From Streptomyces sp. APSN-46.1 (lineage in GTDB: Bacteria > Actinomycetota > Actinomycetes > Streptomycetales > Streptomycetaceae), in contig NZ_JALGRF010000013.1 in assembly GCF_022815725.1 (NCBI RefSeq), positions 62,001 to 126,000 of the forward strand: a stretch of DNA of 64,000 nucleotides, read 5' to 3'. The notes under the pieces are model-generated. The model was not told the origin of the DNA, made no database searches, and was given only the letters and a program-made list of their open reading frames with translations. Position numbers and translations under genes: made by a program. Positions 1-64,000 of this stretch are shown one piece after another. Every line of letters starts with the position of its first letter. Within the stretch, counting starts at the first letter, position 1.

Positions 1-106
1 GCAGGCGATCGAGCTGCTGCTCGACAAGATGAAGCAGACGAAGTCGAACGCCGAGTTCCTGATGCAGATCGCCAAGACGACCCCGGCGGGCAAGAACGAC
101 GACTGA
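1..106 (+). CDS. rho: Transcription terminator factor Rho, C-terminal end (partial)
   Basis: The reading frame enters from the left edge and ends at the TGA at 104-106. The last 35 codons read QAIELLLDKM, then a lysine-rich linker, then a tail ending AKTTPAGKNDD. This matches the C-terminal helix of actinobacterial Rho, the RNA-dependent ATPase hexamer that terminates transcription. Only the tail is visible, so the identification leans on the neighbour: rho directly precedes rpmE and prfA in Streptomyces and Mycobacterium. No catalytic motif lies inside the window. Confidence 0.8.
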   Translation, partial: QAIELLLDKMKQTKSNAEFLMQIAKTTPAGKNDD

Positions 107-137
107 CCCGTCGCCGCGTCGCCGGCACCGCACCACC

Positions 138-175
138 GGGACCGCCCCCACCGCAGCCGCGGCGGGGGCGGTCCC
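138..175 (+). terminator. Strong hairpin after rho
   Basis: Two 17-nt arms (138-154 and 159-175) pair with a single G-T mismatch around a 4-nt loop. No T-tract follows, as is common in Streptomyces terminators. It lies 32 bp after the rho stop and should separate rho from rpmE. Confidence 0.7.
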
Positions 176-308
176 GCGTTCCCCGGCGGCCGGGCCGCAC
201 CCGCGGCGCGAGCCGGGATCTTCCAGTAGAACCCCAGCTCAGCGGCGTTCCGGGGGGATCTGGAATAGATGGCCGGTGCTTCCCGTTGAGGGGAGCGTCC
301 TCAGAATT

Positions 309-342
309 TTGACAGGCGGCCCGGTCCTGGCAGACTGGTCTG
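309..342 (+). promoter_or_regulatory. Putative rpmE promoter and small inverted repeat
   Basis: A perfect TTGACA at 309-314 is followed after 16 nt by CAGACT (331-336), a weak match to the TANNNT -10 consensus. The -10 overlaps an inverted repeat CAGAC-TG-GTCTG (331-342) that could be an operator. This is the only promoter-like signal in the 306-bp gap between rho and rpmE; the rest of the gap holds the rho hairpin and no coding signal. Confidence 0.4.
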
Positions 343-412
343 TCGGCCCCGGTTCACGCAGTGCGCAATTCGGCTCCTGCGACCCGGCGCCCTCCCGAAT
401 CTAGGAGACACC

Positions 413-628
413 TTGAAGCGCGATGTTCACCCCGAGTACGTCGAGACCCAGGTCAGCTGCACCTGCGGCGCGTCGTTCACCACTCGTAGCACCCTGACCG
501 AGGGCACCATCCGTGCCGAGGTCTGCTCCGAATGCCACCCGTTCTACACGGGCAAGCAGAAGATCCTCGACACCGGTGGCCGTGTCGCCCGCTTCGAGGC
601 CCGCTTCGGCAAGGCTGCGCAGAAGTAG
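413..628 (+). CDS. rpmE: 50S ribosomal protein L31 (zinc-binding form)
   Basis: A 71-residue protein, normal length for bL31. Cysteines at 16, 18, 38 and 41 form the zinc ribbon of the C+ type of L31, which contains zinc and in actinobacteria is replaced by a cysteine-free paralogue under zinc starvation. It binds the central protuberance of the large ribosomal subunit. The start is a TTG with an AGGAG-type ribosome binding site about 7 nt upstream (402-406). It sits between rho and prfA, the conserved actinobacterial order. Confidence in the identity is very high; the TTG start is supported by the fit to the family N-terminus (MKxDVHPEY). Confidence 0.97.
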
Positions 629-739
629 CGCGCTTCCGGCGCCGGATTCCGGCTGTGCCCTGTCCATAACGGGGGCAGCCGGACCGGCGCCTTTGTCGTC
701 CCGCAGCCCTTTTTCGTACTTTCACCACAGGAGCCCCCG

Positions 740-1819
740 ATGTTCGAGGCGGTCGAGGAACTGGTCGGCGAGCACGCCGACCTTGAGAAGAGGCTCGCCG
801 ACCCTTCGGTCCACTCGGATCAGGCCAACGCGCGCAAGCTCAACAAGCGCTACGCGGAGCTGACCCCGATCGTCGCGACCTTCCGAGCCTGGAAGCAGTC
901 GGCGGAGGACATCGAGACGGCCAAGGAGTTCGCGGCGGACGACCCCGATTTCTTCGCCGAGGTCAAGGAACTGACCGCGCAGCGCGAGGAGCTCACCGAG
1001 AAGCTCCGCCTGCTGCTCGTCCCGCGCGACCCCAGCGACGACAAGGACGTGCTCCTTGAGGTCAAGGCCGGCGCGGGCGGCGACGAGTCCGCCCTGTTCG
1101 CGGGCGACCTGCTGCGCATGTACCTGCGCTACGCCGAGCGCGTGGGCTGGAAGACCGAGATCATCGACGCCACCGAGTCCGAGCTCGGCGGCTACAAGGA
1201 CGTCCAGGTCTCCGTCCGCACCAAGGGCGGTAACGGCGCGACCGAGCCCGGCCAGGGCGTGTGGGCCCGCCTGAAGTACGAGGGCGGCGTGCACCGCGTC
1301 CAGCGCGTTCCGGCCACCGAGTCCCAGGGCCGCATCCACACCTCCGCCGCCGGCGTGCTCGTCACCCCGGAGGCCGAGGAGGTCGAGGTCGAGATCAACA
1401 TGAACGACCTCCGCATCGACGTGTACCGCTCCTCCGGCCCCGGCGGCCAGTCCGTCAACACCACCGACTCGGCCGTGCGCATCACGCACCTGCCGACCGG
1501 TGTGGTCGCCTCCTGCCAGAACGAGAAGAGCCAGCTCCAGAACAAGGAGCAGGCCATGCGCATCCTGCGCTCGCGCCTGCTGGCCGCCGCCCAGGAAGCC
1601 GCCGAGCAGGAGGCCTCCGACGTGCGCCGCAGCCAGGTGCGCAGCGTGGACCGGTCCGAGAAGATCCGGACGTACAACTACCCGGAAAACCGGATCTCGG
1701 ACCACCGGACCGGCTTCAAGGCGTACAACTTGGACCAGGTGCTCGACGGAGACCTCGACGCGGTCATCCAGGCCTGTGTCGACACGGACTCCGCCGCGAA
1801 GCTCGCGGCCGCGCACTGA
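740..1819 (+). CDS. prfA: Peptide chain release factor 1
   Basis: A 359-residue class I release factor that recognises UAA and UAG and triggers peptidyl-tRNA hydrolysis. The stop-codon-reading tripeptide PAT (191-193), diagnostic of RF1 rather than RF2, lies in [14 protein letters not shown]. The catalytic GGQ is at 235-237 in [10 protein letters not shown]; Gln237 is the residue methylated by PrmC, whose gene follows. Length is typical. An AGGAG lies about 8 nt before the ATG. The 83-bp gap to prmC carries a C-rich stretch with repeats of a CTCGACCCC-like unit and no gene. Confidence 0.98.
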
Positions 1820-1902
1820 TCCCTGCTCGACCCCTGCCTGACCCAGCTCGCCCCCGCTCGACCCCCGCTTCACCCCGTACGACAGCAGCCCGGAGGACCA
1901 GC

Positions 1903-2748
1903 GTGAACTTGCTGCTTGCCGAGGTGGCCCAGGCCACCCAGCGGCTGGCCGCCGCCGGCGTGCCCTCACCGCGCTTCGACGCGGAGGAGCTCGCGGCCTT
2001 CGTGCACGGCGTCAAACGGGGGGAACTGCACCACGTCAAGGACGCGGACTTCGACGCCCGCTACTGGGAGGCCGTCGCCCGCCGGGAGGCGCGCGAGCCG
2101 CTCCAGCACATCACCGGCCGCGCGTTCTTCCGGTACCTGGAGCTCCAGGTCGGGCCCGGGGTCTTCGTGCCCCGGCCCGAGACCGAATCGGTCGTGGACT
2201 GGGCCATACACGCCGTCCGGGCGATGGACGTCGTCGAGCCGCTGATCGTCGACCTGTGCAGCGGGTCCGGCGCCATCGCGCTGGCCATGGCACAGGAGGT
2301 GCCGCGCTCGCGCGTGCACGCCGTCGAGCTGTCCGAGGACGCGCTGCGCTGGACCCGCAAGAACGCCGAGGGCTCCCGGGTCACCGTCCACCAGGGCGAC
2401 GCGCTCAGCGCGCTGCCCGAGCTGGACGGCCAGGTCGATCTGGTGATCTCGAACCCGCCGTACATCCCGCTCACCGAGTGGGAGTACGTCGCCCCTGAGG
2501 CGCGCGACCACGATCCGGAGATGGCGCTCTTCTCCGGCGAGGACGGACTCGACACCATCCGCGGCATCGAGCGCACCGCGCACCGGCTGCTGCGGCCCGG
2601 CGGCATCGTCGTCATCGAGCACGCCGACACCCAGGGTGGCCAGGTCCCGTGGATCTTCGCCGAGGAGCGGGGCTGGGCCGACGCGGCCGACCACCCGGAC
2701 CTCAACAACCGCCCGCGCTTCGCCACCGCCCGCAAGGCCCTGCCGTGA
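1903..2748 (+). CDS. prmC: Release factor glutamine N5-methyltransferase
   Basis: A 281-residue class I SAM-dependent methyltransferase that modifies the GGQ glutamine of RF1 and RF2. The SAM-binding motif VDLCSGSGAIAL is at about 117-128 and the substrate-binding catalytic NPPY motif at 184-187 (VISNPPYIPL). The open frame extends far upstream, but the GTG at 1903 is chosen because GGAGGA lies 5-10 nt before it and the family N-terminal helical domain starts here; upstream residues only mirror prfA in another frame. Its position directly after its substrate gene prfA is conserved in bacteria. Confidence 0.96.
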   Translation: MNLLLAEVAQATQRLAAAGVPSPRFDAEELAAFVHGVKRGELHHVKDADFDARYWEAVARREAREPLQHITGRAFFRYLELQVGPGVFVPRPETESVVDWAIHAVRAMDVVEPLIVDLCSGSGAIALAMAQEVPRSRVHAVELSEDALRWTRKNAEGSRVTVHQGDALSALPELDGQVDLVISNPPYIPLTEWEYVAPEARDHDPEMALFSGEDGLDTIRGIERTAHRLLRPGGIVVIEHADTQGGQVPWIFAEERGWADAADHPDLNNRPRFATARKALP

Positions 2749-2797
2749 CGGGCGCGACCTTTCCCGCCACCCCCCTGCTGCACGAGGAGGCCCGCTG

Positions 2798-3445
2798 ATG
2801 GCCCGGCGATACGACTGCAACGACGCGACGGACCGTAAGACGGGTCTGCGCGAAGCGGCGTCCGCCGTGCGCCGCGGCGAGCTCGTCGTGCTGCCCACCG
2901 ACACCCTCTACGGGATCGGCGCGGACGCCTTCAGCGCGGAGGCCGTCCACGACCTGCTCGCCGCCAAGGGGCGGGGCCGCGGCATGCCCACCCCTGTCCT
3001 CATCGGCTCTCCGAACACCCTGCACGGCCTCGTCACGGACTTCTCCGAGCAGGCGTGGGAGCTGGTCGACGCCTTCTGGCCGGGCGCGCTGACGCTCGTC
3101 GCCAAGCACCAGCCGTCGCTGGCGTGGGACCTGGGGGAGACCCGGGGGACCGTGGCGGTACGTATGCCCCTGCACCCCGTCGCGATCGAGCTGCTGACCG
3201 AGGTCGGGCCGATGGCCGTGTCCTCCGCGAACCTGTCCGGGCACCCGGCGCCGGAGGACTGCGACGCGGCGCGCGCGATGCTGGGCGACTCGGTGTCCGT
3301 GTACCTGGACGGCGGGCCGACTCCGGGGATCCAGCCGTCGTCGATCGTCGATGTCACCGGGAAGGTTCCCGTCCTGCTGCGCGAGGGGGCGCTGACCGCA
3401 GAGCAGCTGCGGGAGGTCGTACCCGACCTCGAGGTGGCCCCGTGA
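2798..3445 (+). CDS. tsaC: L-threonylcarbamoyladenylate synthase
   Basis: A 215-residue YrdC/Sua5-domain protein that makes threonylcarbamoyl-AMP from threonine, bicarbonate and ATP for the t6A37 modification of ANN-decoding tRNAs. The signature PTDTLYGI (33-40) and the later SSANLSG segment, both in the substrate pocket, are visible. It consists of the YrdC domain alone without the extra C-terminal Sua5 domain. Start is the ATG at 2798 with GAGGAGG about 9 nt upstream. Its TGA overlaps the GTG of the next gene (GTGA), so the two are translationally coupled. Mycobacterium has the same prmC-sua5 order. Confidence 0.95.
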   Translation: MARRYDCNDATDRKTGLREAASAVRRGELVVLPTDTLYGIGADAFSAEAVHDLLAAKGRGRGMPTPVLIGSPNTLHGLVTDFSEQAWELVDAFWPGALTLVAKHQPSLAWDLGETRGTVAVRMPLHPVAIELLTEVGPMAVSSANLSGHPAPEDCDAARAMLGDSVSVYLDGGPTPGIQPSSIVDVTGKVPVLLREGALTAEQLREVVPDLEVAP

Positions 3446-4074
3446 GCCCTGAGGGGCGTGGCATAGCCGGGGAGAGCACCTTCCGCATCCTCCACGTCAG
3501 CACCGGCAACGTGTGCCGCTCGCCCATCACCGAGCGGCTGACGCGGCATGCGCTGTCGCACCGGCTGGGCGGTCTCGTGACCGGGGACCTCATCGTCGAG
3601 AGCGCCGGTACCTGGGGCCACGAGGGTGCCCCCATGGAGGCGAACGCGGCGGCCGTCCTGGCGGACTTCGGCGCGGACGCGTCGGGGTTCACCGGGCGTG
3701 AGCTGCTGGACGAGCACGTCATACGCGCGGACCTGGTCCTCACGGCGACCCGTGACCACCGGGCGCAGGTCATCTCGATGGGACATTCGGCGGGCCTGCG
3801 CACCTTCACGCTGAAGGAGTTCACGCGGCTGGTGCGGGCGATAGATCCGGCCACGCTGCCGCCGCTGGACGACGGGATGGCGGAGCGGGCGCGGGCGCTG
3901 GTGCGGGCCGCCGCGGCGTTGCGCGGGTGGCTGTTGGCGCCGTCGCCCGACGCGGACGAGGTGTACGACCCGTACGGGGCGCCGATCACGTTCTTCCGAT
4001 CGATCGGCGACGAGATCAACCAGGCGCTGGACCCCGTGGTCACGGCCCTGACGGGCGTCACCGCGTCACGCTGA
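3442..4074 (+). CDS. Low-molecular-weight protein-tyrosine-phosphatase-like protein, nucleophile Cys replaced by Ser
   Basis: A 210-residue protein of the LMW-PTP/arsenate-reductase fold. The phosphate-loop region reads ILHVSTGNVCRSPITE. Aligned to the family pattern V-C-x-G-N-x-C-R-S-P, the catalytic cysteine is Ser20 (codon AGC at 3499-3501), while the phosphate-binding Arg26 and Ser27 and the second cysteine Cys25 are kept. The general-acid Asp-Pro (VYDPYG) is also present near the C-terminus. It is therefore probably not a standard cysteine phosphatase; a phosphate- or phosphotyrosine-binding role is possible. It is longer than minimal LMW-PTPs (about 150-160 aa). The GTG start overlaps the tsaC stop by 4 bp. 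Confidence 0.85.
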   Translation: MSPEGRGIAGESTFRILHVSTGNVCRSPITERLTRHALSHRLGGLVTGDLIVESAGTWGHEGAPMEANAAAVLADFGADASGFTGRELLDEHVIRADLVLTATRDHRAQVISMGHSAGLRTFTLKEFTRLVRAIDPATLPPLDDGMAERARALVRAAAALRGWLLAPSPDADEVYDPYGAPITFFRSIGDEINQALDPVVTALTGVTASR

Positions 4075-4137
4075 CCCTGCCGGGTGGCACGCGCCGCTGC
4101 GCGGGGCCTTTCTCCCCGCCCCGCCCTTTCTCCGTCT

Positions 4138-4184
4138 CCTGGGGCTCCGCCCCAGACCCCGCGCCTCAAACGCCGGCGAGGCTG
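4138..4184 (+). repeat. Dispersed Streptomyces intergenic repeat, copy 1
   Basis: The stretch after the phosphatase gene contains a small stem TGGGG-CTCCG-CCCCA (4140-4154), then AGACCCCGCGCCTCAAACGCCGGC-type sequence (in part 4154-4184). The same module, inverted and extended, occurs at 49783-49854, and a core-only copy at 10502-10524. It likely acts as a terminator or RNA-stability element for the tsaC-phosphatase operon. Confidence 0.65.
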
Positions 4185-4263
4185 GAATGACGGCGCGGCT
4201 GGAAATGTGTGGACGGGGTGCCGGGCCTAGAGTGGCTGTACCCGGTACCCATGGAGTCGCGCC

Positions 4264-5511
4264 ATGAGCGTCATCACCCAGCCGACGGGCCTGCTGCGGC
4301 AGCAGGATCCGCAGATGGCCGACGTGCTCGCGGGGGAGGCACGCCGGCAGGCGGACACGCTCCAGCTCAGCGCCGCCGAGAACTTCACCTCGCCCGCCGT
4401 GCTCGCGGCGCTCGGCTCGGCCCTCGCCAACAAGTACGCCGAGGGATACCCCGGCGCCCGCCACCACGGCGGCTGCGAGTACGCCGACCTGGCCGAACGG
4501 ATCGCCATCGAGCGCGCCATGGCCCTGTTCGGGGTCGAGCACGCCAATGTGCAGCCGCACTCCGGATCCTCCGCCGTGCTGGCCGCGTACGCCGCGCTGC
4601 TGCGCCCCGGGGACACCGTGCTGGCGATGGGCCTCCCGTACGGCGGGCACCTCACCCACGGCTCTCCCGCCAACTTCTCCGGGCGCTGGTTCGACTTCGT
4701 CGGGTACGGCGTCGACGCCGAGACGGGCCTGATCGACTACCGGCAGGTGCAGGAGCTCGCCCGTACGCACCGGCCCAAGGCGATCGTGTGCGGCTCGATC
4801 TGCTACCCGCGCCACCCCGAGTACTCCGTGTTCCGGGAGATCGCCGACGAGGTCGGCGCGTATCTGATCGCCGACGCCGCGCACCCGATCGGGCTCGTCG
4901 CCGGCGGCGCGGCCCCCAGCCCCGTCCCGTACGCCGACATCGTCTGCGCGACGACCCACAAGGTGCTGCGCGGCCCCCGCGGCGGAATGATCCTGTGCGG
5001 CGCCGAGTTCGCCGAGCGCATCGACCGGGCGGTGTTCCCCTTCACCCAGGGCGGCGCCCAGATGCACACCATCGCCGCCAAGGCCGTGGCCTTCGGCGAG
5101 GCCGCCAGTCCGGCGTTCACCACGTACGCGCACCGCGTCGTCGCCAATGCGCGGGTCCTGGCCGAGGAACTGGAGGCCCGCGGTTTCCTGCTGACGACCG
5201 GGGGCACCGACACGCATCTGATCAGCGCCGACCCCGCGCCCCTCGGGCTGGACGGGCCGACCGCGCGCGGCCGGCTGGCCGCCGCCGGGATCGTCCTCGA
5301 AACCTGCGCCCTCCCCTACGGGGACCAGCGGGGCATCCGGCTCGGTACGGCGGCGGTGACCACGCAGGGGATGGGGGAGCCGGAGATGCGCAGGATCGCC
5401 GACCTGTTCGCCGCCGCCCTGAGCGGCGAGGTGGCCGACGCGACGAAAACGACGAGAACCCGCTCGGACGTGACCGCGCTGGCGCTCGGATTTCCCCCGT
5501 ACGGGGTTTAA
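4264..5511 (+). CDS. glyA: Serine hydroxymethyltransferase family protein (divergent GlyA paralogue)
   Basis: A 415-residue fold-type I PLP enzyme of the SHMT family, which interconverts serine and glycine with tetrahydrofolate. The PLP lysine lies in ATTHKVLRGPRGG; the PLP-contacting Asp and His are in DAAHPIGLVAGG; the carboxylate-binding Arg is in GIRLGT; the Tyr and catalytic Glu of NKYAEGY (Tyr58, Glu60) are kept. The canonical KRYYGG is ARHHGG (65-70), so the catalytic tyrosine equivalent to E. coli Tyr65 is His68. Streptomyces carry more than one glyA, so this may be a secondary isozyme or have a changed substrate. ATG at 4264; a 78-115 bp gap separates it from the next gene. Confidence 0.82.
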   Translation: MSVITQPTGLLRQQDPQMADVLAGEARRQADTLQLSAAENFTSPAVLAALGSALANKYAEGYPGARHHGGCEYADLAERIAIERAMALFGVEHANVQPHSGSSAVLAAYAALLRPGDTVLAMGLPYGGHLTHGSPANFSGRWFDFVGYGVDAETGLIDYRQVQELARTHRPKAIVCGSICYPRHPEYSVFREIADEVGAYLIADAAHPIGLVAGGAAPSPVPYADIVCATTHKVLRGPRGGMILCGAEFAERIDRAVFPFTQGGAQMHTIAAKAVAFGEAASPAFTTYAHRVVANARVLAEELEARGFLLTTGGTDTHLISADPAPLGLDGPTARGRLAAAGIVLETCALPYGDQRGIRLGTAAVTTQGMGEPEMRRIADLFAAALSGEVADATKTTRTRSDVTALALGFPPYGV

Positions 5512-5626
5512 CGGGTCAAGAAGAACGTAGTGCAACCGTGATACCGGCACCTCGCGTCCTCGAAGCGGGGGACATCGCGGCTAATGTGTGGGGCTGAGAT
5601 GGCCGGCGATACATCTGGGGCAGCCC

Positions 5627-6961
5627 GTGCGTGAATATCTGCTGACGCTTTGCGTCACGGTCGCGGTGACCTATCTGCTCACGGGGCCCGTGCGGAAGTT
5701 CGCGATCGCGGTCGGCGCGATGCCCGCGATCCGGGCCCGCGACGTGCACCGCGAGCCGACACCGCGGCTCGGCGGCATCGCCATGTTCGGCGGCCTGTGC
5801 GCGGGCCTGCTGGTCGCGGACCACCTGCAGAACCTCAACAGCGTCTTCGAGCTGTCGAACGAACCGCGCGCGCTGCTCTCCGGGGCGGCGCTGATCTGGC
5901 TGGTCGGCGTTCTCGACGACAAATTCGAGATCGACGCCCTGATCAAGCTCGGCGCCCAGATGATCTCCGCGGGCGTGATGGTGATGCAGGGTCTGACGAT
6001 CCTGTTCATCCCGGTCCCCTTCATCGGCACGGTCTCGCTCACCCAGTGGCAGGGCAACCTGCTCACCGTGGCCCTCGTCGTGATCACGATCAACGCCGTG
6101 AACTTCGTGGACGGTCTCGACGGCCTGGCGGCCGGCATGGTCTGCATCGCCGCCTGCGCGTTCTTCCTCTACGGCTATCGGATCTGGTTCGGCTACGGCA
6201 TCGAGGCCGCCGCGCCCGCGACCCTCTTCGCCGCGATCCTGATGGGCATGTGCCTGGGCTTCCTCCCGCACAACATGCACCCCGCCCGGATCTTCATGGG
6301 CGACTCCGGCTCGATGCTGATCGGCCTGGTGCTGGCCGCCGGCGCCATCTCCATCACCGGGCAGGTGGACCCGGACGCGCTCGGGCTCTTCGCGGGCGGT
6401 GAGCGCAACGCGACGCACGCGATGCTGCCGGTCTTCATCCCGCTGATCCTGCCGCTGACGATCATCGCCATCCCGATGGCGGACCTGGTCCTGGCCATCG
6501 TGCGGCGCACCTGGAAGGGCCAGTCCCCGTTCGCGGCCGACCGCGGTCACCTGCACCACCGGCTGCTGGAGCTCGGGCATTCCCACAGCCGCGCGGTGCT
6601 GATCATGTACTTCTGGACGGGGCTCATCGCCTTCGGCGCGGTGGCCTACTCCGTGCACTCCACCTCGATGTGGATCGTGCTCGCCATCGCCGCCCTGAGC
6701 GCCGTGGGCCTGATCCTGCTGCTCCTGCCGCGCTTCACCCCGCGCGCCCCGCGCTGGGCCGAGGCCCTCGTCCCGCCGCGCTACCGGCACGCGACGCGGC
6801 GTGCCGAGGCGGCCGCGGAAGCGGCCGCACGCGAGGCGACGGCCACCGAGCCGACCCCTGCCCGCCCCGTCGCGGCGGGAGTGTCCGGCGTCAACGGAGC
6901 GACCGCGGTAGGCCCCCGTTCGCGCTTCCCCGAGCGACGTAAGGCCGAATCGACCCGCTGA
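5627..6961 (+). CDS. Undecaprenyl-phosphate sugar-1-phosphate transferase (MraY/WecA/TagO family)
   Basis: A 444-residue polytopic membrane enzyme that links a UDP-activated sugar phosphate (probably GlcNAc-1-P) to a polyprenyl phosphate, the first step of a cell-envelope glycan. Family motifs are the DD pair at 97-98 (GVLDDKFEID), NFVDGLDGLA, and the catalytic MGDSGSM loop after HNMHPAR. About eleven hydrophobic segments are visible, with a charged Ala/Glu-rich cytoplasmic tail. A wecA/rfe homologue sits at the same place before the atp operon in Mycobacterium. Start GTG 5627 is chosen because the family N-terminus MREYLLTL starts here; the in-frame ATG at 5588 adds a non-conserved leader. 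Exact sugar is not deducible. Confidence 0.88.
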   Translation: MREYLLTLCVTVAVTYLLTGPVRKFAIAVGAMPAIRARDVHREPTPRLGGIAMFGGLCAGLLVADHLQNLNSVFELSNEPRALLSGAALIWLVGVLDDKFEIDALIKLGAQMISAGVMVMQGLTILFIPVPFIGTVSLTQWQGNLLTVALVVITINAVNFVDGLDGLAAGMVCIAACAFFLYGYRIWFGYGIEAAAPATLFAAILMGMCLGFLPHNMHPARIFMGDSGSMLIGLVLAAGAISITGQVDPDALGLFAGGERNATHAMLPVFIPLILPLTIIAIPMADLVLAIVRRTWKGQSPFAADRGHLHHRLLELGHSHSRAVLIMYFWTGLIAFGAVAYSVHSTSMWIVLAIAALSAVGLILLLLPRFTPRAPRWAEALVPPRYRHATRRAEAAAEAAAREATATEPTPARPVAAGVSGVNGATAVGPRSRFPERRKAESTR

Positions 6962-7093
6962 CGCCGCAGGAGCATGTCGGATATGGGGCGCCTTTAGCAC
7001 ACAAGCCGCCTCTTCATCGTGCACACACGGGCGGGTTAACTCTCATGTGTGACAGTGGGCACACCCACCAGGTAAAGCTCTCATCAAATAGTT

Positions 7094-7109
7094 TGTGATA
7101 CCGTTCACT
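7094..7109 (+). promoter_or_regulatory. CRP-like palindrome upstream of the atp operon
   Basis: TGTGA-TACCGT-TCACT matches the TGTGA-N6-TCACA consensus of CRP-family regulators in 9 of 10 half-site bases. It lies in the 284-bp gap before atpI, together with a TAGTTT box (7089-7094), a candidate -10. Streptomyces encode a Crp protein, so a cAMP- or growth-linked input into ATP synthase expression is plausible but unproven. Confidence 0.4.
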
Positions 7110-7130
7110 AAACCCGGCGACAGAGCCGAA

Positions 7131-7150
7131 GGACCGTAGTGCGACGGTCC
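7131..7150 (+). other. Hairpin in the atp leader
   Basis: GGACCGT (7131-7137) and ACGGTCC (7144-7150) form a perfect 7-bp stem with a 6-nt loop, 95 bp before atpI. Further on, a tandem duplication of the 10-mer GTACGAGTCC lies at 7194-7213. No coding potential was seen in the leader. Confidence 0.4.
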
Positions 7151-7245
7151 CTTGGCCCGAGGCGCGCCCTCGGACCGGGCTTACGCTCGTCCCGTACGAG
7201 TCCGTACGAGTCCGTGCCCCCACCACCACGCGGAGCTACCCCGCC

Positions 7246-7683
7246 ATGCGGTCAGATGACGTCCGACTCCTCCTGCAAGCCGCCGTACCCACCGCTATCG
7301 CCGGCGCTATCGCCGCCGTGATCAGCGCGCTGGTCGTCGGGGGCAAGGGAGCGGTCGGTGCCATCGTCGCGACGCTGCTGGTGATCCTGTTCATGGGCCT
7401 CGGATTCATCGTTCTACAGCGCACGGCGAAATCACTGCCGCATCTCTTCCAGGCCATGGGGCTCATGCTCTACGCGGCCCAGATTCTGCTGCTCTTCGTC
7501 TTTCTCGCCGCGTTCAAGAACACGACGCTGTTCCACCCCAAGGCATTCGCGATCACGCTCGTCGCCACCACCCTCGTGTGGATCGGCGCACAGACGCGTG
7601 CTCACATGAAGGCAAAGATCCTTTACGTCGAACCGGACTCGACGAAGGGCGACAAGCCCGGAAATTCGGGGCCGAAGTCGTGA
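7246..7683 (+). CDS. atpI: ATP synthase protein I-like membrane protein
   Basis: A 145-residue protein with four hydrophobic segments (about 12-32, 35-57, 70-92, 100-118) and a charged C-terminal tail. It occupies the first position of the ATP synthase operon, where atpI (an assembly helper for the c-ring or a cation-related function) normally stands. Sequence conservation is low in this family, so the call rests on topology and position; Mycobacterium has an equivalent gene (Rv1303) between wecA and atpB. ATG at 7246, weak CGGAG-type ribosome binding site. It is followed by a 225-bp gap before atpB. Confidence 0.82.
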   Translation: MRSDDVRLLLQAAVPTAIAGAIAAVISALVVGGKGAVGAIVATLLVILFMGLGFIVLQRTAKSLPHLFQAMGLMLYAAQILLLFVFLAAFKNTTLFHPKAFAITLVATTLVWIGAQTRAHMKAKILYVEPDSTKGDKPGNSGPKS

Positions 7684-7908
7684 AGGGTAGGGCCGGGATA
7701 AGTGGGCGTTCGAGATCCTGCTATCGTCCGGTGCCAACTGCGGCACTGCGGGCGCGGGCATCTGAGCTGACGCCTGTTCCATCGCGAGGCTCGATGCCTG
7801 ACTGCCGCCCCACCATCCGTAACACCAGTCCAGTGCCGAACTGCGGCCATACGCCGCGCCGACACAACGAGGTTGCCGTACCTATGCGCCACGCTGAAGG
7901 AGCCCGCG

Positions 7909-9038
<1,130 letters not shown>

Positions 9039-9079
9039 TCTTCGGATTCACGACCAGCCACTAGACGAAAGGCACTGAA

Positions 9080-9622
9080 GTGAACCTCCTGGTTCTCGCG
9101 GCTGAGGAAGCTGAAAGCCCCCTCATCCCGCCGATCCCCGAGCTCGTCATCGGTCTGATCGCCTTCGTCATCGTCTTCGGTTTCCTCGCGAAGAAGCTCC
9201 TCCCGAACATCAACAAGGTTCTGGACGAGCGTCACGCGGCGATCGAGGGCGGTATCGAGAAGGCTGAGGCCGCTCAGACCGAGGCCCAGAGCGTTCTGGA
9301 GCAGTACAAGGCCCAGCTCGCCGAAGCCCGGCACGAGGCCGCGCGCCTGCGCCAGGAAGCGCTGGAGCAGGGCACTGCGCTCAAGGAAGAACTGCGCGCA
9401 GAGGGCCAGCGGCAGCGTGAGGAGATCATCGCTGCCGGCCACACCCAGATCGAGGCTGACCGCAAGGCCGCCTCTCAGGCGCTGCGTCAGGACGTGGGCA
9501 AGCTCGCCACCGACCTGGCCGGCAAGCTCGTCGGGGAGTCCCTTGAGGACGCCGCCCGTCAGAGCCGCACCATCGACCGTTTCCTCAGCGAGCTTGAGGA
9601 GAAGGCCGAGGCGGCCCGATGA
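9080..9622 (+). CDS. atpF: F1Fo ATP synthase subunit b
   Basis: A 180-residue peripheral-stalk subunit: one N-terminal membrane helix (about 20-40, PELVIGLIAFVIVFGFLAKKLL), then a long Glu/Ala/Arg-rich coiled coil that dimerises and reaches F1. Length is typical. GTG start at 9080 with an AAAGG-type ribosome binding site. The stop overlaps the atpH start by 4 bp (ATGA), so b and delta are translationally coupled. Unlike mycobacteria, b and delta are separate and there is no b-delta fusion. Confidence 0.96.
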   Translation: MNLLVLAAEEAESPLIPPIPELVIGLIAFVIVFGFLAKKLLPNINKVLDERHAAIEGGIEKAEAAQTEAQSVLEQYKAQLAEARHEAARLRQEALEQGTALKEELRAEGQRQREEIIAAGHTQIEADRKAASQALRQDVGKLATDLAGKLVGESLEDAARQSRTIDRFLSELEEKAEAAR

Positions 9623-10434
9623 ACGGAGCGAGCCGCGAGGCGCTGGCCTCCGCGCGTGAGCGTCTCGACGCGCTGACGGACAACACGTCCGTCGACGCGG
9701 CGAAGCTCGCCGGTGAGCTGGCAGCCGTCACCGCGCTGCTCGACCGTGAGGTCTCGCTGCGTCGGGTCATCACGGACCCGGCGCAGGCCGGCGAGGCCAA
9801 GGCCGAGCTGGTCGGCCGGCTCCTGGCGGGTCAGGTCGGCGGGGAAACCCTCGACCTGGTGTCCGGCATGGCCCGGTCCCGCTGGTCGCAGTCCCGTGAC
9901 CTGGTGGACTCGCTGGAGGAGCTGGCGGCCACCGCCGACCTCACGGCGGCCCAGCAGGCGGGCGCGCTCGACGACGTCGAGGACGAGCTGTTCCGGTTCG
10001 GCCGGATCGTCGCCTCGAGCACCGAGCTGCGCGCCGCGCTGACCGAGCGGGCGGCCTCCGCCTCCGCCAAGAGCGAGCTGCTGCGCGGCCTGCTCGGCGG
10101 CAAGGCGAGCGCCGTCACCGAGCGTCTGGTCACGCGTCTCGTCACCCACCCGCGTGGACGTAGCCTGGAAGCGGGACTCGACTCCCTTTCCGTGCTCGCC
10201 GCCGAGCGCCGCAACCGCATGGTCGCCACTGTGACCAGCGCGGTTCCGCTGAGTGACGTGCAGAAGCAGCGTCTCGGCGCGGTGCTGGCCAAGCTGTACG
10301 GGCGCCAGATGCACCTGAACCTCGATGTGGACCCCGCGGTCCTCGGCGGGATCTCGGTGCGGGTCGGTGGCGAGGTCATCGACGGCACCATCGCGGACCG
10401 CCTCGCCGAGGCGTCCCGCCGCATGGCCGGCTGA
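9619..10434 (+). CDS. atpH: F1Fo ATP synthase subunit delta
   Basis: A 271-residue OSCP/delta protein that joins the peripheral stalk to the top of the alpha-beta hexamer. The C-terminal domain motif is visible (LYGRQMHLNLDVDPAVLGGISVRVGGEVIDGTI). It is about 90 residues longer than E. coli delta (177 aa), because of an enlarged N-terminal helical part, which is usual in Streptomyces. The ATG overlaps the atpF stop. A 130-bp gap with a hairpin (10503-10519) follows before atpA. Confidence 0.96.
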   Translation: MNGASREALASARERLDALTDNTSVDAAKLAGELAAVTALLDREVSLRRVITDPAQAGEAKAELVGRLLAGQVGGETLDLVSGMARSRWSQSRDLVDSLEELAATADLTAAQQAGALDDVEDELFRFGRIVASSTELRAALTERAASASAKSELLRGLLGGKASAVTERLVTRLVTHPRGRSLEAGLDSLSVLAAERRNRMVATVTSAVPLSDVQKQRLGAVLAKLYGRQMHLNLDVDPAVLGGISVRVGGEVIDGTIADRLAEASRRMAG

Positions 10435-10501
10435 CCAGCCAGCAAATAGAACAAAGCATTCCTAGCGGCCCGGTTGGGCCGTGCAGAACTTGCAGAAGAT
10501 T

Positions 10502-10524
10502 CCTGGGGGTCGCCCCCAGACCCC
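10502..10524 (+). repeat. Hairpin in the atpH-atpA gap, core of the dispersed repeat
   Basis: CTGGGGG-TCG-CCCCCAG (10503-10519) is a perfect 7-bp stem followed by ACCCC. Its flanks resemble the stem of the repeat at 4138-4184. Inside the operon it may be a processing or stability element that raises output of the F1 genes downstream. Confidence 0.5.
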
Positions 10525-10564
10525 TAAGAAGCTTCAGGCCCAACAAGGAGAGCAGGGAACCCAG

Positions 10565-12160
10565 ATGGCGGAGCTCACGATCCGGCCGGAGGAGATCCGG
10601 GACGCACTGGAGAACTTTGTCCAGTCGTACCAGCCGGACGCGGCCTCGCGCGAGGAGGTCGGAACGGTCAGCGTTGCCGGCGACGGCATCGCGAAGGTGG
10701 AGGGCCTGCCCTCCGCCATGGCGAACGAGCTGCTGAAGTTCGAGGACGGCACCCTCGGTCTCGCCCTCAACCTCGAGGAGCGCGAGATCGGTGCGGTCGT
10801 CCTCGGCGAGTTCAGCGGTATCGAGGAGGGCCAGCCGGTGCAGCGCACCGGTGAGGTGCTCTCCGTCGGCGTCGGCGAGGGATACCTCGGTCGCGTTGTC
10901 GACCCGCTCGGCAACCCGATCGACGGTCTCGGCGAGATCGCGACCGAGGGCCGCCGTGCCCTCGAGCTGCAGGCCCCCGGCGTCATGGTCCGCAAGTCGG
11001 TCCACGAGCCCATGCAGACCGGCTACAAGGCCATCGACGCGATGGTGCCCGTCGGCCGCGGCCAGCGTCAGCTGATCATCGGCGACCGTCAGACGGGTAA
11101 GACCGCCCTGGCCGTCGACACGATCATCAACCAGCGCGACAACTGGCGCTCCGGTGACGTGAACAAGCAGGTCCGCTGCATCTACGTCGCCATCGGCCAG
11201 AAGGGCTCGACCATCGCGTCCGTTCGCGGCGCCCTGGAAGACGCCGGCGCGCTCGAGTACACGACGATCGTCGCCGCCCCGGCGTCCGACCCGGCCGGCT
11301 TCAAGTACCTGGCGCCGTACACCGGTTCCGCCATCGGCCAGCACTGGATGTACGCCGGCAAGCACGTCCTGATCATCTTCGACGACCTGTCGAAGCAGGC
11401 CGACGCCTACCGCGCCGTGTCGCTGCTGCTGCGCCGCCCGCCGGGCCGTGAGGCCTACCCGGGTGACGTCTTCTACCTGCACTCCCGTCTGCTGGAGCGC
11501 TGCGCGAAGCTGTCCGACGACATGGGTGCCGGTTCGATGACCGGTCTGCCGATCGTCGAGACCAAGGCGAACGACGTGTCGGCGTTCATCCCGACCAACG
11601 TCATCTCCATCACCGACGGCCAGTGCTTCCTGGAGTCCGACCTGTTCAACGCGGGCCAGCGCCCGGCGCTGAACGTCGGTATCTCGGTCTCCCGCGTCGG
11701 TGGCTCCGCCCAGCACAAGGCCATGAAGCAGGTTTCCGGCCGTCTGCGCCTGGACCTGGCCCAGTACCGCGAGCTGGAGGCGTTCGCCGCCTTCGGTTCC
11801 GACCTGGACGCCGCGTCGAAGTCCTCCCTGGAGCGCGGCAAGCGTCTGGTCGAGCTGCTGAAGCAGGGCCAGTACCAGCCGATGCCCGTCGAGGAGCAGG
11901 TCGTCTCCGTCTGGGCCGGCACCACCGGCAAGATGGACGACGTACCGGTGGGCGACATCCGTCGCTTCGAGTCGGAGCTGATGGAGCACCTGCGCCGCGA
12001 GCGCAAGGACCTCCTCACCTCCATCGCCGACGGCGGCAAGATGTCGGACGACACCCTGACGTCGATCGCGGACGCCATCGCCGGCTTCAAGCAGCAGTTC
12101 GAGACCTCGGACGGCAAGCTCCTGGGCGAGGACGCGCCGGCCGTCAACGTCTCCAAGTGA
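10565..12160 (+). CDS. atpA: F1Fo ATP synthase subunit alpha
   Basis: A 531-residue non-catalytic nucleotide-binding subunit of the F1 hexamer. The P-loop GDRQTGKT is at about 173-180, and the arginine-finger region is in the [10 protein letters not shown] segment. The C-terminus extends past E. coli alpha (513 aa) by about 18 residues with a charged tail, as in actinobacteria. The ATG at 10565 with AAGGAGAG 11-18 nt upstream is chosen over an in-frame upstream GTG at 10481, which would translate the intergenic hairpin. Confidence 0.98.
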
Positions 12161-12180
12161 CGACGGAAGGGACCTGACTC

Positions 12181-14540
<2,360 letters not shown>

Positions 14541-14546
14541 TCCGGC

Positions 14547-14615
14547 GCGCTCCGCGAGGAGCGCATCCGGCTCGAACGTTGTACGGAGAGGGGCGGGTGT
14601 GTCCCGTCCCTCTCC
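14547..14615 (+). other. Two hairpins in the atpD-atpC gap
   Basis: Hairpin 1: GCGCTCC (14547-14553) with GGAGCGC (14558-14564), 4-nt loop. Hairpin 2: 13-nt arms at 14585-14597 and 14603-14615 with one mismatch and a 5-nt loop. They may attenuate or process the transcript and so adjust epsilon relative to beta (one epsilon per three beta in the complex). Confidence 0.5.
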
Positions 14616-14680
14616 CCACGCCCATTAGAATTTGACCCAACACCCGGCCGACCCGCCGGGTGGTGACCCGAGGAGCCACC

Positions 14681-15055
14681 TTGGCTGCTGAGCTGCACGT
14701 CGAGCTGGTCGCGGCGGACCGCAATGTCTGGTCCGGCGAGGCCACCCTTGTTGTCGCCCGCACCACGTCCGGCGACATCGGCGTCATGCCCGGTCACCAG
14801 CCGCTTCTCGGTGTGCTGGAATCGGGCCCTGTGACCATCCGCACCAGCGAGGGCAACACTGTCGTCGCCGCGGTGCACGGCGGTTTCATCTCGTTCGCGG
14901 ACAACAAGCTGTCCCTGCTGGCCGAGATCGCCGAGCTCGCGGACGAGATTGATGTCCAGCGTGCGGAGCGGGCACTGGAGCGCGCGAAGTCGGACGCCGA
15001 TGCGGCATCCGAGCGGCGCGCCGAAGTCCGGCTGCGCGCCGTCGCGGGGCACTGA
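14681..15055 (+). CDS. atpC: F1Fo ATP synthase subunit epsilon
   Basis: A 124-residue rotor subunit: an N-terminal beta sandwich (LHVELVAADRNVWSGEATLVVARTTSGDIGVMPGHQPLL) and a C-terminal helical hairpin (EIDVQRAERALERAK). It couples rotation and inhibits hydrolysis. The TTG at 14681 is preferred, with AGGAG 5 nt upstream and the family N-terminus AAELHVEL following; the frame is open upstream to a GTG at 14660 without a binding site. Last gene of the atp operon. Confidence 0.95.
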   Translation: MAAELHVELVAADRNVWSGEATLVVARTTSGDIGVMPGHQPLLGVLESGPVTIRTSEGNTVVAAVHGGFISFADNKLSLLAEIAELADEIDVQRAERALERAKSDADAASERRAEVRLRAVAGH

Positions 15056-15078
15056 GCCCCGTACTGAACAAGTTCGAA

Positions 15079-15147
15079 CCTCAGCCGCGGTCCGGTTCTG
15101 GAATTTTCCAGACCGGGTCGCGGCTGAGGCGATGCAGGTCTTTTTTT
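15079..15147 (+). terminator. atp operon terminator
   Basis: A long hairpin: outer arms CCTCAGCCGCG (15079-15089) and CGCGGCTGAGG (15119-15129), inner arms CCGG plus TCTGG (15092-15101) and CCAGA plus CCGG (15108-15116). A run of seven T follows at 15141-15147. This is an unusually complete intrinsic terminator for Streptomyces. Confidence 0.85.
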
Positions 15148-15187
15148 CGTTTGTGCGTCATGTCGATGAGCGAGGAGGTCGGTGAAG

Positions 15188-15634
15188 ATGCTCCTCGCTC
15201 TGCTTGTGAGCGGCCTGGTCGTAGCCCTGGTGGTGATCGGGCTCTTTGTGTTCGGTCTGCGCCGCAGGCTCATCCAGCGGTCCGGCGGAACCTTCGACTG
15301 CAGCCTGCGCTGGGGTGTGTCCGAGAAACCCGACGTCTCCGGCAAGGGCTGGGTGTACGGGGTCGCCCGCTACAGCGGTGACCGGATCGAGTGGTTCCGG
15401 GTCTTCAGCTACTCGCCGCGGCCGCGCCGCCTGCTGGAGCGTTCCTCCATCGAGGTGGTCTCCCGCCGCGCGCCCGAGGGCGAGGAGGAGCTGGCGTTGC
15501 TGTCCGACGCCGTCGTGCTCGGCTGTCTCCACCGGGGGACCCGCCTGGAGCTGGCGATGGGCGAGGACGCGCTGACCGGATTCCTCGCCTGGCTGGAGGC
15601 GGCGCCTCCCGGGCAGAGGGTGAACGTCGCATGA
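15188..15634 (+). CDS. DUF2550 family membrane protein
   Basis: A 148-residue protein with one N-terminal membrane helix (LLALLVSGLVVALVVIGLFVFGLRRR) followed by a soluble PH-like beta-rich domain (GGTFDCSLRW ... WVYGVARYSGDRIEWFRVFSYSPRPRR). It matches DUF2550, a family found directly after atpC in actinobacteria; its function is unknown. GAGGAGG (15172-15178) is 9 nt from the ATG at 15188 and only 3 nt from an in-frame GTG at 15182, so the ATG is preferred. The atp terminator upstream suggests its own promoter or read-through. Confidence 0.87.
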   Translation: MLLALLVSGLVVALVVIGLFVFGLRRRLIQRSGGTFDCSLRWGVSEKPDVSGKGWVYGVARYSGDRIEWFRVFSYSPRPRRLLERSSIEVVSRRAPEGEEELALLSDAVVLGCLHRGTRLELAMGEDALTGFLAWLEAAPPGQRVNVA

Positions 15635-15684
15635 GCTTCTGAATGTCGCGGCCTGATGGTCGCGCAACGCGTTCAGGACGTGAA

Positions 15685-15725
15685 GAAGCCGGGGAGACGG
15701 GGGGCGGACCCGTCTCCCCGGCTTC
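15685..15725. terminator. Bidirectional terminator between convergent genes
   Basis: A perfect 17-bp stem (15685-15701 with 15709-15725, starting GAAGCCGGGGAG) and 7-nt loop sits between the DUF2550 gene and the convergent chitinase gene. Confidence 0.85.
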
Positions 15726-15753
15726 GTCGTTCACCGGTCCCAGCGCGTGGGGG

Positions 15754-17601
<1,848 letters not shown>

Positions 17602-17715
17602 GGCCTGTTCCTCCGTAGGTCCGTCGCCGTCGTGGGGACGGCGGCGACATGGGGGTGGGACCTGCGCCGCCCGTGAGCATGTTTGTCATGGCACGCTCAC
17701 CACAGTATTGCGGCG

Positions 17716-17758
17716 AGCGTAGAAAGGTCTGGACCAACCGTCAAGAGGTCCAGACCTT
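17716..17758 (-). promoter_or_regulatory. Chitinase promoter with paired GGTC-N2-GACC repeats
   Basis: On the minus strand, TTGACG (17744-17739) and TACGCT (17721-17716) are spaced by exactly 17 nt. Two copies of an AGGTCTGGACC-like palindrome flank the -35: 17745-17758 and 17724-17737, 21 bp apart (two helical turns). Each resembles the 12-bp chitinase direct repeat and the DasR site core TGGTCTAGACCA, so repression relieved by chito-sugars or GlcN-6-P is likely. The 5' UTR would be about 105-110 nt. Confidence 0.8.
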
Positions 17759-17824
17759 ATGTCGTAAGCGAGGGCGAGCCGGGCCGTCTCCGGCGGGCCG
17801 GCGGGCCGGCGTGCCGGCGGGGCG

Positions 17825-18397
17825 CTAGCGCTCGCCGCCCGGCACCCACAGGACGTCCCCGAGCTCCTTGTTGGCCGTGCGGGCGAGGATGAACAGGAGG
17901 TCGGACAGCCGGTTCAGGTAGGTGGCGGTCAGCGGGTTCATCACCGCGCCGTGCACCTCCAGCGCCGCCCACGTCGAGCGCTCCGCGCGCCGGACCACGG
18001 TGCAGGCCTGGTGCAGCAGGGCGGCGCCCGGCGTTCCGCCGGGCAGGATGAAGCTGCGCAGCTTCTCCAGCTCCTCGTTGAAGCGGTCGCAGTCCGCCTC
18101 CAGCCTGTCCACGTAGAACTGCTCGACGCGCAGCGGCGGGTATGCGGGCTTCTCGACCACCGGGGTGCACAGGTCCGCGCCGACGTCGAACAGGTCGTTC
18201 TGTACCCGGACCAGGACCTTGACCACGTCCGTCGGCAGGGCGCCGAGCGCGATCGCCGTCCCGATGGCCGCGTTGGCCTCGTTGGCGTCGGCGTAGGCGG
18301 AGATCCGCAGGTCGGTCTTGGCCGTACGGCTCATGTCGCCGAGCGCGGTCGTGCCCTTGTCGCCGGTGCGGGTGTAGATGCGCGTGAGGTTCACCAT
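17825..18397 (-). CDS. Cob(I)yrinic acid a,c-diamide adenosyltransferase (PduO type)
   Basis: A 190-residue PduO-type ATP:cob(I)alamin adenosyltransferase that makes adenosylcobalamin. The N-terminal ATP-binding motif YTRTGDKGTTALGD and the later RRAER and NRLSDLLFILAR helices are characteristic. Adenosylcobalamin is the cofactor of isobutyryl-CoA and methylmalonyl-CoA mutases; icmA lies at 48063-49763 and meaB at 39706. The ATG at 18397 has TACGCT (18404-18409 on the minus strand) 6 nt upstream and no Shine-Dalgarno sequence, so the mRNA is probably leaderless, which supports this start over longer versions of the frame. Confidence 0.93.
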   Translation of the reverse strand: MVNLTRIYTRTGDKGTTALGDMSRTAKTDLRISAYADANEANAAIGTAIALGALPTDVVKVLVRVQNDLFDVGADLCTPVVEKPAYPPLRVEQFYVDRLEADCDRFNEELEKLRSFILPGGTPGAALLHQACTVVRRAERSTWAALEVHGAVMNPLTATYLNRLSDLLFILARTANKELGDVLWVPGGER

Positions 18398-18729
18398 GCG
18401 GCCAGCGTAGTGAGCCGCCCGCGGAAATGGCACGCGGTGCCCCCTTCTCCCGGGCTGCCGTCCACGGCCGGGGGCCCGCCCGGGTCCGGAAGCGGGAGAG
18501 CCCTCACCTTCCAGGTCGTCGCGGGCCGGCTGAAGGCCGTCGAGGAGCGGTACCGGTCGGCCGCCGCCGAGTGAACTGCCTGCGGTCGGTGGGTCGCTGG
18601 GCCGTATCAGTGTGATGTCCGTCATCTGAGACGTGACGCGTGTTACTTCAGGGTCACACCGCCGTCCTCGGGCGCTAGTCTCCGGCCGAGAGGCCACGAG
18701 ACTGGGCCGTATTGAACGAGGGGTGTGCA
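18398..18729 (+). other. 332-bp intergenic region with two divergent promoters
   Basis: The left end carries the leaderless promoter of the adenosyltransferase gene (18404-18409, minus strand). On the plus strand GTCACA (18653-18658) and TAGTCT (18676-18681), 17 nt apart, are a plausible promoter for the dehydrogenase gene. The middle is GC-rich with a short open tail on the plus strand ending at 18574 (reads like a helical C-terminus, RLKAVEERYRSAAAE) but with no convincing start; I do not call it a gene. Confidence 0.45.
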
Positions 18730-19578
18730 GTGGCTGGGAAGCTCGCCGTCATTGGTGCCGGACTGATGGGTTCCGGGATCGCGCAGGTCTCCGCTCAGGC
18801 GGGTTGGGACGTCGTACTGCGCGATGTCACCGACGCCGCGCTGATCCGGGGCACCGACGGGATCAAGGCCTCGTACGACAAGTTCGTCTCCAAGGGCAAG
18901 ATGACGGCGGAGGACGCGGAGGCGGCGCTCGCGCGCATCGTCACGACCACCGACCTCGACGCGGTCGCCGACGTGGACATCGTCGTCGAGGCCGTCTTCG
19001 AGAAGCTGGAGGTCAAGCACGAGATCTTCCGCGCGCTCGACAAGCTCGTCCGTGACGACGCCATCCTGGCGTCCAACACCTCCGCCATCCCGATCACCAA
19101 GATCGCGGCCGTGACGGAGCGTCCGGACCGGGTCGTCGGCGCGCACTTCTTCTCGCCCGTCCCGATGATGCAGCTGTGCGAGCTGGTGCGCGGCTACAAG
19201 ACGAGCGACGAAACCCTCGCCGCCACCCGCGCGTTCGCCGAGTCCGTCGGCAAGACCTGCATCGTCGTCAACCGCGACGTCGCCGGCTTCGTGACGACCC
19301 GTCTGATCTCCGCGCTGGTCGTCGAGGCCGCGAAGCTGTACGAATCGGGCGTGGCCTCCGCCGAGGACATCGACATCGCCTGCAAGCTGGGCTTCGGCCA
19401 CGCGATGGGCCCGCTGGCCACCGCGGACCTCACCGGCGTGGACATCCTGCTGCACGCCACCAGCAACATCTACACCGAATCGCAGGACGAGAAGTTCGCG
19501 CCGCCGGAGCTCATGCGCCGCATGGTCGACGCGGGCGACATCGGCCGCAAGAGCGGCCAGGGCTTCTACAAGCACTGA
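18730..19578 (+). CDS. 3-hydroxybutyryl-CoA dehydrogenase family protein
   Basis: A 282-residue NAD(P)-dependent 3-hydroxyacyl-CoA dehydrogenase (Hbd/FadB2 type) interconverting acetoacetyl-CoA and 3-hydroxybutyryl-CoA. The Rossmann motif GAGLMG is at 9-14; the catalytic His-Glu pair falls in GAHFFSPVPMMQLCELV; the C-terminal dimerisation domain ends in the family signature RKSGQGFYKH. Start is the GTG at 18730 with a GAGGGG ribosome binding site, not the TTG at 18712. It fits with the thiolase at 38480 in C4 acyl-CoA metabolism. Confidence 0.93.
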   Translation: MAGKLAVIGAGLMGSGIAQVSAQAGWDVVLRDVTDAALIRGTDGIKASYDKFVSKGKMTAEDAEAALARIVTTTDLDAVADVDIVVEAVFEKLEVKHEIFRALDKLVRDDAILASNTSAIPITKIAAVTERPDRVVGAHFFSPVPMMQLCELVRGYKTSDETLAATRAFAESVGKTCIVVNRDVAGFVTTRLISALVVEAAKLYESGVASAEDIDIACKLGFGHAMGPLATADLTGVDILLHATSNIYTESQDEKFAPPELMRRMVDAGDIGRKSGQGFYKH

Positions 19579-19732
19579 GCACCAGTTCGAATACCCGCAC
19601 CCCTTCGGGTGAATTAGGTATCGGTTCGCTCACGGTCGGCAACTTCACCGCCCCGGAGGCAGTCAGTTGCAGTGAGAGTTGCCGACCACGGATCAATCGG
19701 ACCATACGTACGCGGGACTGCCGGGAGTACAC

Positions 19733-20056
19733 ATGCACATCAGGGGCGACCACGCCGAACTCGCAGTCGGGGGCCGCCTCGACGTGCGCAGCGCGGCGGA
19801 CGCCCGTACGGCCCTGCACGCCGCCCTCGACGACGGCCGCGGCGACCTCGTGCTGGACCTGACCGGGCTCGACTCCTGGGACGCGACCGGCCTCGGCGTG
19901 ATCATGGGCGCGCACCGGAGGGCCGGCCGGACCGGACGGCGCCTCGTCCTGCGCGGAGTGCCGCCGCAGATGCAGCGGCTCCTCGTCGCCACCCGGCTCC
20001 ACCGGATCCTCTCCATCGAGGGCGGCCTGGAAGCGGAGTCCCTCCCGCGGGTGTGA
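19733..20056 (+). CDS. STAS-domain protein (anti-sigma factor antagonist-like)
   Basis: A 107-residue single STAS domain of the SpoIIAA/RsbV kind. The phospho-site loop reads LDSWDATGLGVIMGAHRRAG; the position that is serine in SpoIIAA (DSSGLGV) is Thr52, so threonine phosphorylation by a partner kinase is possible. Start choice: ATG 19733 has GGGAG 5 nt upstream; the frame is open to a TTG at 19679, just after an in-frame stop, which would add 18 residues (MPTTDQSDHTYAGLPGV). No anti-sigma kinase gene is adjacent, so the partner is unknown. Confidence 0.85.
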   Translation: MHIRGDHAELAVGGRLDVRSAADARTALHAALDDGRGDLVLDLTGLDSWDATGLGVIMGAHRRAGRTGRRLVLRGVPPQMQRLLVATRLHRILSIEGGLEAESLPRV

Positions 20057-20245
20057 TCACCTGGTGTGGTCTTTCCCGCGGAAACGTAACGGAACGGTGG
20101 TGAAGGCCCCCCGGCGGTTCCGGCGCGACCGGCCACCGTCTAGGGTCGGGCGGAAAACCGGACCAGGAGCGACTGCGGCGTGGGCGTGCGAAGGCCGGGC
20201 GAGACGACGGCGGCGACGCGATCGGCGCGATCGGGAGACTGGGTC

Positions 20246-22711
20246 ATGGACCGTACACAGGGGCAGGCCGAAGCGGCGGAGCGCTCTTCGGGGCCCGCGC
20301 GGGTTGTCACGCTGACCGCCGGGGACTTCGCCCTCACCGTGAACCCGGTCGACGGCAGCGAGATCGAGCCGCTTCGGCCCGGCACCGAACCGGGCCGCCC
20401 CGCCAAGCGCGGTCCGGCCGCCCGCGCCGCGCGCGACGCCGCCGCACGGCCGCCCGTACTCCCCGGATCCGGCGCCCCGGCCCGGCTGCTGCCGGCGCGT
20501 GAGGAACAGCGGGAGCGCCTCGTACGACTGCTCTCGCACGGGCGCTCCGTACGGCTCACCGGGCCCGCCGGATCCGGGCGTTCCGTACTGCTCGACGCGG
20601 TCGCCGCCGACTGCGCCGGCATCGCGCCGGACGGGGTCGTACGGCTCTCCGGCTACGGGCAGCAGCAGCCGGCCGAGCTGCTCCAGGCGCTGTACGCCGC
20701 CATGTACGAGGCCCCGGACGAGCGGCCCGTGCGCCCCGACCGCGAGGAACTGCTCGCACGGGTACGGGAGATCGGCGCCGTCGTACTCCTGGACGACCTG
20801 GAGATGGGCGGCAGCGCCCTCGACGAACTGCTGCGCGCCACCCCCGAATGCGCCTATCTGCTGGCCGCCACCCCGGACACCAAGGCGCCCTCCGACGACT
20901 CGCACCTGGAGGAGGTCTTCCTCGGGGGCCTCGGACGGACCGAAGCCGTCGAGTTCCTGGAGGCGGGCGTCGGGCGGGCCCTGACGGAGGAGGAGACCGC
21001 CTGGGCGGGGGACCTGCGCTTCGCCTCGGAGGGGCTGGCGCTGCGCTTCGTACAGGCGGCCGCGCTGCTGAGGCAGCGGGACGAGCTCAACCGGTCCTCG
21101 GCCGACGATGACGACGAGGAGCCCGGCGTCTTCGAGGAGCGGCCGCGCGACGACGCGAACGTGGCGCTGCCGACGCTGGCCGAGGGCGCGGCCCCGGCGG
21201 AGCTGCTGGCCTCGCGGGTGAGCGAGTCGGCGCGGGCGGTCCTGCGGATCGCGTGCGCGCTGGGCGGGGAGCTGCCGCACCACACGCATCTGCCGGCCCT
21301 GGTCGGCGACACACACGCCGACGTGGCGGTGGCGGAGCTGCTGGGCTGCGGGCTGCTGTCGCCGGTCGGCGCGCGGTACCGGCTGGCCGCGGGGGTCGCG
21401 CGGCAGCTGGAGGAGGTCGGTTACGGGGGCCCGGCGGCCGAGGAGGCCCGTACGGCCGCCCGGCACTACGCCTGGTGGACCGGGCACGCGTCGGTGACGC
21501 CGGAGCGGGTCGCGGCGGAGGCGGACGCGGTGCTGGCGGCGCTGGCGGGCGCGGACGTGGTCGCGGCGGTGCTGCTGGCGCGGACGGCGGCCCCGGCGTT
21601 CGCGGCCTCGCTGCACTGGGAGGCGTGGGAGCGGGTGCTGCGGTCCGGGGCGGAGGCCGCGCGGAAGGCGGGGGAGGTCGCGGAGCAGGCGTACTTCCAC
21701 CACGAGCTGGGTGTGCTGGCGCTGTGCGAGGGGCGGCTGGACCGGGCGCGGGCGGAGCTGGAGGCCTCGATCGGCCTGCGGGGCGCTCTCGCGGACAAGC
21801 GGGGGACCGTGGCGGGGCGGCGGGCGCTCGCGCTGGTCACGGACCGGGAGGCGGCGGAGGTGGCGGTGTCGCCGCCGCTGAAGCTCGCGCCGCCGGTGGC
21901 TCCGCCGGTTGCTCCGCGGGCTGCTGGGGCGGTGGCCGGGCCGGTTGCGTCGCCCGCTGCCGCGCCGGGTGCCGCGGGTGTCGCCGCGCGGGGTGTTGCT
22001 CCGGTTGCTCCGGTGGCTCCGGCCGCTCCGGCTGCTCGGAAGCCTTCGGAGGCCGTGACGGCGGTGGTTCCGGTGATCAAGCGCCCGGATGCCCCGCCGG
22101 TGCCCGCGACCCTGTCGGAGATGTTCGAGGACGCGTTCCCGCTGACGCCGAAGCCGTCCCCGGCTCCCCTCCTGGCACCGCCCGTCGCGGAGCCGGACTC
22201 GGGATCCCGGAAGCGGACGATGCTGCTGGCGGCCGCCGGGGCGCTGACCGTGGTCGCGCTGGGCACGGTGGTGGCCCTGGCGATGGGCTCGGGGGAGGCG
22301 GAGCCGTCTTCGGGGCCGGGGCCGGCGTCATCGACGACGATGCCGGACGCGCCGGGTGCGCAGGGGACCGGAGGGAACGATTCTGCGGAGCCGGGCACGG
22401 ATCCCGGTACCGGTACGGGCACCGATACGGGCACGGCCGCCGAACCGGGGGCTGCCGGGCCGGGTACGTCGGCTCCGCCGCAGGGACCTGCCGCCCCCGC
22501 ACCGGGCGTCAGCCCGAGCCCGGGCGCGAAGCCGTCCGGCGGCGGTACGCCGTCGCGGAAGCCGCCCTCGACACCGCCCCGGACGCCGCCGGTGTCCACG
22601 CCCCCGGCGACGTCGAAGTCCCCGGAGACGAGCCCGTCGCCGAGCGAGCTCCCCTCCACCCCAACCCCGACGGCGTCCACCTCGCCCCCGGCCGCACCGA
22701 CCGGCCCGTAA
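20246..22711 (+). CDS. Membrane-anchored P-loop ATPase-like protein with proline-rich extracellular tail
   Basis: An 821-residue protein. The P-loop GPAGSGRS is at about 106-113, and a Walker B-like VVLLDDLE follows near 180; this with the following helical region resembles STAND/AAA regulators. A TPR-like stretch (YFHHELGVLALCEGRLDRARAELEASI) lies around 475-515, then a Pro/Ala-rich linker, one membrane helix (about 657-680) preceded by SRKRTMLL, and a Pro/Ser/Thr/Gly tail of about 140 residues outside the cell. The ATG at 20246 has GGGAG upstream; the frame is open to GTG 20180. Function unknown; a sensor linking the cell surface to an ATP-driven switch is conceivable. Confidence 0.75.
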   Translation: MDRTQGQAEAAERSSGPARVVTLTAGDFALTVNPVDGSEIEPLRPGTEPGRPAKRGPAARAARDAAARPPVLPGSGAPARLLPAREEQRERLVRLLSHGRSVRLTGPAGSGRSVLLDAVAADCAGIAPDGVVRLSGYGQQQPAELLQALYAAMYEAPDERPVRPDREELLARVREIGAVVLLDDLEMGGSALDELLRATPECAYLLAATPDTKAPSDDSHLEEVFLGGLGRTEAVEFLEAGVGRALTEEETAWAGDLRFASEGLALRFVQAAALLRQRDELNRSSADDDDEEPGVFEERPRDDANVALPTLAEGAAPAELLASRVSESARAVLRIACALGGELPHHTHLPALVGDTHADVAVAELLGCGLLSPVGARYRLAAGVARQLEEVGYGGPAAEEARTAARHYAWWTGHASVTPERVAAEADAVLAALAGADVVAAVLLARTAAPAFAASLHWEAWERVLRSGAEAARKAGEVAEQAYFHHELGVLALCEGRLDRARAELEASIGLRGALADKRGTVAGRRALALVTDREAAEVAVSPPLKLAPPVAPPVAPRAAGAVAGPVASPAAAPGAAGVAARGVAPVAPVAPAAPAARKPSEAVTAVVPVIKRPDAPPVPATLSEMFEDAFPLTPKPSPAPLLAPPVAEPDSGSRKRTMLLAAAGALTVVALGTVVALAMGSGEAEPSSGPGPASSTTMPDAPGAQGTGGNDSAEPGTDPGTGTGTDTGTAAEPGAAGPGTSAPPQGPAAPAPGVSPSPGAKPSGGGTPSRKPPSTPPRTPPVSTPPATSKSPETSPSPSELPSTPTPTASTSPPAAPTGP

Positions 22712-22955
22712 CCCCTGCCCTTCGCCCGGGCCCGGCCGGCGCGGCGGGCCAATCAGCGCCCAGCCCCGAGCCCCGAACACCGGCAGTACGGGGTGTCGGC
22801 GGAGCCGGTCGGTCGGCGCGGTGGAGCCGTCGGGGCCCTGTCACCCTTGCCCCGGGCGGGGAGCGCCCGCGCCGCGGCTCGCCCGCAGGGGTCCCGGGAG
22901 GGACCAGCGGAGCGTGGGGGTAGGGGTTGGGTGCTATTGGTCCTTTGGTTCGCTC

Positions 22956-22984
22956 GTGTGAGTGATAGTGCATTTGTGTGAGTG
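22956..22984 (+). repeat. Paired GTGTGAGTG direct repeats at the IS left end
   Basis: Two identical 9-mers 20 bp apart (22956-22964 and 22976-22984) directly upstream of the tnpA remnant. Short direct repeats at the ends are the expected binding sites for the MerR-like domain of IS607 TnpA. This is the only structure I see in the 266-bp gap after the ATPase gene. Confidence 0.5.
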
Positions 22985-23001
22985 TCGTTACGGTCGGGTG
23001 C

Positions 23002-23175
23002 ATGAACCTCAAGGAGTGGGCGAAGGCGCAGGGTGTGCATCCGCAGAGCGCGTATCGCTGGTTCCGTGAGGGTGCGTTGCCGGTACCCGCGGAACGAGTG
23101 AGGCCGCGCACGATCCTGGTCATGAACGGCAGCCGGGCACAGGCGAGGAAGGCTCTGGAAGCTGCCGATGACTGA
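23002..23175 (+). pseudogene. tnpA: IS607-type TnpA reduced to its MerR-like DNA-binding domain
   Basis: Reads MNLKEWAKAQGVHPQSAYRW, then FREGALPVPAERV, typical of the N-terminal helix-turn-helix of IS607 serine recombinases. After RTILV the sequence jumps to MNGSRAQARKALEAADD and a stop. The whole serine-recombinase catalytic domain (about 140 residues) is missing; the last residues resemble the usual TnpA C-terminus (RGARNRAMRAV-like), which suggests an internal in-frame deletion. Only 57 codons remain. The frame is open to a GTG at 22978. The stop overlaps the tnpB start by 8 bp. Confidence 0.72.
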
Positions 23176-24819
23176 GCAGCCGAAGAAGAAGGAGCTCCGC
23201 ACCATCGACGCGCCGTTCGTGGCCCTCGGCCCATCCGGGGTGGCGATACGCGACCGCCTGGGGCACCTCACGCCTCAGGACGAGAAGGTGTTGCGGCTTG
23301 TGGGTGAGCACCTGGGACACCTGGCGTCCCTCGACCTCGCGGCCCGCTGCGCGGATGGCAACGACCACGATGCCCAAAGGTGGGCCGCGCGTAAGCAGGG
23401 CCTGACCGCCGCATCGTCGTCGCGCTGGGCGGGTTCGATCACGAAGGCCACACACGATCAGTGGGCGCTCTCCCGGCGCTGTCAGCTCGCGTACATCCAA
23501 AACCTTGAGGCCGGTGTCCGCACGCTGAAGCAGCGGCTGTCTCGGCCGATCGGGGAGAAGGGCAGCAAGCGGGCTCCGGGCGGATACCGGTCCAAGGGCG
23601 AGTGGTTCCAGAAAACCCGACGCCTGCACATCCTGGAGCACCGTCTCGACGTCGCCCGGGCCGACCGGGAGAACGGCGTCGTGCACGTGGTGCGCGGCGG
23701 CCGGCGGTTACTGGGCACCCGGCACAACCTCGAAGAGGCGCAGCTCACCGAGCACGAGTGGCGACAGCGCTGGGAGGCGGAGCGCTGGTTTCTTGCCGCC
23801 GACGGCGAGTCGGGGAAGCGGTACGGGAACGAGACGATCCGCGTCACCCCGGACGGGGAAGTCTCCATCAAGCTACCCGCGCCACTGGCGCACCTGGCCA
23901 ACAGCGGGCACGGCCGGTACCGCCTCGCATCCAAGGTGCGATTCCAGCACCGGGGCCAGGAATGGCGCGACCGTACCGACGGCAACCGGGCCGTCGCCTA
24001 CCGCATCCACCTCGACGTGGCACGCGGACGCTGGTATCTGACCGCATCCTGGCAGCGTCCCGTGGTCCAGACGATCCCGCTGGAGACGGCACGGGCCAAG
24101 GGCGTGATCGGTGTCGATACGAACGCCGACCACTTCGCCGCCTACCGGCTCGATGCCCACGGCAACCCGATGGGCGAACCCCAACGTTTCCTCTACGACC
24201 TGTCCGGTACCGCTGACCACCGCGACGCGCAGATCCGGCACGCCATCACTCAGGTACTGCACTGGGCCAGCGGGTCGGCGTCGCCGCGATCGCGATTGAG
24301 GACCTCGACTTCACCGCCGAGAAGACCCGCGAGAAGCACGGCCGCAAGAAGCGGTTCCGGCAGATCATCTCCGGCATCCCCACCGGCAAGCTCAAGGCCC
24401 GACTCGTCTCCATGGCCGCCGCGACCGGCCTGAGCATTGTCGCCGTGGACCCGGCATACACGTCGATGTGGGGCGACGAGCACTGGCGCAAGCCCCTCAC
24501 CACCAAGACTCGCAAGATGACTCGCCATGACGCGGCCTCGGTCGCGATCGGCAGACGCGCCCTCGGGCACCCGATCCGGCGACGGACGGCACCGCCCCAC
24601 GACGACCAGAGTGATCGTCGTGGGCATCGGACCTTCCAGGCCGGACCGGGTACCCGAGGGCGTGAGGGAACCCGCCGCCCCGTCACGGAACGTGCACACG
24701 ATGCACGTGCCCGAACGGGGACAACTCAGAGAACGCGGGCGACCAGTGCATCCAAAACCGTTCGGGATGCGCGCAGTGCCGGGCAGTGGGTCCAAGACTC
24801 ACTCCTGCTCACTGACTAG
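23168..24819 (+). pseudogene. tnpB: TnpB (RNA-guided nuclease family) of the IS607 element, frameshifted
   Basis: Reading frame 1 (23168-24433) covers the N-terminus and the RuvC-I aspartate in GVIGVDTNADHFAAYRLD. At 24266-24270 one base, probably a C, is missing: in frame 1 the sequence turns into Ser/Arg/Pro-rich nonsense, while in the frame ending at 24819 it resumes as QRVGVAAIAIEDLDFTAEKT, which contains the RuvC-II glutamate (IED). The same frame carries the RuvC-III aspartate in TRHDAASVAIGRRALGHP. The usual CxxC zinc finger is replaced by VDPAYTSMWGDEHW, as in some actinobacterial TnpB-related proteins. A rare TTA leucine codon lies near 23708. Full length would be about 550 residues. 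Confidence 0.82.
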
Positions 24820-24825
24820 GAACGG

Positions 24826-25497
24826 TCAGAACAGGCGGAGCTTGTCGTCCTCGATGCCGCGGAGGGCGTTGTAGTCCAGGACCACGCAGTCCATGCCGCG
24901 GTCCGTCGCGAGGACGCGGGCCTGGGGCTTGATCTCCTGGGCCGCGAACACGCCCCGGACCGGGGCCAGGTGCGGGTCCCGGTTCAGGAGTTCCAGGTAC
25001 CGGGTCAGCTGCTCGACGCCGTCGATCTCGCCGCGCCGCTTGATCTCCACCGCCACCGTCGCGCCGCCGGCGTCCCGGCACAGGATGTCCACAGGGCCGA
25101 TCGCCGTCATGTACTCGCGCCGGATCAGCGTGTAGCCGTCGCCCAGCGTGTCGATCCGGTCGGCCAGCAGCTCCTGGAGGTGCGCCTCGACGCCGTCCTT
25201 GATCAGGCCCGGGTCGATGCCCAGCTCGTGGGAGGAGTCGTGGAGGACTTCCTCCATGGTGATGATGAGCTTCTCGCCCGCCTTGTTGACGACCGTCCAG
25301 ACGCCTTCCTCGTCACCGCTCCCCTCCTTGAGGGTGCACGGCGGCGACATCCAGTTGAGCGGTTTGTACGCCCGGTCGTCCGCGTGGATCGAGACACTGC
25401 CGTCGGCCTTCACGAGGATCAGACGGGGTGCCGAGGGCAGATGGGCGGTGAGCCGGCCCGCGTAATCGACGGAGCAGCGGGCAATGACGAGACGCAT
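24826..25497 (-). CDS. nucS: Mismatch-specific endonuclease NucS/EndoMS
   Basis: A 223-residue nuclease for the MutSL-independent mismatch repair of actinobacteria and archaea; it cuts both strands at mismatches. The N-terminal DNA-binding/dimerisation domain begins [16 protein letters not shown]. The C-terminal RecB-like core has Asp137 (GPVDILC) and Glu151-Ile-Lys153 (AVEIKRRG). It ends in KLRLF, the family's conserved C-terminal segment that can contact the sliding clamp. The ATG at 25497 has TAGCGT 8 nt upstream and no clear ribosome binding site. The convergent IS607 relic ends 6 bp from its stop codon. Confidence 0.95.
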
Positions 25498-25718
25498 GGT
25501 CGGCAACGCTACTCGACCGACCGGCCTCCGCGCGATTCGCCCCTGAAAGCCCCCTTCGCCGATGGCGCGTTGTATGCGCATTCTCCTGGTGCGGTACCCC
25601 CGGGGCGCCTACCGTGGTGAGCGGGAGGTTGTCGAGCGTGCACTCTGCGTCGCGGCCTCCTTCCCTGCCCGTAAGACTCCGGTAACCCAAAACCGCCGGG
25701 GTCACGAGAGGAGAACCC

Positions 25719-26111
25719 ATGTCGCTCGACGTCTCACCGGCCCTACTCGAACAGGCCGAGCGAGGCGAGGTCGACGAAGCCGCCTTCGTCGACTGCGTCC
25801 GGACCTCCCTGCCTTACGCATGGGAGATGATCAGCTCACTGGTGGCCCAGCTGAAGGTGGACGGCGGACAGTTCGCCGACAACCAGACGCCGCCGCCCGA
25901 CGAGCAGGCGCGCGGGCAGCTGCTGCGCGCCCTCGCGAGTGACGCGATACGTGGTGCGCTGCAGCGGCACTTCGGAGTGCGCCTTGCCTTCCAGAACTGT
26001 CACCGTGTAGCGGTCTTCCCGCTGGACTCCTCGGTTGACGACCGGCTGGCCAAGTTCACTTCGATGCGCGGCCAGCTGCTCAACCAGTCGCCCGAACTGC
26101 GGGACTGCTAG
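25719..26111 (+). CDS. SCO5389 family protein of unknown function
   Basis: A 130-residue mostly helical, soluble protein (MSLDVSPALLEQAERGEVDE ... RHFGVRLAFQNCHRVAVFPLDSSVDDRL). It matches the conserved Streptomyces protein encoded next to nucS. No enzymatic motif is evident. Start ATG at 25719 with GAGAGGAG about 8 nt upstream, well supported. The adjacent nucS gene is divergent. I cannot assign a role. Confidence 0.85.
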   Translation: MSLDVSPALLEQAERGEVDEAAFVDCVRTSLPYAWEMISSLVAQLKVDGGQFADNQTPPPDEQARGQLLRALASDAIRGALQRHFGVRLAFQNCHRVAVFPLDSSVDDRLAKFTSMRGQLLNQSPELRDC

Positions 26112-26133
26112 CTCGGCCCCGGCCGGTACCTCG

Positions 26134-26186
26134 CTGCCGCTCCGCTCCGTATCGCGGGAGGTGCGTGTCCGATACCGGGGCGGCAG
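26134..26186. terminator. Imperfect hairpin between convergent genes
   Basis: CTGCCGC (26134-26140) pairs with GCGGCAG (26180-26186), and inner CCGTATCG with CGATACCG with one mismatch. It lies between the SCO5389-like gene and the convergent monooxygenase gene. Confidence 0.4.
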
Positions 26187-26218
26187 GCAGCCCAGCTCCA
26201 GATCCGGCTCTCAGTGCC

Positions 26219-27250
26219 TCAGCCGAGGCGGGGGAGGACCTCGGCGCCGAGGCGTCGTACGTTCTCCTCCGTCGCGGCGAGATCGCCGGAACCCTCCGTG
26301 AGCAGGGCGAACCTGGTGATACCCGTCCGTTCGGACGTGGCCGCCAGCCGGTCCGCCGCGAGCCGGGGCGTGCCGACCGGGTGCAGCCGGCACAGCAGCT
26401 CCGTGTACGCGGCCGGGTCGCGCATCGCGCGTTCCCGGCCGTCCACCGTCACGTGCGCGTCCAGCCCCAGCTTGAACCAGCCCGGCATGGCCTTCAGCAG
26501 CGTCTCCCGCGCGTCCGCCGACCGGTCCGCCAGCTGGCAGACGCCCGCCGACACGTGCCCCGCGGCACGGACCAGGTCCCGCGGGTGGCCCGCCGCGAGG
26601 GCGGTCCGCCGCCACAGCGCGACCATGCCGGCCTTGTCCTCGTCCCCGCAGTGCATGCCCAGCAGCATCGGCAGCCCGCGCTCCGCGGCCATCCGCACCG
26701 ACGCCGGGGAGGTACACGCGACGATCACTTCCGGCCCAGTCCCGTCACCGTCCAGCGCCTCCGCCGGTCGCGGTACGACGGCCACCTCGCGGAACCCGCG
26801 CCGCTCGCCGGCGGCGGCCACGCGGGGCTCGGCCAGCCAGCGCCGCAGCAGGTCCAGATCGTCCGGGAAGCCGTTCTCGTACGCGTCGAGGCCGCCCCCG
26901 AACACCTCCAGATCGACCCACGGCCCGCCGCGGCCGACACCGAGGCTGAAGCGGCCTCCGGACGTCAGGTGCAGCAGTGCCGCCTGCTCGCCGAGGGCCA
27001 CCGGATGGGTGTTCGGCAGTACGCTCACCGCCGTGCCCACCCGCAGCCGTCGCGTCCGGCCGAGCAGCAGCGCCGCCAGCGTCACCGCCGAGGGGCACAC
27101 CCCGTAAGGGACGAAGTGGTGCTCGGCCAGCCAGACCGAGTCCAGCCCGGCCTCCTCGGCCACCTCGGCGGTCCGCACCGCCCGGTGCAGCGGCTCCCCT
27201 TGTCCCTGTCCCGGGAACTGGGCCGCCAGTACAAACGCTCCTACGCGCAT
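26219..27250 (-). CDS. LLM-class flavin-dependent oxidoreductase
   Basis: A 343-residue bacterial-luciferase-like monooxygenase, a TIM barrel that uses reduced FMN or F420. Visible family features: AEVAEEAGLDSVWLAEHHF near the N-terminus, RLRVGTAVSVLPNTHPVALGEQAALL, the GRFSLGVGRGGPWVDLEVFG segment, and a C-terminal TGITRFALLTEG. Substrate cannot be read from sequence. The ATG at 27250 has a GAGGAGG ribosome binding site; upstream in-frame residues to 27337 are not family-like and are excluded. Confidence 0.9.
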   Translation of the reverse strand: MRVGAFVLAAQFPGQGQGEPLHRAVRTAEVAEEAGLDSVWLAEHHFVPYGVCPSAVTLAALLLGRTRRLRVGTAVSVLPNTHPVALGEQAALLHLTSGGRFSLGVGRGGPWVDLEVFGGGLDAYENGFPDDLDLLRRWLAEPRVAAAGERRGFREVAVVPRPAEALDGDGTGPEVIVACTSPASVRMAAERGLPMLLGMHCGDEDKAGMVALWRRTALAAGHPRDLVRAAGHVSAGVCQLADRSADARETLLKAMPGWFKLGLDAHVTVDGRERAMRDPAAYTELLCRLHPVGTPRLAADRLAATSERTGITRFALLTEGSGDLAATEENVRRLGAEVLPRLG

Positions 27251-27503
27251 CGCCCTTAGCCTCCTCGCGGCTGACGCGGCCTCCCCCAGGTGGACCGGCT
27301 TCTCACACAACGCCTCAGTGGCAACAACGTCTGACACGTGCCAAAGGCACGGCCTGACAGGAAAGTTATTGAGATTGTCGGGCCAGTCCGTTCTTCAGTG
27401 CGGCGGACGCCCCGGCCTCTGCCAGAACACCCTGCGGGTACCGGGGCTCGCTGCGCGTAGTCTGGGGGAAAGTCACTTCCGTCTGCCTATACGTGAGGTA
27501 TAC

Positions 27504-27854
27504 GTGTCACCGCGCCACAACCGCCCCAGGGGCGGCGGGAATCCGGCCGAACGTCCCGACCAGGGTTCGGGTTCCGGCCCCGGGGGACTGGGCGACCGGT
27601 ACGGGTTGGAGCGGACCGAGGAGTACCAGGGCGAGGACTGGAAGGTGCGGCACGTCGCGGGCGCCAGCGCGGTCGGCAAGCGCTACCGCTGCCCCGGCTG
27701 CGACCAGGAGATCCCCTCCGGCACCCCGCACCTGGTGGCCTGGCCGGAGTACGGCGGCGTGGACGACCGGCGGCACTGGCACAAGGCGTGCTGGAACGCG
27801 AAGGACCGCCGCACCTCGCGGGTGCAGCGGTCCAGGAACGCGCCGAAGTACTAA
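27504..27854 (+). CDS. Small zinc-binding protein (often annotated ATP/GTP-binding)
   Basis: A 116-residue protein: a basic, Gly/Pro-rich disordered N-terminus (VSPRHNRPRGGGNP), then a compact domain with CPGC (about 75-78) and HWHKACW (about 98-104), a C-x2-C ... H-x2-C arrangement expected for a treble-clef or HNH-like zinc site. There is no P-loop, so the usual database label ATP/GTP-binding is not supported by what I see. The GTG at 27504 has GAGG 5-9 nt upstream. It converges with the ABC permease gene, 19 bp away. Function unknown; nucleic-acid binding is possible. Confidence 0.78.
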   Translation: MSPRHNRPRGGGNPAERPDQGSGSGPGGLGDRYGLERTEEYQGEDWKVRHVAGASAVGKRYRCPGCDQEIPSGTPHLVAWPEYGGVDDRRHWHKACWNAKDRRTSRVQRSRNAPKY

Positions 27855-27873
27855 GCCGAAGTATTAAGCGGTC

Positions 27874-28728
27874 TCACACGTCCCGGCGGCCGACCACCAC
27901 GTACGAGCCCGCGACCGCCGCGCCCGTCACGAGCACGACCAGCGTCATCTGCGCCCAGTCGCCCGGCACCGCGCCCGGCCCGCCCTCGCCCTCGTTCGAC
28001 CCCATGCCGAACAGCTGAAGCAGCGCCGCCGGGGCGTTGTACTGGAGCAGGGCCGTCCCGACGGTCCGGCCGGCCTCCCAGGCGCTGAGCACCCCCCCTA
28101 TCACCGGCGGCAGCGTGACGAAGCCGATCATGACCGCGATCGCCCCGGCCGAATGCCGCAGCAGCGCCCCGAGGGCGAGCGCGAGCACCCCGAGCAGGGT
28201 GACGTACAGACTGCCGAGCAGCGCCCCCGTCCACTCGGAGCCGCTGTGCGACCCCGCACCGGGCCCCTTGTGCACGATGGCGGCCGCCAGCGTCACCACG
28301 AACACGGAAGCCGTGGTGGCGAGGAAGGCGGTGAGGAAGAAGACGATGTACTTCGCGGTGAGCACCCGGTGCCGCTCGGGCGCGGCGGTGAAGGTGGTGC
28401 GGATCAGCCCGGTGCCGTGCTCCGAGGTCATGGTCAGCACGCCCAGCACCATCACCGAGAGCTGCCCGATGAGCAGGCCGAAGATCGCCGGACTGGTGAA
28501 CGGCATGCTGGCGTAGTCATCGTTGTCGGTCCACGTGACGAAGGCCAGGCCGATGCCGACGACGGTCAGCACCAGCACGCTCAGCGTCCACACGGTGGAG
28601 CGCACCGAGGTCATCTTGGTCCACTCCGAGGCCAGCGCGTGACCGAGGTGCGGCCGGAGGGCGGGCAGCGGAGAGCTGTAGCCCTCCGCCCGGGCCTGGT
28701 CCGCGGTCGTCGTGGGGCGGCCGGTCAT
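27874..28728 (-). CDS. ABC-2 type transporter permease (system 1)
   Basis: A 284-residue membrane protein with six hydrophobic segments after a cytoplasmic N-terminus (LASEWTKMTSVRSTVWTL, the hallmark opening of this ABC-2 subfamily). TSEHGTGLIRTTFTAAPERHRVLTAKY between helices 2 and 3 is also conserved in the family. Start ATG 28728 overlaps the ATPase stop (ATGA). It forms a two-gene exporter operon with the ATPase gene upstream; substrate unknown. Confidence 0.9.
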   Translation of the reverse strand: MTGRPTTTADQARAEGYSSPLPALRPHLGHALASEWTKMTSVRSTVWTLSVLVLTVVGIGLAFVTWTDNDDYASMPFTSPAIFGLLIGQLSVMVLGVLTMTSEHGTGLIRTTFTAAPERHRVLTAKYIVFFLTAFLATTASVFVVTLAAAIVHKGPGAGSHSGSEWTGALLGSLYVTLLGVLALALGALLRHSAGAIAVMIGFVTLPPVIGGVLSAWEAGRTVGTALLQYNAPAALLQLFGMGSNEGEGGPGAVPGDWAQMTLVVLVTGAAVAGSYVVVGRRDV

Positions 28729-29876
28729 CGGGATTCCTCGGGCTCGTTCACAGGGGCGTTCACGGGGGCGTTCAGCGGGGCGTTCCCGGCGGCTTCGGCG
28801 AGCTCGCCGGGATCGCTCGGCATCAGGAAGGGCTGCCCGCCCGCTCCGGGCGGGGGAGGTGCGTAGAACCCCGTCCGGGGGACCTCCGGGGCCACCGGCC
28901 CGTCGTCCCACTCCGGGACGCTCAGCGGCTCCGGCTCCCACAGCTCGGCGCGGGGGTCCTCGGTGGAGGTGTACTCGACGGAGGACTGGGTCATCCGCAT
29001 GTACGCCTCCTCCAGCGAGGCCCGGTGCGGGGACAGCTCCCACAGCCGTACGCCGGCCTCGTGCGCGAGGTCGGAGATGGCGGGCAGTTCGAGCCCGGTC
29101 ACACGCAGTGCCCCGTCGGGCTCCTGGAGCACCCGGCCGCCCGCCTCGGTCAGGGCGGCACCCAGGGCGCTCCGGCCGTCGGGGTCGGTGCCGGCCGTGC
29201 GCACCCGGGCGAATCCGGCCGAATTGTGGGTGATGAACTCCTGGGTGCCCATCTCGGCCAGCAGCCGGCCGCGGCCGATCACGATGAGGTGGTCGGCGGT
29301 GAGCGCCATCTCACTCATCAGGTGTGAGGAGACGAGGACGGTCCGGCCCTCGGAGGCGAGCTGCTTCATCAGGTTCCGCACCCAGAGGATGCCCTCGGGG
29401 TCGAGGCCGTTGACCGGCTCGTCGAACAGCAGCACCTGCGGGTCGCCGAGCAGGGCGGTGGCGATGCCGAGCCGCTGGCCCATGCCGAGCGAGAAGCCCT
29501 TCGTACGCTGCCGGGCGACGTCCTGGAGGCCGACGACGCCCAGGACCTCGTCCACCCGCTTCTCGGGGATCCCGGAGAGCTGGGCGATGGACAGCAGGTG
29601 GGCGCGGGCCCGCCGGCCGCCGTGCACGGCCTTGGCGTCGAGCAGGGCGCCGACGCTCCGCTGCGCGTTCGGCAGGTCACGGAACGGCAGGCCGTTGATC
29701 GTGACCTGCCCGGAGGTGGGCCGGTCGAGACCGACGATCATGCGCATGGTGGTGGACTTCCCGGAGCCGTTGGGCCCCAGGAATCCGGTGACGTGACCAG
29801 GCTTGACCTGGAAGGAAAGCTGGTCGACGGCGGTCTTGGCGCCGAAGCGCTTGGTCAGGCCGACTGCCTCGATCAT
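28725..29876 (-). CDS. ABC transporter ATP-binding protein (system 1)
   Basis: A 383-residue ATPase. Walker A GPNGSGKS (about 38-45), signature FSLGMGQRLGIA, Walker B VLLFDEPVNGLDPEG. The nucleotide-binding domain is about 230 residues; then comes a DrrA/CcmA-type C-terminal domain ending SLEEAYMRMT, and an extra Pro-rich tail of about 80 residues ending with three APVN-like repeats (NAPLNAPVNAPVNEP), encoded by tandem GGGGCGTTCA units near 28745-28785. The ATG at 29876 replaces a longer frame. Close homologue of system 2, 55% or more by eye in the core. Confidence 0.9.
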   Translation of the reverse strand: MIEAVGLTKRFGAKTAVDQLSFQVKPGHVTGFLGPNGSGKSTTMRMIVGLDRPTSGQVTINGLPFRDLPNAQRSVGALLDAKAVHGGRRARAHLLSIAQLSGIPEKRVDEVLGVVGLQDVARQRTKGFSLGMGQRLGIATALLGDPQVLLFDEPVNGLDPEGILWVRNLMKQLASEGRTVLVSSHLMSEMALTADHLIVIGRGRLLAEMGTQEFITHNSAGFARVRTAGTDPDGRSALGAALTEAGGRVLQEPDGALRVTGLELPAISDLAHEAGVRLWELSPHRASLEEAYMRMTQSSVEYTSTEDPRAELWEPEPLSVPEWDDGPVAPEVPRTGFYAPPPPGAGGQPFLMPSDPGELAEAAGNAPLNAPVNAPVNEPEESR

Positions 29877-30016
29877 GGTTCTGCCCCTTACCAGGCCGGG
29901 ACGACTCTCGCCCGCGTAAGGGTTAAGAGGATATAGAGTCCCCGGCGGTTCCATGCCGGGCCGATCCCTGAGCTGCCCCTGAGACCGACCCGGGGATCAC
30001 CCGTAGTACGGAAGAC

Positions 30017-30070
30017 GTCCGTCGTACGACGGACTGGGCGGACCGCCGGACCGGCGGACCGGCGGACCGT
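30017..30070. repeat. 18-bp palindrome and GGACCGGCG tandem repeats between ABC operons
   Basis: GTCCGTCG-TA-CGACGGAC (30017-30034) is a perfect palindrome. Right after it, 30039-30070 contains three or four copies of a 9-bp GGACCGGCG-like unit. Together they lie in the 218-bp gap after the system 2 permease and probably terminate that operon. Confidence 0.6.
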
Positions 30071-30094
30071 CCGGACTGGCGGAGGGCCTGTCCG

Positions 30095-30874
30095 TCAGGC
30101 GTCCCGCTTCCTGAGGACCAGACAGCCCCCGAGTACGGAGGCCAGCACCCACAGGGCCATGATCCCGAGGCCGCCCCACGGGCCGTACGCCACCTCTTCC
30201 GCCGGGTTGGGCACCGTCTGCGTGATCATGGAGCCGGCTCGGTCGGGGAAGTACTGGCCGACCTTCCGGGTCGCCTCCACCGAGGCCAGGATGTTCGTGA
30301 CCAGGAGCAGGAACGGGATCAGGATGCCGAGGGAGAGCACCGTGCTGCGCAGCATGGCGGCGATGCCCATGGAGAACAGCGCGAGCAGGGCCATGTAGAC
30401 ACCGGCCCCGATCACCGCGCGCAGCACGTGCTCGGCGCCGAGACCGGTGCCGTGGTCGCCGAGGAGCGCCTGTCCGAGGAAGAAGGACAGGAAGCTGGTG
30501 ACCGTCCCGACCACCAGGGCGAGCGCGGTCGCCACGGCCATCTTGCCGAGCAGGAACCGCGTCCGGTTCGGCACGGCGGCCAGCGAGGTCCGGATCATGC
30601 CGGTGCTGTACTCGGTGCCGACCACCAGGACGCCGAAGACGATCATGGCGAGCTGGCCGAAGACCATGCCGGAGAAGCTCAGCACGGTGGGGTCGAAGAC
30701 GGCCTGCTGCTCCGCGGACATGTCCTCGAAGGCCGAACCGATCGCCGCGCACAGGGCGGCGCTGATCCCGACCGTGACCACGAGGGCGGCGGCCAGGGTC
30801 CAGGTGGTGGAGGCGACCGTACGGATCTTGGTCCACTCGGAGGTGAGGACGGCGGGGAACGAGGACATGGTCAC
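30095..30874 (-). CDS. ABC-2 type transporter permease (system 2)
   Basis: A 259-residue permease with six hydrophobic segments after VLTSEWTKIRTVASTTWTL. The cytoplasmic loop VGTEYSTGMIRTSLAAVPNRTRFLLGKM matches the same loop of the system 1 permease, so the two operons are tandem paralogues. Start GTG 30874 overlaps the ATPase stop by 4 bp (GTGA); an ATG two codons later is the alternative. Substrate unknown. Confidence 0.9.
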   Translation of the reverse strand: MTMSSFPAVLTSEWTKIRTVASTTWTLAAALVVTVGISAALCAAIGSAFEDMSAEQQAVFDPTVLSFSGMVFGQLAMIVFGVLVVGTEYSTGMIRTSLAAVPNRTRFLLGKMAVATALALVVGTVTSFLSFFLGQALLGDHGTGLGAEHVLRAVIGAGVYMALLALFSMGIAAMLRSTVLSLGILIPFLLLVTNILASVEATRKVGQYFPDRAGSMITQTVPNPAEEVAYGPWGGLGIMALWVLASVLGGCLVLRKRDA

Positions 30875-31935
30875 TTACCCCCCTTGCGCGCGGCCTCGAA
30901 CCCGGCGCCCCAGGCGGGGACGTCGGCCGGGCGGGCCGGGTTGTCGGACGGCGCCGCGTCGGACGGCGCCGCGTCGGACGGCGCAGTGTGGGACGGCGCC
31001 GGGACGCCGGTGGCACCCGGGGTGCCCGGCGCGTGGGCGTGGTACTCGACCGAGTCGGCCGTCATGCGCATGAACGCTTCCTCCAGCGAGGCCCGTTGAG
31101 GGCTGAGTTCATGGAGCACGATCTGGTGCTGGGCGGCCAGTTCGCCGAGCCGCTCCGCGCCCACACCGTCGATCTCCAGGGTTCCGGTGGCCGGGACGCC
31201 GATGGCATCGATTCCGGCCTCGTGCAGTACGTCTTTCAGCCGCTCCTGCTGCGGGGAGCGAACCCGCACGTAACTGCGGGAGTTCTGCTGGATGAAATCG
31301 GCCATCGACAAGTCGGCGAGCAGCCTTCCCTGTCCGATGACGACCAAATGGTCTGCGGTCAGCGCCATTTCACTCATCAGGTGAGAGGAAACGAAGATCG
31401 TTCTTCCCTCCGCCGCCAGCCCCTTCATGAGATTCCTGATCCAGAGAATTCCCTCGGGGTCCAGACCATTGACGGGCTCGTCGAACATGAGGATCTCCGG
31501 GTCGCCCAGCAGCGCGGAGGCGATTCCCAGCCGCTGCCCCATGCCCAGCGAAAACCCTTTCGACTTCTGCTTGGCCACGGCCGTCAGGCCGACCAGGTCC
31601 AGCACTTCGGCCACCCGGCTCGCCGGGATCCGGTTCGACTGGGCCAGGCAGAGAAGGTTGTTGTAGGCGCTGCGGCCGCCGTGCATGGCCTTCGCGTCCA
31701 GCAGCGCTCCGATGTACTTCAAAGGCTCCGGCAGGTCCCGGTAGTGCTTCCCGTCGATCCGGACCGTCCCGCTGGTCGGATTGTCGAGATCCAGCATCAT
31801 GCGCATGGTCGTCGACTTCCCCGCCCCGTTGGGGCCGAGGAAGCCGGTCACCACTCCCGGTCTGACCTGGAAGCTGAGGTGGTCCACGGCGACCTTGTCG
31901 CCGAATCGTTTGGTAAGGCCCTCAAGCTCGATCAT
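30871..31935 (-). CDS. ABC transporter ATP-binding protein (system 2)
   Basis: A 354-residue ATPase with Walker A GPNGAGKS, signature FSLGMGQRLGIASALL, Walker B ILMFDEPVNGLDPEG, and the H-loop VSSHLMSEM. The C-terminal tail contains three tandem SDAAP units (SDAAPSDAAPSDN), produced by repeats of a GGACGGCGCC(GCGTC) unit near 30950-31000. ATG at 31935 with TAGCGT 6 nt upstream (31947-31942) and no ribosome binding site, so probably leaderless. Two-gene operon with the permease; same family as the DrrAB-type exporters. Confidence 0.9.
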   Translation of the reverse strand: MIELEGLTKRFGDKVAVDHLSFQVRPGVVTGFLGPNGAGKSTTMRMMLDLDNPTSGTVRIDGKHYRDLPEPLKYIGALLDAKAMHGGRSAYNNLLCLAQSNRIPASRVAEVLDLVGLTAVAKQKSKGFSLGMGQRLGIASALLGDPEILMFDEPVNGLDPEGILWIRNLMKGLAAEGRTIFVSSHLMSEMALTADHLVVIGQGRLLADLSMADFIQQNSRSYVRVRSPQQERLKDVLHEAGIDAIGVPATGTLEIDGVGAERLGELAAQHQIVLHELSPQRASLEEAFMRMTADSVEYHAHAPGTPGATGVPAPSHTAPSDAAPSDAAPSDNPARPADVPAWGAGFEAARKGGK

Positions 31936-31949
31936 TGGGCCACGCTAGA

Positions 31950-32002
31950 GCGCCCGAGGGCCCTACGCCACCTCGTACGGGTGGCACAGGGCCCTCGGGC
32001 GC
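31950..32002 (-). terminator. filP terminator
   Basis: A perfect 15-bp stem (31950-31964 with 31988-32002, GCGCCCGAGGG...) extended inside by GCCACC/GGTGGC pairs. It lies between the filP stop and the downstream ABC operon. Confidence 0.8.
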
Positions 32003-32051
32003 ACTGTTTTGCGGCTGTTCGCCTACCGGCGAGTAGCCGACGGCTGCTCGG

Positions 32052-32990
32052 TCAGCGGCTCTGCTGCGCCGGAACGCCGCGCGTCACCGGCTCGTCGTCG
32101 ATCGGGGAGCCGGCGGCCGCGACGGCCGCACCGGTCAGCGTCGCCAGCATCTCGCGGACGTTGGTGAGCTGGGCGTTGATGGAGTCACGGCGGTTGGTGA
32201 GCGCCGCCAGCTCGCGCTCGGACTCGCTGCGGATCCGGTCGGCCTTCGCGTTGGCGTCGGCCACGATGTCCTCGGACTGGCGCTGCGCGGTCTCCACGGT
32301 CTGGCGGGCACGGCGCTCGGCGTCCGTACGCAGCTTCTCGGCCTCCAGGCGCAGCTGCTCCGCGCGGTGCTCGATCTCCGCGAGGCGCTTCTCGGCCTTG
32401 GCCTGACGGGAGGCCAGGTCGCGCTCGGACTGCTCGCGGCGCTTGGCCAGGTTCGTCTCGAAGTCCGCGGCGGCCTGGGCGGCCTTGGCGCGGGTCTCCT
32501 CGAAGAGCGCGTCGGCCTCCTCGCGCTTGGAGGCCGCGTCCTTCTGGGCCTCGGCGCGCAGGGTGGCCGAATCCGCCTTGGCCTTCTCGACAATGCGGAC
32601 GCCCTCGTCCTCCGCCTTCGACTTGCGGTCGGCGGCGAACGACTCGGCGTCGTTGCGCACCTGCTGGGCGGCCGACTCGGCGAGCTCACGGTGCTGCTCG
32701 GCCGCGCGACGGGCCTCCTCGCGCAGGTCCTTCGCCTCCTCCTCGGCCAGTCGCAGGATCTTCTCGACCCGGGCGCCGAGACCGGCGTACGACGGCTCGG
32801 CGTCGCTCACCTGCGCCTGGGCGTTCTGCGTCTCGAGGTGCAGTTCCTCGATCCGCTTTTCCAGAGAGTTGATACGTCCAAGGGCGCTGTCGCGGTCGGA
32901 GACCAGCTTGGTAATGCGGTCGTCCACCTGACCGCGGTCGTAACCACGCCGCACGAGCTCGAAGCCGAAGGGGGAGGAAGTGTCGCTCAT
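32052..32990 (-). CDS. filP: Filament-forming coiled-coil protein FilP
   Basis: A 312-residue intermediate-filament-like cytoskeletal protein that gives hyphae stiffness and interacts with DivIVA. The N-terminus (SPFGFELVRRGYDRGQVDDRI) is a DivIVA-like membrane-binding opening; the rest is almost entirely coiled coil (about 25-280) rich in Ala, Glu, Arg and Lys, with a short non-helical tail. Length and position, directly downstream of scy, match S. coelicolor FilP. ATG 32990 with an AGGAA ribosome binding site. A 194-bp gap separates it from scy, and a strong terminator follows. Confidence 0.92.
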   Translation of the reverse strand: MSDTSSPFGFELVRRGYDRGQVDDRITKLVSDRDSALGRINSLEKRIEELHLETQNAQAQVSDAEPSYAGLGARVEKILRLAEEEAKDLREEARRAAEQHRELAESAAQQVRNDAESFAADRKSKAEDEGVRIVEKAKADSATLRAEAQKDAASKREEADALFEETRAKAAQAAADFETNLAKRREQSERDLASRQAKAEKRLAEIEHRAEQLRLEAEKLRTDAERRARQTVETAQRQSEDIVADANAKADRIRSESERELAALTNRRDSINAQLTNVREMLATLTGAAVAAAGSPIDDEPVTRGVPAQQSR

Positions 32991-33184
32991 GGGGTTCCTG
33001 TCGAATGAGACCGATGAGGTGCTACGTGAGGTGTTAGGGGAATCCTAGGCGCCCAGACGGCGTGTCATCGAGTCAATCCGCGTTTGATCTGGACAATGAC
33101 ACCCCTTTTGAGTGGCAAGACGCCAGATTGCTTGTCACTCGTTCGTGTGAACCTTCATCAAGAGCACACACTCACAGGTTTTGA

Positions 33185-36100
33185 CTAGCCGTCTGAGCCC
33201 TTACCACCCGAACGAGTGGAACCCGCTGCCGCGCCGGCCTTCACGCCCCCCGCGCCCTGGCCGCCGACCGTGGGCTTCGCGCCACCCGAAGGCGCCTCGA
33301 ATGATTCCAACGCCTCAAGAACGTCCTGGACACGGGAGATCTCCGCCTGAATGTCCTCGCGCCTGCGCACCAGGACCTCCAGCTCACGCCGCCCCTCCTC
33401 GACGAGCCGCTCGGCCTCCGCCTTGGCCTCCGCGAGCGCCCCCTCGGCCTCCCGGACCAGCTCGGCCTTCTTCTGCTCGGCCTCCTTCAGCAGCGCCTCC
33501 GCCTTGCGGACCGCCGCGATGCGCACCTTGCTCGCCTCGCTGCTCGCGTCCGACACCAGCGCCTTGGCCTTCGCCTCGGCCTCGACGCTCTGCTCGGTCG
33601 CCGCCCGCACCAGCTTGTCCACGCGCTCGCCGGCCGACTTCATCTGCTCGGCCGACTCCCGGCGCGCACGCTCGTGCAGCTCCTCGACCTCGCTCTCGAC
33701 GCGGCCGCGCAGCTCCTCCGCCCGCTCCCTTATGGCCGCCGCGTCCGTGCGCGCGCCGACCAGCAGCTCGTCCGCGTCCGTACGGGCCTTCTCCACCAGG
33801 GAGTTGCCCTCGATGGTCGCCTCCGAGGCGATCCGCACGGCCTCCTTGCGGGCCGCGTCGACCATCGCGTCCGCCTGCTCCTCGGCCGCCGTGGTGGCGG
33901 CCAGGGCCTGCTGCCGCGCGTCGGCGGTCAGCTTCTCGGCCTCCGCCGAGGCCTCGGTGATCAGCCGGTCCACCTGCTCCGCGGCCTCGCTGCGGCGCTT
34001 GTTGGCCGCCTCGCGCGCCTCGTCCAGGAGCCGCTCGGACTCGGTACGGGCCTCCGTGCGGGTGCGCTCCGCCTCGGTCGCGGCCTCCGCCTTGACCCGC
34101 TCGGCCTCCGACCGGGTGCGGGTCGCGTGCTCCTGCGCCGAGGCGAGGGCCTCCGACGCCTCCGCGCGCAGCCGCTCGGCCTCGGCGGCGGCCTCGCCGA
34201 CCGTGCGCTCGTTGTCCTTGCGGGTCTGCTCCGTGAGCTTGTCCGCCTCGGACGCCGCCTCCGTGATGAGCCGGTCGGCCTGCTCGGCGGCATCGCCGCG
34301 CAGGCGGCCCGCCTCCGCGCGCGCCTCGTCCAGCGTCCGGTCGGACTCCCGCTCCGCGCTCTCCAGGGTCTCGTTCGCCGCGACCGTGACCCGCTCGGCC
34401 TCCGCGGTGGCCTCGCCGATGATCCGGCCGCCCTCCGCGCGGGCGTCGTCCAGGACCCGGGCCGCCTCCACGCGCAGCCGCTCGGCCTCCGCCGCCGCCT
34501 CGCCGACCGTGGCCTCGTTGGCCGCGCGGGTCTCGTCCACCAGCCGGTCGCCCTCGGTGCGGGCGTCCACCAGGATGCGCGCCGCGTCCCGCTCGGCCGC
34601 GGCCATCGTGTCGGCCGCCTGCCGCGTGAGCCGCTCGGCCTTCGCCGTCGCCTCGCCGACCGTGGCCTCGTTGGCCGCGCGGGTCTCCTCCGTGAGCCGC
34701 TCCGCCTCGGACACGGCCTCGGTGACGAGCCGGTCCGCCTGCTCGGCCGCCTCGGTGCGCAGCCGGCCCGCCTCGGCACGGGCCTCGTCCAGCGTGCCCG
34801 CCGCCTCGGTACGGGTGGCGTCCGCCGCCTCGGCGGCCTCGGCGGTGACGCGCTCCGCCTCGGCGGTGGCCTCGCCGGCCAACGCCTCGTTGGCCGCCAG
34901 GGTTTCCTCGGTGAGCCGCTCGGCCTCCGCCGTCGCCTCGGCGACGATCCGGGCTCCCTCGCTGCGGGAGGACTCCAGGGACTCCGCCGCCTCACCGCGG
35001 ATGCGGTTCGCGTCGTCGCGGGCGTCCGCCCGGGTACGGGCCGCGTCGCGCTCGGACGAGGCCAGCGCGTCCGTCGCCTCGGTACGCACCCGCTGCGCGT
35101 ACTCGGCGGTGTCGGCGCGCAGCTGCTCCGCCTCGGTGATCGCGTCGCCGACCGTGCGCTCGGCCAGCGCCTTCGCCGCGTCCGTCTCGGCCCGCGCCTC
35201 GCTGCGGATCCGGTTGGCGTCCTCGGTGGCGCGCTCGCGCTCCTCGTAGGCGTCCGAGCGGACGCGGGAAGCCTCCTCCTCCGCCTCCGTCTTCGTACGC
35301 TCCGCCGCGTGCTCGGCGGCGCTGCGCAGTCCGGCGACCTCCTCCTCGGCCTGCTCGTGCAGACCGGCCACGGAGTCCCGTACCTGCTGGGCGGTGGCCT
35401 CGGCCGCCGCCACCAGCTCCGACGCGCGCCGCTCGGCCTCCTCGGTCAGGCGGGCCGCCTCGGCCTGCGCCTCCTCGGAGCGCTTGCGGGCCGCGGCCAG
35501 CAGTTCCTCGCTCTGCTCGCGGGCCTGGGCCCGCTCGTTGCCGGCGTCCGTCCGCGCCGACGCCAGGGTCTCCTCGGCCTCCCGGCGACGCCGGGCGGCC
35601 TCCTCCTGGGCGGCGTTCAGCGCCTCGGCGGCCTCCTCGGCGACCCGCTCGGCGGCGGCCTTCGCCTCCGCGCGCAGCCGGTCCGCGGTCTCCTGGGCCT
35701 CGGAGCGCACCCGCTCCGCCTCGGCCTCGGCCTCGCCGCGCAGCCGTACGGCCACCTGCTCGGCCTCCGCGCGCGCCCGGCCGGCGTCCTGCGCCGCCTC
35801 CGTGCGCAGCTGGTCGGCCTCCGCCTCCGACTGCGTCTGGAGGGTGCGGATCCGCTCCGCCGACTCGGCGCGCAGCCGGTCGGTCTCCTCGCTGGTCTCC
35901 CGGCGGATGTTCTCCGCCGCCGCGCGGGCGTCGCGCAGCGTCTGCTCGGCCGTGGTCAGCCGGCCCTCGGCGTCCGTGTGCAGCCGGACGAGCTCCTCGT
36001 CGGCCTCCGCCCGCTTGGCGGCCAGCGCCCGCTCGGTCTGCTCGCGCCGCTCGCGGGCCGCCGCGTCGGCCTCGGCCCGTACGGCCTCGGCCTGCTCCTC

Positions 36101-37720
36101 GGCCTCGGCGCGCAGCCGCTCGGCCTCGGCGCGGGTCCGCTCCAGGGTCTCCTCGGCCTGCCGGCGCAGGGTGGTGGCCCGCTCGACGGCCTCTGCGCGC
36201 ACCCGCTCGCTCTCGGCGCTCGCGCCCGCGCGCAGTTCGTCCGCGTCGGCCTTGGCCTTGCCGAGCAGCTGCTCGGCGGTCTTGGCCGCCTCCTCGATCT
36301 GCTGGACCGCCTCGCGGCGGGCCTCGCCCCGGATCCGCTCGCCCTCGGCGACGGCCTCCGCGCGCAGCTGCTCGGCCTCGCCGCGCAGCCGCCGGGCCTC
36401 CTCCTGGAGCTCGACGGTGCGGGCCCGGTACTCCTCGGTGTCGTCCTTCGCGGCGCCCTTGAGCTCATCGGCCGTGGCCGCCGCCTGGGCGCGCAGCCGC
36501 TCCGCCTCCGACTCGGCCTCGCGGCGGATCCGCTCGGCCTCCTCGGACGCGGCCCGGGTGGTGGCCCGGGCGTCCTCCGAGGCCCTGTTCAGTACGTCCT
36601 CGGCGGTGCGGGCCGCCTTCGCCAGCTGCGCCGCCATGTCCTCGGCCGCGGCCGTACGGGCGTGCTCACCGGCCTCGGTGCGCAGCCGCTCGGCCTCGGC
36701 GCGGGCGTCGGCCAGTGCCTGCTCGGCCTCGGCCTTGAGGACCTCGGCCTCCTTGGTGGCCTCGCCGACCAGCCGGGCGACCTGCTCCTTGGCGGTCCGG
36801 GTGCGCTGCTCGTTGACGGACTCCGCCGAGGTGAGCTGCCGGGAGGCGCTCTCCTTGGCCTCGGCGAGCAGCTTCTCGGCCTCGGCGCGGGCCGCGCGCA
36901 GCGCCCCGTCCGCCTCCTGGACGCGGGCCTCGGCCATCCGGCCGAGGTCCAGGGTCTGCTGCCGGGTCTGCTCGGCCTCGGCGGAGGTGCTCGTACGCAG
37001 CCGCTCCGCGTGCTCGGTGGCCTCCTGGGCCTGCGCGGAGGCGGCGGTCAGCAGCCGCTCGGCCTCCTTGCGGGCGCGCAGCAGGGTCGCCTCGGCCTCG
37101 GTACGGGCGGCCTCCGCGTCGGAGGTGAGCCGGCGGCGGGCCTCCTCGGCGAGCCGGGCGGCCTCGGCGCGGGCGGCGTTCAGCGCCTGCTCGGCCTCGG
37201 CGCGGGACTCCTCCATGAGCCGGCGGGCCTGGGACTCGGTACGGGCGCGCAGCTGCTCGGCCCACGCCACGTTCTCGTTGACGTGCGCCTCGACGGTCTG
37301 GCGGCGCTCGTTGAGCTCCTGGTCCAGCCGCTGGCGGCGGTTGACGGCCTCGGCGTGCAGTTCGGCCTGGAGGCGCGACTGGTGCTCGGCGTGCTCCTGG
37401 AGGATCCGCTGGGTCTGCGCCCGGGCATCGCGCAGCTCGCGCTCGGCGTCGGAGCGCATCTGGTCGGCCTGGATCTGGGCATTACGGAGCAATTGCTCCG
37501 CCTGGTAGCCCATGTCCGCGCCGTCGTAGGCGGGGCGGGACGCCAGAGAGCGGCGCACCTCGTGGAGCTTGGCGCGCAGCACCTCGACCTGGTACCCCAG
37601 GTCCTCGGCGTGCTGGACGGCCTTCCCGCGCTCCTTCTTCAGCCGCTCCATCTCGGCTTCGAAGCGCGAGAGATGGTCGGCTTCAGCCTGATGGCTCTCC
37701 TGGCTTTCGTAGCCCCGCAC
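33185..37720 (-). CDS. scy: Polarised growth scaffold protein Scy
   Basis: A coiled-coil protein of about 1511 residues that organises the tip-organising centre with DivIVA and FilP and controls branching. Opening region RGYESQ ... HLSRFEAEMERLKKERGKAVQ, then a long Ala/Glu/Arg-rich rod and a short Gly-rich tail. Much of the rod follows a 51-residue repeat, the non-heptad pattern described for FilP/Scy. It is longer than the S. coelicolor protein (about 1326 aa by memory), apparently through extra repeats. Start is uncertain: GTG 37720 fits the conserved N-terminus; TTG 37750 has GGGAG 5 nt upstream; TTG 37762 is the longest. Confidence 0.9.
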   Translation of the reverse strand: MRGYESQESHQAEADHLSRFEAEMERLKKERGKAVQHAEDLGYQVEVLRAKLHEVRRSLASRPAYDGADMGYQAEQLLRNAQIQADQMRSDAERELRDARAQTQRILQEHAEHQSRLQAELHAEAVNRRQRLDQELNERRQTVEAHVNENVAWAEQLRARTESQARRLMEESRAEAEQALNAARAEAARLAEEARRRLTSDAEAARTEAEATLLRARKEAERLLTAASAQAQEATEHAERLRTSTSAEAEQTRQQTLDLGRMAEARVQEADGALRAARAEAEKLLAEAKESASRQLTSAESVNEQRTRTAKEQVARLVGEATKEAEVLKAEAEQALADARAEAERLRTEAGEHARTAAAEDMAAQLAKAARTAEDVLNRASEDARATTRAASEEAERIRREAESEAERLRAQAAATADELKGAAKDDTEEYRARTVELQEEARRLRGEAEQLRAEAVAEGERIRGEARREAVQQIEEAAKTAEQLLGKAKADADELRAGASAESERVRAEAVERATTLRRQAEETLERTRAEAERLRAEAEEQAEAVRAEADAAARERREQTERALAAKRAEADEELVRLHTDAEGRLTTAEQTLRDARAAAENIRRETSEETDRLRAESAERIRTLQTQSEAEADQLRTEAAQDAGRARAEAEQVAVRLRGEAEAEAERVRSEAQETADRLRAEAKAAAERVAEEAAEALNAAQEEAARRRREAEETLASARTDAGNERAQAREQSEELLAAARKRSEEAQAEAARLTEEAERRASELVAAAEATAQQVRDSVAGLHEQAEEEVAGLRSAAEHAAERTKTEAEEEASRVRSDAYEERERATEDANRIRSEARAETDAAKALAERTVGDAITEAEQLRADTAEYAQRVRTEATDALASSERDAARTRADARDDANRIRGEAAESLESSRSEGARIVAEATAEAERLTEETLAANEALAGEATAEAERVTAEAAEAADATRTEAAGTLDEARAEAGRLRTEAAEQADRLVTEAVSEAERLTEETRAANEATVGEATAKAERLTRQAADTMAAAERDAARILVDARTEGDRLVDETRAANEATVGEAAAEAERLRVEAARVLDDARAEGGRIIGEATAEAERVTVAANETLESAERESDRTLDEARAEAGRLRGDAAEQADRLITEAASEADKLTEQTRKDNERTVGEAAAEAERLRAEASEALASAQEHATRTRSEAERVKAEAATEAERTRTEARTESERLLDEAREAANKRRSEAAEQVDRLITEASAEAEKLTADARQQALAATTAAEEQADAMVDAARKEAVRIASEATIEGNSLVEKARTDADELLVGARTDAAAIRERAEELRGRVESEVEELHERARRESAEQMKSAGERVDKLVRAATEQSVEAEAKAKALVSDASSEASKVRIAAVRKAEALLKEAEQKKAELVREAEGALAEAKAEAERLVEEGRRELEVLVRRREDIQAEISRVQDVLEALESFEAPSGGAKPTVGGQGAGGVKAGAAAGSTRSGGKGSDG
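34200..34960 (-). repeat. 153-bp tandem repeats inside scy
   Basis: Blocks of 51 codons recur, clearest in the units that start T/V-(E/D)-E-T-R-A-A-N-E-A-T-V-G-E-A. The identical DNA segment CGCCGACCGTGGCCTCGTTG occurs at 34501 and 34654, exactly 153 bp apart. Conservation at the DNA level suggests recent duplication or gene conversion and a potential for length variation. Confidence 0.85.
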
Positions 37721-37913
37721 AGCGCGGTCCCATCCGTCCCCTGGTCGCAAGCTCACTCCCAATTGAGCATCGCTCGCCCGCTGAACGACGCCCCCGGGGG
37801 AATGGTGTCAGATACCGGGGCAGGGGTCACAGGCCCCGACCCCGTCTCCGCACCGAACCCCGGCCGAGCCACGGCCACTCTACCGGCCGGGGAATCGGGC
37901 CATCAGTGGTCCA

Positions 37914-38342
37914 TCAGTGGTCGGGGCGGGAGGTGACCAGTTCGGTGAGGACTCCGTGGCAGTCCTTGGGGTGCAGGAAGGTGATGGATGAGCCCATCGA
38001 ACCGGTGCGGGGCTGGTCGTAGAGGACGCGGACGCCCTTGCCGCGGATGGCCTCCGAGTCACCCTGGACGTCCTCGGTGCCGAAGGCGATGTGGTGGACC
38101 CCCTCGCCGTTCTTGGCCAGCCATTTGCCCACCGCGGAGTCCTCGCGGGTGGGTTCCAGGAGCTGGAGGTACGAGGCCCCGCCGTCGGAGGTCTCGTTGA
38201 TCTTGAGCATGGCCTCGCGCACACCCTGCTCCTCGTTGACCTCTGAGTGGAACACCTCGAAGCCGTACGTGGCACGGTAGAACTCGACGGTCTTGTCCAG
38301 GTCGAAGCAGGCGATCCCGATGTGGTCGATTCTTGTCAGCAT
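37914..38342 (-). CDS. mce: Methylmalonyl-CoA epimerase
   Basis: A 142-residue VOC-superfamily metalloenzyme that interconverts (R)- and (S)-methylmalonyl-CoA, needed between propionyl-CoA carboxylation and the B12 mutase. Metal ligands expected from the family are visible: His7 (IDHIGIA), Gln60 (SYLQLLEP), His84 (VHHIAF) and Glu134 (HGVLTEL). Length is typical. The ATG at 38342 is chosen; residues upstream in the frame are not family-like. It is divergent from the thiolase gene and close to meaB, in keeping with acyl-CoA metabolism. Confidence 0.95.
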
Positions 38343-38479
38343 GGGACCAGTGCACCGCCGAGGAGGGTGGTCACGCAACGTGCCAGCGATCACACCGACT
38401 GCCCGGTGACGGCACGGGTACCGCTCAGTACATTCGGGTAAACCCTCGTTCACTCCTCATCCTCAAGGGGCTGTGCCTC

Positions 38480-39694
38480 ATGTCCGGAACGAACAACACC
38501 ACATCCGTGATCGTCGCCGGGGCCCGCACGCCCATGGGGCGGCTGCTCGGATCCCTGAAGTCCTTCTCGGGCGCCGACCTCGGCGGCTTCGCCATCAAGT
38601 CCGCGCTGGAGCGGGCCGGGATCTCCGGCGACCAGGTCCAGTACGTGATCATGGGCCAGGTGCTCCAGGCCGGCGCGGGACAGATTCCCGCGCGCCAGGC
38701 CGCCGTCAAGGCCGGCATCCCCATGAACGTTCCCGCGCTCACCGTCAACAAGGTGTGCCTCTCGGGCCTGGACGCCATCGCTCTGGCCGACCAGCTCATC
38801 CGCGCCGGCGAGTTCGACATCGTGGTCGCGGGCGGCCAGGAGTCCATGACCAACGCGCCTCACCTGCTCCCGAAGTCCCGTGAGGGCTACAAGTACGGCG
38901 CCATCGAGATGCTCGACGCCATGGCGTACGACGGTCTCACCGACCCGTTCGAGAACATCCCGATGGGGCTGTCCACCGAGCACCACAACACCCTCCTCGG
39001 CATCGAGCGCGCCCCGCAGGACGAGTTCTCGGCCCTCTCGCACCAGAAGGCCGCCGCGGCGGCCAAGAACGGCGTCTTCGACGCCGAGATCACCCCGGTC
39101 GAGATCCCGCAGCGCAAGGGCGACCCGGTCGTCTTCTCGCACGACGAGGGCATCCGCCCGGAGACCACCGCCGAGACCCTCGGCAAGCTGCGCCCGGCGT
39201 TCACGAAGGACGGCACCATCACCGCCGGTACGTCCTCCCAGATCAGCGACGGCGCCGCCGCCGTGGTCGTGATGAGCAAGGCGAAGGCCGAGGAGCTGGG
39301 CCTGGAGTGGCTCGCCGAGATCGGCGCCCACGGCAATGTGGCCGGCCCGGACAACTCGCTCCACCCCCAGCCCACGAACGCCATCCTGCACGCCGTGAAG
39401 AAGGAGGGCATGGAGGTCGCCGACCTGGACCTCATCGAGATCAACGAGGCCTTCGCCGCGGTCGTCGTCCAGTCAATCAAGGACCTCGGCGTGTCCCCGG
39501 AAAAGGTGAACGTCAACGGTGGCGCCATTGCCCTGGGGCACCCGATCGGCATGTCCGGCGCCCGTGTCGTGCTGCACCTGGCGCTGGAGCTGAAGCGCCG
39601 CGGTGGCGGCGTCGGCGCCGCCGCACTGTGCGGCGGCGGCGGTCAGGGTGACGCGCTCATCGTGCGCGTCCCGGGCAACGGCGCGAAGGCGTAG
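38480..39694 (+). CDS. Acetyl-CoA C-acetyltransferase (thiolase)
   Basis: A 404-residue thiolase that condenses or cleaves acetoacetyl-CoA. Nucleophilic Cys93 ([11 protein letters not shown]), the His of [12 protein letters not shown] (about 355) and the second Cys of [10 protein letters not shown] (about 385) form the active site; NEAFA is also present. The ATG at 38480 is chosen although the frame is open upstream to 38333. No strong ribosome binding site is seen (CAAGGGGC 12-19 nt upstream). It is followed by meaB after 11 bp, so likely one operon. Confidence 0.93.
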
Positions 39695-39705
39695 GTGCTG
39701 CGCGG

Positions 39706-40677
39706 ATGACGACGGTGGACGTCCCCACGCTGGTGGCGCAGGCCCGAGAAGGCCGGCCGCGGGCCGTGGCCCGGCTGATCTCACTGGTCGAGGGGGCGTC
39801 CCCGCAACTGCGCGAGGTGATGGCCGCCCTGGCCCCGCTGACCGGCGGGGCGTATGTGGTGGGCCTCACGGGCTCCCCGGGCGTGGGCAAGTCCACGTCC
39901 ACCTCGGCTCTGGTGTCGGCGTACCGGAAGGCCGGCAAGCGCGTCGGCGTGCTCGCCGTGGACCCGTCCTCGCCCTTCAGCGGGGGCGCGCTCCTCGGCG
40001 ACCGGGTGCGGATGTCGGACCACGCGTCCGACCCGGGGGTCTACATCCGCTCCATGGCCACCCGGGGCCACCTGGGCGGCCTCGCGTGGGCCGCGCCGCA
40101 GGCGATCCGGGTGCTGGACGCGGCCGGCTGCGAGGTGATCCTGGTCGAGACGGTCGGGGTCGGGCAGTCGGAGGTGGAGATCGCCTCCCAGGCTGACACC
40201 TCGGTGGTGCTGCTGGCCCCCGGGATGGGCGACGGGATCCAGGCCGCGAAGGCGGGCATCCTGGAGATCGGCGACGTGTACGTGGTGAACAAGGCCGACC
40301 GGGACGGTGCGGACGCCACCGCCCGGGAGCTGAACCACATGCTGGGCCTCGGGGAGTCCCGGGGCGCCGGCGACTGGCGGCCGCCGATCGTGAAGACGGT
40401 CGCGGCGCGCGGACAGGGCATCGACGAGCTGGTCGAGGCGCTGGAGAAGCACCGCGCGTGGATGGAGGAGCGCGGGGTGCTGGCCGACCGCCGCGCGGCC
40501 CGGGCCGCACACGAGGTGGAGACCATCGCGGTGACGGCCCTGCGTGCCCGGATGGCCGATCTGCACGGGGACGCGCACCTCGACGCGCTGGCGGCGCGGG
40601 TCGCGGCGGGCGAGCTGGACCCGTACGCGGCCGCGGACGCGCTGCTGGCGACGCTGACTGAGGTGGCGGAGGCCTGA
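39706..40677 (+). CDS. meaB: Methylmalonyl-CoA mutase-associated GTPase MeaB
   Basis: A 323-residue G3E GTPase that loads and protects adenosylcobalamin mutases. P-loop GSPGVGKS (56-63), the switch DPSSPFSGGALLGDRVRM, VETVGVGQSE, and the NKAD guanine-specificity motif are all seen. ATG 39706, 11 bp after the thiolase stop. A client mutase large subunit (icmA) is encoded 7.4 kb away; methylmalonyl-CoA mutase itself is not in the window. Confidence 0.95.
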   Translation: MTTVDVPTLVAQAREGRPRAVARLISLVEGASPQLREVMAALAPLTGGAYVVGLTGSPGVGKSTSTSALVSAYRKAGKRVGVLAVDPSSPFSGGALLGDRVRMSDHASDPGVYIRSMATRGHLGGLAWAAPQAIRVLDAAGCEVILVETVGVGQSEVEIASQADTSVVLLAPGMGDGIQAAKAGILEIGDVYVVNKADRDGADATARELNHMLGLGESRGAGDWRPPIVKTVAARGQGIDELVEALEKHRAWMEERGVLADRRAARAAHEVETIAVTALRARMADLHGDAHLDALAARVAAGELDPYAAADALLATLTEVAEA

Positions 40678-40717
40678 GCCGGCGGGCGGCCGTGCCGACA
40701 ACGTGAGAGTGCCGGCA

Positions 40718-40760
40718 ACGTGAGAGCCGCGCCCCTGCGACAGGGGCGCGGCTCTCACGT
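40718..40760. terminator. Perfect 20-bp terminator hairpin
   Basis: 20-nt arms at 40718-40737 and 40741-40760 with a 3-nt loop (CGA), the longest perfect stem in the window. The left arm start ACGTGAGAG is also duplicated just upstream (40701). It lies between meaB and the convergent bL37 gene. Confidence 0.9.
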
Positions 40761-40778
40761 ATCCGCCCTACGGGCCGG

Positions 40779-40853
40779 TCAGGCGTTGGGACGCTTGCCG
40801 TGGTTCGCCTTCTTCTTCTTGCGGGCTCGCTTCTTGTTGCCGCGCTTCGCCAT
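40779..40853 (-). CDS. Ribosomal protein bL37 (24-residue basic peptide)
   Basis: A 24-codon gene, too short for most gene finders: starts MAKRGNKKRARKKKK and ends in NHGKRPNA. The highly basic composition and the conserved end match the small actinobacterial large-subunit protein bL37 known from mycobacterial ribosome structures. ATG 40853 with a GGGAG ribosome binding site 7 nt upstream. It sits alone between meaB and the MarR gene. I am confident it is translated; the bL37 name is from recalled sequence similarity. Confidence 0.85.
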   Translation of the reverse strand: MAKRGNKKRARKKKKANHGKRPNA

Positions 40854-40971
40854 GACGCACTCCCTTATATGGGGACACTCCGGGCGTTGATCAGTCTATG
40901 GTCGCCCCGAAGGCTCCGCATCAGGGTCCGCACATGGTCCGTGTCAGGGTTCCGCGTCGACAGGGGTCGGG

Positions 40972-41457
40972 TCAGGCCTTGCCGCGGGTGTCCCGGAGGT
41001 GGTCCGCCACCGGGCTCAGGGACTCCCGCAGCGCCGCCAGGGCCTCCGGGGACAGCAGGTCGATGAAGTGCCGGCGGACGGACGCCACGTGGTGCGGGGC
41101 GACCTTCCGCATGAGGTCCATGCCCTCGTCGGTGAGCACCGCGAACAGGCCGCGACGGTCGGACTCGCAGCTCATGCGGCGGACGAGGCCCGCCGCTTCC
41201 ATGCGGGTGATCTGGTGGGACAGCCGGCTCTTGGACTGCAGCGTCGACGTCGCGAGGTCGCTCATCCGCATCCGGAGTCCCTCGGACTCCGAGAGGTTCA
41301 CGAGGATCTCGTAGTCGTTGTTGGTGAGTCCGAAGGGCTGGAGATCCTTTTCCAGCTGGTGCATCAGCAGTCTGCTGACGTCCAGGTGGGTGCGCCAGGC
41401 GCACTGTTCCGCGTCGGTCAGCCAGCGCGTGGCCGTCTCGGTCTCCATGGTCTCCAT
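40972..41457 (-). CDS. absC: MarR family regulator, probable AbsC
   Basis: A 161-residue winged-helix MarR protein: dimerisation helices at both ends, recognition helix in MSDLATSTLQSKSRLSHQITRME, wing ESDRRGLFAVLTDEG. Gene order (two genes after meaB, before three AIM24 genes, eight genes before the second MarR and icmA) matches the place of SCO5405 (AbsC), a pleiotropic, zinc-responsive regulator of antibiotic production, and length from the second Met is 158 residues. The identification as AbsC is from synteny by memory and is less sure than the family. The ATG at 41457 has a leaderless promoter (41464-41493). Confidence 0.8.
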   Translation of the reverse strand: METMETETATRWLTDAEQCAWRTHLDVSRLLMHQLEKDLQPFGLTNNDYEILVNLSESEGLRMRMSDLATSTLQSKSRLSHQITRMEAAGLVRRMSCESDRRGLFAVLTDEGMDLMRKVAPHHVASVRRHFIDLLSPEALAALRESLSPVADHLRDTRGKA

Positions 41458-41463
41458 GAATGA

Positions 41464-41493
41464 ACTCTACCTAAGAAGTTGAATGACGTACAA
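41464..41493 (-). promoter_or_regulatory. Leaderless promoter of the MarR gene
   Basis: On the minus strand TTGTAC (41493-41488), 18-nt spacer, TAGAGT (41469-41464), then 6 nt to the ATG at 41457. The spacer contains CAACTTCTTAGG, an AACT/AGTT-type imperfect palindrome, a possible autoregulatory site. Confidence 0.6.
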
Positions 41494-41531
41494 AATAGGA
41501 TCTACGGACTGAGCTGCTGAGTCATGGGCGC

Positions 41532-42332
41532 TCACAGGCCGAAACGCCGCTGGAGATCACCCAGCTGTCCCGGCATCCGGGGAACGCCCAGCTGACCGAG
41601 CGGCCCCTGCCCGGGAACCCCCGGCTCCGCACCCGTGCCGACGGCGCCGACCGCCTGCTCCGCCATCAGCGTCTCCGAGGACTGGAGCAGGACCGTGCCC
41701 GCTCCCACGAACTCGAACTGGTGCTCCTCGCCCGAGGCGCCGCCGATGCCCGTCAGCGAGCGCAGGCCGCCCATCACCCCCGACATGTAGCCGTGGTCGT
41801 AGTGGTGGCACGGCGAGGGGCAGTCGGCCCAGCCCACCAGCGCCTGCGGGTCCACCCGCAGCGGCGGCTCCATGAACACCACCGGACCGTTGGACGCCGC
41901 CACGAACTTCCCGGTTCCGATCAGCGTCAGGAAGCCCGGGACGATCGACTGCTTCAGCGCCAGTGTGGGCTGGTAGGCGAGCAGGTTGCCCGACCGGATC
42001 GTCAGGTTTCCGTTGTCCAGGTCGTACGAGTTCACATCGAACGCGCGGTCGGCGAGCAGCATCTTGCCCTGCCCCTCGGCCACCACCCAGTCGCTGGCGT
42101 GCAGCGGCGAGTGGAAGCTGGTGCGCAGCAGCCGGTCGAAGCGGCCGTTGCCGATGCCGTTGAACTCGATGCGCCCGTAGTACGAGATCATCTTGCCCTT
42201 CTGCAGGAACCACTGGCTCCCCTTGAGCTCCACGCAGAAGGTGTACGGGTTCACGTTGTCGTCGGAGGGCAGGGAGTACGGGTCGAAGACGGTCGGACCG
42301 CCGGGTCCGCCCGTCACGGGACCAAAGTTCAC
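41532..42332 (-). CDS. AIM24 family protein, third of three
   Basis: A 266-residue AIM24/DUF124 protein with a double beta-helix-like core made of repeated Gly-rich hairpins (LLADRAFDVNSYDLDNGNLTIRSGNLLAYQP; GTGKFVAASNGPVVFMEPPLRVDPQALVGWADCP). It is longer than its two upstream paralogues and has a Gly/Pro-rich C-terminal tail. A CPSPCHHYDHGY segment (Cys-x3-Cys-His-His) looks like a possible metal site and is absent from the other two. Start ATG 42332 overlaps the previous stop by 4 bp. Function in bacteria is unknown; the mitochondrial homologue Aim24 affects cristae organisation. Confidence 0.88.
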   Translation of the reverse strand: MNFGPVTGGPGGPTVFDPYSLPSDDNVNPYTFCVELKGSQWFLQKGKMISYYGRIEFNGIGNGRFDRLLRTSFHSPLHASDWVVAEGQGKMLLADRAFDVNSYDLDNGNLTIRSGNLLAYQPTLALKQSIVPGFLTLIGTGKFVAASNGPVVFMEPPLRVDPQALVGWADCPSPCHHYDHGYMSGVMGGLRSLTGIGGASGEEHQFEFVGAGTVLLQSSETLMAEQAVGAVGTGAEPGVPGQGPLGQLGVPRMPGQLGDLQRRFGL

Positions 42333-42979
42333 AGCTTTTCCTCCGAGGCCTGCACGTATACGGCGCCCTGGCCGGACAGCTCCAGCTGGAACGCCTCACC
42401 GGAACCGCGTCCCACCATGTCCCGCCAGCCGAGCGCGGCGGACAGCTTGTTGCGTACCTCGCCGTGGTGGGCGACGTACGCCTGCGGGTCCACGTGGACC
42501 GGGCGCTGGGGGGTGATGGGGAGTTCGATGACCCCGCCGTGGGCCATCACGGCGACCGAGCCGTGGCCCTTGAGGGTGGTGGTGAACAGGCCCTGGCCGG
42601 TCACCTGGCCGCGCACCATGCCCATGACACCGCCCTGCGAGCCCATGAACATCGTGCCCTGCTGGAGCGTGCCGTCGAAGGCCAGCAGCCGGTCGGCCTC
42701 CACGTAGAGCGTCTCCCCGGTCAGGTTGATGACCTGGATGTGGTGGCCGCCGTGGCCGAACATCACGGTGCCGCTGCCCTCGACCGTCATCAGCGGGACC
42801 TGCTCGTTCGCCACCCGGCGCCCGATCATGCTCATCACCCCGCCCTGACCGCCTGTCAGGCTCGGGGTGAAGGAGACCTCGCCGCGGTACGCGAGCATCG
42901 CGCCGCGCTGGCTGTACATCTTCTGCCCCGGAATCACCTGGGCCTCGACCATCTTCGAATTGATCTCGCGGAACGGCAT
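42329..42979 (-). CDS. AIM24 family protein, second of three
   Basis: A 216-residue AIM24 protein (MPFREINSKMVEAQVIPGQKM ... LYVEADRLLAFDGTL ... QGLFTTTLKGHGSVAVMAHGG ... FQLELSGQGAVYVQASEE). It shares with the first member the hairpin GLFTT(T)L(K/E)G.G and the ending FQ(L/I)....G.VYVQ.SE, so they are tandem duplicates. No signal peptide or membrane helix. Start ATG 42979 overlaps the stop of the first gene by 1 codon (ATGA), so all three are translationally coupled. Confidence 0.9.
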   Translation of the reverse strand: MPFREINSKMVEAQVIPGQKMYSQRGAMLAYRGEVSFTPSLTGGQGGVMSMIGRRVANEQVPLMTVEGSGTVMFGHGGHHIQVINLTGETLYVEADRLLAFDGTLQQGTMFMGSQGGVMGMVRGQVTGQGLFTTTLKGHGSVAVMAHGGVIELPITPQRPVHVDPQAYVAHHGEVRNKLSAALGWRDMVGRGSGEAFQLELSGQGAVYVQASEEKL

Positions 42980-43617
42980 CAGACGTCGCCCCCGATGGTG
43001 TTGCGCTCGCTGGGCTGCACGTACACCAGGCCTTCGCCCTCGAAGCGGATCTGGAACGCCTCGCCGGAACCCTCGCCGATCAGCGTGCGGAAATTCACGC
43101 CCGACTGGAAGGACTGCTGGAGGTTGCCGGTGTGCGCGATGTACGCCCCCGGGTCGACGGAGAGCGGGTACTGGGCGCTGACGCGCAGTACCACCGCGGG
43201 GCCGTCGGACATGATCGCCGCCTGCCCGGTGCCCTCGACGGTCGTGGTGAACAGGCCGTTGCCCGTCGCCCCGCCGCGCAGGCCGGTGAAGGTGGTGCCG
43301 GTGCGCAGTCCGGCGTCGGTGCACAGCAGGTTGCTGGACTCCACGTAGAGCTTCTCGCCGCGCAGATCGACCAGATTGATCTCACTCGCGCGGTCGGCGA
43401 AGAAGCAGGTGCCGTGCCCCTGCACTTCCATCACGGTCATCTGTTCGCCGGTCAGCCGGCGGGTCACCATGCCGCGGAGGCCTTCGCCACCGCCGGTCAT
43501 CTTCTTGAAGGCCATCTGACCGTCGTACGCGACCATGGAGCCGTTTTTCGCTTTCACGGCATCCCCGGTCAGGTCGACGGCGAGCACCTTGCTGCCATTA
43601 AGTCGGAACTGAGCCAC
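42979..43617 (-). CDS. AIM24 family protein, first of three
   Basis: A 212-residue AIM24 protein (MAQFRLNGSKVLAVDLTGDAV ... KLYVESSNLLCTDAGL ... GLFTTTVEGTGQAAIMSDGPAV ... LVYVQPSE). First gene of the three-gene operon. The GTG at 43617 has TAACGT (43629-43624, minus strand) 6 nt upstream and no ribosome binding site, so the operon mRNA is probably leaderless. Function unknown; the gene triplet next to a MarR regulator suggests a shared role, perhaps at the membrane surface. Confidence 0.9.
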   Translation of the reverse strand: MAQFRLNGSKVLAVDLTGDAVKAKNGSMVAYDGQMAFKKMTGGGEGLRGMVTRRLTGEQMTVMEVQGHGTCFFADRASEINLVDLRGEKLYVESSNLLCTDAGLRTGTTFTGLRGGATGNGLFTTTVEGTGQAAIMSDGPAVVLRVSAQYPLSVDPGAYIAHTGNLQQSFQSGVNFRTLIGEGSGEAFQIRFEGEGLVYVQPSERNTIGGDV

Positions 43618-43810
43618 GGGATGACGTTATCGGCAGCGGGCGAACCCGAACAGAGCAGCGTGGCCGATATGCGCCACACTCGGGCGCGAACGGGCACGAA
43701 CGGGCACGGACGGGCGGACGCGGCAGCGGCGACCGGGACCCGGGTCAAGATCCCGCAAAGCGGCTGAGACACTGGAACGGACCTCCAGCCCCCCGTCCCG
43801 AAGGTTCCAC

Positions 43811-44158
43811 GTGGACATCAAGACCGCCTCCGCCCTGCACCGGCTGCGCCTCGTCTCCGTTCCGGAGGCGCTCTCCTTCCCGGCCCTGCTGATCTTCGGT
43901 TCGCTGCTGAGCCGGATCTCCGACGTCGACTACCTGATGATGCCGCTCGGCGCCCTGCACGGGATCCTGTTCCTCATCTACACGGTCTTCCTGCTGGATG
44001 TCTGGAACAAGGCCAAGTGGCCGCTGAAGAAGGCCGCCCTGTTCTTCGGGCTGGCGCTGCTGCCCTTCGGCGGCCTCTACGGCGACAAGCTGCTCAAGCG
44101 CGAGGAGGCGGACAGCGTCATCGCGGCCCGCGTCGCGCGCGAGGCGGCCGACGCGTGA
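43811..44158 (+). CDS. DUF3817 domain membrane protein (copy 1)
   Basis: A 115-residue integral membrane protein with three hydrophobic segments (about 13-33, 43-65, 72-90). The DUF3817 features [47 protein letters not shown] and a basic C-terminal tail are visible; the same pattern is in the gene at 47658. Start GTG 43811 with GAAGG 8-12 nt upstream. Its stop overlaps the next start (GTGA). Function unknown. Upstream, 43680-43720 has a short CGAACGGGCA-type repeat. Confidence 0.88.
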
Positions 44159-44451
44159 TCGTCGCCTTCTCGGTGACCCCGCTGGGTGTCGGCGAGGAGG
44201 TCGGCGAGTACGTGGCCGACGCGGTCCGCGTCGTCCGCGAGTCCGGCCTCCCGAACCGCACCGACGCCATGTTCACCACCGTCGAGGGTGAGTGGGACGA
44301 GGTGATGGATGTGGTCAAGCGCGCGGTCGCCGCCGTGGAGGAGCGCGCGCCGCGGGTCTCGTTCGTCCTCAAGGCCGATATCCGCCCCGGCGTCTCGGAC
44401 GGCATGACCTCCAAGATCGAGACGGTCGAGCGGCACCTCGCCGGCGGCTGA
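44155..44451 (+). CDS. MTH1187 family thiamine-binding protein
   Basis: A 98-residue ferredoxin-like fold protein of the MTH1187/YkoF-like group ([35 protein letters not shown]...[35 protein letters not shown] in outline). Relatives bind thiamine or a similar cationic ligand. The GTG at 44155 overlaps the DUF3817 stop by 4 bp, so the pair is coupled and a link between the membrane protein and thiamine or a related ligand is possible but unproven. Confidence 0.85.
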
Positions 44452-44480
44452 GCACCGCGGCGGCAGCCGGGCCATCGTCC

Positions 44481-44497
44481 CATGACGGACCGTCATG
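44481..44497. promoter_or_regulatory. 17-nt palindrome between convergent genes
   Basis: CATGACGG-A-CCGTCATG, a perfect palindrome. Because both neighbouring genes point towards it, it may be a weak terminator or a stray operator; no T-run follows. Confidence 0.4.
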
Positions 44498-44592
44498 TTC
44501 GCCGCTCGTCACCTGCACCGTTCGCCACCTGCGCCTCGCGTCACGCGCGCCGGCGTCCGGCCCGCCCCGCCCGACGGCCCGCGGCGACGCCC

Positions 44593-45625
44593 CTAACCCT
44601 CCTGGGGTGTGGTGCCCGTGGTCAGGGCGATGGCCAGTGGGGTGCGCTCGTAGTGGATCTGGTGGCCGTGTCGGGCCGAGATGAGCAGGCCCGCCGCGGC
44701 CAAGGTCTTGAGGTGGGCCGACACCGTGGACGGGGCCAGGCCCAGGCGGTGGGCGAGCGCGGTGGTGGAGGCGGGTTCGGTCAGGGCGCACAGCACGTCG
44801 GCGCGGGCCCGGCCGAGCAGCCTGGCCAGCGCGTCGGGCGCCGGTCCGGCCGAGGCCGTCCACAGCGCGCCGATGCCCCGCGCCGGGTACACCAGCGTCG
44901 GCTGCCAGGGCGGGTCGTAGCCGCCGACCACCTCCGGCCAGACGAACGCGCTCGGCATCAGCAGCAGGCCCTGCCCGTCGAGGTCGCGGTCGTGGTGACT
45001 GCGGCGCCGGATGGTGAGGGTGCCGCCGGACCACCGGAGGTCCGGGTGGAGGCCGTCGAACAGCGCCTCCAGCCCGCCCGCCGCCAGCCGCCGCGAGTGG
45101 AACAGGATGTCCGCCTCCAGCAGCGCCCGCAGCCGAGTCCAGTGCGGGGCGATCAGGGCGGCCCAGGCCTGCTCGTACAGATCGGCCAACTCCCGTACCG
45201 CACGCCCAGGATCCGCGAGCATCCGCCGCCCCATGGCGCTCTCCAGGGCGCCCGGGGTGGCGGCGAGGGAGCGGCGGAGGTCCTCCCGTACCGCCTTCGG
45301 ATCGGCGGCGGAGGCGTCGCGCACCCGCGTCAGCTCCTCCTCCAAGGTGACGGAGGGGCCGAGCGGCGGCGGGCTCAGGAAGTCCGGGTTGTGGCCGCTG
45401 CGCTGGGGGCACCTCCCGGCGGTAGCTGGGGGACATCAGCAGCCACAGCGGACGCAGGTCCAGCCCGTCGGCGGCCGCCCTGATCCGCCGCAGCCACGGC
45501 AGGTGGTACGCCTGCCGGTCCGGCCGTTGCAGGGTCCGCACCGCCTCCTGGGTCTCCCAGCGCGGGGAGATCGAGAACCGGCAGCGGAGCAGGTCACTCG
45601 GCCCGAAGCGGAAGTGGAATGCCAT
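44593..45625 (-). pseudogene. ArsR-type winged-helix regulator, frameshifted by a 31-nt insertion
   Basis: The N-terminal part (from ATG 45625) reads MAFHFRFGPSDLLRCRFSIS and continues to LDLRPLWLLM; the C-terminal part, in another frame, reads RSGHNPDFLSPPPLGP, then EEELTRVRD... to the winged helix ASTTALAHRLGLAPSTVSAHLKTL and the stop at 44593. Together they give the normal layout of this Streptomyces DUF5937-like/ArsR family (about 330 residues). At 45403-45433 a 31-nt segment shifts the frame. A product initiated downstream (TTG 45345, 250 residues) would keep the DNA-binding domain. It is divergent from the MFS gene it probably regulated. Confidence 0.78.
45403..45433 (-). repeat. Short inserted repeat that breaks the ArsR-type gene
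   Basis: Plus-strand sequence CTGGGGGCACCTCCCGGCGG continuing TAGCTGGGGGA. By memory this GGGGGCACCTCCC..GGTAGCTGGGGG pattern is scattered in Streptomyces genomes as a short dispersed element. Its length (31) is not a multiple of three. Confidence 0.6.
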
Positions 45626-45657
45626 CAGCCCCCCTGCCTGTGTCGGCCTTCCCGTGG

Positions 45658-45699
45658 GTCGGACGTGTGTCGGACACGGGCCGATGGGTGTCGGACGTG
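45658..45699. promoter_or_regulatory. Repeats in the divergent ArsR-MFS promoter region
   Basis: A direct repeat GTCGGACGTG occurs at 45658-45667 and 45690-45699, and a palindrome GTGTC-G-GACAC at 45667-45677 lies between. The 131-bp gap separates the regulator and efflux genes, so this is a likely operator. Confidence 0.5.
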
Positions 45700-45756
45700 A
45701 TTCGGGCTCAGGCGAATCTCTGTCGGGCCCACCGTAGCCCGCCCAGGGTGTTCCGC

Positions 45757-47028
45757 ATGGCAACCGTCAACCAGGCCCCGCCCGGCGCACCCGCCGGAGG
45801 CTACCGCTCCGTCTTCCGCGTCCGGGAGTTCCGGGCCGTCTTCGCCGCGCACCTGATGTCCGTCCTCGGTGTCGTCATCGCCGAGATCGCCCTCACCGTC
45901 CTCGTCTACCGGCTCACCGGCTCGCCCCTGATGAGCGCGCTCACCTTCGCCCTCGGCTTCCTCCCGTACGCCCTCGGCGGCACCCTGCTCGCCGGGGTCG
46001 CCGACCGGTACCCCGCCCGGCGGGTGCTCGTCGCCTGCGACCTGCTCTGCGCCGCCTGCGCCGCCGCCATGGTCCTGCCGGGCACGCCGGTCGCGGTGAT
46101 CCTCGTACTCCGCTGCGCCATGGCCTTCGTCGCGCCGCTGTTCCAGGGCACCCGCAGCGCCTCCCTCGCCGACATCCTCGGCTCCGGCGCCGCCTTCGTG
46201 CTTGGTCGCTCGCTGCTGCGCATGGTGGCCCAGAGTGCCCAGCTCATCGGCTTCGGGCTCGGCGGGCTGCTGCTCACCGTCCTCGCCCCGCGCGGGGCGC
46301 TCGCGCTGACCGCCGCAGGATTCCTCGGCTCGGCGCTGCTGCTGCGCCTCGGCACCCGGGCCCGGCCCGCCCGGGCGGGCGCGGCGGCCGCCCGTACGTC
46401 CGCGCTCGCGGGTCTGCGGGCCGTGCTCGGGGACCGCCGGGTGCGGGCGCTGACCCTGCTGTTCTGGCTGCCGCCCTGCTTCGTCGTCGTACCGGAGGCG
46501 TTGCTCGCCCCGTACGCCGACGGCATCGGCGCCGGCACCGCCGCGCTCGGGCTGCTGATATGCGCGCAGCCCGTCGGCGCCGTCGCGGGGGAACTCTGGG
46601 CGGGCGCGGGACTCACCGCCCGAACGCGTTCCCGGGTCGTGGTGCCGCTCGCCGTCGCCGGGCCGCTGCCGCTGCTCGTCTACGCCGTCCGGCCGGGGGT
46701 GCCGGTCCTCCTCGGCGCGCTGCTGCTGGCGGGGCTGGCCCACGCGTACACCCTCGGGCTCGATCAGATGTGGGTGGACGCCGTCCCCGAGGAGCTGCGC
46801 GGCCGGGCGATGACCCTGCTCAGTACCGGTCTGATGACCTTCCAGGGCGTCGGCATGGCCCTGGCGGGCCTCGCCGCCGAGTTCGTCCCCGTCCACGTGG
46901 TCGTCACGGCGGCCGCGCTGCTCGGCGCGGCGGTCACCGCGCTGCTGTTCGCCGAACTGCGGCTGGCGGACCGCGCGGCCCCGCGGCCGCGCGGGCCGAG
47001 GAGTGAGACAGGGGTGTCCACCAAATGA
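45757..47028 (+). CDS. MFS transporter
   Basis: A 423-residue major facilitator of the drug-efflux-like type with 11-12 membrane segments (FRAVFAAHLMSVLGVVIAEIALTVLVY; SALTFALGFLPYALGGTLLAGVADRYPARRVLV contains the A-motif variant G-x-x-ADR-x-x-x-RR between helices 2 and 3). The ATG at 45757 is chosen; GTG 45748 is an alternative three codons upstream. It is divergent from the ArsR-type gene, and the MarR gene follows 21 bp after its stop. Substrate unknown. Confidence 0.9.
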   Translation: MATVNQAPPGAPAGGYRSVFRVREFRAVFAAHLMSVLGVVIAEIALTVLVYRLTGSPLMSALTFALGFLPYALGGTLLAGVADRYPARRVLVACDLLCAACAAAMVLPGTPVAVILVLRCAMAFVAPLFQGTRSASLADILGSGAAFVLGRSLLRMVAQSAQLIGFGLGGLLLTVLAPRGALALTAAGFLGSALLLRLGTRARPARAGAAAARTSALAGLRAVLGDRRVRALTLLFWLPPCFVVVPEALLAPYADGIGAGTAALGLLICAQPVGAVAGELWAGAGLTARTRSRVVVPLAVAGPLPLLVYAVRPGVPVLLGALLLAGLAHAYTLGLDQMWVDAVPEELRGRAMTLLSTGLMTFQGVGMALAGLAAEFVPVHVVVTAAALLGAAVTALLFAELRLADRAAPRPRGPRSETGVSTK

Positions 47029-47049
47029 CCGCCCGGTAGGGTCTGATGT

Positions 47050-47559
47050 GTGCCCAAGCCGCTCAGCCTCCCCTTCGACCCCATCGCCCGCGCCGACGAA
47101 CTCTGGCGGGAGCGCTGGGGTCCGGTGCCGTCGATGGCCGCCATCACCTCGATCATGCGGGCGCACCAGATCCTGCTCGCCGAGGTCGACGCGGTGGTCA
47201 AGCCGTACGGACTGACCTTCGCGCGGTACGAGGCGCTGGTGCTGCTCACCTTCTCCAAGGCCGGTGAGCTGCCGATGTCGAAGATCGGTGAGCGTCTGAT
47301 GGTGCACCCGACCTCGGTGACGAACACGGTGGACCGGCTGGTGAGGTCCGGCCTGGTCGACAAGCGGCCCAACCCCAACGACGGGCGCGGCACCCTGGCC
47401 TCCATCACGGACAAGGGCCGGGAGGTCGTCGAGGCGGCCACCAAGGACCTGATGGAGATCGACTTCGGCCTCGGCGTGTACGACGACGAGGAGTGCGCCG
47501 AGATCTTCGCCCTCCTGCGGCCCCTGCGGGTGGCCGCCGCCGACTTCGAGGAGAAGTAG
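47050..47559 (+). CDS. MarR family transcriptional regulator
   Basis: A 169-residue winged-helix regulator; long N-terminal extension (LSLPFDPIARADELWRERWG), helix-turn-helix LPMSKIGERLMVHPTSVTNTVDRL, wing NPNDGRGTLASITDKG. The GTG at 47050 follows TAGGGT (47037-47042) by 7 nt without a ribosome binding site, so it is probably leaderless and its promoter lies in the end of the MFS gene. In this gene order it lies just before DUF3817 and icmA and may act on them. Confidence 0.92.
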   Translation: MPKPLSLPFDPIARADELWRERWGPVPSMAAITSIMRAHQILLAEVDAVVKPYGLTFARYEALVLLTFSKAGELPMSKIGERLMVHPTSVTNTVDRLVRSGLVDKRPNPNDGRGTLASITDKGREVVEAATKDLMEIDFGLGVYDDEECAEIFALLRPLRVAAADFEEK

Positions 47560-47657
47560 CGGGGAGAAGTAGCGGGGGGAAGCAGCGAGGAGAAGCAGCC
47601 GGCGTCACCCCGGCCCCTCGTCAAGATCGCGCACATCGGACGGCTAGGCTCGTCCGC

Positions 47658-47987
47658 ATGAAACGAAGCGTGCTGACCCGCTACCGCGTCATGGCCTACG
47701 TGACGGCGGTCATGCTCCTGATCCTCTGCGCCTGCATGGTGGCGAAGTACGGCTTCGACATCGGCGCCGACCTGACCTTCGCGGTCTCGCAGGCGCACGG
47801 TGTGCTGTTCATGGTCTACCTGGTGTTCGCCTTCGACCTGGGCTCGAAGGCGAAGTGGCCCTTCGGCAAGCTCCTGTGGGTGCTGGTGTCGGGGACGATC
47901 CCGCTGGCCGCCTTCTTCGTCGAGCGTACGATCCGCGCCGAGGTCGAGCCGCTGGTCGAGGGCGGCCTGGCCACCGCCAAGGCCTGA
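47658..47987 (+). CDS. DUF3817 domain membrane protein (copy 2)
   Basis: A 109-residue protein with three membrane segments, a shorter relative of the protein at 43811 (FAVSQAHGVLFMVYLVFAFDLGSKAKWPFGKLLWVLVSG). The ATG at 47658 follows TAGGCT (47645-47650) by 7 nt, another leaderless start. A terminator hairpin follows, 9 bp after the stop. Function unknown. Confidence 0.9.
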   Translation: MKRSVLTRYRVMAYVTAVMLLILCACMVAKYGFDIGADLTFAVSQAHGVLFMVYLVFAFDLGSKAKWPFGKLLWVLVSGTIPLAAFFVERTIRAEVEPLVEGGLATAKA

Positions 47988-47996
47988 TTGTTACCG

Positions 47997-48022
47997 CCCC
48001 CGGGGTGACTCCCCGGGGGTTT
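47997..48022 (+). terminator. Intrinsic terminator before icmA
   Basis: CCCCCGGGG (47997-48005), 5-nt loop, CCCCGGGGG (48011-48019), then TTT. It isolates the DUF3817 gene from icmA. Confidence 0.8.
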
Positions 48023-48031
48023 GCCATCGAC

Positions 48032-48055
48032 ATTTACTAGGACGTCCTAGTAAAT
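48032..48055. promoter_or_regulatory. Perfect 24-bp palindrome overlapping the icmA promoter
   Basis: ATTTACTAGGAC (48032-48043) and GTCCTAGTAAAT (48044-48055) are exact reverse complements. A TAAATT box (48051-48056) overlaps the right arm and lies 6 nt before the icmA ATG, so a repressor on this palindrome would block a leaderless icmA promoter. The low GC content stands out from the surroundings. Confidence 0.8.
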
Positions 48056-48062
48056 TTGAAGC

Positions 48063-49763
48063 ATGGATGCTGACGCGATCGAGGAGGGCCGCCAGCGCTG
48101 GCAGGCCCGTTACGACAAGGCCCGCAAGCGCGACGCGGATTTCACCACTCTCTCCGGCGATGCCGTCGATCCGGTCTACGGGCCCCGGCCCGGCGACTCG
48201 TACGAGGGCTTCGAGCGCATCGGGTGGCCGGGAGAGTACCCGTACACCCGCGGCCTGCACGCCACCGGCTACCGGGGGCGCACCTGGACCATCCGGCAGT
48301 TCGCCGGGTTCGGGAACGCCGAGCAGACCAACGAGCGCTACAAGATGATCCTCGCGGCCGGCGGCGGCGGGCTCTCCGTCGCCTTCGACATGCCGACCCT
48401 GATGGGCCGCGACTCCGACGACCCGCGCGCGCTCGGCGAGGTCGGGCACTGCGGGGTCGCCATAGACTCCGCCGCCGACATGGAGGTCCTGTTCAAGGAC
48501 ATCCCGCTCGGCGACGTCACCACCTCGATGACGATCTCGGGGCCCGCCGTACCCGCCTTCTGCATGTACCTGGTCGCCGCCGAGCGGCAGGGTGTGGATC
48601 CGGCCGTGCTGAACGGCACGCTCCAGACCGACATCTTCAAGGAGTACATCGCCCAGAAGGAGTGGCTCTTCGAACCCGAGCCGCACCTGCGCCTCATCGG
48701 CGACCTCATGGAGTACTGCGCCACCGGCATCCCGGCGTACAAGCCGCTGTCGGTCTCCGGCTACCACATCCGCGAGGCCGGGGCCACGGCCGCGCAGGAG
48801 CTCGCGTACACGCTGGCGGACGGTTTCGGCTACGTGGAGCTCGGCCTCTCGCGCGGCATGGACGTGGACGTCTTCGCGCCCGGGCTCTCCTTCTTCTTCG
48901 ACGCGCACCTCGACTTCTTCGAGGAGATCGCCAAGTTCCGCGCCGCCCGCCGGATCTGGGCGCGCTGGATGAAGGAGGTGTACGGGGCGAAGAGCGACAA
49001 GTCGATGTGGCTGCGCTTCCACACCCAGACCGCCGGGGTCTCGCTGACCGCGCAGCAGCCGTACAACAACGTCGTCCGCACCGCCGTGGAGGCCCTCGCG
49101 GCCGTCCTCGGCGGGACCAACTCCCTGCACACCAACGCCCTCGACGAGACCCTCGCGCTGCCGAGCGAGCAGGCGGCCGAGATCGCCCTGCGCACCCAGC
49201 AGGTGCTGATGGAGGAGACCGGGGTGGCCAACGTGGCCGACCCGCTGGGCGGCGCCTGGTACGTCGAGCAGCTCACCGACCGCATCGAGGCGGACGCCGA
49301 GAAGATCTTCGACCAGATCAAGGAGCGCGGGCTGCGCGCCCACCCGGACGGGCAGCACCCGATCGGGCCGATCACCTCCGGCATCCTGCGCGGCATCGAG
49401 GACGGCTGGTTCACCGGGGAGATCGCCGAGTCGGCCTTCCAGTACCAGCGCTCGCTGGAGAAGGGCGACAAGCGGGTCGTCGGCGTCAACGTCCACCATG
49501 GGTCGGTCACCGGGGACCTGGAGATCCTCCGGGTCAGCCACGAGGTGGAGACCGTCCAGGTGCGGGAGTTGGCCGCGCGCAAGGGCCGTCGCGACGACGC
49601 CAAGGTCACCGCCTCGCTGAAGGCCATGCTGGACGCCGCGCGGGACGGGTCGAACATGATCCCGGCCATGCTGGACGCGGTACGGGCCGAGGCCACGCTC
49701 GGCGAGATCTGCAACGTGCTGCGGGACGAGTGGGGCACCTACACGGAGCCGCCGGGCTTCTAG
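48063..49763 (+). CDS. icmA: Isobutyryl-CoA mutase large subunit IcmA
   Basis: A 566-residue adenosylcobalamin-dependent mutase large subunit with the substrate-binding TIM barrel only; the B12-binding domain is in a separate small subunit (IcmB), not in this window. Two residues that distinguish isobutyryl-CoA from methylmalonyl-CoA mutase are visible: Phe80 ([13 protein letters not shown]; Tyr89 in MCM) and Gln198 (EYIAQKE; Arg207 in MCM). Length equals that of Streptomyces IcmA. It interconverts isobutyryl-CoA and n-butyryl-CoA, linking valine breakdown to polyketide precursors. ATG 48063 with TAAATT 6 nt upstream (leaderless), under the 48032-48055 palindrome. Confidence 0.95.
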
Positions 49764-49782
49764 CCCCGTCCCTGGCGTTTCC

Positions 49783-49854
49783 GCCTCAATCGCCGGCTGG
49801 GCTGCTTATAGCCCCGCCGGCGATTGAGGCGTGGGGTTTGGGGCGGAGCCCCAA
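49783..49854. repeat. Dispersed Streptomyces intergenic repeat, copy 2 (inverted)
   Basis: A 15-bp perfect inverted repeat GCCTCAATCGCCGGC (49783-49797) / GCCGGCGATTGAGGC (49816-49830), followed by the small stem TTGGGG-CGGAG-CCCCAA (49838-49854). Read on the minus strand it matches the copy at 4138-4184. It separates icmA from the convergent TetR gene and likely terminates both. Confidence 0.75.
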
Positions 49855-49919
49855 GGAACGGTGGAAGGGCGGGGAGGGGACAGCCCCGCAGGGCAGCGCC
49901 TCCGGGCGCGCGCCGCCGG

Positions 49920-50573
49920 TCAGGGCTGGGCGGCCGGGCCCCGGAGACCGTGCATCAGGAGCGCGGTGAACGTGGCCACCCACAGCTCGTCCACCGGCTC
50001 GGAGCTCACCAGCGCCCGGTGGACCACGGTCCCGGCGATCACGTCGAATATCAGGTCCGTGGTGTGGCCCGCGACGGACTCGTCCTCCTCGTAGGGGAGT
50101 TCACCGCGCGCCTGCGCCCGTTCGCGACCCAGTACGACGAGACGTTTCTGCCGGTCCACGATCGCCGACCGGATCCGGTCCCGCAGCGCCTCGTCCCGGG
50201 TGGACTCGGCGACCACCGCCATCAGGGCCGTACGGGCCTCCGGGCGCCGGAGCAGCTCCGCGAACTGCAGCACCACGTACTCGATGTCGGCTTCGAGGGA
50301 GCCCCGGTCGGGTAGTTCGAGGGAGTCGAAGAGCTCCGCGACCGCGTCCACGACCAGTTCGTTCTTGCCGGCCCAGCGCCGGTACAGGGTGGTCTTCGCG
50401 ACGCCCGCCCGGGCCGAGACGTCACCCATCGTCAGCTTCGACCAGCCGAGCTCGACCAGCGCGTCCCGGGTGGCGGCGAGGATCGCCGCGTCCGCAGCGG
50501 CGCTGCGGGGGCGGCCGGTGCGGCCGGGTGGGGGGGCGGTGCCGGGGCTGGGGTTGCGCATGGCGGTGACCAT
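49920..50573 (-). CDS. TetR family transcriptional regulator
   Basis: A 217-residue regulator with a Pro-rich N-terminal arm (SPGTAPPPGRTGRPRS), TetR helix-turn-helix (LTMGDVSARAGVAKTTLYRRWAGKNEL) and a C-terminal ligand domain of the AcrR/TetR_C type. ATG 50573 is the longest start; ATG 50561 is an alternative four codons in. A perfect 23-nt palindrome lies 75 bp upstream (50648-50670), a likely operator for itself and perhaps for the divergent thioredoxin-TPR gene. Confidence 0.9.
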   Translation of the reverse strand: MVTAMRNPSPGTAPPPGRTGRPRSAAADAAILAATRDALVELGWSKLTMGDVSARAGVAKTTLYRRWAGKNELVVDAVAELFDSLELPDRGSLEADIEYVVLQFAELLRRPEARTALMAVVAESTRDEALRDRIRSAIVDRQKRLVVLGRERAQARGELPYEEDESVAGHTTDLIFDVIAGTVVHRALVSSEPVDELWVATFTALLMHGLRGPAAQP

Positions 50574-50647
50574 ACCCGTCGGTAGCGCAACCGTCGGGAC
50601 CCCTGATGCTGTGGTTCAGATCACGGGGCACCGGGCCGCGCGGGGAG

Positions 50648-50670
50648 TTACGCTACGACTCGTAGCGTAA
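50648..50670. promoter_or_regulatory. Perfect 23-nt palindrome, probable TetR operator
   Basis: TTACGCTACGA-C-TCGTAGCGTAA in the 294-bp gap between the TetR gene and the divergent thioredoxin-TPR gene. TACGCT on the plus strand (50649-50654) and TACGCT-like boxes on the minus strand are possible -10 sequences inside the palindrome, which would make it a direct repressor site. Confidence 0.75.
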
Positions 50671-50723
50671 GAGCGACAACCACGCGAAGCTACTGGCGCC
50701 AGGTGGGGACCCGGCGCCGACCG

Positions 50724-50805
50724 CATCACCAGCACGACCAGCGTGACCGGCACGACCAGTATGACCAGCACGACACGACCAGCACGACACAACCGGTACG
50801 ACCGG
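50724..50805 (+). repeat. Degenerate tandem array of a 9-10 bp CACGACCAG unit
   Basis: About eight copies of ACCAGCACG/CACGACCAG-like units between the palindrome and the thioredoxin-TPR gene. One strand is free of stops but the translation is low-complexity His/Asp/Gln, and the real gene starts at 50868, so I consider it non-coding. Confidence 0.7.
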
Positions 50806-50867
50806 ATCGCCGCGGCAATTCGCGCGATCCTTTTCGTCGGCGCGCGCAAACGGGGGAGGATGTACGC

Positions 50868-51866
50868 ATGCAGCCCAGAAACATGTCCATGAGCGGCGTC
50901 GTCGACCTCGCCGCGGTGAAGGCGGCCGGCGAAGCCAAGGCGAAGGCCGAGCAGGCGCGGGCCGAGTCGGCCCGGCAGGGCGGCGGCGGTGCGGGTTCCG
51001 CGGCCGCCGGCGCCGTGCCGCCGTCCGCGCTCGTCATCGACGTAGACGAGGCCGGTTTTGAACGCGACGTACTCCAGCTCTCCAACGAGGTTCCGGTCGT
51101 CCTCGACTTCTGGGCCGAGTGGTGCGAGCCCTGCAAGCAGCTCAGCCCGCTCCTGGAGCGGCTGACCGTAGAGGCCAACGGCCGAGTCGTCCTGGCGAAG
51201 ATCGACGTGGACGCCAACCAGTTGCTGATGCAGCAGTTCGGCATCCAGGGCATCCCGGCCGTCTTCGCCGTGGTCGCGGGCCAGGTGCTGCCGCTGTTCC
51301 AGGGCGTCGTGCCCGAGCAGCAGATCCGCGAGACCCTCGCCCAGCTGGTCCAGGTCGGCGAGGAGCGCTTCGGCCTCATCGGCCTCCAGGTGGACCCGGG
51401 CGCCGAGGGCCCCGCCGCCCCGGCGGGCGAGACCGAGGCTCCGGCCGGCCCGTACGACGCGCTGCTGGAGGCGGCCGTCGCCGCGCTGGACGCCGGCGAC
51501 TTCGGCGGCGCGGTCCAGGCGTACAAGAACGTACTGGCGGACGACCCGGCGAACATCGAAGCGAAGCTGGGCCTGGCCCAGGCCGAGCTGCTCGGCCGCG
51601 TACAGCACATGAACCCGCAGGCGGTGCGCGAGGCGGCCGCGGCCAACCCCAGCGACCCGCAGGCGCAGATCGCCGCCGCAGACCTGGACCTGGTCGGCGG
51701 TCACGTGGAGGACGCCTTCGGGCGCCTGGTGGACACCGTACGGGTGACGTCGGGCGAGGAGCGGGACGCCGTACGGATGCGCCTGCTGGAGCTGTTCGAG
51801 GTCATCGGGGCGGACGATCCGCGGGTCAGCGCCGCGCGTACGGCACTCGCGCGAGTCCTCTTCTAG
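50868..51866 (+). CDS. Thioredoxin-TPR fusion protein (CnoX/YbbN-like co-chaperone)
   Basis: A 332-residue cytoplasmic protein: a charged Ala-rich N-terminal region (about 1-50), a thioredoxin domain with WCEPC (Cys86, Cys89) and the cis-Pro loop GIQGIPAVF, then TPR-like helices (about 200-330: YDALLEAAVAALDAGDFGGAVQAYKNVLADDP...). Family members act as redox-linked holdases or chaperone partners. ATG 50868 with GGGGGAGGA 9-13 nt upstream; the frame is open upstream through the tandem array, which is excluded. Both cysteines are kept, unlike E. coli CnoX (SxxC). Confidence 0.92.
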   Translation: MQPRNMSMSGVVDLAAVKAAGEAKAKAEQARAESARQGGGGAGSAAAGAVPPSALVIDVDEAGFERDVLQLSNEVPVVLDFWAEWCEPCKQLSPLLERLTVEANGRVVLAKIDVDANQLLMQQFGIQGIPAVFAVVAGQVLPLFQGVVPEQQIRETLAQLVQVGEERFGLIGLQVDPGAEGPAAPAGETEAPAGPYDALLEAAVAALDAGDFGGAVQAYKNVLADDPANIEAKLGLAQAELLGRVQHMNPQAVREAAAANPSDPQAQIAAADLDLVGGHVEDAFGRLVDTVRVTSGEERDAVRMRLLELFEVIGADDPRVSAARTALARVLF

Positions 51867-51929
51867 GGGACCCGAGTGGGGGACCCGCAGCGGGACGGTC
51901 CAGCGCCGAGATCCGGAAGGGTCCGGGTG

Positions 51930-51954
51930 GCCGGTGAAGCACCGGCGATTTATT
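51930..51954 (+). terminator. Terminator after the thioredoxin-TPR gene
   Basis: GCCGGTG-AAG-CACCGGC (51930-51946) followed by GATTTATT. Confidence 0.65.
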
Positions 51955-51966
51955 GACACGTAGGTA

Positions 51967-52012
51967 AACAGCGGCCGCACTTTGCCAAAACTTGGCAATC
52001 GCGGCCGCTGTT
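51967..52012. promoter_or_regulatory. Nested palindrome
   Basis: Outer arms AACAGCGGCCGC (51967-51978) and GCGGCCGCTGTT (52001-52012) are perfect reverse complements. Inside lies a second, independent palindrome TTGCCAA-AAC-TTGGCAA (51982-51998). A perfect TTGACA (51953-51958) sits just upstream without a clear -10. As RNA it folds into one long hairpin; as DNA the inner part looks like a regulator site. Confidence 0.6.
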
Positions 52013-52153
52013 ACTCGCAGTAAGGCGAACCCGGCGAACTGTCCGGTTGGTTCGCACTTCGCTCGTTTGTCGTGGCCCTGGGTGACACCCTGTGTTGCTG
52101 CCCGACGGCGGCGAGTCGTATCGCGGTTATCCACCCGTTACCCGCCAGTAACG
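52011..52153. promoter_or_regulatory. Two related TTAC..GTAA palindromes
   Basis: TTACT-CGC-AGTAA (52011-52023) and TTACCCGCCAGTAA within CGTTAC-CCGCCA-GTAACG (52136-52153) share the pattern TTAC(T/C)CGC(C)AGTAA. Paired copies 125 bp apart upstream of the DUF6230 cluster suggest one regulator, perhaps TetR-like. Confidence 0.55.
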
Positions 52154-52234
52154 AACCCCCTTGTGCCCCGGCCGGGAATGGACCACGATCGGCGACGCTC
52201 GGTCCTTCCCGCGGAGCCGCTCATCCGGAGCCGC

Positions 52235-52325
52235 GGTGGAGGGTCCCCACCGAGCCGGCCGGTGGCAGTGACACCGGCCGTGGGACAGGGGGGTCTCTGC
52301 CGCACCGGCAGGGCCTGTCCCCCCA
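52235..52325 (+). ncRNA. Structured leader RNA candidate before the DUF6230 gene
   Basis: Three stems in 90 nt: GGTGG/CCACC (52235-52251), CGGCCGGTG/CACCGGCCG (52256-52264 with 52272-52280), and GGGACAGG/CCTGTCCC (52282-52289 with 52314-52321) closing an inner CTGCC/GGCAG stem. Such density exceeds what I see in other leaders here. Could be a 5' UTR element or a small RNA; no known riboswitch class recognised. Confidence 0.35.
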
Positions 52326-52501
52326 GGTTGCGCGAACGCGTGGCCCAGTGGTTGTCGCTCGGGGGTGATCGCCGGTGTACCGGACGCGGCCTGGCGCCGC
52401 GGCTCGGCCGCCTGCGCTCCTTCCCGAGGACGTAGCACTTCTCCCATCCCAGGACGGGCACGGCCCGGACCGGAGATGTACGTCCGAGAAGGAGGAACGA
52501 A

Positions 52502-53149
52502 ATGAGTTCTCAGGTTCGTGGCGGGACCAGATGGAAGCGCTTCGCGCTCGTCATGGTGCCGAGCATCGCGGCCACCGCCGCGGTCGGTGTGGGACTGGCG
52601 CAGGGTGCCCTCGCGGCGTCCTTCAGCGTCTCCGGCCAGGACTTCAAGGTCTCGGCCGACAAGCTCGACGGTGACAACCTCATCCAGTACGGCGGTATCG
52701 CCAAGGGGCACGACCTGAAGACCGGCAAGGAGGTTGACCACCCGGTCACCATCTCCGGGTTCAGCCACGCCGAGATCACCAACATGTGCCAGTCGCTGGT
52801 GACCCCGACGCCGCTCGGCAACATCACGCTGCAGCTGCGCACGGGCCACAAGGGCAAGCCGGCCGTCGCCGACAACATCTACCTGGATGTTGCCGAGCTG
52901 GACACCGACGCCGAGTTCAGGAACCTGGACATCGGTGTCGCGGTCGGCGACGCGAGCCACAAGACCAAGCCGCAGGCCGGTACGGTCGCCAGCCCGTACG
53001 CGTTCTCGCAGCGCGCCGACAAGGCGATTCTGACGAACGTCAAGCAGAAGGCGTGGGCGACCACGGCGGGCACCTTCAAGCTGCCCAACCTGAAGTTGCG
53101 CCTGCTGAGCGGGGACCAGCCGTGCTACACGGACGCGGAAGTCAAGTGA
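52502..53149 (+). CDS. DUF6230 family secreted or membrane-associated protein
   Basis: A 215-residue protein with an N-terminal twin-basic stretch and hydrophobic segment (RWKRFALVMVPSIAATAAVGVGLAQGALA) followed by a beta-rich soluble domain (SFSVSGQDFKVSADKLDGDNL ... GFSHAEITNMCQSLV ... LLSGDQPCYTDAEVK). Two cysteines (NMCQS, QPCYT) may form a disulfide. It matches DUF6230, sometimes mislabelled cholesterol esterase. GAAGGAGG about 7 nt before the ATG. First gene of a three-gene cluster with DUF6114. Function unknown. Confidence 0.88.
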   Translation: MSSQVRGGTRWKRFALVMVPSIAATAAVGVGLAQGALAASFSVSGQDFKVSADKLDGDNLIQYGGIAKGHDLKTGKEVDHPVTISGFSHAEITNMCQSLVTPTPLGNITLQLRTGHKGKPAVADNIYLDVAELDTDAEFRNLDIGVAVGDASHKTKPQAGTVASPYAFSQRADKAILTNVKQKAWATTAGTFKLPNLKLRLLSGDQPCYTDAEVK

Positions 53150-53260
53150 CCGCTCCCGCCGCTTGACCGGACGGGCGTCCGACGCGGCAGCCGTCGCCGT
53201 CGCCGCCCGTCCGGGGCTTCACAGAATTTCCGTACCACCGTTTCCAGGGAGCTGTTGTCC

Positions 53261-53857
53261 ATGAACCCCCAGGCCCCGGTCTACGTTCGCCGCTCGGATG
53301 ACGCACTGCTCACCGTGGCGTATTACCACTTCTACGCCTGGCGGGGCCGCCGTCCCTTCTGGGCCGGGTTTTTCATGCTCCTCGCCGGCGTCCCCATCAT
53401 CTATTTCCCCTACGGGGACGTGCGGCTGGGCAACGTCACCATGGCGATGGCCACGACGACCGGTTCCGGTTCGCTGATCATCGGCGTCCTGCTGATCACG
53501 CTGGGCCTGGCGCTCTGGTTCCAGCACGGCATCCGGGTCTTCGCCGGGGTCGCCTCGATCCTGCTGGCCCTGGTGTCCCTGCCGGTGTCCAACCTCGGCG
53601 GGTTCTTCGCCGGCTTCATCGCCGCCATGATCGGCGGCGGCCTCTCCCTGGCGTGGGTCCCCGGCAGGCCGGCGGACGAGGCGCCGGTCGAGTCGCCCGC
53701 CGAGGCGACCGAGGCCGCGTCCGCGGCCGTTGACATGGCCAAGGCCGAGGCGATGGCGGGCGGCTTCCAGGGCATCCCGGCCCCCCGCGAGACGGAAACG
53801 GCACACGCGAGCGAGACGACTGCCCACGCCGATGGCGGGAGGAACAGTGCGGGGTGA
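53261..53857 (+). CDS. DUF6114 family membrane protein
   Basis: A 198-residue protein: short N-terminus, four hydrophobic segments (RPFWAGFFMLLAGVPIIYF; SGSLIIGVLLITLGLALWF; VFAGVASILLALVSLPV; GGFFAGFIAAMIGGGLSLAW), then an Ala/Glu-rich cytoplasmic or extracellular tail. It matches DUF6114, which co-occurs with DUF6230. ATG 53261 with GGGAG 8 nt upstream is preferred over TTG 53255. Its stop lies inside the start region of the next gene. Confidence 0.88.
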   Translation: MNPQAPVYVRRSDDALLTVAYYHFYAWRGRRPFWAGFFMLLAGVPIIYFPYGDVRLGNVTMAMATTTGSGSLIIGVLLITLGLALWFQHGIRVFAGVASILLALVSLPVSNLGGFFAGFIAAMIGGGLSLAWVPGRPADEAPVESPAEATEAASAAVDMAKAEAMAGGFQGIPAPRETETAHASETTAHADGGRNSAG

Positions 53858-55166
53858 CGAGACGCAGCGGGGTGTGGCCCCAGGCGCAGAGTCCCGTGAG
53901 AGTAGGGGCCCGCGCCACGCGGCGCCCAGGAAGTCGCTGCTGAACAAGATTCAGATACCCGTCGGCAAGACGATGGCGCTGGCCGCCATGCCGACCGCGG
54001 TCTTCGTCGGGATGGGCATCGCCCCGAAGCTGGCCGTGGCCGACGACAAGGAGATCCCCTTCGCGCCCGGGCCGTGTGTGACGCGCTCCGAAGAACCCGC
54101 GGAGTCCGCCTCCCCGTCGCCGTCCAAGACGCCTTCGCCGAGTACGTCGCCCGGTGCGACCCCCTCGCCGAGCGCGTCCGCGACGACGAAGCCGAAGCCC
54201 GGCGTGACCCCGGCGGCGCCGAAGCCGTCCGCGAGCACGTCCGCGAGCACCTCGGCAACCAAGCCGGCCGACCCGCCTCCGGCGGCGAAGCAGGCCGCCC
54301 CGGCTCCGACCGCGTCCCCGTCGGCGTCGGCGTCCCCGACCACCAACCCGCTGGATCCGCTGGGGCTGGGCGACAAGCTCAAGGGCCTCGTGGACTCGCT
54401 CGGCAGGCCCCTCACGGACGCGAAGGCGACGGCCACCCCGACGCCCACGCCGTCCGCCACCACCCCGGCCAAGGACCCGGCCGCGGACGCGATCCGCGAG
54501 GCCGCGAAGAAGGCGGGCGTCCCGGTCTCGGAGCTCTCCAAGGAGGTCAAGGACACCGCCACGACCGCCAAGGACGAGACGGGCAAGGCGGCCACGTCGA
54601 AGCCCAAGGCCGGCGAGACCAAGGCCGACGAGACCAAGGCCACGCCCGAGGCGACGAAGGACGCGGACGGGAAGGAACCCTTCCCCTGCCCGACGTACGA
54701 CGCCAAGGCGCTCGCCGACGCCGAACTGGAGACGGGGATCCCGCTCCTGCCGGACGAGCCCTGGTACCTCGACAGCTCGCTGCTGACCCTCTACGGCCTC
54801 GACTACGAGGGCATCGTCGAGGTGAAGACGGCGGGCGGCAAGATCAAGAAGGTCCTGAAGTTCACCGCGGACTCGCTCGACATCAAGGACCTCTACCAGA
54901 CGGTCGGCAAGAGCGGGAACGTCGCCCACCTGAAGTCCCGTCCGGGCTCCACGTCCAAGATCCGCGGCGGCAAGGTGACGATGTACACCGAGAGCCTCAA
55001 GGGCAACCTCTTCGGTCTGATCCCGATCGAGTTCACCCCGAACAGCCCGCCGCCGCTGAACGTCCCGTTCGCGTTCTTCACGGACGTGAAGGTCGTCCAG
55101 GCCGGCCAGTTCGGCGGCACCCTCACCGTCCCGGGCCTCAAGAACTACATCGGCCCGCCGGAGTAG
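53847..55166 (+). CDS. Secreted or membrane-anchored protein with Ser/Thr/Pro-rich linker, third gene of the DUF6230 cluster
   Basis: A 439-residue protein. One N-terminal hydrophobic segment (KTMALAAMPTAVFVGMGIAPKLAVA) is a signal peptide or anchor. A long low-complexity region (about 70-270, rich in P, S, T, A, K) follows, then a folded C-terminal domain of about 170 residues (FPCPTYDAKALADAELETGIPLLPDEPWYLDSS...KVVQAGQFGGTLTVPGLKNY) whose ending resembles the beta-rich domain of DUF6230. GTG 53847 follows GGGAGGA and overlaps the DUF6114 stop by 11 bp; ATG 53832 is an alternative. Function unknown. Confidence 0.82.
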   Translation: MRGDETQRGVAPGAESRESRGPRHAAPRKSLLNKIQIPVGKTMALAAMPTAVFVGMGIAPKLAVADDKEIPFAPGPCVTRSEEPAESASPSPSKTPSPSTSPGATPSPSASATTKPKPGVTPAAPKPSASTSASTSATKPADPPPAAKQAAPAPTASPSASASPTTNPLDPLGLGDKLKGLVDSLGRPLTDAKATATPTPTPSATTPAKDPAADAIREAAKKAGVPVSELSKEVKDTATTAKDETGKAATSKPKAGETKADETKATPEATKDADGKEPFPCPTYDAKALADAELETGIPLLPDEPWYLDSSLLTLYGLDYEGIVEVKTAGGKIKKVLKFTADSLDIKDLYQTVGKSGNVAHLKSRPGSTSKIRGGKVTMYTESLKGNLFGLIPIEFTPNSPPPLNVPFAFFTDVKVVQAGQFGGTLTVPGLKNYIGPPE

Positions 55167-55226
55167 TCCCCCGCCCCACCCGGTCAGTGGCCCGTGCCTC
55201 CCTTGAGGCCCGGGCCACAGGTGCGT

Positions 55227-56018
55227 TCACAGGTCGCGGCGCCGTACGACGACCACGGCGAGTGCGACCGTGATCAGCGGCCAGAGCGCGTACACGATCC
55301 AGGAGCCGGGGACCGTGGCGGTGTAGCCCAGGGATCCGGGATCCGGCTCCCAGGTTTGGACCAGGCGGTTCCAGGCGGCCGACACCAGCGCGTGTTTGAT
55401 GTCCGCCGACCAGCGGTTGCTCTCCGAGAACATGGTGGGCAGCATCAGCAGGGTGAAGACGCTGGTGACCATGGTCCCGGCGGCATGCCGGAGCAGAACG
55501 CCGAGGCCCAGACCGACCAGGGCACAGACCGGAGCCAGCAACGCGGATGCCGCCAGCGCCCGGAACACCCCGGGGTGGGTGATCGGAACGTCGGCATGGT
55601 GCCCGTCCAGGATGGCCTGGGAGACCAGGAAGGAACCGGTGGAGGCGGCCGTGCCGACCGCGGTCCACAGCGCGGCGGTGACGGCCGCCTTGGCCAGCAG
55701 GACCGAGCTGCGGGCCGGGACGGCCACGGTGGTGGTGCGGATCAGCCCGCTGCTGTACTCGCTCACGACTGTGAGGGCGCCCGTGCTGCTGGAGACGAGC
55801 ATCAGCGTCCAGTAGCCGGCCGGCGGATAGGCGTCGTAGGAGAGGAAATCAGCGGGGCCGGAGCGGGCGGCGTTGTCCGCGAGCGTGGCCACGGCGGAGG
55901 ACCCGATGACGAACAGGACGGTGAGGGCGATCGTCCACGGCGTGGAGCGCAGGGACCGCATTTTGATCCACTCGGAGGCGAGCAGGTCACGGAAGCGGAC
56001 GGAGGCGAGGTGGGTCAT
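55227..56018 (-). CDS. ABC-2 type transporter permease (system 3)
   Basis: A 263-residue permease of the same subfamily as systems 1 and 2: LLASEWIKMRSLRSTPWTI at the N-terminus, VVSEYSSGLIRTTTVAVPARSSVLLAK in the first loop, six hydrophobic segments, ending VVVRRRDL. ATG 56018 overlaps the ATPase stop (ATGA). Substrate unknown. Confidence 0.9.
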   Translation of the reverse strand: MTHLASVRFRDLLASEWIKMRSLRSTPWTIALTVLFVIGSSAVATLADNAARSGPADFLSYDAYPPAGYWTLMLVSSSTGALTVVSEYSSGLIRTTTVAVPARSSVLLAKAAVTAALWTAVGTAASTGSFLVSQAILDGHHADVPITHPGVFRALAASALLAPVCALVGLGLGVLLRHAAGTMVTSVFTLLMLPTMFSESNRWSADIKHALVSAAWNRLVQTWEPDPGSLGYTATVPGSWIVYALWPLITVALAVVVVRRRDL

Positions 56019-56935
56019 CGGGGCTGTCCTGCCGGGTATTCGACGCTGTCGGCGGTGAGTTCCATGAACGCCTCCTCCAGTGAGGCGGTCCGCGTGGTCA
56101 GCTCGCTCAGCGGGATCCGGTTCTCGAAGGCGAGCGCTCCGATCCGGTCCGCCGACAGCCCGGTCACGGCGAGCTTCTCGGCGCCCGCCGAGCCCTCCGG
56201 CTCGACCGACGCGCCCGCGGCGGTCAGCACCGCCGCCAGCTCGGCGGCCCGCGGTGTGCCCACCACGATGCTGAGCCGGGTGCCGCGGGCCGCGAAGTCC
56301 TGTACCGACTCGGCGGCGATGAGCCGGCCCCGGCCGATGACGACGAGGTGGTCGGCGGTGTTCTCCATCTCCGACATCAGGTGGCTGGAGAGGAAGACCG
56401 TGCGGCCCTCGGCGGCCAGGCGCCGGAAGAGGCGGCGCATCCAGAGAACGCCCTCCGGGTCCATGCCGTTGACCGGCTCGTCGAACATCAGCACGGGCGG
56501 GTCGCCGAGCAGGGCGGTCGCGATCCCGAGCCGCTGCTTCATGCCGAGCGAGAATCCGCCGATGCGTCGGGTCGCCGCCTCGGCCAGGCCCACCTCGTGC
56601 AGCACCTCGTCCACCCGGGGCGGCGGGATGCCGTTGCTGCGGGCCAGGGCGGAGAGGTGGGCCATGGCGCTGCGTCCGCCGTGGACCTGGTTGGCGTCGA
56701 GGAGGGCGCCGACATGCCGCAGTCCGCGCGGGTGGCTGCGGAAGGGGATGCCGCTGACGGTGGCGGCGCCGGCGGTGGGCGCGTCCAGGCCGAGGATCAT
56801 CCGCAGGGTGGTGGACTTGCCGGCTCCGTTGGGGCCGAGGAATCCGGTGACCTGGCCCGGCCGCACGGTGAAGGACAGACGGTCGACGGCGGTCTTGCCG
56901 CCGTAGCGCTTGGTGAGTTCGTTGACTTCGATCAC
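56015..56935 (-). CDS. ABC transporter ATP-binding protein (system 3)
   Basis: A 306-residue ATPase: Walker A GPNGAGKS, signature FSLGMKQRLGIATALL, Walker B VLMFDEPVNGMDPEG, H-loop LSSHLMSEM. It lacks the Pro/Ala-rich tails of systems 1 and 2. GTG start at 56935. It is divergent from the histidine kinase-response regulator genes, 131 bp apart, an arrangement typical of two-component control over a small exporter. Confidence 0.9.
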   Translation of the reverse strand: MIEVNELTKRYGGKTAVDRLSFTVRPGQVTGFLGPNGAGKSTTLRMILGLDAPTAGAATVSGIPFRSHPRGLRHVGALLDANQVHGGRSAMAHLSALARSNGIPPPRVDEVLHEVGLAEAATRRIGGFSLGMKQRLGIATALLGDPPVLMFDEPVNGMDPEGVLWMRRLFRRLAAEGRTVFLSSHLMSEMENTADHLVVIGRGRLIAAESVQDFAARGTRLSIVVGTPRAAELAAVLTAAGASVEPEGSAGAEKLAVTGLSADRIGALAFENRIPLSELTTRTASLEEAFMELTADSVEYPAGQPR

Positions 56936-57066
56936 CAGGGCAACGCTGCCGGGAGGCCCCCCGTCCGGTCATGGGGCCGTGGGCGGCAATCGCGCGACCG
57001 GGTCCGCCCGCGGGCGTACGTCCCCGGGCCGATGCCGCGCGGGCGGCGGCTGGTTAGTCTCGCGGC

Positions 57067-58308
57067 ATGGACGCCACGCCGACCACCCCCTTGCCTGCGC
57101 GCCGTTCGAAGGTCATGGCCTGGGCGGGGGGTGTCCTGTACCTCTGCATGGTGGTTCTGCTGGTGGGGGGCGCGAATCAGGCTTCGGGCACGATCCACGC
57201 CGTCGGGGCGGTGCTGGCGGTGAGCCTGCTCGTCGGTGTGCTGCGCCGGACGCCGCTGCCGGCTCTGGCCATGGCGCTCTTCGGATCCACCGCCGTGGTG
57301 GTGGGCACTCCGAGCTCCCCCTACGAGAGCCTGGCGGTGTCGTATCAGGGTCGGTTCCTGTCGTATCTGGCGGTCGACCTCTTCCTGGGCGTCATTGTCG
57401 CCACCTGCACCCGCCGGGCTTCGATCGTCGCCGTGGCCATCACGTTCGCCGTGCAGCTCTCGGTCGTCGGCGCGTTCTCACACGGGGACAACCTGACGGT
57501 CAACGTCGTGATCGCCCTCCTGGCGATGGCCGCGTCCTGCGCGGTCGGTCTGCTGAGCCGCGAGCGCCGCGAGCACGCGGTGGCGCTGCGTTCGCAGGAG
57601 GTGGCCGAGGCCGTTACCGCCGAACGGCTGCGGATCGCACGGGAGTTGCACGACATGGTCGCGCACAGCATCGGCATCATCGCCATCCAGGCCGGGGCGG
57701 GGAGCCGGGTCATCCAGACACAGCCCGCAGCGGCCCGCGAGGCACTGCGCGCCATCGAGGCCACCAGCAGAGAGACCCTGTCGGGCCTTCGGCGCACGCT
57801 GGTGGCGCTCCGTCAGGCCGACCGGGCCGACCAGGCCGCACGGGCCGACCAAGCCGACCAGGGCGCGGTGGCCTCGGGGCAGGCACCGCTCGCGCCCTCG
57901 CCGGGTCTGGCGGACATCGACCGGCTGGCGGCGGCCACGGCCGCCGCGGGGGTACGCGTCGACGTGTGCCGCAGCGGGGAGCAGCGTCCGTTGCCGGCCG
58001 ACATCGACCTGTCCGCCTACCGTATCGTCCAGGAGTCGCTGACCAACGTGGTCCGCCACGCGGGCACCGGGCGTTGCCGGGTGGCCATCGACTACGGGGA
58101 CGAGGAGCTGTCCGTGGAGGTCGTCGACGACGGGCGCGGCGCCACCGGGACCGGCTCGGCCCACGGCTTCGGCCTCGTGGGCATGCGGGAGCGGGTCGGG
58201 CTGCTGCACGGCCACCTCAGCGCCGGACCGCGTCCCGAGGGCGGCTTCCGGGTGACGGCCCGATTGCCGCTGCCCGAACCCGTCGGAGTGCCGGTGGAGG
58301 TCCGATGA
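57067..58308 (+). CDS. Histidine kinase, NarL-partner (HisKA_3) type
   Basis: A 413-residue sensor kinase with about four to five membrane segments (about 17-36, 44-60, 63-80, 98-116, 119-162) and little extracellular sequence, so it probably senses the membrane. Phospho-acceptor His195 lies in ARELHDMVAHSIGIIAIQAG. The ATP-binding domain has the N-box (QESLTNVVRHAG) and G-boxes (DDGRG; GFGLVGMRERV). Between them is a repetitive Asp/Gln/Ala linker (about 250-275). The ATG at 57067 follows TAGTCT (57055-57060) by 6 nt: leaderless. The stop overlaps the regulator start. Confidence 0.93.
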   Translation: MDATPTTPLPARRSKVMAWAGGVLYLCMVVLLVGGANQASGTIHAVGAVLAVSLLVGVLRRTPLPALAMALFGSTAVVVGTPSSPYESLAVSYQGRFLSYLAVDLFLGVIVATCTRRASIVAVAITFAVQLSVVGAFSHGDNLTVNVVIALLAMAASCAVGLLSRERREHAVALRSQEVAEAVTAERLRIARELHDMVAHSIGIIAIQAGAGSRVIQTQPAAAREALRAIEATSRETLSGLRRTLVALRQADRADQAARADQADQGAVASGQAPLAPSPGLADIDRLAAATAAAGVRVDVCRSGEQRPLPADIDLSAYRIVQESLTNVVRHAGTGRCRVAIDYGDEELSVEVVDDGRGATGTGSAHGFGLVGMRERVGLLHGHLSAGPRPEGGFRVTARLPLPEPVGVPVEVR

Positions 58309-58976
58309 CCGGCAACCCCGTACGCGTCCTGCTCGCCGACGACCAGCCGCTGGTGCGGTCCGGCCTGCGCATGATCATGGCCGACCACCCCGACCTGGTG
58401 GTCGTCGGTGAGGCCGCCACCGGCGCCGAAGCGGTCCAGCTGGTCAGGGATGTCAGCCCCGACGTCGTGGTGATGGACATCCGGATGCCCGTCATGGACG
58501 GCATCGAGGCCACTCGCCTGATCACCGCCGGCCCGGCGACGACCCGCGTCCTCGTGCTGACCACCTTCGACGAGGACGAACACGTCTACGGCGCGCTCCG
58601 GGCCGGCGCGAGCGGCTTCGTGGTCAAGGACATGGCGCTGGACGACATCCTCGCGGCGATCCGCGTGGTCGCCGCCGGCGACGCACTGATCGCGCCGGGC
58701 GTGACGCGCCGTCTGATCGCGGACTTCGTCGGGCGCCCCGGGGCTGCCCCGGAGCGCTCCCCCCGGCCGGTCGAGGGCATCACCGAGCGGGAACGGGAAG
58801 TCCTGACCCTGGTCGGGCGCGGCCGGTCGAACACCGAGATCGCGGAGGACCTCTTCATCACGGTGGCCACCGCCAAGTCGCACGTGTCACGGCTGTTCGC
58901 CAAGCTGGGCGCCCGGGACCGGGTCCAGCTCGTGATCACCGCCTATGAGATGGGGCTCGTCACGCCGCCTCGCTGA
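58305..58976 (+). CDS. Response regulator, NarL/FixJ family
   Basis: A 223-residue regulator: receiver domain with acidic pocket DD (12-13), phospho-acceptor Asp58 (VVVMDIRMP), Thr (VLTTFDED) and Lys (FVVKDM); LuxR-type helix-turn-helix at the C-terminus (ITEREREVLTLVGRGRSNTEIAEDLFITVATAKSH...). ATG overlaps the kinase stop by 4 bp. Likely target: the divergent ABC exporter. Confidence 0.95.
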   Translation: MTGNPVRVLLADDQPLVRSGLRMIMADHPDLVVVGEAATGAEAVQLVRDVSPDVVVMDIRMPVMDGIEATRLITAGPATTRVLVLTTFDEDEHVYGALRAGASGFVVKDMALDDILAAIRVVAAGDALIAPGVTRRLIADFVGRPGAAPERSPRPVEGITEREREVLTLVGRGRSNTEIAEDLFITVATAKSHVSRLFAKLGARDRVQLVITAYEMGLVTPPR

Positions 58977-59002
58977 GCCGCGCCTCCGGGCCCCGGGAAC
59001 GC

Positions 59003-59053
59003 ACCGAGGGCGGCACCCCGGATCCTCGTCGGATCCCGGGTGCCGCCCTCGGT
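59003..59053. terminator. Bidirectional terminator between the response regulator and pyk
   Basis: 23-nt arms (59003-59025 and 59031-59053) with one mismatch and a 5-nt loop, between convergent genes. Confidence 0.88.
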
Positions 59054-59073
59054 CTCTGTGCGGCAGAGTTCGA

Positions 59074-60510
59074 TCAGGCCTGGGGGGCGGTGTCGCCGCC
59101 CAGGTGGTGGACGCGGACCATGTTGGTCGTGCCCGGGACGCCGGGGGGCGAGCCGGCGGTGATGATCATGGTGTCGCCCTGGTTGTAGCGGTTGAGCTTG
59201 AGCAGCTCGCCGTCCACCAGGTCCACCATCGCGTCGGTGGTGTCCACGTGCGGGACGACGTACGAGTCGACGCCCCAGCTCAGGGTGAGCTGGTTGCGGG
59301 TGTTGACGTCCGTGGTGAAGGCCAGGATCTGCTGCGTGGCGCGGTAGCGCGACAGGCGGCGGGCCGTGTCCCCGGACTGGGTGAAGGCGATGAGTGCCTT
59401 GCCGTCGAGGAAGTCCGCGATCTCGCAGGCCGCGCGGGCGACGGAGCCGCCCTGGGTACGGGGCTTCTTGCCCGGGACCAGCGGCTGGAGGCCCTTGGAG
59501 AGGAGCTCCTCCTCGGCCGCCGTGACGATCTTCGACATCGTCTTGACGGTCTCGATCGGGTAGGCACCCACCGAGGACTCGGCCGACAGCATGACCGCGT
59601 CCGCGCCGTCGAGGATAGCGTTGGCGACGTCGGACGCCTCCGCGCGCGTCGGACGGGAGTTGGTGATCATCGACTCCATCATCTGGGTCGCGACGATCAC
59701 CGGCTTGGCGTTGCGGCGGCACATCTCGATGAGCCGCTTCTGGACCATCGGAACCTTTTCGAGCGGGTACTCGACGGCCAGGTCACCACGGGCCACCATG
59801 ACCGCGTCGAAGGCGTCGACCACGGCCGCCATGTTCTCCACGGCCTGCGGCTTCTCGACCTTGGCGATGACGGGGACCCGACGGCCCTCCTCGTCCATGA
59901 CCTTGTGGACGTCCTTGACGTCGTTGGCGTCGCGGACGAAGGACAGGGCGACCATGTCGCAGCCCATCCGCAGGGCGAAGCGCAGGTCGTCTACGTCCTT
60001 CTCCGACAGGGCGGGGACGTTCACGGCCGCACCGGGCAGGTTGATGCCCTTGTGGTCCGAGATGACACCGCCCTCGATGACGATGGTCCGGACCCGGAGG
60101 CCGTCGACCTCGGTCACCCGCAGCTCGACGTTGCCGTCGTTGATCAGGATCTGGTCGCCCTTGGCGACGTCCCCCGGCAGGCCCTTGTACGTGGTGCCGC
60201 AGATGGACTTGTCACCCGGCACGTCCTCGGTGGTGATGGTGAACTCGTCACCGCGCACCAGCTCGACGGGACCCTCGGCGAAGGTCTCCAGACGGATCTT
60301 CGGGCCCTGGAGGTCGGCGAGGACGCCGACGGCGCGCCCGGTGTCCTCGGAGACCTTCCGGACGCGGTCGTACCGCTCCTGGTGTTCTGCCTGGGATCCG
60401 TGGCTGAAGTTGAATCGGGCCACGTTCATGCCTGCCTCGATGAGCGCTTTCAGCTGCTCATACGAGTCGACGGCGGGGCCCAGCGTGCAGACGATTTTGG
60501 AACGGCGCAT
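59074..60510 (-). CDS. pyk: Pyruvate kinase
   Basis: A 478-residue glycolytic enzyme (PEP + ADP to pyruvate + ATP). MRRSKIVCTLGPA, RFNFSHGS (potassium and phosphate site), the active-site segment MVARGDLAVEYPLEKVPMVQK, and NSRPTRAEASDVANAILDGADAVMLSAESSVG are family signatures. The enzyme has the C-terminal allosteric domain. ATG 60510 follows TAGGAT (60523-60518, minus strand) by 7 nt with no ribosome binding site: probably leaderless. It is followed in reverse order by ackA and pta on the same strand. Streptomyces usually have two pyk genes; this is the one next to ackA-pta. Confidence 0.96.
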   Translation of the reverse strand: MRRSKIVCTLGPAVDSYEQLKALIEAGMNVARFNFSHGSQAEHQERYDRVRKVSEDTGRAVGVLADLQGPKIRLETFAEGPVELVRGDEFTITTEDVPGDKSICGTTYKGLPGDVAKGDQILINDGNVELRVTEVDGLRVRTIVIEGGVISDHKGINLPGAAVNVPALSEKDVDDLRFALRMGCDMVALSFVRDANDVKDVHKVMDEEGRRVPVIAKVEKPQAVENMAAVVDAFDAVMVARGDLAVEYPLEKVPMVQKRLIEMCRRNAKPVIVATQMMESMITNSRPTRAEASDVANAILDGADAVMLSAESSVGAYPIETVKTMSKIVTAAEEELLSKGLQPLVPGKKPRTQGGSVARAACEIADFLDGKALIAFTQSGDTARRLSRYRATQQILAFTTDVNTRNQLTLSWGVDSYVVPHVDTTDAMVDLVDGELLKLNRYNQGDTMIITAGSPPGVPGTTNMVRVHHLGGDTAPQA

Positions 60511-60573
60511 GGAGCGGATCCTATCGGTTTGTTTCGTAGCGGAATATTCCGTCTGGCGGAAAGTCCAAAGTGA

Positions 60574-61788
60574 CTAACCGGTAACCAGCGCGTACGCCTG
60601 TGCGGCGATCTCCAGTTCCTCGTCCGTCGGCACCACGGCCACCGCGACCCGCGCGTCCCGGGCCGAGACCAGCCGCGGCTCCCGGGACCGTACGGCGTTC
60701 GCCTCCGGGTCCAGCACCAGCCCCAGCCCGTCCAGTCCGTCCACGGCGGCCGCCCGCACCTGGTGGGCGTTCTCCCCGACCCCGGCCGTGAACGCCACCG
60801 CGTCCACCCTGCCCAGGACCGCCGAGTAGGCGCCGATGTACTTCTTCAAGCGGTGGACGTACGCGTCGAAGGCGACCTTCGCCGCCTGGTCTCCCTCGCC
60901 CGCGCGCCGCAGTACCTCGCGCATGTCGTTGTCGCCGCACATGCCCAGCAGACCGCTCTTCTTGTTCAGGAGCGAATCGATCTCATCCACCGAGAAGCCG
61001 CCCACCCGCGCCAGGTGGAAGACGACCGCCGGATCCAGGTCCCCCGAACGGGTCCCCATGACCAGACCCTCCAGCGGAGTCAGGCCCATCGACGTCTCCA
61101 CACAGACCCCGCCGCGCACGGCCGAGGCCGAGGCGCCGTTGCCCAGGTGCAGAACGATCACGTTCACGTCCTCCACCGGCCGGCCGAGGAGCGCGGCCGT
61201 GGCCCGGGAGACGTACGCGTGGGAGGTGCCGTGGAAGCCGTACCGCCGGATGGCGTACTTGTCCGCCGTCGCGGCGTCGATCGCGTACCGCGCCACGTGC
61301 TCCGGCATCGTCGAGTGGAAGGCCGTGTCGAAGACCGCGACCTGCGGGAGGTCCGCGCGCAGCGCACGCGCCACCTCGATCCCCGTCACGTTCGCCGGGT
61401 TGTGCAGCGGAGCCAGCGGGATCAGGCTCCTGATCTCCGCCAGCACCTCGTCGTCGATGAGCGTCGGCCGCGTGAACCGGGTGCCGCCGTGCACCACCCG
61501 GTGTCCCACGGCGGCCAGTTCGGGAGAGTCCAGACCCAGCCCGTCGGCGGCGAGTTCCGCCGCGACGGCCCGGAGCGCGGCCTCGTGGTCGGCGATCCGG
61601 CCGAGCCGCTCGCGTTCGCCGCCCTCGCGGCCGGGCCCGGCCGGCGTCTCGTGCACGAGACGCGAGGTCTCTTCCCCGATGCGCTCCACCAGACCGACGG
61701 CGAGGCGGGAGGAGTCCGCCATGTCGAGCAGCTGGTACTTCACCGACGAGGAGCCGGAGTTGAGGACGAGTACGCGCGATGCGGTCAC
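60574..61788 (-). CDS. ackA: Acetate kinase
   Basis: A 404-residue ASKHA-fold kinase interconverting acetyl-phosphate and acetate with ATP. NSGSSSVKY at the N-terminus, HRVVHGG, FDTAFHSTMP, YGFHGTSH, LHLGNGASASAV and FTAGVGEN are all present. The GTG at 61788 is chosen by fit to the family N-terminus; GGAAAGA is 11-17 nt upstream. It is 44 bp after pta, so the two form an operon; 63 bp separates it from the pyk start. Confidence 0.96.
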   Translation of the reverse strand: MTASRVLVLNSGSSSVKYQLLDMADSSRLAVGLVERIGEETSRLVHETPAGPGREGGERERLGRIADHEAALRAVAAELAADGLGLDSPELAAVGHRVVHGGTRFTRPTLIDDEVLAEIRSLIPLAPLHNPANVTGIEVARALRADLPQVAVFDTAFHSTMPEHVARYAIDAATADKYAIRRYGFHGTSHAYVSRATAALLGRPVEDVNVIVLHLGNGASASAVRGGVCVETSMGLTPLEGLVMGTRSGDLDPAVVFHLARVGGFSVDEIDSLLNKKSGLLGMCGDNDMREVLRRAGEGDQAAKVAFDAYVHRLKKYIGAYSAVLGRVDAVAFTAGVGENAHQVRAAAVDGLDGLGLVLDPEANAVRSREPRLVSARDARVAVAVVPTDEELEIAAQAYALVTG

Positions 61789-61832
61789 GATGGGGGTCTT
61801 TCCTGTTCGGTGGGGGAGAGGTCGGGGCCGGG

Positions 61833-63953
61833 TCAGGCGGTGGGTGCCGGTGCCGGTGCCGGCGCCGGCGCGCCCTGCGCCTGGATCGCGGTGATCGCGA
61901 CGGTGGTGACGATGTCCTGGACGAGCGCGCCGCGCGAGAGGTCGTTGACCGGCTTGCGCAGGCCCTGGAGGACCGGGCCGACCGCGACGGCCCCCGCCGA
62001 ACGCTGCACGGCCTTGTACGTGTTGTTGCCCGTGTTGAGGTCGGGGAAGATCAGCACGGTCGCGCGCCCGGCCACCTCCGACCCGGGCAGCTTGGTCGCG
62101 GCGACCGAGGGCTCCACGGCCGCGTCGTACTGGATCGGGCCCTCGATCAGCAGATCGGGCCGCTGCGCCCGGACGAGCTCGGTGGCCTTGCGGACCTTGT
62201 CCACGTCGGCGCCGCTGCCCGAGGTGCCCGTCGAGTACGAGAGCATCGCGATCCGCGGCTCGACACCGAAGGCGGCCGCGGTGGCCGCCGACTGGACGGC
62301 GATGTCCGCGAGCTGCTCGGCGCCCGGGTCCGGGTTGACCGCGCAGTCCCCGTAGACGAGGACCTGGTCGGCCAGGCACATGAAGAAGACCGAGGAGACG
62401 ATGGACGCTTCCGGTTTCGTCTTGATGATCTCGAAGGCCGGGCGGATGGTGGCGGCGGTGGAGTGCACCGAGCCGGAGACCATGCCGTCGGCCAGGCCCT
62501 GCTGGACCATCAGCGTGCCGAAGTAGTTGACGTCGGTGACCACGTCGTGGGCCAGCTCGACGGTCATGCCCTTGTGGGCGCGGACCCCGGCGTAGTACTC
62601 GGCGAATCGTTCCCGCAGCGGGGAGGTCTCCGGGTCGATGAGTTGCGCGCCCGAGATGTCGATGCCGAGGTCGGCGGCCTTCTTCAGGATCGCCTGTTCC
62701 TCGCCGAGCAGGGTCAGCTCGCAGACCCCCCGGCGCAGCACCACGTCCGCGGCGCGCAGTACGCGCTCCTCGGTGCCCTCGGGCAGCACGACCCGGCGGC
62801 GCTCGGAGCGGGCCCGCTCCAGCAGCTCGTGCTCGAACATCATCGGGGTGACCCGCTCCGAGCGGGCCACCGCCAGCAGGTCGCGCAGCTCGGCGGTGTC
62901 CACGTGCCGCTCGAACAGGCCGAGCGCGGTCTCCAGCTTGCGCGGGGTCGCGGAGTTCAACCGGCTCTGCAGCGAGAAGAGTTCGGCGGCGGTCGGGAAG
63001 CTGTTGCCGGCCACCGAGACCACCGGGGTGCCCGGCGCCAGCTTCGAGGCCAGCGTCAGGATGTCCTTGCCCGGGCGCTCGTTCAGGGTCAGCAGCACCC
63101 CGGCGATCGGCGGGGTGCCGGAGGAGTGCGCCGCCAGCGCGCCGATGACCAGATCGGAGCGGTCGCCGGGGGTGACGACCAGGCAGCCGGGGGTCAGGGC
63201 GCCCAGGAAGTTCGGCAGCATGGCACCGCCGAAGACGAAGTCCAGGGCGTCGCGGGCCAGCCCGGCCCCGTCGCCGAGCAGCACCTCGCCGCCCAGCTCC
63301 CGGGTGATCTGCGCGACCGTCGGCGCGGACAGCGACTTGTCGTCCGGCAGGACGTAGCAGGGCACGGGGAGGCGGGCGCCGAGCCGCTCGGCTATGGCCT
63401 CGCGGTCCTCCGCGGCCACCCGGTTGACTACCATCGCGACGACGTGGCAGCCCAGGCCCTCGTACGCCCGGTACGCGTTGCGGGCCTCGGCGCGCACGGC
63501 CTCGGCCGGCCGCTTGGTGCCGCCTACGACGGGAACGACGACCGCCCCCAGCTCGTTGGCGAGGCGGGCGTTCAGCGCCAGCTCGTCGGGAAGGTTGGTC
63601 TCCGCGTAGTCGGTGCCGAGGACCAGCATGACCTCGTAGTCGCGGGCCACCCGGTGGTAGCGGTCGACGAGCCGGGAGACCAGCTCGTCGGTACCCTTCT
63701 CGGCGAGGACGACGGAGGCCTCGTGGTACTCCATGCCGTAGGCCGTCGCGGCGTCCTGGTCGATCCGGTAGCGGGCCTTGAGCAGGTCGAAGAGCCGGTC
63801 CGGTGCGTCGTGCAGCAACGGACGGTAGACGCCGACCCGGCCCGTCCGGCGGGTCAGCAGCTCCATGATCCCCAGCTCGACGACCTGCCGGCCGTCCCCC
63901 CGCTCGATACCGGTCACGTACACGCTGCGCGTCACGCGTGCTCTCCGTCCCAT
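61833..63953 (-). CDS. pta: Phosphate acetyltransferase (long form)
   Basis: A 706-residue Pta converting acetyl-CoA and phosphate to acetyl-phosphate. Three parts: an N-terminal BioD-like P-loop domain (about 1-215) whose P-loop is degenerate (GIERGDGRQVVELG), a DRTGG domain (about 230-340), and the catalytic PTA/PTB domain (about 380-695; FEHELLERARSERRRVVLPEG ... SVHSTAATIRPAFEIIKT ... NTGNNTYKAVQRS). It ends in an APAPAPAPTA tail encoded by a GCCGGT repeat. ATG 63953; 47 bp of upstream sequence remain in the window, with a direct repeat TGCTGCGAA (63953-63970). Confidence 0.95.
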   Translation of the reverse strand: MGRRARVTRSVYVTGIERGDGRQVVELGIMELLTRRTGRVGVYRPLLHDAPDRLFDLLKARYRIDQDAATAYGMEYHEASVVLAEKGTDELVSRLVDRYHRVARDYEVMLVLGTDYAETNLPDELALNARLANELGAVVVPVVGGTKRPAEAVRAEARNAYRAYEGLGCHVVAMVVNRVAAEDREAIAERLGARLPVPCYVLPDDKSLSAPTVAQITRELGGEVLLGDGAGLARDALDFVFGGAMLPNFLGALTPGCLVVTPGDRSDLVIGALAAHSSGTPPIAGVLLTLNERPGKDILTLASKLAPGTPVVSVAGNSFPTAAELFSLQSRLNSATPRKLETALGLFERHVDTAELRDLLAVARSERVTPMMFEHELLERARSERRRVVLPEGTEERVLRAADVVLRRGVCELTLLGEEQAILKKAADLGIDISGAQLIDPETSPLRERFAEYYAGVRAHKGMTVELAHDVVTDVNYFGTLMVQQGLADGMVSGSVHSTAATIRPAFEIIKTKPEASIVSSVFFMCLADQVLVYGDCAVNPDPGAEQLADIAVQSAATAAAFGVEPRIAMLSYSTGTSGSGADVDKVRKATELVRAQRPDLLIEGPIQYDAAVEPSVAATKLPGSEVAGRATVLIFPDLNTGNNTYKAVQRSAGAVAVGPVLQGLRKPVNDLSRGALVQDIVTTVAITAIQAQGAPAPAPAPAPTA

Positions 63954-64000
63954 GCTGCGAATGCTGCGAATGTCTGATTGGTGTGCCTCGATCTCTTGAC

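Follow-up and report, generated by a model that had tools for sequence, protein, structure and literature searches.

A palindrome on the icmA promoter of Streptomyces as the putative operator of a Sco5413-type MarR regulator, with counterparts before icmF and mmsA

What protein, if any, acts on the palindrome that overlies the promoter of the isobutyryl-CoA mutase gene icmA in Streptomyces sp. APSN-46.1, and what would make it let go? The window, that is, the whole stretch of DNA that we analysed, comprises 64,000 nucleotides of contig NZ_JALGRF010000013.1. The first-pass annotation of this window had placed a perfect 24-bp palindrome on the -10 box of icmA, had named the products of two nearby genes, a MarR protein and a TetR protein, as candidate binders, and had suggested tight ligand-responsive repression of the mutase.

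The palindrome and the predicted promoter of icmA

The features on which the argument depends are the following.

47050-47559, + strand: MarR-family regulator, the proposed binder (Pfam MarR 2e-12, MarR_2 4.9e-12; ortholog of PDB 4b8x)
47658-47987, + strand: DUF3817 protein, its gene flanked by marR and icmA; we assign it no role
47997-48019, + strand: GC-rich hairpin CCCCCGGGG-TGACT-CCCCGGGGG, then TTT, read by eye; between the DUF3817 gene and icmA
48027-48032, + strand: predicted -35 hexamer TCGACA, inside the conserved footprint
48036-48051: 16-bp conserved core ACTAGGACGTCCTAGT, within the 24-bp palindrome ATTTACTAGGACGTCCTAGTAAAT
48051-48056, + strand: predicted -10 hexamer TAAATT; all but one of its six bases belong to the palindrome
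48063-49763, + strand: icmA, isobutyryl-CoA mutase large subunit (PF01642, TIGR00641)
49920-50573, - strand: TetR-family regulator, convergent with icmA; judged not to be the binder

The palindrome is indeed perfect and gapless, occupies positions 48032-48055 and contains 16 A/T. It is followed as described by the end of TAAATT (48051-48056), six further nucleotides (48057-48062) and the ATG at 48063. No other gapless palindrome in the window has arms of at least 12 bp. One hundred first-order Markov resamples of the window yielded on average 0.03 such palindromes (largest number, 2), and none with at least 14 A/T. Allowing up to three mismatches, the core has two matches in the window, namely the icmA site and one at 1194 with three mismatches (shuffles, mean 0.13), and a scan with the site matrix described below exceeded 5 bits at icmA only. 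To call it the clearest operator in the window, as the annotation did, is fair; it is not unique, given that TTACGCTACGACTCGTAGCGTAA is a palindrome with arms of 11 bp. The latter, at 50648-50670, precedes both the TetR gene and a thioredoxin/TPR gene (50703-51866), and many of the TetR orthologs in the family, though not all, have it or a near form of it upstream.

The sole promoter match found by the promoter scan between 47850 and 48150 consisted of TCGACA, a spacer of 18 nt and TAAATT (shuffles, mean 0.1). With the promoter so placed, the palindrome spans the last base of the -35 hexamer, the whole spacer and five of the six bases of the -10 hexamer, so that a two-fold symmetric site overlaps the predicted promoter of its presumed target. 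Since the ATG lies only 6 nt past the predicted -10, the icmA mRNA is probably leaderless. The hairpin at 47997-48019, which parts icmA from the upstream DUF3817 gene and marR, resembles a terminator, yet its T-run falls short of what the terminator scan demands, and that scan lists none. The name icmA was taken over from the annotation. By domain search, the product carries the mutase domain only, and a B12-binding domain was not found in it; IcmA is a protein without the B12 domain.

Distribution of the site before icmA, icmF and mmsA

We collected 80 loci of named Streptomyces by a protein search with the MarR alignment, disregarding the motif, and dropped one (L223), which was without icmA. 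The core was exact in 57 of the remaining 79, had one mismatch in 20 and two mismatches in 2, as against a best value of 6-7 mismatches in all 79 for a coding control of the same length from the same genes. The distance from the core end to the ATG was 11-13 nt in 78 loci and 44 nt in one. Over these loci the conserved block, or footprint, reads CATCGACATTTACTAGGACGTCCTAGTAAATTCGA, the flanking bases being less conserved. The annotation had made its proposal hinge on conservation upstream of icmA in other Streptomyces. Because such conservation is present in 79/79 named loci, with 0-2 mismatches, the role of the palindrome as the putative operator of icmA is strongly supported by comparative sequence evidence.

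In a separate draw of 200 genomes across the family, the exact core occurred in 50 (reversed control, 0). Among the 30 loci taken from these genomes, it preceded icmA in 26 and icmF in 4, and the MarR gene was within the fetched stretch in 25 of the 26 icmA loci. Loci of this kind, like those from the 393-genome class search below, were picked by the motif; they show what the motif precedes, and consequently do not give the frequency of the motif at icmA. We also examined 20 family MarR loci picked because their genomes were without the exact core. All had icmA near the MarR gene, with 1-2 mismatches in 19 cases and 4 in one; some of them had two copies of the site 20-21 bp apart.

When the search was extended to the class, ACTNGGACGTCCNAGT was found in 58 of 393 genomes, 20 of these 58 lying outside the family. 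A relative of the MarR protein (E 1e-25 or better) was encoded in 20/20 motif-bearing genomes outside the family, against 230/349 genomes there overall (Fisher p 1.8e-4, kinship not corrected for). We inspected loci from 18 of these 20 genomes (leaving out G287 and G455), together with 2 Streptomyces loci. The site stood before icmA, with MarR in the same locus, in 13 of these 20 loci, and before mmsA, a 3-hydroxybutyryl-CoA dehydrogenase gene, an E1 dehydrogenase component gene (two genomes), sdhC and ilvE (the 2 Streptomyces) in the other 7.

A complementary set consisted of 40 loci of other families chosen by the position of the MarR gene, 39 of them from genomes without a match to ACTNGGACGTCCNAGT; of the second 20 of these loci, 18 came from a single family (f22), picked after one locus (L150) had shown icmF beside MarR. 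There was an icmA gene within 5 kb in 17 of the 40, and in 17/17 it was preceded by a site with 1-3 mismatches. Another 10 had icmF in the locus, with a site of 21-34 bits in 10/10; nine of these icmF genes were divergent from MarR, and one was on the same strand 1.3 kb away. Where marR and icmF are divergent, a common site could serve both genes. The 13 loci with neither icmA nor icmF had no site of at least 15 bits. In two of the motif-picked loci (L118 and L119, of one family), some 2 kb with other genes separates marR from icmA; both genes are kept, and the site still stands before icmA.

IcmF, the fused isobutyryl-CoA mutase, is built differently from IcmA and catalyses the same reaction. 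In the four motif-bearing family loci lacking icmA behind the site, the product of the downstream gene is about 1076 aa long and matches IcmF (NF045497) over its N-terminal half; this fragment match is below the whole-protein cut-off, and a full-length relative scored 1921 bits versus a cut-off of 1500. No Sco5413-type MarR gene adjoined the family icmF genes examined. Such a gene was present elsewhere in the genomes of the four loci, and near the icmF of one genome (G046) there was another MarR gene, whose product is 34% identical. For the 13 MarR loci of other families that had no mutase neighbour, icmF was sought in 12 of the genomes; all 12 have it elsewhere, preceded by a site scoring 25-46 bits. 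The best score among 2000 random stretches of 300 bp at 71% G+C was 0.3. The site before a distant icmF in every one of these genomes, and none at the lone MarR genes, means that the site follows the mutase, not the MarR gene. The site before icmF was weak or doubtful in five genomes (G279, 20.1; G246, 16.2; G410, 13.7; G531, 7.7; G232, 6.4 bits). In one further case (G211, locus L266), icmF has a MarR relative as its neighbour, but no site can be recognised between the two genes; this regulator may be a different paralog, or the site that it uses may have changed.

A third setting was encountered in a genus that we take to be Mycobacterium. Here the site precedes mmsA, the gene of a CoA-acylating methylmalonate-semialdehyde dehydrogenase (TIGR01722), which in one locus (L120) is followed by an acyl-CoA dehydrogenase gene. 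MmsA is part of a mutase-free route for isobutyryl-CoA. The gene was found in 40 of the 41 genomes of the genus searched, and no icmF was detected at E 1e-100 in four of its genomes. All 30 mmsA loci fetched had the site, at 19-44 bits, in forms such as TTACTAGGATATCCAAGTA and TTACTAGGATGTCCTAGTA. The MarR relative was 2-9 kb from mmsA in 14/14, these being 14 of the 40 mmsA genomes, mostly those with long contigs, and the next best site match per 20-kb stretch was below 0. Both these mmsA loci and the icmF loci of the 12 genomes above were chosen without asking for the motif.

For scoring, we used a matrix trained on 52 icmA sites, and the score counts for icmA are therefore partly circular, whereas those for icmF and mmsA are not. 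A score of at least 15 bits was reached in 177/177 distinct upstream regions of icmA, 30/34 of icmF and 33/33 of mmsA. Distinct regions were counted because the 110-row table of sites repeats some genome places; they include motif-picked regions and near kin, so that the counts are not independent events. Throughout the 3.1 Mb of fetched sequence, 14 of 322 matches of at least 15 bits fell outside the five named gene classes, overlapping loci being counted more than once.

Strong sites stand before the 3-hydroxybutyryl-CoA dehydrogenase gene (L121:8012-8056, two copies 21 bp apart) and before the E1 dehydrogenase component gene in other families (L122:7967-7990 and L123:5781-5804), and these genes are possible further targets, judging from the sites. 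The site at sdhC (L130) and other single sites were taken as possible chance matches.

The protein that may bind the site

The gene context across several families supports the MarR protein encoded at 47050 as the candidate binder. Its gene, or that of a relative, was near the target in 13/13 motif-picked icmA loci, in 17 icmA and 10 icmF loci among the 40 chosen by MarR position, and in 14/14 mmsA loci. Three targets thus have one site, and one MarR family where a regulator of this kind is near. The protein has a winged-helix MarR domain and matches 4b8x at E 3.7e-81 over residues 26-168. We take PDB 4b8x to be the entry for Sco5413, which the title of its structure paper calls 'of unknown function'; the family of this ortholog here gains a candidate operator and candidate targets. 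We put at about 0.82 the probability that the palindrome is the operator of a Sco5413-type MarR repressor which isobutyryl-CoA would release, turning icmA on, and that icmF and mmsA would be controlled likewise, with binding, repression and ligand all inferred.

The TetR protein (49920-50573), the other binder proposed by the annotation, fares much worse. TetR proteins do use palindromes of such size, and within the family the gene is a regular neighbour: it is beside icmA in 62 of the 79 named loci (of the 17 without it, at least 8 are stretches that end at a contig end) and in 20/20 of the family loci picked for being without the exact core. Proximity is indirect evidence for the MarR protein too: in Streptomyces this TetR gene and the DUF3817 gene, the latter in 79/79 of the same named loci, are conserved neighbours as well. 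Outside the family, however, TetR is rare, with 2 of 13 motif-picked icmA loci (43% identity), 0 of 40 MarR loci (icmA and the site being present in 17 of these), 0 of 24 icmF loci and 1 of 14 mmsA loci (a 31% match). Moreover, many, not all, of the family TetR orthologs have a different palindrome upstream, TTACGCTACGAnTCGTAGCGTAA or a near form. Binding by TetR is accordingly very improbable.

A regulator acting in trans, such as the IclR-type NdgR or the TetR regulators AccR and PccD, needs no neighbouring gene, and the NdgR ChIP-seq targets reported for S. coelicolor in the available portion of PMC4340878 include SCO5413 and leuB-ilvE. This listing ties the Sco5413-type MarR to branched-chain amino acid control, which NdgR likewise exerts. 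The published motifs, however, are unlike the palindrome. NdgR has its own motif, [GT]T[CT]CAC..GGAC (in its 15-bp form GTCC-N7-GGAC), with no match to the palindrome. The exact form occurs at six places in the window, of which one (48486) is within icmA and none is at the palindrome; at 47016, ahead of marR, there is a loose match, GTCCACCAAATGACC. AccR of S. avermitilis and PccD of Saccharopolyspora also regulate short-chain acyl-CoA genes in actinomycetes, but belong to the TetR family and have other operators: the GTTAA-N6-TTAAC of AccR and the PccD site listed in the available part of PMC10933834 both differ from the palindrome, the former as compared by eye. A trans factor of this sort, which would also leave unexplained why one MarR family lies near icmA, icmF and mmsA in turn, seems to us unlikely.

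We considered, finally, that no protein might be involved, the palindrome being either a hairpin in the transcript or a part of the promoter retained for some other reason. Perfect palindromes are able to fold, and this one overlaps the promoter. Given the predicted promoter, though, it lies upstream of the mRNA start. The site is also kept at varied distances from the start codon, the end of the 24-mer being 7-67 nt from that of icmA (5th to 95th percentile). A second site occurs in 10/177 icmA and 7/34 icmF upstream regions, at a distance of 20-22 bp in 7 of the former and 6 of the latter; this spacing suggests that in some species two dimers may sit on the same face of the helix. Furthermore, changes at the two central bases are mirrored, with matching letters in 19/19 sites changed in both halves (Fisher p 1.4e-5; the sequences are related), while the other two positions tested for mirrored change showed no such effect (p 0.22 and 0.30). 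An explanation without a binding protein is, on balance, exceedingly improbable.

Proposed control by isobutyryl-CoA and targets in the host genome

According to the mechanism that we propose for the Sco5413-type MarR, the regulator encoded about 0.5 kb upstream of the palindrome would recognize it as its operator, a dimer binding both mirrored half-sites, of the form TA[C/G]TwGGAC, over the spacer and the -10 of the icmA promoter. This placement points to repression, and bound MarR would block RNA polymerase. When isobutyryl-CoA from valine (or another source) accumulates, MarR would be released and icmA made. The same regulator and site would control the isobutyryl-CoA enzyme of each actinobacterium, be it IcmA, IcmF or the products of the mmsA/acyl-CoA dehydrogenase genes. 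Isobutyryl-CoA is proposed as the ligand because IcmA, IcmF and the mmsA route have this metabolite in common, and it is probably what releases the operator. The tight ligand-responsive repression of icmA envisaged by the annotation is plausible.

Systems made up of a MarR repressor and a palindromic operator are already known. A close parallel is CouR of Rhodococcus jostii, which represses catabolic genes and binds p-coumaroyl-CoA; this MarR protein loses its hold on DNA in the presence of an acyl-CoA, a CoA thioester of the pathway, as described in the available part of PMC4737184. CouR serves a hydroxycinnamate pathway, whereas the ligand would here be isobutyryl-CoA. In Streptomyces albus, L-valine raises the mRNA of isobutyryl-CoA mutase, presumably the icmA ortholog, by log2 5.1-5.2 (excerpt of PMC8176718). 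The mycobacterial MarR protein Rv0737/Ms_1492 is possibly the relative found near mmsA; the title of its paper gives sigL-rslA as the target, and the available excerpt leaves the exact binding site to future work and makes no mention of mmsA (PMC13002591). Within the open-licence PMC literature, the matches listed held no report of this operator or regulon; the 14-mer CTAGGACGTCCTAG was in no paper, and TAGGACGTCCTA was in none among the matches listed.

We think it likely that the Sco5413-type MarR is an old isobutyryl-CoA sensor common to much of the Actinomycetes, and that its operator tracks the metabolic step, from icmA to icmF to mmsA (the genus being taken as Mycobacterium), with non-orthologous enzymes under one switch. 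If true, the persistence of a single switch while the enzymes under it changed would show clearly how a regulator can follow a metabolic node, and a widespread regulator with a solved structure would acquire a function, an operator and a testable ligand. IcmA connects valine breakdown to butyryl-CoA and, through it, to precursors of polyketide antibiotics such as ethylmalonyl-CoA; since it feeds polyketide precursors, a switch on icmA would be a handle on precursor supply. The operator together with its MarR might also be made into a biosensor for the ligand.

The annotation had expected further copies of the sequence at acyl-CoA genes elsewhere in the genome. This holds across genomes, where icmF and mmsA are preceded by the site, but not within the host genome. 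Its 6.6 Mb contain the exact 16-bp core once; there is no enrichment of the core at up to three mismatches (27 places versus 36 for the reversed control) or of a degenerate 18-mer at up to two (6 places versus 5). IcmF was not found in the host genome, the best matches being 34-37% identical to parts of it, and there is no site at the gene of the B12-binding small subunit that we take to be icmB. The core being unique, looser matches not being in excess, IcmF not having been found and the presumed icmB having no site, no regulon is visible in this genome beyond icmA. MarR regulators are often autoregulated, a common, not universal, trait. The matrix scan gave no site before marR in the window, so that autoregulation through such a site is not apparent for this MarR.

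Two of the six 18-mer matches in the host genome fall in the leuB-ilvE region (contig C31). The leuB match scores 36.9 bits, and 12 of 25 Streptomyces loci have it no more than 800 bp from leuB. We did not include it among the targets; it sits in a much longer conserved, asymmetric element. This element, of more than 100 nt (CGTCTCAGATAGTAGGAAGTCCGAGTAATTG..GAGACA and more downstream; L016:5398-5534 on contig C31, and in other Streptomyces), lies at a variable distance of about 400-680 nt from leuB and holds an operator-like stretch of up to 37 bits. It had no Rfam match in the 3 loci searched and no clear fold (z -0.2 and -1.4). Before ilvE, 25 of 30 Streptomyces loci have CTCGGACGTCC (L016:7042-7065 in the host genome), and a further locus has it with a single base changed. 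The conserved stretch is one-sided, and this match was likewise not counted as a target; it could represent a leader or a weak second target.
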